The notes under the pieces were generated by a model. That model searched no databases. It had not been told where the DNA came from and worked only from the letters and a program-made list of their open reading frames with translations. Of a DNA stretch of 24,779 nt, positions 1-24,779 are shown in pieces (positions within the stretch are counted from its first letter, which is position 1; the number at the start of each line of letters is the position of its first letter). The position numbers and the translations under genes are program-made. Source of the stretch: a virus; IMG/VR virus record IMGVR_UViG_3300017971_000737, positions 1 to 24,779 of that record; one strand, 5' to 3'.

Positions 1-2
1 CT

Positions 3-68
3 ATATCAGAAGAAGAACGGGCAAGATTAGACCTTATCGCACGCAACTATAACAAGGGTATAGCCTAG
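3..68 (+). CDS. 3' end of an unidentified upstream gene (partial)
   Basis: An open frame enters from the left edge and ends at TAG 66-68. It encodes a charged helical tail starting ISEEERARLDLIARNYNKG. The other two forward frames give less protein-like sequence. The acidic then basic amphipathic pattern looks like a genuine C-terminus, but 21 residues are too few to name a family. Its place just upstream of the packaging genes would allow a small terminase subunit or another DNA-binding protein; that is only a guess from position. Confidence 0.4.
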   Translation: MSEEERARLDLIARNYNKGIA

Positions 69-142
69 AACGCCCCAGATTAGCCCAGAATAGACGAACG
101 TACTAAAGGGTAGGTCAACCATAGGACAAGGGATAAAACAGG

Positions 143-232
143 CTTGAATCAAAGCATGCTTATTCAGGAGGGGGGCATCGGGGAAGGGGGGGGCTCGGCG
201 TAGGTACAGTACCTACCACTCCCTGAATTTTT
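143..232 (+). promoter_or_regulatory. G-tract and inverted-repeat regulatory region (terminator/attenuator-like)
   Basis: This non-coding segment holds several nested signals. The palindrome AAGCATGCTT lies at 152-161. ATTCAGG at 162-168 can pair either with CTTGAAT at 143-149 (one G-U pair) or with CCTGAAT at 222-228, so two exclusive folds are possible. G runs occupy 170-175, 180-183 and 186-193. A 17-base palindrome sits at 200-216. The downstream arm is followed by a T-rich stretch (228-232), as in an intrinsic terminator. It may stop transcription from upstream, act as an operator, or belong to a packaging site; the sequence alone does not decide. Confidence 0.45.
200..216. repeat. Perfect 17-base palindrome (8-bp arms)
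   Basis: GTAGGTAC, a single central A, then GTACCTAC form a perfect inverted repeat. A one-base loop cannot form a tight RNA hairpin over the full length, so a dyad bound by a dimeric protein is at least as likely as an RNA stem. It lies 15 bases upstream of a weak TATAAC (232-237) and 53 bases before the next start codon at 269. Confidence 0.55.
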
Positions 233-268
233 ATAACACAGGCAATAACAGGACAAGAGAGGTAGAGA

Positions 269-424
269 ATGTCAGAGAGCGAAAGAGATTACTGCGTAGA
301 CGAAGATGGTTATGCATGGAGAACTAAGTATCATAAAGCATTGAATACCGCTTTTGATGATTTACTTGCCCAAGCCAAGGCAGACCTTGATTTTAAGCTC
401 AACAATATGCGTAAGCCCTGTTAA
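269..424 (+). CDS. Hypothetical protein, 51 aa
   Basis: A small acidic-then-helical protein beginning MSESERDYCVDEDGYAWRTK and ending in a probable amphipathic helix (FDDLLAQAKADLDFKLNNM). GAGAGGTAGAG just upstream supplies a GAGG-type ribosome binding site at good spacing. It is not recognised as a member of a named family. The frame is free of stops, has no signal peptide or membrane segment, and sits after the structured leader at 143-232, so it is the first complete gene in the window. Two cysteines (residues 9 and 51) do not form an obvious metal site. Confidence 0.6.
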   Translation: MSESERDYCVDEDGYAWRTKYHKALNTAFDDLLAQAKADLDFKLNNMRKPC

Positions 425-539
425 GATAGGCAACCGATTTTAGCCTAATATTAAGGGTTGGTATCGAAAATCACGGGAAAACACTTTTTTTGAATTAAGA
501 GAGAGTTAAGATAGATAAGCAAGTTAATCTGGAGAGAAT

Positions 540-716
540 ATGAAGCTACTATCATGGCGATTCAATAAGATGGCCAATTACCCTTGTATATGTGGTAGTG
601 GCAAGAAGTTCAAGAGATGTTGCCGAGAGAAATATGAACTGATTGACTTAGTTGATAAGCCAATAGTCCGAGATGAGCCTAAGTTTATTGAGATGCCGGG
701 CTTGGAATTTGAGTAG
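540..716 (+). CDS. SEC-C motif (zinc-binding) mini-protein, 58 aa
   Basis: Residues 15-28 read PCICGSGKKFKRCC, a clear SEC-C signature (C-x-C-x8-C-C; Cys 16, 18, 27 and 28). In SecA this motif binds one zinc ion and contacts SecB and the ribosome. In other proteins it is a general zinc-bearing adaptor. Here the protein is almost nothing but the motif, with a basic 10-residue lead and a 30-residue acidic tail. The start has GGAGAG at 531-536 upstream, suitably spaced. Function in the phage is unknown; binding to a host protein or nucleic acid is an inference from the motif. It lies upstream of the terminase with its own gap on each side. Confidence 0.72.
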   Translation: MKLLSWRFNKMANYPCICGSGKKFKRCCREKYELIDLVDKPIVRDEPKFIEMPGLEFE

Positions 717-753
717 GTTAAGTTCTTGGGGGTTATATCGAATGGATAATGGT

Positions 754-783
754 TTGTTTGATATTGTTAGCTGTATATATAAT
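754..783 (+). promoter_or_regulatory. Candidate sigma70-type promoter ahead of the late operon
   Basis: TATAAT lies at 778-783. TTGTTT at 754-759 is an 18-base spacer upstream; TTGATA at 758-763 would give only 14. The A+T-rich stretch sits in the 88-base gap before the gene at 805, where a transcript for the packaging genes could start. The -35 match is weak and A+T-rich gaps yield chance -10 boxes. Confidence 0.3.
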
Positions 784-804
784 TTATAAAATATAGGGGG
801 ATTT

Positions 805-999
805 ATGGAAGAATCGAAGGCGCCTGTATCTATTTGCAGAGGTTGCGCTTATTACCACGGCCTTGACGCCTTAACTGGCGAGTGTAAGGTTCGCCACGCC
901 GAGAGACACGTAGTTGGTCTTGGCACACACAGCAAGGACATTATAGATGGATGGCCTATCGTCAAGGGCGATTCTGAATGTTGCGGAGAAGCAAAATAG
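805..999 (+). CDS. Small Cys-rich phage protein (CxxC...WP...CCGE type), 64 aa
   Basis: Cys 11 and 14 form a CRGC pair, Cys 27 lies in GEC, a Trp-Pro is at 50-51, and the end reads CCGE (Cys 59 and 60). This spacing resembles a widespread group of short phage and bacterial proteins with a CxxC near the start and a C-terminal CGE or CGEF. Their role is not established; four conserved cysteines suggest a metal site. The ribosome binding site is AGGGGG at 795-800. The last 22 bases overlap the terminase start. It has no helix-turn-helix, so it is not an obvious small terminase subunit despite its place. Confidence 0.72.
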   Translation: MEESKAPVSICRGCAYYHGLDALTGECKVRHAERHVVGLGTHSKDIIDGWPIVKGDSECCGEAK

Positions 1000-2576
1000 A
1001 ACTATTAGAAAAACTAATGTACATCGACCCGTTAATATGGGCAAACCACCACAGGATTAATCTCCGTAGCGGGGTGAAGTTCTCTTTAGAAGGTATGCCT
1101 TATTTGAGTGATTTGGTCAATTGCGATAAGAATATAATGAATTGTAAGAAGGGTGCTCAAGTCTGTATGACTACGACTAAGTACCTTGAGGCTGTTCACG
1201 CATGTTACTGGAAGAAATATGACCAGAACATCATGTATATGATGCCTACAGTTACTGCTGTTGAGAGGTTATCCAAGACGGCCTTTGACCCAATCTTCAT
1301 GTACAACCCTTGGATTATCAAAAAGGGCAGTACTAATACGACTATGTGTAAAGAGATTAACGGTCGTTCGATTGTAATGGTTGGTGCTCAACCTAAGAAG
1401 GTTGGCGGGTCTTCGGTGAAGGATACTGACAATCTTCGGTCAATTGCATGTGACTGTGTTATGAGGGACGAAATAGACCTCATGGACATGGATATGGTGT
1501 ATATGTCCAAGCAGAGGCTCAAAAGGTCTAGGTTCAATCATGAGGTAAACTTCGGAAGCCCCACCTATCCGGGATATGGGATAGACCAATTATATGAGGA
1601 TTCCGACCAGCGGAAATGGCAGATAAAATGTACTCATTGTGGCAAATACACCAGTCTGGTAGAATCTTTCCCCGACTCTATTATTCAGGTAAACGGTGTG
1701 TGGATAAGAGCTTGCGTTCATTGCCATAAAGAGATTTACGTTAAAGACGGAACGTGGGTTGCAGACTTTCCTGATAGACGAGAGGCTGGCTTCTGGTTGG
1801 ACGGGTTGATTTCTCCGTATGCAGACCTTGAGGAATATATGTACCAATATAACAACATCGAAGGTTCACGTATGGCAGAGTTCATGCGGTCTACTTTAGG
1901 TGTTGCTACGGTTGAGTCTGAGAACCAATTGGACGAGACTACCGTTCTTTCTCGATGTACTAACAGTATGAACCAAATGGCGTGCTCTGGTGAGACAGCT
2001 ATGGGTGTTGATATAGGTAAACAGATACACGCTACCATAGGAATAAGGACTTCTGCTGACACATACGACATATTAAATGTGTCAAGAGTAGATAACCTCA
2101 ATCAGCTACATGACTTAGCGTTAAAGATGAATGTTAAGTACGCAGTAATAGACTCAGGGCCTTATGACCATGGCGTAAGAGAGTTCCAAAAATCAGAACC
2201 TTATACGATTTACCTCTGTCAGTATTCAGAACAGATGCCCGGTAAGCCTCACTTCAACCCTAAAGATGGGATTGTCAAATGTAACCGTAATGAGAGAATG
2301 GACTTAGTTCACGCTGCGTTCATGGACAATAAGGTTAGAATCCCTAGAAAGTCTGTAGAGATTGCCGAGTTTGCAAGAGAGATGACTAAAACAGCTAAGA
2401 CCATAATAACTAATCCTGACACTGGCCTGAGTAAGCCTAAATGGATTAAACTAGGTGCAGACCATTACTATCACTCGATGTTATATTTCACGTTAGCGGC
2501 ATCTAAGATGACTCCTAGACAGAGGCATCAGAATAAAATACAAAGACCAACCCACGCAGTAACTAATTGGAGTTAA
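978..2576 (+). CDS. terL: Terminase large subunit (GpA family)
   Basis: The packaging motor: an ATPase that translocates DNA into the prohead and a nuclease that cuts it. Features follow the lambda GpA family. An unusual Walker A-like segment is at residues 57-67 (KKGAQVCMTTT), and a Walker B ending in Asp-Glu at 164-165. A zinc-ribbon insertion has Cys pairs 218/221 and 246/249. The C-terminal nuclease has GVDIG around Asp 345, a second acidic patch in VIDSGPYDHG, and a final Asp-His in DHYYHSMLYF. At 532 aa it is shorter than lambda gpA (641). The start at 978 overlaps the previous gene and has AAGGG at 963-967; ATG 1017 is an alternative. No TerS is recognised next to it. Confidence 0.93.
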   Translation: MLRRSKIELLEKLMYIDPLIWANHHRINLRSGVKFSLEGMPYLSDLVNCDKNIMNCKKGAQVCMTTTKYLEAVHACYWKKYDQNIMYMMPTVTAVERLSKTAFDPIFMYNPWIIKKGSTNTTMCKEINGRSIVMVGAQPKKVGGSSVKDTDNLRSIACDCVMRDEIDLMDMDMVYMSKQRLKRSRFNHEVNFGSPTYPGYGIDQLYEDSDQRKWQIKCTHCGKYTSLVESFPDSIIQVNGVWIRACVHCHKEIYVKDGTWVADFPDRREAGFWLDGLISPYADLEEYMYQYNNIEGSRMAEFMRSTLGVATVESENQLDETTVLSRCTNSMNQMACSGETAMGVDIGKQIHATIGIRTSADTYDILNVSRVDNLNQLHDLALKMNVKYAVIDSGPYDHGVREFQKSEPYTIYLCQYSEQMPGKPHFNPKDGIVKCNRNERMDLVHAAFMDNKVRIPRKSVEIAEFAREMTKTAKTIITNPDTGLSKPKWIKLGADHYYHSMLYFTLAASKMTPRQRHQNKIQRPTHAVTNWS

Positions 2577-2588
2577 GAAAGGATTATC

Positions 2589-2699
2589 ATGCCAAAAGAT
2601 AAAGGTTATGAAAAAGGTAAATTAAAGAGTTCGACAATGGTTATGAATCCAAAACCAGCGAAGAAAACGAGTGTTAAAAGAAAAGGCGTTAAGAAATAA
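2589..2699 (+). CDS. Lys-rich basic mini-protein, 36 aa
   Basis: A very basic peptide (KPAKKTSVKRKGVKK at its end) with no cysteine, no membrane segment and almost no acidic residues after position 8. AAAGGA at 2578-2583 is a good ribosome binding site, five bases before the ATG. It begins 13 bases after the terminase and ends 9 bases before the next gene, so it fits the operon. It recalls the tiny Lys/Arg-rich protein at 23765-23845, though the two are not obviously homologous. DNA or RNA binding is an inference from charge alone. Confidence 0.6.
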   Translation: MPKDKGYEKGKLKSSTMVMNPKPAKKTSVKRKGVKK

Positions 2700-2708
2700 G
2701 GAGAGAGC

Positions 2709-3149
2709 ATGGAAGAGAGAACCTGTAAGTTTTGTGGTACTGAGTTGGCATTTGAAGAAGCAAGAAATTGCTATCGTTGCATGAAGTGTAACCCAGACAC
2801 AGAGTTAAGAACACCAGTAAAGAAGGAAGACCCTAAGTATGTCCAAGAGGGGCTTACTGACAGGCAGAAATCACAAGTAAGAGAAATCTGTAGAGACGAG
2901 TTAGAGAACTGGCATCAGATTACAACAGTCCATAAAGAGACTGGTGCACTTAAATTGACTGACGTTGCCATAAAGAATGATATGGATAACGTAGTCGTTA
3001 AGGGTGGCGGCGATATTCCTGAAGGAGTTGAGATTCCAAGTGAGCCCCCTAAATGGACAGACCAAGCAGAAAGCCTCGATATTAAATGGCGAGGAAGAAA
3101 GAAAGATGATGTTCTTCAAGAGATTGAAGATAAACTAACAGCCCCATAG
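2709..3149 (+). CDS. Hypothetical protein with N-terminal zinc ribbon, 146 aa
   Basis: The N-terminus carries CKFC (Cys 6 and 9) and then CYRCMKC (Cys 21, 24 and 27), a short zinc-ribbon arrangement. The rest is soluble and mostly charged, with a helical segment around residues 50-68 and a basic run (KWRGRKKDD) near 127-135. Start is supported by GGAG at 2700-2703. No known family is recognised beyond the ribbon. Its place between terminase and portal suggests a role in packaging or prohead assembly, which is inferred from position only. The stop codon lies inside a GC-rich hairpin (3141-3153). Confidence 0.75.
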   Translation: MEERTCKFCGTELAFEEARNCYRCMKCNPDTELRTPVKKEDPKYVQEGLTDRQKSQVREICRDELENWHQITTVHKETGALKLTDVAIKNDMDNVVVKGGGDIPEGVEIPSEPPKWTDQAESLDIKWRGRKKDDVLQEIEDKLTAP

Positions 3150-3174
3150 GGGCAACACGACCACCCGCAAGGGT
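3141..3174 (+). other. Two tandem RNA hairpins at a gene junction
   Basis: GCCCC-ATA-GGGGC at 3141-3153 spans the stop codon of the preceding gene. ACCC-GCAA-GGGT at 3163-3174 is a second stem capped by a GNRA tetraloop. No T run follows, so this is not an intrinsic terminator. The second hairpin ends 4 bases before the ribosome binding site of the gene at 3189, so it could set translation or mRNA stability. Confidence 0.45.
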
Positions 3175-3188
3175 AGGAAAGGATTATT

Positions 3189-3629
3189 ATGGCTACATAC
3201 GCAGCGAAATTAAGACAGGAAGATGGCCCTCTAGTGGCAAAGATTGGCTCTAACGGGCAATTGGTAATTAAAGAGAACATGACTGGCACTGTAGATGCTG
3301 TTGTTTCACAGTCGCAGAATGGCACAACTGCTGTTGCTGCTGATGTTCTTGCAATACCACTGACTCACGCAATTGTCACAAAGACAACTGGAGCAGACGC
3401 AGAAGCCTTAACCCTAGCAGATGGCTACCAAGGTCAAGAGTTAGTTATAAATCTAGCCGTTGATGGTGGAGGCGATGGCACGCTTACTCCAGAGACTGCT
3501 ACTGGTTGGGCTACAGTTGTGTTTGCGGATGCTGGCGATACCATATCTCTTAAGTTTGTTAATACTGTAGTAGGCTGGATTATCACTGGGGCTTACGGGC
3601 TAACAGCACAACCGACCATTACTGTATAG
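3189..3629 (+). CDS. Putative virion-associated beta-rich protein, 146 aa
   Basis: An Ala/Val/Thr/Gly-rich protein with alternating beta-strand pattern and almost no charge after residue 40. The C-terminal third (TLTPETATGWATVVFADAG, then a short strand and VGWIITGAYG) matches the pattern I associate with phage head-decoration or fibre-like domains annotated as hypothetical. AAAGGA at 3178-3183 precedes the start. No signal peptide. The low-charge beta character and its place in the head module suggest a capsid-surface or structural protein, but the precise family is not recognised. Confidence 0.72.
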   Translation: MATYAAKLRQEDGPLVAKIGSNGQLVIKENMTGTVDAVVSQSQNGTTAVAADVLAIPLTHAIVTKTTGADAEALTLADGYQGQELVINLAVDGGGDGTLTPETATGWATVVFADAGDTISLKFVNTVVGWIITGAYGLTAQPTITV

Positions 3630-3637
3630 GTGACTAA

Positions 3638-3844
3638 ATGACTACACTATTTGATGCTGGCGACTTAGACAGGATTGACAGGGAGAAGAGGCTCGTTGAG
3701 CAAGCTCCCCGTCAACTTCCTGTTGAAGATAGGAGTCCAGAAGAAGACAATATGTTTATTGAGATAGAAGAGCCAGATAGACAAAGTGCTATTACAGATG
3801 AAATGCTTGATGCTTTCTTTGTGGCTCTAAAGGAAAGGCTATAA
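3638..3844 (+). CDS. Hypothetical acidic protein, 68 aa
   Basis: A short, strongly acidic protein with a central disordered stretch (VEDRSPEEDNMFIEIEEPDR) and a C-terminal amphipathic helix (ITDEMLDAFFVALKERL). AGGTGA at 3628-3633 overlaps the upstream stop and serves as the ribosome binding site. It ends two bases before the next gene. No family is recognised; a linear acidic stretch with a terminal helix is common in assembly chaperones, but no function is claimed. Confidence 0.68.
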   Translation: MTTLFDAGDLDRIDREKRLVEQAPRQLPVEDRSPEEDNMFIEIEEPDRQSAITDEMLDAFFVALKERL

Positions 3845-3846
3845 TT

Positions 3847-4041
3847 ATGTCTGGAGCATTTTCAAGTCCTAGTAAGCCAAAGTTGCCGCCACCACCAGAG
3901 CCAATCGAAGAGGTTGCAAAGGTTGAAGAAACAGCAGAAGAGGCTAGGCGAAGAGAAAAGAAGAAGCTGTTCACTGGCGGTAGGCGGTCTACTCAGTTAA
4001 GCGGAATACAGTCGGCACTCAAGAAACGCCTAGGGGAGTAA
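3847..4041 (+). CDS. Small portal-adjacent phage protein, 64 aa
   Basis: A Pro-rich N-terminus (SKPKLPPPPEPIEE), a Glu-rich helix, a basic run (RRREKKKLFTGGRRST) and a C-terminal Leu-Gly motif. Many podoviruses with Bbp1-type portals carry a similar short protein (FSxPK, Pro run, EEARRR, GRxST) directly before or after the portal gene. Its role is not established. It ends one base before the portal start, and its last codons contain the portal ribosome binding site (GGAG at 4035-4038), implying coupled translation. Confidence 0.75.
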   Translation: MSGAFSSPSKPKLPPPPEPIEEVAKVEETAEEARRREKKKLFTGGRRSTQLSGIQSALKKRLGE

Positions 4042-4042
4042 C

Positions 4043-5680
4043 ATGGCTGAAAACATACGAACAAAAACATCTGACGGTATAAATGTATCAATGGTTCTTG
4101 ATAACTATAATCAGGCCATGTCTCGTAAAAAGGAATCGGACGGGTTGCGTCAAGAGGCTGGTTTGTACGCTTGGCCTTCTGCATGGCGGCAAACTAGAAC
4201 ATCAGAGCAGAGCGAGGGCGAACAGAACAATATACGCCTTTACGACTCTACTGCTTTGATGGCAGCCTATACAATGACATCGGGTATATTCAGTTACTTG
4301 ATGCCAGTTGGTGCTTTCTGGTTCGGGTTTACATCACAAGAGCCAGAGCTTAATGAAGAACCGTCCATGCTAGAATGGATGTCAACCGCCTCTTCTTTAA
4401 CCCATAAAGAGTTATGGAGAAGCAACTTCCAGCGAGAAATGTTTAAGACTATTCGTTCGATGGTCGTGTTTGGAACTGGGGTTATCTCCGTAGAGAAAGA
4501 CGGCGAAGACATAGTATTTAAGTCTCACCATATTGGATATATGGCTTTCGATGACAATGAAAAGGGCGAGGTTGATACTGTTTACCGTCAGATATTCTAC
4601 ACAACTCGCCAAGCGATACAGAAGTTTGGCAAAGAGAACCTAGGTAAATCTGTTCAGAAAGCTATTGAAGCTGGCAAGATGAATGAGAAATTTGAGTTCG
4701 TCCATGTCGCTGCCCCGAATAACGATTTCGACAAAACAAAGATTGGCTCTAAGTCTAAGAAGATAAAGTCTTTATACATCTCTATCAAAGACAAGAAGGT
4801 TGTTAAAGAGTCCGGCTTTGACGATATGCCTTATCTTATTGCTAGATTCTCTGTAGTTCCCGGGGAGATAATGGGTCGTGGCCCAGCTATGGAAATCCTC
4901 CCAGAGATTAAAATGCTTAACCGAATGAAGAGGACATTCATAGAGTCCTCGGAAAAGGCTGTCAACCCACCTCTGATGATGGAAGATGATGGCGTTGTAG
5001 GCCAGCCAGTAACGGGCCCTAATGGTATTATATACATTAGAAACGGCGCACAATTTCCACAAGCTCTGGACACTGGTACGAACGTAGCTCTTAATGCAGA
5101 GATTATAAGAGAGCAACAGGTCATTGTAAAAGAAGGGTTCTTTAATAATAGATTCCAGTCATTAGCAGACCATAGAAATATGACGGCCTTCGAGGCTGGT
5201 ATTAGAAAAGAAGATGACTTAACTATCATATCGCCAGCAGTAACTTCATTGCAGAACGAAACACTTGACCCGTTGCTTGGTAGAGTCCTGAAGCTTCTTA
5301 TACAGATGAAGCGTATTCCACAGCCACCACAGTCGTTTGATTTCGATGTTGCATATCAAGGCAGATTGGCCTTGGCGATGGCGAGTGTTCAGGCTAATGC
5401 TATGGAAGCGACATTGGCTAAATGGGCTCCATACGCACAGATGTCTCCGGTATTTGAGAATGTAGATTGGGACGGTTCGTTCAGGGAATCTTGGTTGGCA
5501 TCAGGCGCTCCTGCCGACAAGTTGGTTGATTTCGAGGAAATGACAGCAAAGAGAGCAGGAGTTGAGCAGATGCAGATGGCTCAGGCACAAGCAGAAATAG
5601 CAGATACAGGAAGTAAGGCATTTAGAAATGTTAATCAGGCTGTCGAGCAAGGCAGCCCAGCGGAGGCATTACTTGGATGA
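4043..5680 (+). CDS. Portal / head-to-tail connecting protein (Bbp1-like)
   Basis: Forms the dodecameric ring at the unique vertex through which DNA enters and leaves and to which the tail binds. Recognisable family segments in order: NNIRLYDSTALMAAY at 62-76, FWFGF at 92-96, LWRSNFQREMFKTIRSM at 124-140 followed by FGTGV, and the TVYRQIFYTTRQAIQKFG block at 179-196. Length (545 aa) is usual for the family of bacteriophage head-to-tail connecting proteins that includes T7 gp8 and BPP-1 Bbp1. The C-terminus is Ala/Gln-rich and helical (AKRAGVEQMQMAQAQAEIA), as in portal barrels. The stop overlaps the next start by 4 bases. Confidence 0.93.
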   Translation: MAENIRTKTSDGINVSMVLDNYNQAMSRKKESDGLRQEAGLYAWPSAWRQTRTSEQSEGEQNNIRLYDSTALMAAYTMTSGIFSYLMPVGAFWFGFTSQEPELNEEPSMLEWMSTASSLTHKELWRSNFQREMFKTIRSMVVFGTGVISVEKDGEDIVFKSHHIGYMAFDDNEKGEVDTVYRQIFYTTRQAIQKFGKENLGKSVQKAIEAGKMNEKFEFVHVAAPNNDFDKTKIGSKSKKIKSLYISIKDKKVVKESGFDDMPYLIARFSVVPGEIMGRGPAMEILPEIKMLNRMKRTFIESSEKAVNPPLMMEDDGVVGQPVTGPNGIIYIRNGAQFPQALDTGTNVALNAEIIREQQVIVKEGFFNNRFQSLADHRNMTAFEAGIRKEDDLTIISPAVTSLQNETLDPLLGRVLKLLIQMKRIPQPPQSFDFDVAYQGRLALAMASVQANAMEATLAKWAPYAQMSPVFENVDWDGSFRESWLASGAPADKLVDFEEMTAKRAGVEQMQMAQAQAEIADTGSKAFRNVNQAVEQGSPAEALLG

Positions 5681-5934
5681 TTGAAGCGGAAGAGAGAAAG
5701 ATAGAGAACGAGAAGAGGTTAAGAGAGTTATCTAGGGCGTACAAGAGAGTGTTCTCGTCCGAAGATGGAAAGATTGTATTGAAAGATTTGGAGTTTCAGT
5801 GTGGGCAAAACAGAACAAGTGCTGACGGAGATTTCTCTACTAATAAGACATTCTTCCATGAAGGCATGAGAAATATGTTCCTATATATAAACCTAAAACT
5901 AAACAGAGATAATGGAGAGAAAGAGAATGACTGA
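5677..5934 (+). CDS. Bbp19-like phage structural-module protein, 85 aa
   Basis: The core YKRVFSSEDGKIVLKDLEF (about residues 22-40), followed by a Thr/Ser-rich stretch and FFHEGMRNMFLYINLKL, matches the Bbp19-like group: short proteins with a YxxvFsspdGkxVLxDL motif and a later EGxR. They sit between portal and scaffold or capsid genes, as here. The role is unknown; conservation of position suggests head assembly. The start overlaps the portal stop (ATGA at 5677-5680), and the end overlaps the scaffold start. Confidence 0.8.
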   Translation: MIEAEERKIENEKRLRELSRAYKRVFSSEDGKIVLKDLEFQCGQNRTSADGDFSTNKTFFHEGMRNMFLYINLKLNRDNGEKEND

Positions 5935-6763
5935 ATTGATTGACGTAAACGAACCAGTAAAGGAAGCGGTATCAACTGCGCCTGAAACAGAACCTAGCAC
6001 ATGGGGTGCGATTAATGACGATTTTACTAGCAATGCACCTGATGTAGTAAAAGACCTAATAGCAAAAAAGGGCTATGATAACCTAGGTAAGTTCTTTGAC
6101 AGCTATGTTAATCTGGAGAAGATGAAGGGTGGTTCAGAGGGGATTGTAATACCGTCTGACGACAACCCTGATGGCTGGGGCGAGGTGTGGAATCAATTAG
6201 GTAGACCCGAAACACACGATAAGTACGAGATTACATACGATGGAGACATACCCCTCAGCGATGACTTAACAAACAGCTTCAAACAGTTCGCTCATGGAAT
6301 GGGATTGTCACAAAAGCAATTCAATGACACAGTAGCTTTCCAATTAGATGCTGTTAAAGCCAGCGAAGAGGCATATGCCAAGCAAGTCCAAGAGCGACAA
6401 GAAGAGAACGTTAGCAAGATGCAAGAGAAGTGGAAAGATAAATATGATGTTACTTTCCAGAAGACGCAGGATGCCGCTGAGAAATTGGGTGTGTTAGAGT
6501 TCTTTAAATCAAGAGGTCTTGATACCGAACCAGAGGTGGTCAATATGCTTCTCACGATAGCGAACAGCGACTCAGAGGACTCTATATCTACTCAGACTGC
6601 CCAAGTTGTTGAGAAGTCTGACCAAGAGCAGCTTGAAGAGATAATGAAATCAGAAGCATTTTTAGATAAATTCCACAAGAAACACAAAGAAACTATGGCT
6701 ACATATATGGAGATAAACAGGAGAATAGCTAACTCCGGCCAATCCATGCGGCCAAGAACATAA
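5927..6763 (+). CDS. Capsid assembly scaffolding protein
   Basis: A 278-residue, acidic, highly helical protein directly before the major capsid gene, the usual place for a scaffold. The N-terminal part has the DNLGKFFDSYVNLEKMKGG block and then IPSDDNPDGWGEVWNQLGRP with a following tYeI, a pattern shared by scaffolds of BPP-1/T7-like podoviruses. A coiled-coil region lies around residues 140-180, and the C-terminus (FLDKFHKKHKETM) is the basic helix that would contact the coat protein. I chose ATG 5927 because GGAGAG at 5914-5919 is ideally spaced; ATG 5912 in the same frame would add five residues with a poorer site. Confidence 0.87.
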   Translation: MTELIDVNEPVKEAVSTAPETEPSTWGAINDDFTSNAPDVVKDLIAKKGYDNLGKFFDSYVNLEKMKGGSEGIVIPSDDNPDGWGEVWNQLGRPETHDKYEITYDGDIPLSDDLTNSFKQFAHGMGLSQKQFNDTVAFQLDAVKASEEAYAKQVQERQEENVSKMQEKWKDKYDVTFQKTQDAAEKLGVLEFFKSRGLDTEPEVVNMLLTIANSDSEDSISTQTAQVVEKSDQEQLEEIMKSEAFLDKFHKKHKETMATYMEINRRIANSGQSMRPRT

Positions 6764-6892
6764 GCAGACAAGTCTTTAGACCCTGCGAGATAATGGTATT
6801 CCATTCGGCGGCGGACGAAAACCGTAAGTGATGGCCTTGAAAGAGACAACCTGAGCGTGAACGTATATTAATAATTTTTTAAGGAGATTAAG
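6764..6892 (+). promoter_or_regulatory. 129-base leader before the capsid gene
   Basis: The only large gap in an otherwise tightly packed operon. It ends in an A+T-rich tract and a strong AAGGAG (6881-6886) six bases before the capsid ATG. TATATT at 6864-6869 has TTGAAA upstream, but at 21 bases, too long for a good sigma70 promoter. Short inverted repeats (GTCT/AGAC at 6772-6781 and ATGG/CCAT at 6793-6804) are weak. A promoter or a stabilising mRNA leader for the most abundant virion protein is expected here, but no consensus identifies it. Confidence 0.35.
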
Positions 6893-7852
6893 ATGGCAAC
6901 TCTTAATCAGAACACAAATTCTATCAGTGGGTATACAGAAGCATTTTACAATTCGTATACTGCTGGATACGAGGCAGTTCTTCAACAGAAGAAGCCTATG
7001 TATCAGGGTTTGCTTCGTGAAGAGCGAATAGAAGGCGAGAACGAGTCCTACGACTTCCTCGGCACTATTGAGCTTGACCAGAAGACGACCCGGTTTGAGG
7101 ATATTCCGATAGAGGATATGACTCATAACCGAAGATGGATTTCACCTGTATGGTATCGAAAAGGTATCTTTGTTGACAAGGAAGATGACATTGCCTTGCA
7201 CACTGACCCAACAAGCGATTATATCCAAGCGCTTGCTAAGGGTGAAATCAGAAAAGAAAATACTGTTATCACTGACGCCTTCTTTGGTAATGTAAGCGGT
7301 GGTAAGCTTCCGGGCGATGATACCTATGTATTGTCAACTTCGAAGTACACAACTGGTGGAGTAGGGAGAACTATCGCTCACGATGTTCAATCTGACTTTA
7401 CTGGCGGTGGCACATCAACTGGTCTTACGATTGAGAAATTGGTTCTTGCTCGCCAAGCACTGATGGAACTTGAGAACGACCCAGATGATATGTTCTACAT
7501 TGCAGTAGCACCTAAGCAGATGTCTGACTTGCTAAGGCAGGCAGAGACTCAGAGCATTGACACTAATATCATTCGCTCTTTAGTTTCTGGTGTTGTAAAT
7601 GAATACATGGGCTTTAGGTTTGTTGTTACCAACAACATCGTTATCGGTTCAAGCAATGACAGCGATAGCGATACAAATGTATTCAAATGTCCTGTATGGA
7701 CAAAAGAAGGAATGTTGTTTGCTAAACATGAGTCACCAATCTTTAACGTAGACTGGTTGCCTCGTAAACAGATTTGGCAAATTTCCGCACGTGTCGGAAT
7801 GAACGCAATCCGTATGGACGAAGATAAAGTGCTTGCACTTGAATGTATCTAA
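6893..7852 (+). CDS. Major capsid protein (HK97-fold, BPP-1 type)
   Basis: The 319-residue shell protein. It begins with a flexible N-arm (NQNTNSISGYTEAFYNSY) and then LQQKKPMYQGLLREERIEG and the conserved EDIPIEDMTHNRRWISP, typical of the BPP-1/podoviral coat family. DDIALHTDPTSDY and a run of short strands follow, and the C-terminal domain ends in GMNAIRMDEDKVLALECI, resembling the ARmDE segment of these coats. It follows the scaffold and has the strongest ribosome binding site in the window (AAGGAG), consistent with high expression. No cleavage site or protease domain is evident. Confidence 0.92.
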   Translation: MATLNQNTNSISGYTEAFYNSYTAGYEAVLQQKKPMYQGLLREERIEGENESYDFLGTIELDQKTTRFEDIPIEDMTHNRRWISPVWYRKGIFVDKEDDIALHTDPTSDYIQALAKGEIRKENTVITDAFFGNVSGGKLPGDDTYVLSTSKYTTGGVGRTIAHDVQSDFTGGGTSTGLTIEKLVLARQALMELENDPDDMFYIAVAPKQMSDLLRQAETQSIDTNIIRSLVSGVVNEYMGFRFVVTNNIVIGSSNDSDSDTNVFKCPVWTKEGMLFAKHESPIFNVDWLPRKQIWQISARVGMNAIRMDEDKVLALECI

Positions 7853-7864
7853 AGGAGATAAATT

Positions 7865-8347
7865 ATGGCAGCTTTAACTACAGCTAATGGTGTTAATAGC
7901 ACCAAGCGAGCAGCTATCCTTGCTGGTACTTCTGGTGTGGGTAGCTTTATTGACGGTGCAAACGAATTTGGTACAAAGATGCGAGTGTGTTACGATAGTT
8001 ACGTAGTCCCAACAGGTGACACTGCTGCGGCTGGTTTCGTAATCACTGCTGGTCGAGTACCAGAGGGTGCAAGGGTTATTGGTTTTCAGGTCACGAATAG
8101 TCAAACTGCTGCGGCAGTTACGGCTGACCTACAGCTAGTAGATAGCGATGGCAACATCACTCAAGCTACTGCTGCCGAGGCTTGGACTGACATGACCACT
8201 GCACAGGGTTTATTTATCCCTGCTTTGCAAGGTGTTCAGTTGACCAGACTCGATGAAGAGCATACAGTAACAGTTACTACCGCAGCACAGGCTATGGCCG
8301 CTGCCGAGCAACTGACTGTAAACACTCTTTACATTCTGGAAGATTAG
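7865..8347 (+). CDS. Probable capsid cement/decoration protein (Bbp16 position)
   Basis: A 160-residue low-charge, Ala/Thr-rich beta protein starting 12 bases after the coat gene behind AAGGAG (7852-7857). In BPP-1 the gene after the coat encodes a jelly-roll cement protein, and this product has the same size class and place. Visible features are a strand-rich core (AGRVPEGARVIGFQVTNS and DLQLVDSDGNI) and a C-terminus LTVNTLYILED. Sequence family membership is suggested by the EGARViGFeV-like segment but not proved. The transcript appears to end just after it (terminator 8355-8385), making a capsid plus cement expression unit. Confidence 0.75.
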   Translation: MAALTTANGVNSTKRAAILAGTSGVGSFIDGANEFGTKMRVCYDSYVVPTGDTAAAGFVITAGRVPEGARVIGFQVTNSQTAAAVTADLQLVDSDGNITQATAAEAWTDMTTAQGLFIPALQGVQLTRLDEEHTVTVTTAAQAMAAAEQLTVNTLYILED

Positions 8348-8354
8348 TTTTAAC

Positions 8355-8385
8355 GGGAGTGGGTTTCGGCTCACTCCCATATTTT
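8355..8385 (+). terminator. Intrinsic terminator after the capsid-cement pair
   Basis: GGGAGTG at 8355-8361 pairs perfectly with CACTCCC at 8372-8378. One G-U and one G-C pair extend the stem inward around a TTTCGG loop (8364-8369). The sequence after it is A/T-rich (ATATTTT), a moderate T tract. Placed 8 bases after a stop codon and before the tail module, it likely reduces read-through so that head proteins exceed tail proteins. Confidence 0.78.
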
Positions 8386-8398
8386 AATCGAGGTTATT

Positions 8399-9328
8399 AT
8401 GGCACTAACAACTACCGAGACACTGTGGAATGAATCGCTTGGCATGATAGGCGAATACGAAATAGAGGACGGCAATACAACTTCAAAGCAATATAGATTC
8501 TGCAATAGATTCTGGGAATCTACCAGAGATGAGGTTTTAGTTTCGCACTTGTGGAACGAGGCAATCGTATCTGTTGTTATACCAGAAGATACTGCGCCGC
8601 CATTGTTTGGATATGACTCAAGTTTCTCTATGCCATCTGGTGCTATTAGAATACTATCGGCAGATGATAGTTTCGGCGCAGACCAAAGAAGCGGAAACTC
8701 TGGTGTTTACCCTTGGGAAGTTCAAGGTACAAAGATTTATTCAGACGCAGGCGAAACACCACAAACATACGCAACGAACACTCAGTACAACTCTGGCGAA
8801 TACTTTTCCGCAACAGCCATAAACTATGCGACAGCAACGGCTTACGTTAAAGACCAGTTTGTTCAAAATGGCGGATTAGTGTATCAAGTACTTGCAAACT
8901 ACACATCAGACACGATTGCGAACGATATAACAGCAGGCAACTTAGGCACTGGCGTACAGGGTTCAACTGGGACTTATTCTGTAGACACTTCATATATATC
9001 TGATTCTGTATTGACGGACTTAGCCGCTGGCAACATATCAGCAAGTGGGCCATCTCAAAAAGTACTGTTCGTGACATACATAACGCAACTCACAGACGTA
9101 ACAAAATATTCACCAAGACTCCGTGATGCAATGGTAGTTGCATTGGCTGTAAAAATAATAACCCCTTTGACGAATGATACGAAGGGCAAGGTTGATTTGA
9201 TTAACCAGTTCGAGAGGCTGACAATGCCGAAAGCTAGGTCTGTTGATTCCCAGCAAGGTAAGCCTAAGCCAATATTCAATTCTGAGTGGATTCGCTCTAG
9301 GGTACAGGGGACTTACAATGCTTGGTAA
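8399..9328 (+). CDS. Tail tubular protein A-like gatekeeper with inserted carbohydrate-binding-like repeats
   Basis: The adaptor ring between portal and nozzle (T7 gp11-like). The N-terminal helical part (LWNESLGMIGEY, FCNRFWESTRDEVLVSHLWNEA) and C-terminal part (VLFVTYITQLTDVTKYSPRL, then DAMVVALAVKIITPL) match this family. Between them, residues about 118-220 are an insertion absent from T7 gp11. It contains YATATAYVKDQFVQNGGLVY, like CBM5/12 or fibre modules, and a repeated 15-residue unit at 168-182 and 199-213 with 7 identities (YxSDxxxxDxxAGNx). At 309 aa it is longer than T7 gp11 (196). The ribosome binding site is GAGG at 8390-8393. Confidence 0.83.
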   Translation: MALTTTETLWNESLGMIGEYEIEDGNTTSKQYRFCNRFWESTRDEVLVSHLWNEAIVSVVIPEDTAPPLFGYDSSFSMPSGAIRILSADDSFGADQRSGNSGVYPWEVQGTKIYSDAGETPQTYATNTQYNSGEYFSATAINYATATAYVKDQFVQNGGLVYQVLANYTSDTIANDITAGNLGTGVQGSTGTYSVDTSYISDSVLTDLAAGNISASGPSQKVLFVTYITQLTDVTKYSPRLRDAMVVALAVKIITPLTNDTKGKVDLINQFERLTMPKARSVDSQQGKPKPIFNSEWIRSRVQGTYNAW

Positions 9329-9821
9329 CAGCAAAGCAGACCACACAGCCATAGATAGCTACAATATAGTCAAAGAGGTTACTGGCGGCGCAACAGACAC
9401 GTTGCTCACGGCATTTCCATTCGGTGTAACATCTGGCGATATGGACTTGCTATCTGCAATAAATGGTGGTGCTGGCGAAGAAACAAAGGCGTATCGTCTT
9501 GAGATTCTAGTAACAGCCAAGCCTGCCGGAACTGGAACAATAGCAATTACAGGGGCATCTGAGGGCGGCCCTGAAGAGATGATTGGTATTATAGACATAG
9601 ACTGTACGGCAGATGTAGTAGAGTCCGGTGACTGGAGAGTTATAGACGTAATGGATTTAACATCATATCACCTAAATGGTTGCGGCATAGCAACGGCTGA
9701 TAGCGGAAATGACAGAGTAGCGAAGTTCGGGTTCGATGCAATTGGGTATAGATATATAAAGTTTTACGTTACTTCACTAACAACAATAACTGATTTAAGA
9801 ATTTATGCGAGGTATTTCTAA
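9318..9821 (+). CDS. Hypothetical beta-rich tail-module protein, 167 aa
   Basis: ATG 9318 is chosen: AGGGG at 9306-9310 is well placed, and an in-frame ATG at 9243 would lie deep in the preceding gene. The product has alternating short strands and Gly/Thr turns (AYRLEILVTAKPAGTGTIAI, then a central GCGIATADSGND) and ends in YRYIKFYVTSLTTITDLRIY. It has no helix-rich part, signal peptide or membrane segment. The beta-sandwich character and place between gatekeeper and nozzle genes suggest a virion protein, perhaps bound to the tail tube or head; no family is recognised. It overlaps the previous gene by 11 bases. Confidence 0.75.
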   Translation: MLGNSKADHTAIDSYNIVKEVTGGATDTLLTAFPFGVTSGDMDLLSAINGGAGEETKAYRLEILVTAKPAGTGTIAITGASEGGPEEMIGIIDIDCTADVVESGDWRVIDVMDLTSYHLNGCGIATADSGNDRVAKFGFDAIGYRYIKFYVTSLTTITDLRIYARYF

Positions 9822-10196
9822 ATGGAATCGACTACAGACAAAAGAAACGCAATAAACACTAAGCCGATATGGAGAAGGAAGTTAGCTCAATTTACTTGGG
9901 CAGCAGCGGTTTCAACTGGAGTCTCTAAAGACTTGGAGATAAACGGTAAAGTTAAGGCCATTGTTGGTGTTGCTAATGACTCAACAAATGCTATTACTTA
10001 TACTACAACCATAAAAGATGTAGATGGATATACACTGTATACCAAGGCTGATTGGGCAGAGGCGGCAACGGAAGTTGTTGTGTTCGACGCTGATACTATG
10101 GTATACATACCAGATGGCTCTACTGTAACAATCACTCCTTCAGGAGTTCCGGGCGCATCAACTGGTACATTTGACTTAACTCTTATAGGTGAGTAA
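9822..10196 (+). CDS. Hypothetical beta-rich tail-module protein, 124 aa
   Basis: After a basic N-terminal segment (NTKPIWRRKLAQFTW) the protein is strand-rich with Thr/Val alternation (AITYTTTIKDVDGYTLY and SGVPGASTGTFDLTLIGE), similar in style to the preceding gene product and possibly forming a pair with it. GAGG lies upstream of the start, which directly follows the previous stop. The end overlaps the nozzle start as TAATG, so translation of the nozzle is probably coupled to it. No family recognised; virion location inferred from context and composition. Confidence 0.75.
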   Translation: MESTTDKRNAINTKPIWRRKLAQFTWAAAVSTGVSKDLEINGKVKAIVGVANDSTNAITYTTTIKDVDGYTLYTKADWAEAATEVVVFDADTMVYIPDGSTVTITPSGVPGASTGTFDLTLIGE

Positions 10197-12409
10197 TGCC
10201 AATAAAGCAAATCAAAAACTCGTTTAACGCAGGTGAGCTTAGTGAATATATGGCTGGGCGAACTGACATTAACAAGTATCACAATGGATGTTCCAAACTG
10301 GTTAACGCAACCGTATTGCCTCACGGTGGTATAGTTAAGCGTTCTGGCACTGAGTATATAGGGCAATCGCCAAATAAGTGCAAGCTGTTCCCATTCGAGT
10401 TTTCTGTTGACGATGCCCTTGTTCTTGAGTTTAGCAATCTTCTAATCAGATTCTACAAAGACGGTGACAGGGTCTATGAGACTGCTAAGACCATAACTGG
10501 AATAACAAAAGCTGACCCAGCGGTTGTAACGATAGTTAGTCACGGATACTCGACAGGTGATTGGGTGTTTTTATCTGTAACTGGAATGTCTGAGGCTGAT
10601 GAAAAGATATACGAAATTACAAAGCTAACCAATGACACTTTCTCGCTACAAGATACTTTTGGCAACGACATTGACAGCACTGCATTTGGGACATTTACAT
10701 CTGGCACAGCATCTAAAGTTTATCAGATAGTCTCACCATATACATCAGAGGAAGCGTTTGAGATACACGTAACTCAGTCTGCTGACGTCATGTATATAGC
10801 ACACGAAGACCACCCTCCGCAGAAGTTGTCTCGTAACGGGGATACTGATTGGACGATAGAAGACGTTCCGTTTGTTGGTGGCCCATTCCTTACTGAGAAT
10901 CTAACAGATACGTATTTATTGGGATTTGCAAGGACAGGCGGTACGGCTAGGGATGGATACTATTTCCCTCCGGGAGCAACTGGCACATTAACCGCCACTG
11001 GTGGTCATGCACCATTCTTGGGGACTGCAAATGACGTGGGAACTTTATGGCAATTGAATCACACAAGGCCAGATAACTCTGACTCTAAGGCTGGGACTGG
11101 AAACTGGACTCAATCTGGAGCAGCTAACCCTAGTGCAGAGATAAGGGTTAAAGGTGACTTTAATTTAGATGCAGCTAACTTTGACGACAATATGACGGTT
11201 CTAGTGGAACGCAAGTCTGGTGCTGGTGAATGGCAAGAGTACAGGACGTTTACTGCCGCAGTAGCATATTCTGCCACAGAGACAGAAGATGATACTTTCT
11301 ATAGGGTAACTGTAACTGGTGCTAAGGCGGCATCAGAGGTGTCTTTCAGTGCGAAGAATCAGATAAATAACGGTATAGTGGTTGTTACATCTGCTGTTAG
11401 TACGACTGTAGCAAACGTAACAGTTATTGACCAAGTACTAAGCGATAATGCAACTGATAGCGCAGTGACTACTTCTATGTGGGCCGAGGGAGCATGGGGT
11501 GAGTTTAGGGGTTATCCAAGAACTGTTACATTTTTTGAAGATAGATTATGGTGGGCATCTAGTACAAATAATCCAGATACGCTCTGGTCTTCTAAGTCTA
11601 GCCAATATGAGGATATGTCATTTACAGCAGAGGGGCTAGATGATGAAGCTATAACATTCCCAATAAATGATAATGAAGTATCGCAAGTACAATGGATGCA
11701 GGCTAGACAGGTAATGGCTGTTGGTGCGGCAAACAAAGAGTATAGGTTCGGGGCAAGTGACCCAGATAAGCCAGTCACTCCATCTGATAGAAAGTCTACA
11801 CCGCAGACATCTTTCGGTAGTAATGAGATACAGCCAGTAATATTAAACAATGCAATATTCTTTTTCCAGAGACAGGGGCGGAAGCTAAGGGCTATGCAAT
11901 TCGATGCTATTAGTGAGAACTTCCAAGCTGATGACGCTACATTATTATCCAATACAATACTTGAGTCAGCCCCAACTTGCATGGCAGTACAGAGAGTCCC
12001 CGACTCGATTATATGGATTACTCGTTCTGATGGCACGTTGCTATCGTTTACATATGAGCCTGATGAAGAGGTATCTGGTTGGTCTAGGCATATTACTGGT
12101 GCGATGACAGCTAATATTATAGGAGGAACTGTTCAACCAACTGAAGCATTTGAGAGTGTAGCAGTTATACATGGCAGTATCGAGGATGAGGTATGGGTTT
12201 CTGTCAAGAGAGTAGTCAATGGAAACACCGTAAGATATATAGAAAAGTTTTCAACAAGAATTTTTGACCAATTGGATGAGGCTAACATGCTAGACTCTGC
12301 ATTAACGGAAGTATCGGGCAGTATTTCTGGAGAGTTGATTCTCGCTAGCGATACAGTGCGATACGGCTCTGGTGTTTATGGCTCATCGTTATACGGAGGT
12401 ACTACATAA
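10196..12409 (+). CDS. Nozzle / tail tubular protein B-like, N-terminal and central part
   Basis: The N-terminus NSFNAGELSEYMAGRTDINK and PHGGIVKRSGTEYIG (residues 8-56) are the hallmark of podoviral nozzle (tail tubular B or stabilisation) proteins that close the tail tube. Residues 108-155 contain an E1-FCCH-like segment (VSHGYSTGDWVFLS). A large beta-propeller-type middle follows, including the GYPRTVTFFEDRLWWA block near 437-452, usual for this family, and VWVSVKRVVNGNTVRYIEKF near the end. The protein then stops at YGSGVYGSSLYGG. The domain that normally follows (GLxHLEGxxV, LPYTMK, GTxQxRxKRI) is missing here and appears in the gene at 13164. 737 residues. Confidence 0.9.
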   Translation: MPIKQIKNSFNAGELSEYMAGRTDINKYHNGCSKLVNATVLPHGGIVKRSGTEYIGQSPNKCKLFPFEFSVDDALVLEFSNLLIRFYKDGDRVYETAKTITGITKADPAVVTIVSHGYSTGDWVFLSVTGMSEADEKIYEITKLTNDTFSLQDTFGNDIDSTAFGTFTSGTASKVYQIVSPYTSEEAFEIHVTQSADVMYIAHEDHPPQKLSRNGDTDWTIEDVPFVGGPFLTENLTDTYLLGFARTGGTARDGYYFPPGATGTLTATGGHAPFLGTANDVGTLWQLNHTRPDNSDSKAGTGNWTQSGAANPSAEIRVKGDFNLDAANFDDNMTVLVERKSGAGEWQEYRTFTAAVAYSATETEDDTFYRVTVTGAKAASEVSFSAKNQINNGIVVVTSAVSTTVANVTVIDQVLSDNATDSAVTTSMWAEGAWGEFRGYPRTVTFFEDRLWWASSTNNPDTLWSSKSSQYEDMSFTAEGLDDEAITFPINDNEVSQVQWMQARQVMAVGAANKEYRFGASDPDKPVTPSDRKSTPQTSFGSNEIQPVILNNAIFFFQRQGRKLRAMQFDAISENFQADDATLLSNTILESAPTCMAVQRVPDSIIWITRSDGTLLSFTYEPDEEVSGWSRHITGAMTANIIGGTVQPTEAFESVAVIHGSIEDEVWVSVKRVVNGNTVRYIEKFSTRIFDQLDEANMLDSALTEVSGSISGELILASDTVRYGSGVYGSSLYGGTT

Positions 12410-12873
12410 TGGCATTACCAACAGTAGGTGGTTCTGATGGCACTTGGGGCACTGAGCTTAATACTCATCTAAACGTCTCAATAGCTTCAGATGGAAAAAT
12501 AAAAGATGGCGCAGTAATGGAATCAAGCGATGCCCCAATAGATGATGCAGGTGTTGTGAACAAAAAATATGTTGATGACAAAGATTCATCTACCAATTTA
12601 GTTAAGGCGTATGGGCAAGTTGAGGCAAATGGAACGCTATCTGGTGGGCTTAATGTATCAACATCAAGGGATTCACTAGGTGTATATACACTTACTTTTG
12701 ACACAGATTTTGCAAATAAAAACTACGCATGTGTCGTAACAGTTGGCGAGACCCAAGGGCGTATGGCTATGTTTACTGATAAACAAGTTGGTTATTGTAA
12801 GGTTACAATAAGAACTGATGCTAACGCACTTGCTGACCACGGGTTTGATTTTATAGCAGTTGGGGTGCAATAG
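12409..12873 (+). CDS. Short tail-fibre-like protein, 154 aa
   Basis: The N-terminus LPTVGGSDGTWGTELNTHL is a common anchoring motif of phage fibres and minor tail proteins. APIDDAGVVNKKYVDDK at about 42-58 is the familiar fibre segment preceding a trimeric coiled coil or shaft. The C-terminal part, with YTLTFDTDFANKNYACVV and DHGFDFIAVGVQ, resembles the compact beta knob that ends many fibres. At 154 aa it would be a miniature fibre. It starts in a TAATG overlap with the nozzle gene behind GGAGG (12393-12397), so it is expressed with it. It sits between the two halves of the apparently split nozzle. Confidence 0.78.
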   Translation: MALPTVGGSDGTWGTELNTHLNVSIASDGKIKDGAVMESSDAPIDDAGVVNKKYVDDKDSSTNLVKAYGQVEANGTLSGGLNVSTSRDSLGVYTLTFDTDFANKNYACVVTVGETQGRMAMFTDKQVGYCKVTIRTDANALADHGFDFIAVGVQ

Positions 12874-12936
12874 CACTAGCGATGTTTACTCGCTCGTAAA
12901 ATGACACTAGAACATTAAAACAGGAAAAGGTTAAAT

Positions 12937-13164
12937 ATGAAGAAAATAGGTATGTCAGAAGGAAAAACTATAGTCTTGTTAAGCGACGTAGAGTTTACTG
13001 GACTCACAGGCAATCCAACTGGAGACTATTCAGATGGTTCAACGATAAGCCTTTCTGGATTGAAAGCCAAGTTAGATTTAGTCGATAACAATAAGCCGAA
13101 GTTGACTGGCTTGAAAACTCAATGTCAAGATGTAATTGACCAGATAACATCAGTGGGGCTTTAA
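12937..13164 (+). CDS. Hypothetical protein, 75 aa
   Basis: Begins MKKIGMSEGKTIVLLSDV and ends in a helix (LKTQCQDVIDQITSVGL); the middle is Gly/Thr/Ser-rich. AGGAAAAGG upstream provides the ribosome binding site. The gap of 63 bases before it holds a small AGCGA/TCGCT hairpin (12878-12894) without a T run. The stop forms a TAATG junction with the next gene. No family recognised. It and the fibre-like gene upstream together separate the nozzle halves; it could be a fibre attachment or assembly factor, but nothing in the sequence shows this. Confidence 0.68.
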   Translation: MKKIGMSEGKTIVLLSDVEFTGLTGNPTGDYSDGSTISLSGLKAKLDLVDNNKPKLTGLKTQCQDVIDQITSVGL

Positions 13165-13823
13165 TGTCGGATTTAATCTGTTTAGTTTCTAATCATGGTT
13201 ACTCAAATGGCGACCAAGTATTTGTGTCTTGGCTAAGTGACAGATACTTTGTAAGGCAAAAGACCGACAACGCCTTTAAGATTTCGTCCACAAACGACGA
13301 CTTAAATTTAGTTCAGTATACAGTAAATGTAACTGACGGGTTTGTCAGGTTTGATGACGGAACAGGTACATCTACGCTAACTGGACTAGAGCACTTAGAG
13401 GGAAGATTAGTTACAGTAACATCTGGCGGTGAGCTGATTGCTTCAGAAACCGTTACTGGTGGAGAAATAACTCTCCCAATCGAATTAACAACATTTCAAG
13501 TTGGCTTACCATACACTATGAAGGTAAGGACTATGAGGCTGTCTATACCTGAAAGCGGAACCGTTCAGTCTAGGATTAAGCGCATAAACGAAAACGTAAC
13601 TAGATATATTCGCACCAAAGGCGGTAGGTCAGGTCAGGAATATAATGGCAAAGAATATCTCGTTGATATGGACACTACGTTTTCAAGCCAATCTCAAGAC
13701 GACACAAAGTTAACTAGTGGTGGTTTCACGGAAGATGCTTATACAACTATCACTTCAGAGACTCCATTCCCGTGTACTATTTTAGCAACAATCATTTCCG
13801 TAGAGATAGAAGAGAGAAGATGA
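13164..13823 (+). CDS. Detached C-terminal domain of the nozzle / tail tubular protein B
   Basis: Residues 76-140 hold LEHLEGRLVTVTSGGEL, a strand-rich stretch with EITLPI, VGLPYTMKVRTMRL and GTVQSRIKRINENV. In full-length nozzle proteins of BPP-1-like and related phages this series (GLxHLEGxxVxVxxDG, vGLPY, GTxQGRxKRI) forms the C-terminal domain. The first 40 residues (VSNHGYSNGDQVFVS) repeat the FCCH-like segment seen in the large nozzle gene. It is an intact gene with its own start, coupled by TAATG to the gene before it, so it reads as a stable two-gene arrangement rather than decay. It probably assembles with the 737-residue part. Confidence 0.8.
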   Translation: MSDLICLVSNHGYSNGDQVFVSWLSDRYFVRQKTDNAFKISSTNDDLNLVQYTVNVTDGFVRFDDGTGTSTLTGLEHLEGRLVTVTSGGELIASETVTGGEITLPIELTTFQVGLPYTMKVRTMRLSIPESGTVQSRIKRINENVTRYIRTKGGRSGQEYNGKEYLVDMDTTFSSQSQDDTKLTSGGFTEDAYTTITSETPFPCTILATIISVEIEERR

Positions 13824-14245
13824 TAAACATAGAACTATATCAAAAAGGTGATTGGGATAAGATAGAGACTCCTGTAGAGCCATTTGTCCCAGAGTTCGGA
13901 GATGGCGAGTTTGATAAACTTGCAGAACACGGAATAGCAGTTACAGCAACAGACGAAGACGGTGTGTTTGCATGTGGCGGTGTCACTTTATTGAATGATG
14001 AATCTGGGACAGTATGGGTTAAAATAAGAAACACTCCAGCAATAAGCCCAATCTCAATGGCAAGGTGCGTAAGAGAGGTTTTTGATATAATGGTAAACTC
14101 GGTAGGCGGTTGCGATATTTCAACCTACGTCTTAGACGGTTTCACTAAAGGTGAGAAACTTGCTAGGTTTATAGGCATGGAAAAGAATTGTAAATCGGTA
14201 GAGTTTAATAATCATAAATATAATAGATTTACTATGGTGGTATAA
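13820..14245 (+). CDS. GNAT-like internal virion protein (T7 gp13 position), 141 aa
   Basis: The fold outline is GNAT-like: a strand pair at GIAVTATDEDGVFACGGVTL, a strand VWVKIR, the helix MARCVREVFDIMVNS, a strand STYVLDGFTKG, then ARFIGMEKNCKS. The order (central VxACGGV, later FTKGEKLARFIGM) is that of acetyltransferase-fold proteins that stand in the T7 gp13 place before the gp14-like gene. T7 gp13 is needed for assembly and shows no known catalysis. A clear acetyl-CoA pyrophosphate loop (R/QxxGxG/A) is not evident, so enzyme activity is doubtful. ATG 13820 overlaps the previous stop behind GAGAGAAG. Confidence 0.75.
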   Translation: MINIELYQKGDWDKIETPVEPFVPEFGDGEFDKLAEHGIAVTATDEDGVFACGGVTLLNDESGTVWVKIRNTPAISPISMARCVREVFDIMVNSVGGCDISTYVLDGFTKGEKLARFIGMEKNCKSVEFNNHKYNRFTMVV

Positions 14246-14796
14246 TGGCTACAGCAGCACTATTATTCGGAACGGCGGCGACAGGAACGGCAGCGGCAAC
14301 TACTGGCTTAATTGGTACAGCAGGTGCTTTTTCACTTGGCACTGCTGCGACAACGGCTGGCCTTGGCTTAGCAGCTACAAGTCAAATACAGCAAGGAAGA
14401 ATAGCCGAGGCTCAAGGTAGCTTTGCTGAGAAAGTAGCATTGCGTAACCAACAGGCTTTAGAGCGACAAAGATTGGCAGAAATTGAAGCTGGCAAGATAG
14501 AAGAGGGGCGAATATCTCGCAAGGAGAGGTTTGTCCGAGCAGCAAATATAGCCGCTGGCGCTAAGTCTGGTGGGCTACTGGCTGGTTCTTCATTGAATAC
14601 ATTGGCAGACGCAGCCTTCCAATTTTCTCTTGACAGGAATATTGCACGCCGAAACGCTTTATTACGAGGACAAGAACTTTCTAGTAGAGGTGATATTATG
14701 GCTTCACAAGGTAGGTTCGCTAAGTCTACTGGCAAGGCTAGACAAAGAGCTTCGCTGATAGGTGCAGGCGGTTCAGTATTAAAAGGATTTGCATAA
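14245..14796 (+). CDS. Internal virion protein (T7 gp14-like ejection protein), 183 aa
   Basis: The N-terminal 45 residues are an Ala/Gly/Thr-rich hydrophobic stretch with small side chains (GTAATTAGLGLAAT), followed by a long charged helix (QQGRIAEAQGSFAEKVALRN, ERQRLAEIEAGKIEEGRI) and a second helical part with GGLLAGSSLNTLADAAFQFS. This layout is that of gp14-type ejection proteins, which leave the capsid first and form a pore in the outer membrane of Gram-negative hosts. Place after the GNAT-like gene and before two larger internal proteins agrees. Starts in a TAATG junction. Confidence 0.8.
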   Translation: MATAALLFGTAATGTAAATTGLIGTAGAFSLGTAATTAGLGLAATSQIQQGRIAEAQGSFAEKVALRNQQALERQRLAEIEAGKIEEGRISRKERFVRAANIAAGAKSGGLLAGSSLNTLADAAFQFSLDRNIARRNALLRGQELSSRGDIMASQGRFAKSTGKARQRASLIGAGGSVLKGFA

Positions 14797-14797
14797 T

Positions 14798-16237
14798 ATG
14801 GGAAGAATAGAAAGAGTATCATCTACAGCACCAGTTAGAGTTAAGCAGGCTCAGTTAATTGACCCCGGAGCATTCCGTTTTGACACGTCAGAGGCTCAGG
14901 CAATCGGTCAAATAGGTGGAGTTATATCTGAACTTGGTAAGCGTAAGAGGGATATGCAAGATAGAATAGGAGTTTCTGATGCTAACGCCATAATGGAGCA
15001 ATCACAACTTGCCATGGCAGAAGAGCTTATAAATACTCCATTCGAAAAGAGGCAAGAGGTTAGGCTGAAGCATACGCAGAAAGCTATGTCTGATATATCG
15101 CAGCTTAATTTATCTAATGAAACATCAGCTATCGTTGGCAATAAAGCGGGAATTTGGAGCCAAAATATAGGCGACCTTGGAGACATAGAAGATACATTAG
15201 AAATATCGAAAGCCGCTGACGTTGCGGTTTCTACTGATTTTCAAAACGCGCTAAGCAAGTTTGATGATGGTTCGCCAGAAGTTATTGAGGCTGAGGCGGC
15301 ATTTGACAAGCAATTCGCTAACAAGCCACCGGAAGAGGCAAAGGCTATAAAGGATAGCGTAGTAGGCCAGACACTAATATTCAAGGCAACTAACAACGCA
15401 GCCGACAACCCGACTAAAGAAAATATGCAAGAAGCTAGAGATGTAATAGATAAGTATTCAACAGACGAGAAGGATAGGTTTTTTAACTTGCAGAGGCTAA
15501 GGTCTGAATCATCTAAAAAGACGCAGAATAAAAACGCCACATTTAAGGCTAATATGAACCTGCAATCAGAGACTATGGGAAAGGCGTTCTCATCTGGCGC
15601 GTTATTCCAAGGTGAGACTGTACCAGAGCTCGATGTAACTAAATCGCAACTTACTGAGCGATACACTAATAAGACACTCGATGTTAGCGACAATAAGACA
15701 TTTAAGTTCCTTGAAGACCAGATAAATCTAGGCAAATCATTCGAGCAGGATGAGTTAACAAGTGCATACGCAACTGGAATGTCTTCATCTGAATATGAGG
15801 CTATATCAAAATTAAATGAAGAGAATTCTAAATTAACACTATCACAAAAAGATAATCTTAAAAACTTTGATACGTATATTAACTCCAGATATTCTAAGAT
15901 ATCGCAATCAGTCTCCCCTCTGCTTGGCGCCCTTACTGCTGGGCCAGTGTTGACTGCTATTGGAAGTGCGAAAAGGAAACTTGGCAATGAAGTTAGGAGT
16001 ATGGTCAGGGACGGTAAAACTGACGAAGAAATATATAATGTCATTGAAAGTTCGTTTGTGTCAGACACGGATAGATTCTATAGAAATGACTCATTTTTTG
16101 ACTTCGGTATACCAGAATCTATAAAAGGTATAGACGATCGTGAAGAGAGGTACGAGTCTGTAATGCAACTGCTGAAGACAGGTGAGAAAAAAGACCTAAA
16201 CATGCTCGGTGATATACTGGAGGTTTGGTACGAATAA
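14798..16237 (+). CDS. Internal virion protein (T7 gp15 position), 479 aa
   Basis: A long, mostly helical, charged protein with coiled-coil-like repeats (ELGKRKRDMQDRIGVSDANA and later NKNATFKANMNLQSETMGKA) and no recognised enzymatic domain. By order it corresponds to T7 gp15, which with gp16 builds the periplasmic channel through which DNA is delivered. Direct sequence similarity to gp15 is not visible, so the name rests on position, size and helix content. ATG 14798 is preferred over TTG 14789, which lies in the preceding gene; AAAAGGA is upstream. The stop overlaps the next start (TAATG). Confidence 0.7.
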   Translation: MGRIERVSSTAPVRVKQAQLIDPGAFRFDTSEAQAIGQIGGVISELGKRKRDMQDRIGVSDANAIMEQSQLAMAEELINTPFEKRQEVRLKHTQKAMSDISQLNLSNETSAIVGNKAGIWSQNIGDLGDIEDTLEISKAADVAVSTDFQNALSKFDDGSPEVIEAEAAFDKQFANKPPEEAKAIKDSVVGQTLIFKATNNAADNPTKENMQEARDVIDKYSTDEKDRFFNLQRLRSESSKKTQNKNATFKANMNLQSETMGKAFSSGALFQGETVPELDVTKSQLTERYTNKTLDVSDNKTFKFLEDQINLGKSFEQDELTSAYATGMSSSEYEAISKLNEENSKLTLSQKDNLKNFDTYINSRYSKISQSVSPLLGALTAGPVLTAIGSAKRKLGNEVRSMVRDGKTDEEIYNVIESSFVSDTDRFYRNDSFFDFGIPESIKGIDDREERYESVMQLLKTGEKKDLNMLGDILEVWYE

Positions 16238-19200
16238 TGGCATTAACGCTACAACAAAAAAAGCTCCGTGAGCAGGTACAGAGAAGCAAGTTGATTGAGA
16301 CAAACAGTGTTATTAGGTCACAATTGTCCTCTGGTGTACCAATAGAGACTATAGCACAGCAGGTTAGCCCCGGAAGCGGATTAGACCCAATGGATGTATT
16401 GGGGGCTATGTCTTTGGCTGAAACACACCAAATGACGCCAAATGCTGCTATTAACGTATTGCCATCTTTAATGAAACAAACTTACGGCGACCAATTTAAC
16501 AAATCTGATGTTGTTAGGTCTTATTTTACTGAGTCACAAGCTTTTAAGTTGCCAACTGCAACAAAAGATGTTACAGGATTGAAGGAGGATGTAGCAACTG
16601 AAGAGAAGCAAATTCTCGACTTGAAGAAATCTAAGCAGGCTGGTATACCGCACAGAGAGTTAAGAAGCACACTGTTCTCGATGCCGGGCGGCCTTGGTCA
16701 AGCTAATACTATAACAAGAGGGTTAGCAATTGCTAGGGCCGAGGCAAGCTGGTACAACGAAGACCCAAGCAAGAAGAAATTCCTAGAAGGTATAATGAAG
16801 GCCGAAACAGAAGAAGAAAAAGAAAGTCTTCGGTTTAATAGGACTAGGGATATGCTTGATAATGAGGTGGCTAGAGTACAGGGGGTTCGTGACTGGGAAA
16901 GAAGGCAAGAAGCACTTGCTAGTGATACACCCGGGGTATGGGAATCAAAGAAAAATGCTTGGTCTTCCGGCAGTGCTGATGTTTCTGCCGCAGCCCTAGA
17001 TGCTTCAAGCGATGTATTGCGAACCATTGGAACTGTTTTTCAATCTGATAGCTTCTTAAACACATCTGGTAACTTAGCTAAATGGGCGAGGGCGTACCAT
17101 AAAGCATCCCAAGAGCCAGATTTGGCAATAGAGTCGGTTAACGCCTTTGATGATACAGTAAATTCATTTCTAAGAAACACTCCATATGTCGGGACTTCTG
17201 TAGCCGTTGCAATAGCATCGCCAGATAAACTTACTCCGGCTGCGCTGTTTTTTACATCAGCAGCAATGGAGGGATCAGGTATACGTCAGCAGTCATTGGA
17301 TAATGGCATATCAGAAGAATCTGCGAGACTTAGAGGGTGGGTTGGTGGCTCTGTCAATGGCCTAATTGAAGCTTGGGGTGGCGGTGCGGCCAAGTATGAC
17401 CCAAGGAAACTAGGTAAAAGACTCGCTAGTTTCCCAAAGAAGATAACCAAAAATGCACTAACGGAGATATTTAAAGAAGAAGTTCCGCAAGAAATAGTGT
17501 CATCAGTCTTTTCTGGCGATGTACCAATGACGGACAGTCAAGAGATTGACTGGGACGAGGTAACTAGCAGGTTTATGTTACTTGCTAGAGACACTGCGTT
17601 TACATCTGCCATGTTCACATCTGCGTCATCTTCTGTAAGCGAGATAGCCAAATGGGACAAAAGAAGGCTTGCTAATAGGGATACAGTACAGGCGATGAAT
17701 GATGCCATAAACTTTACGATAGCCCAGCAAGAAGAAACTGTTGTACAGGAGCCAAGCGAGGTAGCTAAAGAAGAGGTGGTGGAAGTCGACAAAGAGGTTG
17801 ATGATATTGTCGTAGAGTCTGAAATTGAAACAGCAAATGTCGAAGAGCTTGTCAGCAACACAGCCTCTTACGGCGTTGTTAAACAGAAAGATGGTAAGTA
17901 TGCTGTCTTAGATTGGGAAACCCAACAAGAGATAGATGTTGATTTGTCGAAAAAGAAAGCTAATAGAATAGCTACTGGGCTAAACTCAAACGAACTTGAG
18001 ATAGCATCATCTAGGCCAAGGGATGTACTTCCAACTGCACAGGATATAGAAACACTTAATCATGGTCAACTTCTAAGCATAGTATTCAAAAAGGTGTCGC
18101 AACAGTCGCAAAAGATTGTTAAGGAAACCTCAAAAGCCATAGCTGCTATTGGCAAAGATTTATCTATATACCAAAAAACGGCCCTGAGAGGGCTTGATAT
18201 TAGCGAGTCACAGAGAAATTCATTATTGAATAAAGTAGCAACTGCAACTACTGATAAGGAAAGAACTCAGGCAGTTCAGGCCATTGAAGGTGTTAAAGAG
18301 ATAGCCAAGAAGAATAAGGCCACTGCTAGATTCAAGAAACTAAGGCAGGCAGTTAATCGAGCGTCGAAGAAGAAGGTGTCTGATGGCGGTATACACCACA
18401 AGGCTCATAAGATTATAGGTGATTTACTTAAGAACTATACTACACTATCGCCAAAAATACTAAACTCTGTCAAGAGGACAAAAGATTATCTCGATGGTAT
18501 CAGAAATGATGTTGCCAGTAACACAAGCGAGAAGTACGCAGAAGGATTAATACCAAGGACTATATCGAATAAGTTTAGCGAGTTAGCCTCTACTAAAATA
18601 TCAGATATGGATTCGTCACAAATAGAGGACTTGAACAACGAGATACAGAGGTTTCTTAAGCTTAGTCAGTCATATGGGAAATTAGCAACTAGCCAGAAGG
18701 TTAAGAAGCTAAAGAATTTCCTTAACAACTCTACGGCGAATGTCAAAATCAAGAAGGATATAAAGACTCGTCGCAAGTTCTCGCCTAAGCGTGGCATGGT
18801 AAAGAAGATTTCTGATGCACTTGTTGGGATTAAGAACGACGATATATACACAATAGCAACTAGGATATGGGGTAAGTTTGACCCGATAACATCAATCGTT
18901 ATGGAGGGCAGGCGCAACCAACTTGGTTTGACGCTAAAGTACACAGATATGCTGAGGGGTGGTATTGAGGCTGGACAAATAAGCACAGATATGCTCAAGC
19001 AGTGGTCGCCAACAATGCACCAGATTCCAGTAAGCCAGAGGGTTAAGGACATATTCGGTTCTGGCACTCATTTGTACAATGTAACTGTTGCTGGTAGTCC
19101 ACAGCAGTTTACTATGGCTGAACTGATGTCCTTTGCCATGCACACAAGAAACTCTTACAACTTAGGTCAGGCAGTCAAAAATGGCATTGCCACACGAGAA

Positions 19201-20811
19201 GGCGAGATGGGCAAATTAACTGAACAGGAGTTCGTTGAGATGTCCAGTATAGTCGAGGCTGACCCTGCCGCCAAATCGTTCATAGACTTCCTTGAATCGT
19301 TCTATATAGAAATGGGTCAAGACATAAACAAGACTAGCCGAGAGGTAGATGGCATTGATATAGCCACAATCGACAACTATTTCCATGTTGAATACCTGCC
19401 TGAAGGCGGTGTTGTTGGGACTGAGTATGTCAGGGACGCCCTAATAGATGAAGATGGCAGGCTTAAGAGTAGGACATCAAGCCGAAGACCTGTTATGGTG
19501 CGAGACATATTCGAGGTTATAGCTGAAGACATGAGGGCTATATCTCAATTTGCTGGAACTACAGAGGCTGTTAGGCAACTTAGGTCTTTAGTTAACTACG
19601 CACCGTTTAGGAATAAGCTGAGGAGCGTGGGCCAAGAAATTGTGCTTGAGGAGTTAGATTCCAGAGTACGAAACTTCCAAAGAGAACGACAAGCCCCTGC
19701 TGGTGATATAGAAAGAGCCGTATCTAAAATAGACTCTGGAATGGCGCAGGCTGTACTAACTAATCCTATTATTTGGGCATTACAGCCAACATCTGCTGTG
19801 CTGTACGGAACAGAAGCGTCATTTAAATATACCAAGGCGATTGCGACACGGGTTTCAACTGAAGAGATTGCGCTGTTCAACAAAAACTGGACATTGTTTA
19901 GAACTAGAGAAGAGGGCATAGGCGCGTCAAAATCCATAGCGAGTCCGTCCACTATAAAGAAAATATTCACCGGGACTGGAAACATCAGAGACAAAGCTCT
20001 ATCTGGTATGCACAAGGGTGATATAAGCGGTGTTTCTAGGGCTGGTAAAATTACAATGGCAGAGATGTCAGATAAGCAGCTAGAAGGGTCAAGTTTAGAA
20101 TGGTGGAAAAACTATGGAGTTGAGCCATCTACACTAGAGTTTAACAGCCAAGAATACTGGAACGCTTTCAATGATAGAGCAGATTACCTAGTTACCAGAA
20201 CTCAACCAATGTTCTTCGATGAGAATAAATCAAGTTTCACTGGCTCTGACAATACATATACTAGAAGCCTTACAAGGTTCCGTAGCTTCACTGACCAAAT
20301 TGGCAGGATTATAAGGCGTCAGAAAGCTATGGTTGAGACTGGGGACATAGGAAAAGCGGAGGCTGCTAAAAACATAGGCATCGCATACTCGCTTATATCA
20401 GTTATTTCTGTAAGCATGAGAGCGCTGTTTGACATGATGCTCGGAAGAAAAAAGGAAGATGGCGAGTTCTTAACAGACCTAATAACATCCCCTCTCAGCC
20501 TTGTTCCATTTGTTGGGTATCCAGCAAAGCAAATAGCCAGCGCCTTGTTAGGGCAAGAGGTTACAGCGCCAGAACTATCGGCAATGCCATTAATAATGAT
20601 GGAGAGCATTTTTAAACATTCCCTTGATGTTGCCAAGGGGGTTAGATTTTCACTTGATGACGAGTTAATAAAGAGTGGCCCGAACAGGGGCAAATGGAAA
20701 AGTGAGCAGTTCTTTAAGGACGGGATAAAGGGTGTAACTTCAGATTATCTAACTCTACATGGAGTGCCACTTAGAACAGTGCAGAAAATAGAATGGTGGA
20801 AAGATAAATGA
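16237..20811 (+). CDS. Giant internal virion / DNA-ejection protein (T7 gp16 position), 1524 aa
   Basis: The largest protein here and the last of the ejection set. It is largely helical. Residues about 315-345 are Ala-rich and hydrophobic, 505-545 are very acidic (EEVVEVDKEVDDIVVESEIE), 650-800 are Lys-rich and helical, and about 1381-1400 (SLISVISVSMRALF) could insert in a membrane. The C-terminal third (YFHVEYLPEGG, ANPII-like TNPIIWALQPTSAV, LTLHGVPLRTVQKIEWW) resembles large polyvalent or ejection proteins of podoviruses. No lysozyme or transglycosylase catalytic motif is visible at the N-terminus, unlike T7 gp16. Start ATG 16237 has GGAGG at 16219-16223, 13 bases away. Confidence 0.8.
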   Translation: MALTLQQKKLREQVQRSKLIETNSVIRSQLSSGVPIETIAQQVSPGSGLDPMDVLGAMSLAETHQMTPNAAINVLPSLMKQTYGDQFNKSDVVRSYFTESQAFKLPTATKDVTGLKEDVATEEKQILDLKKSKQAGIPHRELRSTLFSMPGGLGQANTITRGLAIARAEASWYNEDPSKKKFLEGIMKAETEEEKESLRFNRTRDMLDNEVARVQGVRDWERRQEALASDTPGVWESKKNAWSSGSADVSAAALDASSDVLRTIGTVFQSDSFLNTSGNLAKWARAYHKASQEPDLAIESVNAFDDTVNSFLRNTPYVGTSVAVAIASPDKLTPAALFFTSAAMEGSGIRQQSLDNGISEESARLRGWVGGSVNGLIEAWGGGAAKYDPRKLGKRLASFPKKITKNALTEIFKEEVPQEIVSSVFSGDVPMTDSQEIDWDEVTSRFMLLARDTAFTSAMFTSASSSVSEIAKWDKRRLANRDTVQAMNDAINFTIAQQEETVVQEPSEVAKEEVVEVDKEVDDIVVESEIETANVEELVSNTASYGVVKQKDGKYAVLDWETQQEIDVDLSKKKANRIATGLNSNELEIASSRPRDVLPTAQDIETLNHGQLLSIVFKKVSQQSQKIVKETSKAIAAIGKDLSIYQKTALRGLDISESQRNSLLNKVATATTDKERTQAVQAIEGVKEIAKKNKATARFKKLRQAVNRASKKKVSDGGIHHKAHKIIGDLLKNYTTLSPKILNSVKRTKDYLDGIRNDVASNTSEKYAEGLIPRTISNKFSELASTKISDMDSSQIEDLNNEIQRFLKLSQSYGKLATSQKVKKLKNFLNNSTANVKIKKDIKTRRKFSPKRGMVKKISDALVGIKNDDIYTIATRIWGKFDPITSIVMEGRRNQLGLTLKYTDMLRGGIEAGQISTDMLKQWSPTMHQIPVSQRVKDIFGSGTHLYNVTVAGSPQQFTMAELMSFAMHTRNSYNLGQAVKNGIATREGEMGKLTEQEFVEMSSIVEADPAAKSFIDFLESFYIEMGQDINKTSREVDGIDIATIDNYFHVEYLPEGGVVGTEYVRDALIDEDGRLKSRTSSRRPVMVRDIFEVIAEDMRAISQFAGTTEAVRQLRSLVNYAPFRNKLRSVGQEIVLEELDSRVRNFQRERQAPAGDIERAVSKIDSGMAQAVLTNPIIWALQPTSAVLYGTEASFKYTKAIATRVSTEEIALFNKNWTLFRTREEGIGASKSIASPSTIKKIFTGTGNIRDKALSGMHKGDISGVSRAGKITMAEMSDKQLEGSSLEWWKNYGVEPSTLEFNSQEYWNAFNDRADYLVTRTQPMFFDENKSSFTGSDNTYTRSLTRFRSFTDQIGRIIRRQKAMVETGDIGKAEAAKNIGIAYSLISVISVSMRALFDMMLGRKKEDGEFLTDLITSPLSLVPFVGYPAKQIASALLGQEVTAPELSAMPLIMMESIFKHSLDVAKGVRFSLDDELIKSGPNRGKWKSEQFFKDGIKGVTSDYLTLHGVPLRTVQKIEWWKDK

Positions 20812-23033
20812 GAAACTCACGCCTCTGCAATTACGACTTTATCGCAGGAGAAATAAACCCACTCCTCGACCACGGCCTACTCCTTGGCCTTGCCGATGAC
20901 GACCATCTTCAATACCTACCAGTAGACGGTTCACGCTCACCCACTGCCGACATTGACTGGGACAACTACGGCATAACCACACTCCACTACGTAGATTGGA
21001 GCTTAGAGAACGGACTTCCTCCAGCCGAGGGTCGTATGATATGGAACGACGACGAAGGCACGCTAAATCTCGGAATGAAGGGCGGTACTGTTAATCAGCA
21101 GATGGGCCTTGAGTTATTCCTTCCTCGCTCTAGGAATGATGAGTCAGTACAAATAAACAATGGTCAACTAGTGTATGTTTTTAGCGGGACAGGGGCAGTG
21201 CCTACGGTCAAACTCGCTTCTGCGTCTGTTCATTCGCAGGCTAAGGCTACGCTTGCAATGGCAACGGAAGATGTCTCGGCAGGCCAATTAGGTTATTTTA
21301 CGTCAGATGGACTTGTCAGAGATGTTGATACTGGTAGCTACTCAGCCGGAGATGAACTGTTCCTTGTAGAAAACGGCAATTATTCAAATACACCCCCTAC
21401 CCAACCAGATTCAATAGTGTGCGTTGGTGTAGTGATACGAGCACACGCAACAGAGGGAATAATACACGTAAGGCTGCATCCACATCCGAATCTTGATGAG
21501 TTGAGCGACTGCTTAATATCATCCATTGCAGACAACGACCTATTGGCATGGGACTCTGGCGCTGGTGTATGGAAGAACCAGACACCAACTGAGGCTGGCT
21601 TTGACAACCTGTATGTAAGACGTGACGGCACAACTCCTCTCACTGGTAATTGGGACGCAGGTAACTTCGAGATTGCGGCAGGTGCATTAGTCATAGATAA
21701 TATCACCCTTGATGGAGACACGATAAGCTACACTGATGTTACTGGTGGCCTTAGAATTAACTTCGACCCAACAGGAACAGGTGTCAGTGATTTTGAGATT
21801 GCTGGTGGGGCACATACGTTCTTTGGTGTAGATGCAAATTCTGGCGATGTTGATATTTCCAGTTACAATGCCGACATAACCTTAAATGGTGATATAATAT
21901 TTGGCACAGACGCAGGTATTACACTTACCCTCGACTCGCTTGGTGACGCTTATTTTGAGAATGATGTTGAGATTACAGGCAATGTAGGTATTGGGATGTC
22001 GCCAGTAACAAATCAATCTCTGACTGTGTTAGGTGGTTCTGAATATGGACTTACAATACATCAAGGCGCTGACAATAGGGGATTTCGTGTTTATGGGTAC
22101 GATGATAGGTCAGCAGAGTGGGTCAACTGCTTTATAGCATCGTCTGGCAATGCTATATGGGGGTCTAGTAAAAACTTTGATGTCGCAAGCGGTGGCTTTG
22201 TCACCTTTGGAACGCCTAATGGAGCTTATGATATAATCTTTGATGGGGGGAGAACATTTAAGTGGAGAGATAGGAGAGGTTCGTATGCTACAAGGATGTC
22301 ACTTGATGCGGCTACTGGGACTCTCCAAACCTATGGGGCGGTAAATTTCACACAAACAGACGGAGCAGAGCGTATTGACTCTGATGCTGACGGAACTCTA
22401 GACTTGTATGCTGGAACAAGCATAGACTTACACCAAGCAACTACAATAGGCGATGGAGGGACTACAGATTACTCTGAGTTTGAAACTGATGGGACTTATG
22501 TTGCTCATGGAGCTGCTACGGTATGGGAGGACATACAAAGCTCTCTAATAGGAAGAAGGCTTGCTTCAGTCTCTGGTGGCGTGGCATACAACTACGCAAA
22601 CAATACAGTAACATTTGACCCGAACGGTGACGAGACTAATGTAAATGACTCCGTTCAGTTCAATCTGCAATTGAGCCATAAAACAAAAGCTGATAGCGAT
22701 TTCCATTTGCACGTTCATTTTGAGCAACCAAGTGATAGCAATTATGAGTTCACTGCAAGATACAGAATACAGAACAATGGGTCGCTAAAGACAACAGCAT
22801 GGACAACTATATCAGGTGACTATACAAACAATGGGGTGTACACGTGGGGGACGGGAACACTTAATCAGATTATTAGTTTACCGGCAATAGACCTAACTGG
22901 AGCAGGGTTATCTGACGTGATTCAGATACAGTTTGCTAGGACTGATTCCGTATCTGGTGACATAGAAGTAACATTTGTTGACGCTCATTATGAAATAGAT
23001 ACAATCGGCTCAAGAACAGAGTTTAGTAAATAG
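20808..23033 (+). CDS. Tail fibre / receptor-binding protein, 741 aa
   Basis: The N-terminal LLLGLADDDHLQYLPVDGSR and repeats of TPLTGNWDAGNFEIAAG-type are typical of phage tail fibres. The middle is a chain of short beta repeats (ADGTLDLYAGTSIDLHQAT) as in fibre shafts. The C-terminal 180 residues form a separate globular beta domain (DSDFHLHVHFEQPS, then VIQIQFARTDSVSGDIEVTF) like the terminal domains that often bind receptors. No intramolecular chaperone or peptidase is evident. It overlaps the previous stop by 4 bases. The first about 190 bases use C-ending codons and have opposite G/C bias from the rest of the gene, suggesting a swapped N-terminal module. Confidence 0.87.
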   Translation: MRNSRLCNYDFIAGEINPLLDHGLLLGLADDDHLQYLPVDGSRSPTADIDWDNYGITTLHYVDWSLENGLPPAEGRMIWNDDEGTLNLGMKGGTVNQQMGLELFLPRSRNDESVQINNGQLVYVFSGTGAVPTVKLASASVHSQAKATLAMATEDVSAGQLGYFTSDGLVRDVDTGSYSAGDELFLVENGNYSNTPPTQPDSIVCVGVVIRAHATEGIIHVRLHPHPNLDELSDCLISSIADNDLLAWDSGAGVWKNQTPTEAGFDNLYVRRDGTTPLTGNWDAGNFEIAAGALVIDNITLDGDTISYTDVTGGLRINFDPTGTGVSDFEIAGGAHTFFGVDANSGDVDISSYNADITLNGDIIFGTDAGITLTLDSLGDAYFENDVEITGNVGIGMSPVTNQSLTVLGGSEYGLTIHQGADNRGFRVYGYDDRSAEWVNCFIASSGNAIWGSSKNFDVASGGFVTFGTPNGAYDIIFDGGRTFKWRDRRGSYATRMSLDAATGTLQTYGAVNFTQTDGAERIDSDADGTLDLYAGTSIDLHQATTIGDGGTTDYSEFETDGTYVAHGAATVWEDIQSSLIGRRLASVSGGVAYNYANNTVTFDPNGDETNVNDSVQFNLQLSHKTKADSDFHLHVHFEQPSDSNYEFTARYRIQNNGSLKTTAWTTISGDYTNNGVYTWGTGTLNQIISLPAIDLTGAGLSDVIQIQFARTDSVSGDIEVTFVDAHYEIDTIGSRTEFSK

Positions 23034-23041
23034 GAGATAAG

Positions 23042-23329
23042 ATGAAGCACATAGGATTCGATTTAACAGACGAGGAATGGAGCACCTTTGCACCAGCCTT
23101 CATAAGAGAGATGCCAATACCTCAAGAGCCTATATTTGTGGACGGTGAGGTTCAAATGGACGGCGACAAGCCAGTAATGGTAGATACGCACACAGACGAG
23201 AAGTGGATGATGCTGTGCGCTATAAAGTACATAGCCAAGAAATCCGAGAGGGGAGCAGCAAAGCTAAGGCTAGACGCTGACCCGATTCAGTCTGAATTAG
23301 TGAATGATATAATTGACAGAAACATTTAG
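23042..23329 (+). CDS. Hypothetical fibre-adjacent protein, 95 aa
   Basis: Begins MKHIGFDLTDEEWSTFAPAF and contains a Pro/Glu-rich strand pair (IFVDGEVQMDGDKPVMVD) and a C-terminal helical part (LCAIKYIAKKSERGAAKL). Similar short proteins with an EEW-type helix followed by DG turns lie after fibre genes in several phages, possibly as fibre assembly factors; this is recalled, not proved. AGGAG at 23032-23036 is the ribosome binding site and overlaps the fibre stop. No signal peptide or membrane segment. Confidence 0.72.
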   Translation: MKHIGFDLTDEEWSTFAPAFIREMPIPQEPIFVDGEVQMDGDKPVMVDTHTDEKWMMLCAIKYIAKKSERGAAKLRLDADPIQSELVNDIIDRNI

Positions 23330-23338
23330 GAGAGAAGA

Positions 23339-23506
23339 ATGAAAAAGATTAGTGAAATATCAAGTGAAGAGTTGGGTATGATTTTAGGTAAATCTTATAC
23401 CGAAATCGAGGCCCTTAAACAGCAGATTGTAGGAATACAACAGGAACTAAGTAAACGACTGAAGGAGTCAGACAATGGCGGAAACGACGAAGCACCAGTG
23501 GACTAG
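23339..23506 (+). CDS. Coiled-coil mini-protein, 55 aa
   Basis: A short helical protein with heptad-like Leu/Ile spacing (EELGMILGKSYTEIEALKQQ, then IVGIQQELSKRL) and a Gly/Asp-rich tail. AGGAG at 23328-23332 sits six bases before the ATG. Its last 32 bases overlap the start of the membrane protein at 23475 in another frame, so the two may be co-regulated. No family recognised. Oligomerisation through a coiled coil is likely from sequence; function is unknown. Confidence 0.65.
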   Translation: MKKISEISSEELGMILGKSYTEIEALKQQIVGIQQELSKRLKESDNGGNDEAPVD

Positions 23507-23765
23507 CACTATCAAATGGGTTATCTGCCTTATATTCATATGCGGTATGACATTCCAGACCATGAAGAGTATGGATATAAGGGTAACAACTAACACTAAC
23601 GATATCAAAACAGTGAAAGAGGACGTTCACTCAAACGAGATTCTAGTGCGTGAGTTCATCGGCATGCTCAAGGAAACCAAAGAGGATACAGGTGAAATCC
23701 GCCAAGACTTCAAAGAGTTTAAACAGTACTTAATGCAATACGACTTTAAAACAAAGGAACAGTAA
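23475..23765 (+). CDS. Single-pass membrane protein with coiled-coil tail, 96 aa (possible lysis protein)
   Basis: Residues 13-30 (IKWVICLIFICGMTFQTM) form one membrane helix after a short charged lead. The remaining 66 residues are a hydrophilic helix with heptad character (KTVKEDVHSNEILVREFIGM, then ETKEDTGEIRQDFKEFKQYL). One N-terminal membrane segment plus a coiled coil is the layout of inner-membrane spanins and some small holins, and lysis genes often follow fibre genes. No endolysin is recognised beside it and no outer-membrane spanin lipobox is seen, so a lysis role is only possible. AAGGAG at 23462-23467 supports the start. Confidence 0.68.
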   Translation: MAETTKHQWTSTIKWVICLIFICGMTFQTMKSMDIRVTTNTNDIKTVKEDVHSNEILVREFIGMLKETKEDTGEIRQDFKEFKQYLMQYDFKTKEQ

Positions 23766-23845
23766 TGGCTAAACGAAAGACCGCTACAAGACGAAAGAAA
23801 CGGACGGCATCCAAAGCAAAGAAGAAACAAGCAACGAGAAGATAA
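23765..23845 (+). CDS. Arg/Lys-rich micropeptide, 26 aa
   Basis: The product is almost wholly Lys, Arg, Ala and Thr (MAKRKTATRRKKRTASKAKK and on), with no acidic residue. Its ATG overlaps the previous stop as TAATG, a junction used throughout this operon, and it ends 12 bases before a strong terminator, both of which favour a real gene. The composition is protamine- or histone-tail-like, which suggests nucleic-acid binding. The short length leaves a chance ORF possible. Confidence 0.55.
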   Translation: MAKRKTATRRKKRTASKAKKKQATRR

Positions 23846-23856
23846 CTCTCTCTCCG

Positions 23857-23891
23857 AACGGGTCACTGCTTAGGTGGTGGCCTGTTTTTTT
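23857..23891 (+). terminator. Strong intrinsic terminator ending the late operon
   Basis: An 11-bp stem (23859-23869 with 23874-23884, including four G-U pairs) closes a TTAG loop and is followed directly by seven Ts (23885-23891); two As before the stem can pair with the first Ts. It faces the plus-strand operon. On the minus strand only two Ts follow the stem, so it should stop mainly rightward transcription. Its T run contains the stop codon of the converging minus-strand gene. Confidence 0.85.
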
Positions 23892-24198
23892 AATTCATGG
23901 CCCACAACCTTCTTGCTATTGATGGGTGGCAGTATATCCTTTTAGTGCCATCAATCTCAGAGAGATATAAAGTAGGAATTTGTATTATTTTCGTTTTCAC
24001 CTTATCTGGTCTATTCGTTCTTTTCCACCTCTTCTCCCTATACTTACGTTCAACACACATATCGCTTTCATGCACTGGTATGCCATTGAAGCATATTTCC
24101 GCATTGGAAACTAATGATATGGGGTTGTTTCTTATATCTATTGGCCTAACACCATACATAGCAGAGGTGTTAATAGAAAACTTCATTAAATCACTCAT
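23890..24198 (-). CDS. Conserved-looking hypothetical protein, 102 aa, paired with peptidase-fold gene
   Basis: Read leftwards it begins MSDLMKFSINTSAMYGVRPI and ends IYCHPSIARRLWAMN. A perfect AGGAGG lies five bases before the ATG inside the upstream gene, and the start overlaps that gene's stop (ATGA), so the two form an operon. The middle is very basic (VERKYREKRWKRTNRPDK). Cys residues in AEICFNG, SDMCVER and IYCHPS could form a metal site. No family is named with confidence. A longer reading on the other strand (23897-24277) lacks a good ribosome binding site and is taken as its shadow. Confidence 0.75.
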   Translation of the reverse strand: MSDLMKFSINTSAMYGVRPIDIRNNPISLVSNAEICFNGIPVHESDMCVERKYREKRWKRTNRPDKVKTKIIQIPTLYLSEIDGTKRIYCHPSIARRLWAMN

Positions 24199-24779
24199 AC
24201 CAACCTCCTCGTCTCATATCCCTTCCTATCCAACTCCAGCCACAGCTTCAGTGGTGACATTATCTCCCACTTATTGAACAGCCCTGCCTGCCACAAAAAC
24301 CCTTGAACAGCAACCGAACAGATGTTCTTCCCTCCGGTCTTAGCGGTACGCCTGAACGGATTAAAGAAGTTAAGGATAGTCATCTTGTTGTAGCCTTGGT
24401 TGTTCTTGGCCTGTTCCTTAGCCCACTCCACAGCAAGCTCGTAGTTAGCTTCCGGTAGGTCTATCTCGATGTACGACCATCGTTCAGGATGCTTCAAGAT
24501 ACCAGACGCAGGGCGTATCACAGTGCCGTTGTCGTCACCTCGCATGGTGCTAGTAAACGCAGTACCTTTTTTTAAGTAGCAAACTGTTTTGAAGACTTCC
24601 AATATAGCAGTCTCCTCAAAGCATCCATTCTCATCCGGCCACCACACCTCAACATGGCTAAACCTATGCTTAATCATCTTGCCAGCCTCTTTAAACCTAA
24701 GCCGACTAGCAAGCCCTATCACATTCCAGAACGTTGTATGGAACGATATGCCATCGTCTATGAACTTGCCATCACCGAA
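24195..24779 (-). CDS. Permuted papain-like (YiiX/NlpC-P60 superfamily) protein, 5' end outside the window
   Basis: The frame is open to the window edge. Upstream of a possible GTG start at 24722 it still reads protein-like sequence (FIDDGISFHTTFWNVIGLAS), so I treat the N-terminus as cut off. A His in FSHVEVWW (codon 24654-24656) comes before a Cys in KNICSVAVQ (codon 24318-24320). His-before-Cys order is that of circularly permuted papain-like proteins such as YiiX and LRAT, while canonical NlpC/P60 has Cys first. These enzymes act on peptide, amide or ester bonds, for example in cell-wall or lipid substrates; the target here is unknown. It runs opposite to the virion operon. Confidence 0.75.
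   Translation of the reverse strand, partial: FGDGKFIDDGISFHTTFWNVIGLASRLRFKEAGKMIKHRFSHVEVWWPDENGCFEETAILEVFKTVCYLKKGTAFTSTMRGDDNGTVIRPASGILKHPERWSYIEIDLPEANYELAVEWAKEQAKNNQGYNKMTILNFFNPFRRTAKTGGKNICSVAVQGFLWQAGLFNKWEIMSPLKLWLELDRKGYETRRLV

Follow-up and report, generated by a model that had tools for sequence, protein, structure and literature searches.

The window analysed here is the whole 24,779-nucleotide stretch of the IMG/VR virus record IMGVR_UViG_3300017971_000737. Its forward strand carries four genes between positions 10196 and 13823, which are listed below together with the segments of their products considered in the text.

10196..12409, + strand: N-chain of the nozzle, 737 aa; predicted N-terminal platform strands and beta-propeller
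10517..10657, + strand: FCCH-like insert of the N-chain, residues 108-154; Pfam PF16190, E 9e-6, sub-threshold
12338..12400, + strand: C-terminal tail of the N-chain, ILASDTVRYGSGVYGSSLYGG; Y723/Y728/Y733 triad, proposed fibre-dock peptide
12409..12873, + strand: mini-fibre gene, 154 aa; putative receptor-binding protein, sits in the nozzle break
12409..12504, + strand: N-terminal anchor of the fibre, residues 1-32; constant across split loci
12937..13164, + strand: accessory protein, 75 aa; optional in split loci
13164..13823, + strand: C-chain of the nozzle, 219 aa; matches to phrog_376 and 8ck1, AF2/Foldseek
13164..13358, + strand: FCCH-like head of the C-chain, residues 1-65; proposed partner module on the fibre side
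13365..13553, + strand: fibre-dock-like domain of the C-chain, residues 68-130; GLEHLEG, short helix and six strands (AF2 strand order compared with T7 gp12)
13575..13814, + strand: C-terminal platform domain of the C-chain, residues 138-217; six strands (AF2 strand order)

A first-pass annotation of this DNA had described a nozzle protein split in two, with a fibre-like gene (12409) and a 75-residue gene (12937) between the halves and TAATG couplings everywhere except at 12937. The four open reading frames were recovered at the same coordinates, and the TAATG junctions were confirmed at 10196, 12409 and 13164; the start at 12937 has none, and is preceded by a 63-nt gap with the purine-rich AGGAAAAGG upstream. 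Both intervening reading frames are present and the product of the first matches the tail fiber family phrog_3484 (E 9e-13). Between the nozzle halves, stops close all three frames, so that no fused product can be read. Elsewhere in the window, the products encoded at 16231-20811 (1526 aa) and 20808-23033 (741 aa) have neither a PHROG match nor a Pfam match above the cut-off.

The two nozzle chains and the position of the break

In profile searches against the nozzle family phrog_376 (tail protein, 712 positions), the N-chain covers positions 2-551 (E 2e-142) and the C-chain positions 537-711 (E 8e-27), together 2-711, and no part of the nozzle core is therefore missing. The 737-residue protein does not align full length to the family but ends, as had been noticed in the annotation, before the C-terminal nozzle domain; this domain is supplied by the separate intact gene at 13164, whose 219-residue product is the missing nozzle end and not a member of an unrelated family. 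Among solved structures, the best sequence match of both chains is the Carin-1 tail nozzle 8ck1 (N-chain, E 3e-52, reaching 8ck1 residue 594; C-chain, residues 668-742, E 8e-10). Models were built by AF2 with family alignments (pLDDT 83 for the N-chain and 91 for the C-chain) and compared by Foldseek. The N-chain model matches 8ck1 with an E-value of 1.4e-37 and its top seven matches are podophage nozzle or tail complexes, as are all the top 12 PDB matches of the C-chain (Carin-1, LME-1, E1004, Kp9, HRP29, T7, P-SCSP1u and A4). The TM-scores of the models against these nozzles are moderate (0.3-0.6) because a partial protein is set against remote relatives.

Both the family profile and the fold thus assign the two chains to the podophage nozzles of the phrog_376 / T7 gp12 type. 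Since the single polypeptide is replaced by the products of two genes that enclose a fibre gene, we consider this nozzle as a variant of that type. Considering the complementary coverage, the nozzle structure matches and the 13 further split contigs described below, it is nearly certain that the tail nozzle is, at the level of genes, encoded as two separate chains, as the annotation had suggested. No two-chain nozzle was found in the open-access literature. Nozzles serve as the gate of short phage tails, and all the solved structures cited here consist of a single chain; a two-chain form that is conserved reveals where the nozzle fold tolerates a cut.

In T7 gp12, the propeller is followed by a fibre dock made of a small helix and six strands, which joins it to the platform; the N-terminus supplies three of the nine platform strands (PMC6702177). 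Past its head, the C-chain is modelled as a short helix with six strands (70-122) and then a further six strands (138-216). From this domain order and these strand counts, rather than from a superposition, we take the break to fall after the propeller and ahead of the fibre-dock/platform part, with a platform barrel common to both chains. The likeness to T7 gp12 concerns the fold (C-chain Foldseek E 3e-4) and the order propeller, fibre dock, platform, whereas T7 has one chain with the fibre dock fused in line. The single-chain nozzles of phrog_376 (phage MW202898, BcepC6B, phiV10 and Carin-1 8ck1) are homologous along the entire length of both window chains, but they are encoded by one gene, have no fibre within and lack the dock-like tail. 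The neighbourhood in MW202898 also resembles that of the window, with a GNAT-annotated gene and an internal virion gene downstream.

Occurrence of the split among related phages

The survey of relatives identified the same split in 13 further distinct IMG/VR contigs (L006, L007, L012, L013, L014, L017, L094 with its near-identical L095, L096, L099, L103, L187, L200 and L207), giving 14 split loci with the window, the divergent L017, L187 and L200 among them; this recurrence exceeds chance. Two contigs are truncated, L099 ending inside the C-chain and L207 inside the fibre. A one-piece nozzle, with both parts in one reading frame, was found in 163 fetched loci, these counts depending on how loci were fetched and not being a frequency. 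A scan of a collection of bacterial genomes with the C-chain classified 0 of 80 loci as split. We conclude that a group of uncultured short-tailed phages encodes its nozzle in two chains, with the gene of the receptor-binding fibre in the gap between them.

In the nozzle-core tree, the split loci fall in two groups, of nine and three, a topology that does not separate a single origin of the split from two. The fused nozzles of L008 and L009 nest inside the larger group, adjoining the window, and are best read as re-fusions. They have no tail, head or fibre, and carry laminin-G-like domains instead at N-chain position ~93-176. This nozzle insert (L008:2905-4407 and its counterpart in L009) is of ~490 residues, has domains of the concanavalin type and occupies the place of the FCCH insert.

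Roughly half of the split loci encode the 75-residue protein. Homologues lie between the fibre and the C-chain in L006, L007, L017, L094/L095 and L099, and none occurs in L012, L013, L014, L096, L103, L187 and L200. Searches of PHROG/Pfam-type profiles returned no family match for it, and a role in assembly would be a guess.

The fibre gene and the modules flanking the break

Each of the 14 split loci has a fibre or tailspike gene at this position, and the tips vary in fold. In the window, residues 66-149 of the mini-fibre match the Syn5 tail fibre; elsewhere the tips are Gp53-like_C (several members), Phage_depo_C (one) or a pectate-lyase beta-helix (L207), and the near-identical nozzle cores of L096 and L207 are accompanied by different tips. 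The anchor is conserved and the tip variable, with a mean identity of 44% for the anchor against 19% for the rest of the fibre. An HMM of the anchor detects 15 of 15 fibres, and in the comparison that preceded the WGT scan its family was absent from the other loci. Because a constant anchor is combined with exchanged, unrelated tips, a receptor-binding protein is the best interpretation of the mini-fibre. Modular receptor-binding proteins of phages likewise join a conserved anchor to tips of several folds, but here the gene is nested inside the nozzle gene and the partner ends travel along with it.

The last ~21 residues of the N-chain form a tail in which Y, F or C recurs three times at even spacing. 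All 14 split nozzles carry this tail, as does L191, described below, and none of the other loci compared has it. Among 12 split loci, both flanking modules are better conserved than their surroundings: mean pairwise identity is 66% for the tail (715-735) versus 48% for the nozzle core, and 55% for the head (1-45) versus 42% for the C domain. The members of the triad are five residues apart (Y723, Y728, Y733) and are mostly replaced jointly, by FFF or CCC; L017 and L187 each lack one member, where they have Ala, and L014 has a mixed triad (C, Y, Y). In the single-chain AF2 model, residues 691-737 of the N-chain, including the tail, have pLDDT <50 and no predicted structure.

The annotation had also pointed to an FCCH-like HGYSxGD segment in both proteins. 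Indeed, the two segments align mutually (30%, E 0.014), and the N-chain insert 108-154 scores 26.1 bits against E1_FCCH PF16190, below the curated cut-off of 29.5; the C-chain head has no match to this Pfam family. Weak FCCH-like segments similar to the head also occur in fused relatives, at the N-chain insert and in the loop before GLxHLEG.

Probe scans with these modules retrieve only the present arrangement (anchor 8/8, head 12/12 and tail 8/8 loci). Among 50,697 records of cultured phages, no match was obtained for the tail, the WNT-type anchor, the head or the 75-residue protein. The type of anchor follows that of the triad: W[GD][TS] anchors accompany Y/F triads in 5 of 5 split loci, and of the nine split loci with Cys triads eight have a WNT anchor and one has WAT. 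All independent changes agree, with n = 2-3 only. The tail triad and the anchor offer a sequence signature for locating fibre docks in uncultured phages.

Anchors of the WGT type are also present in numerous phages whose nozzle is not split, and this widespread distribution rules them out as a specific marker of the split. In those phages, with near-copies removed, WGT-anchored fibres often follow proteins with Trp-rich C-termini (at least 2 Trp in the last 38 residues, 63% versus 16% of controls; Trp in the last 12 residues, Fisher p 0.003), which supports, but does not prove, a pairing of anchor and dock. In L220-L284, a protein with C-terminal Trp repeats (DTDTWTDxSED, PAIWTDAA) directly precedes the WGT-anchored fibre in many phages. 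In L216 (2989-3495) and L217 (2989-3468), a nozzle gene lies directly downstream of a WGT-anchored fibre gene.

Proposed fibre docking at the break and alternative explanations

The best explanation of the locus as a whole, which we hold with good confidence, is a two-chain nozzle whose break works as a fibre attachment site. The N-chain would contribute the N-terminal platform strands and the propeller, and the C-chain a fibre-dock-like jelly roll and the remainder of the platform barrel; the two would together rebuild a single nozzle subunit, its barrel being completed in trans, and, judging from the fold, six such pairs would make the nozzle. The break would lie on the outer surface, after the propeller and before the fibre dock, and would hold the fibre: the last ~21 residues of the N-chain may be a dock peptide that receives the N-terminal anchors of a single trimeric fibre, each of the three evenly spaced Y/F/C meeting one fibre chain, with the FCCH-like head of the C-chain beside the peptide. 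Tail, fibre gene and head could then form one exchangeable unit in which the tips are swapped and the anchor, tail and head kept constant.

That the fibre attaches at the nozzle break is likely, the contacts, the trimer and the stoichiometry being inferred. The possibility had been raised in the first-pass annotation and is favoured by the conserved dock-like tail and the head that flank the fibre gene, by the free-standing trio of L191 and by the position of the fibre docks of T7 and SU10; the tail motif and a role for the head are additions to it. In the SU10 nozzle, tryptophans 839, 847 and 857 of a dock loop each contact one chain of the trimeric short fibre (PMC9509320). As in SU10 gp17, whose loop belongs to blade 1 where the propeller closes, three spaced hydrophobic residues, seen here as a triad in the sequence, would be available to a trimeric fibre at a similar position. 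In SU10, however, the loop is internal to one chain and its Trp are spaced by 8 and 10, versus 5 and 5 here. No homology of the tail or of either chain to SU10 gp17 was detected by hhalign (probability 0.2-0.3% per chain); the SU10 dock loop therefore serves as an analogy.

The best argument for regarding the tail, the fibre and the head as a single functional unit comes from L191, an unrelated phage with a different terminase and portal, the latter weakly of SU10 type. No nozzle core was found on its 11.9-kb contig, which carries the three modules as free-standing genes:

4828-4932: tail gene, 34 aa; little beyond the tail
4944-5330: anchored fibre
5356-5625: head gene, 89 aa; free-standing

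All three genes have a start and a stop of their own, an argument against a chimeric assembly. We lean slightly towards the view that the tail peptide, the anchored fibre and the FCCH-like head are a fibre-docking cassette that moves between phages, splitting the nozzle gene and fusing to both its ends in one case and standing as three free genes in the other. A fibre gene with matching ends suggests how short-tailed phages may swap receptor-binding proteins as a unit.

The nozzle could also be two-chained with the fibre gene a mere neighbour, the conserved ends joining the two chains and the fibre sitting elsewhere, for instance on the adaptor. The ends of split proteins frequently interact, the T7 fibre is held between adaptor and nozzle (PMC6702177), and the tail, unstructured alone, could pair with the C-chain. 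We judge this unlikely: fused relatives have neither tail nor anchor, so the tail is unnecessary for closing the nozzle fold, and in L191 tail and head accompany a fibre where no nozzle gene is visible.

In another account, a mobile endonuclease made a functionless break, to which the fibre and the conserved ends were added later. The gap of L096 does hold an endonuclease-VII-like gene (7093-7554), and an HNH-like gene (776-1453) lies directly upstream of the nozzle in L207. Such a gene is present in only 1 of the 14 gaps, however, and tail and head are better conserved than the nozzle core, making this account very improbable; an endonuclease may explain the origin of the break rather than its present function.

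Finally, the chance that one nozzle gene appears as two through sequencing, frameshift or assembly error or through gene decay is negligible: the halves are separated by two intact genes and the same ends are kept in 14 contigs, each with its own starts and stops, so that conservation, with intact split genes in the 13 other contigs, rules out a sequencing error as the cause. Lesions that such an error could produce do occur among the relatives. The otherwise intact fused nozzle gene of L009 has an in-frame TGA at 4750-4752 (error, readthrough or recoding), and in L057 an overlapping frame change at 6947-7044, between the same two domains (propeller and C domain) and without a fibre cassette, is either a frameshift or an error.
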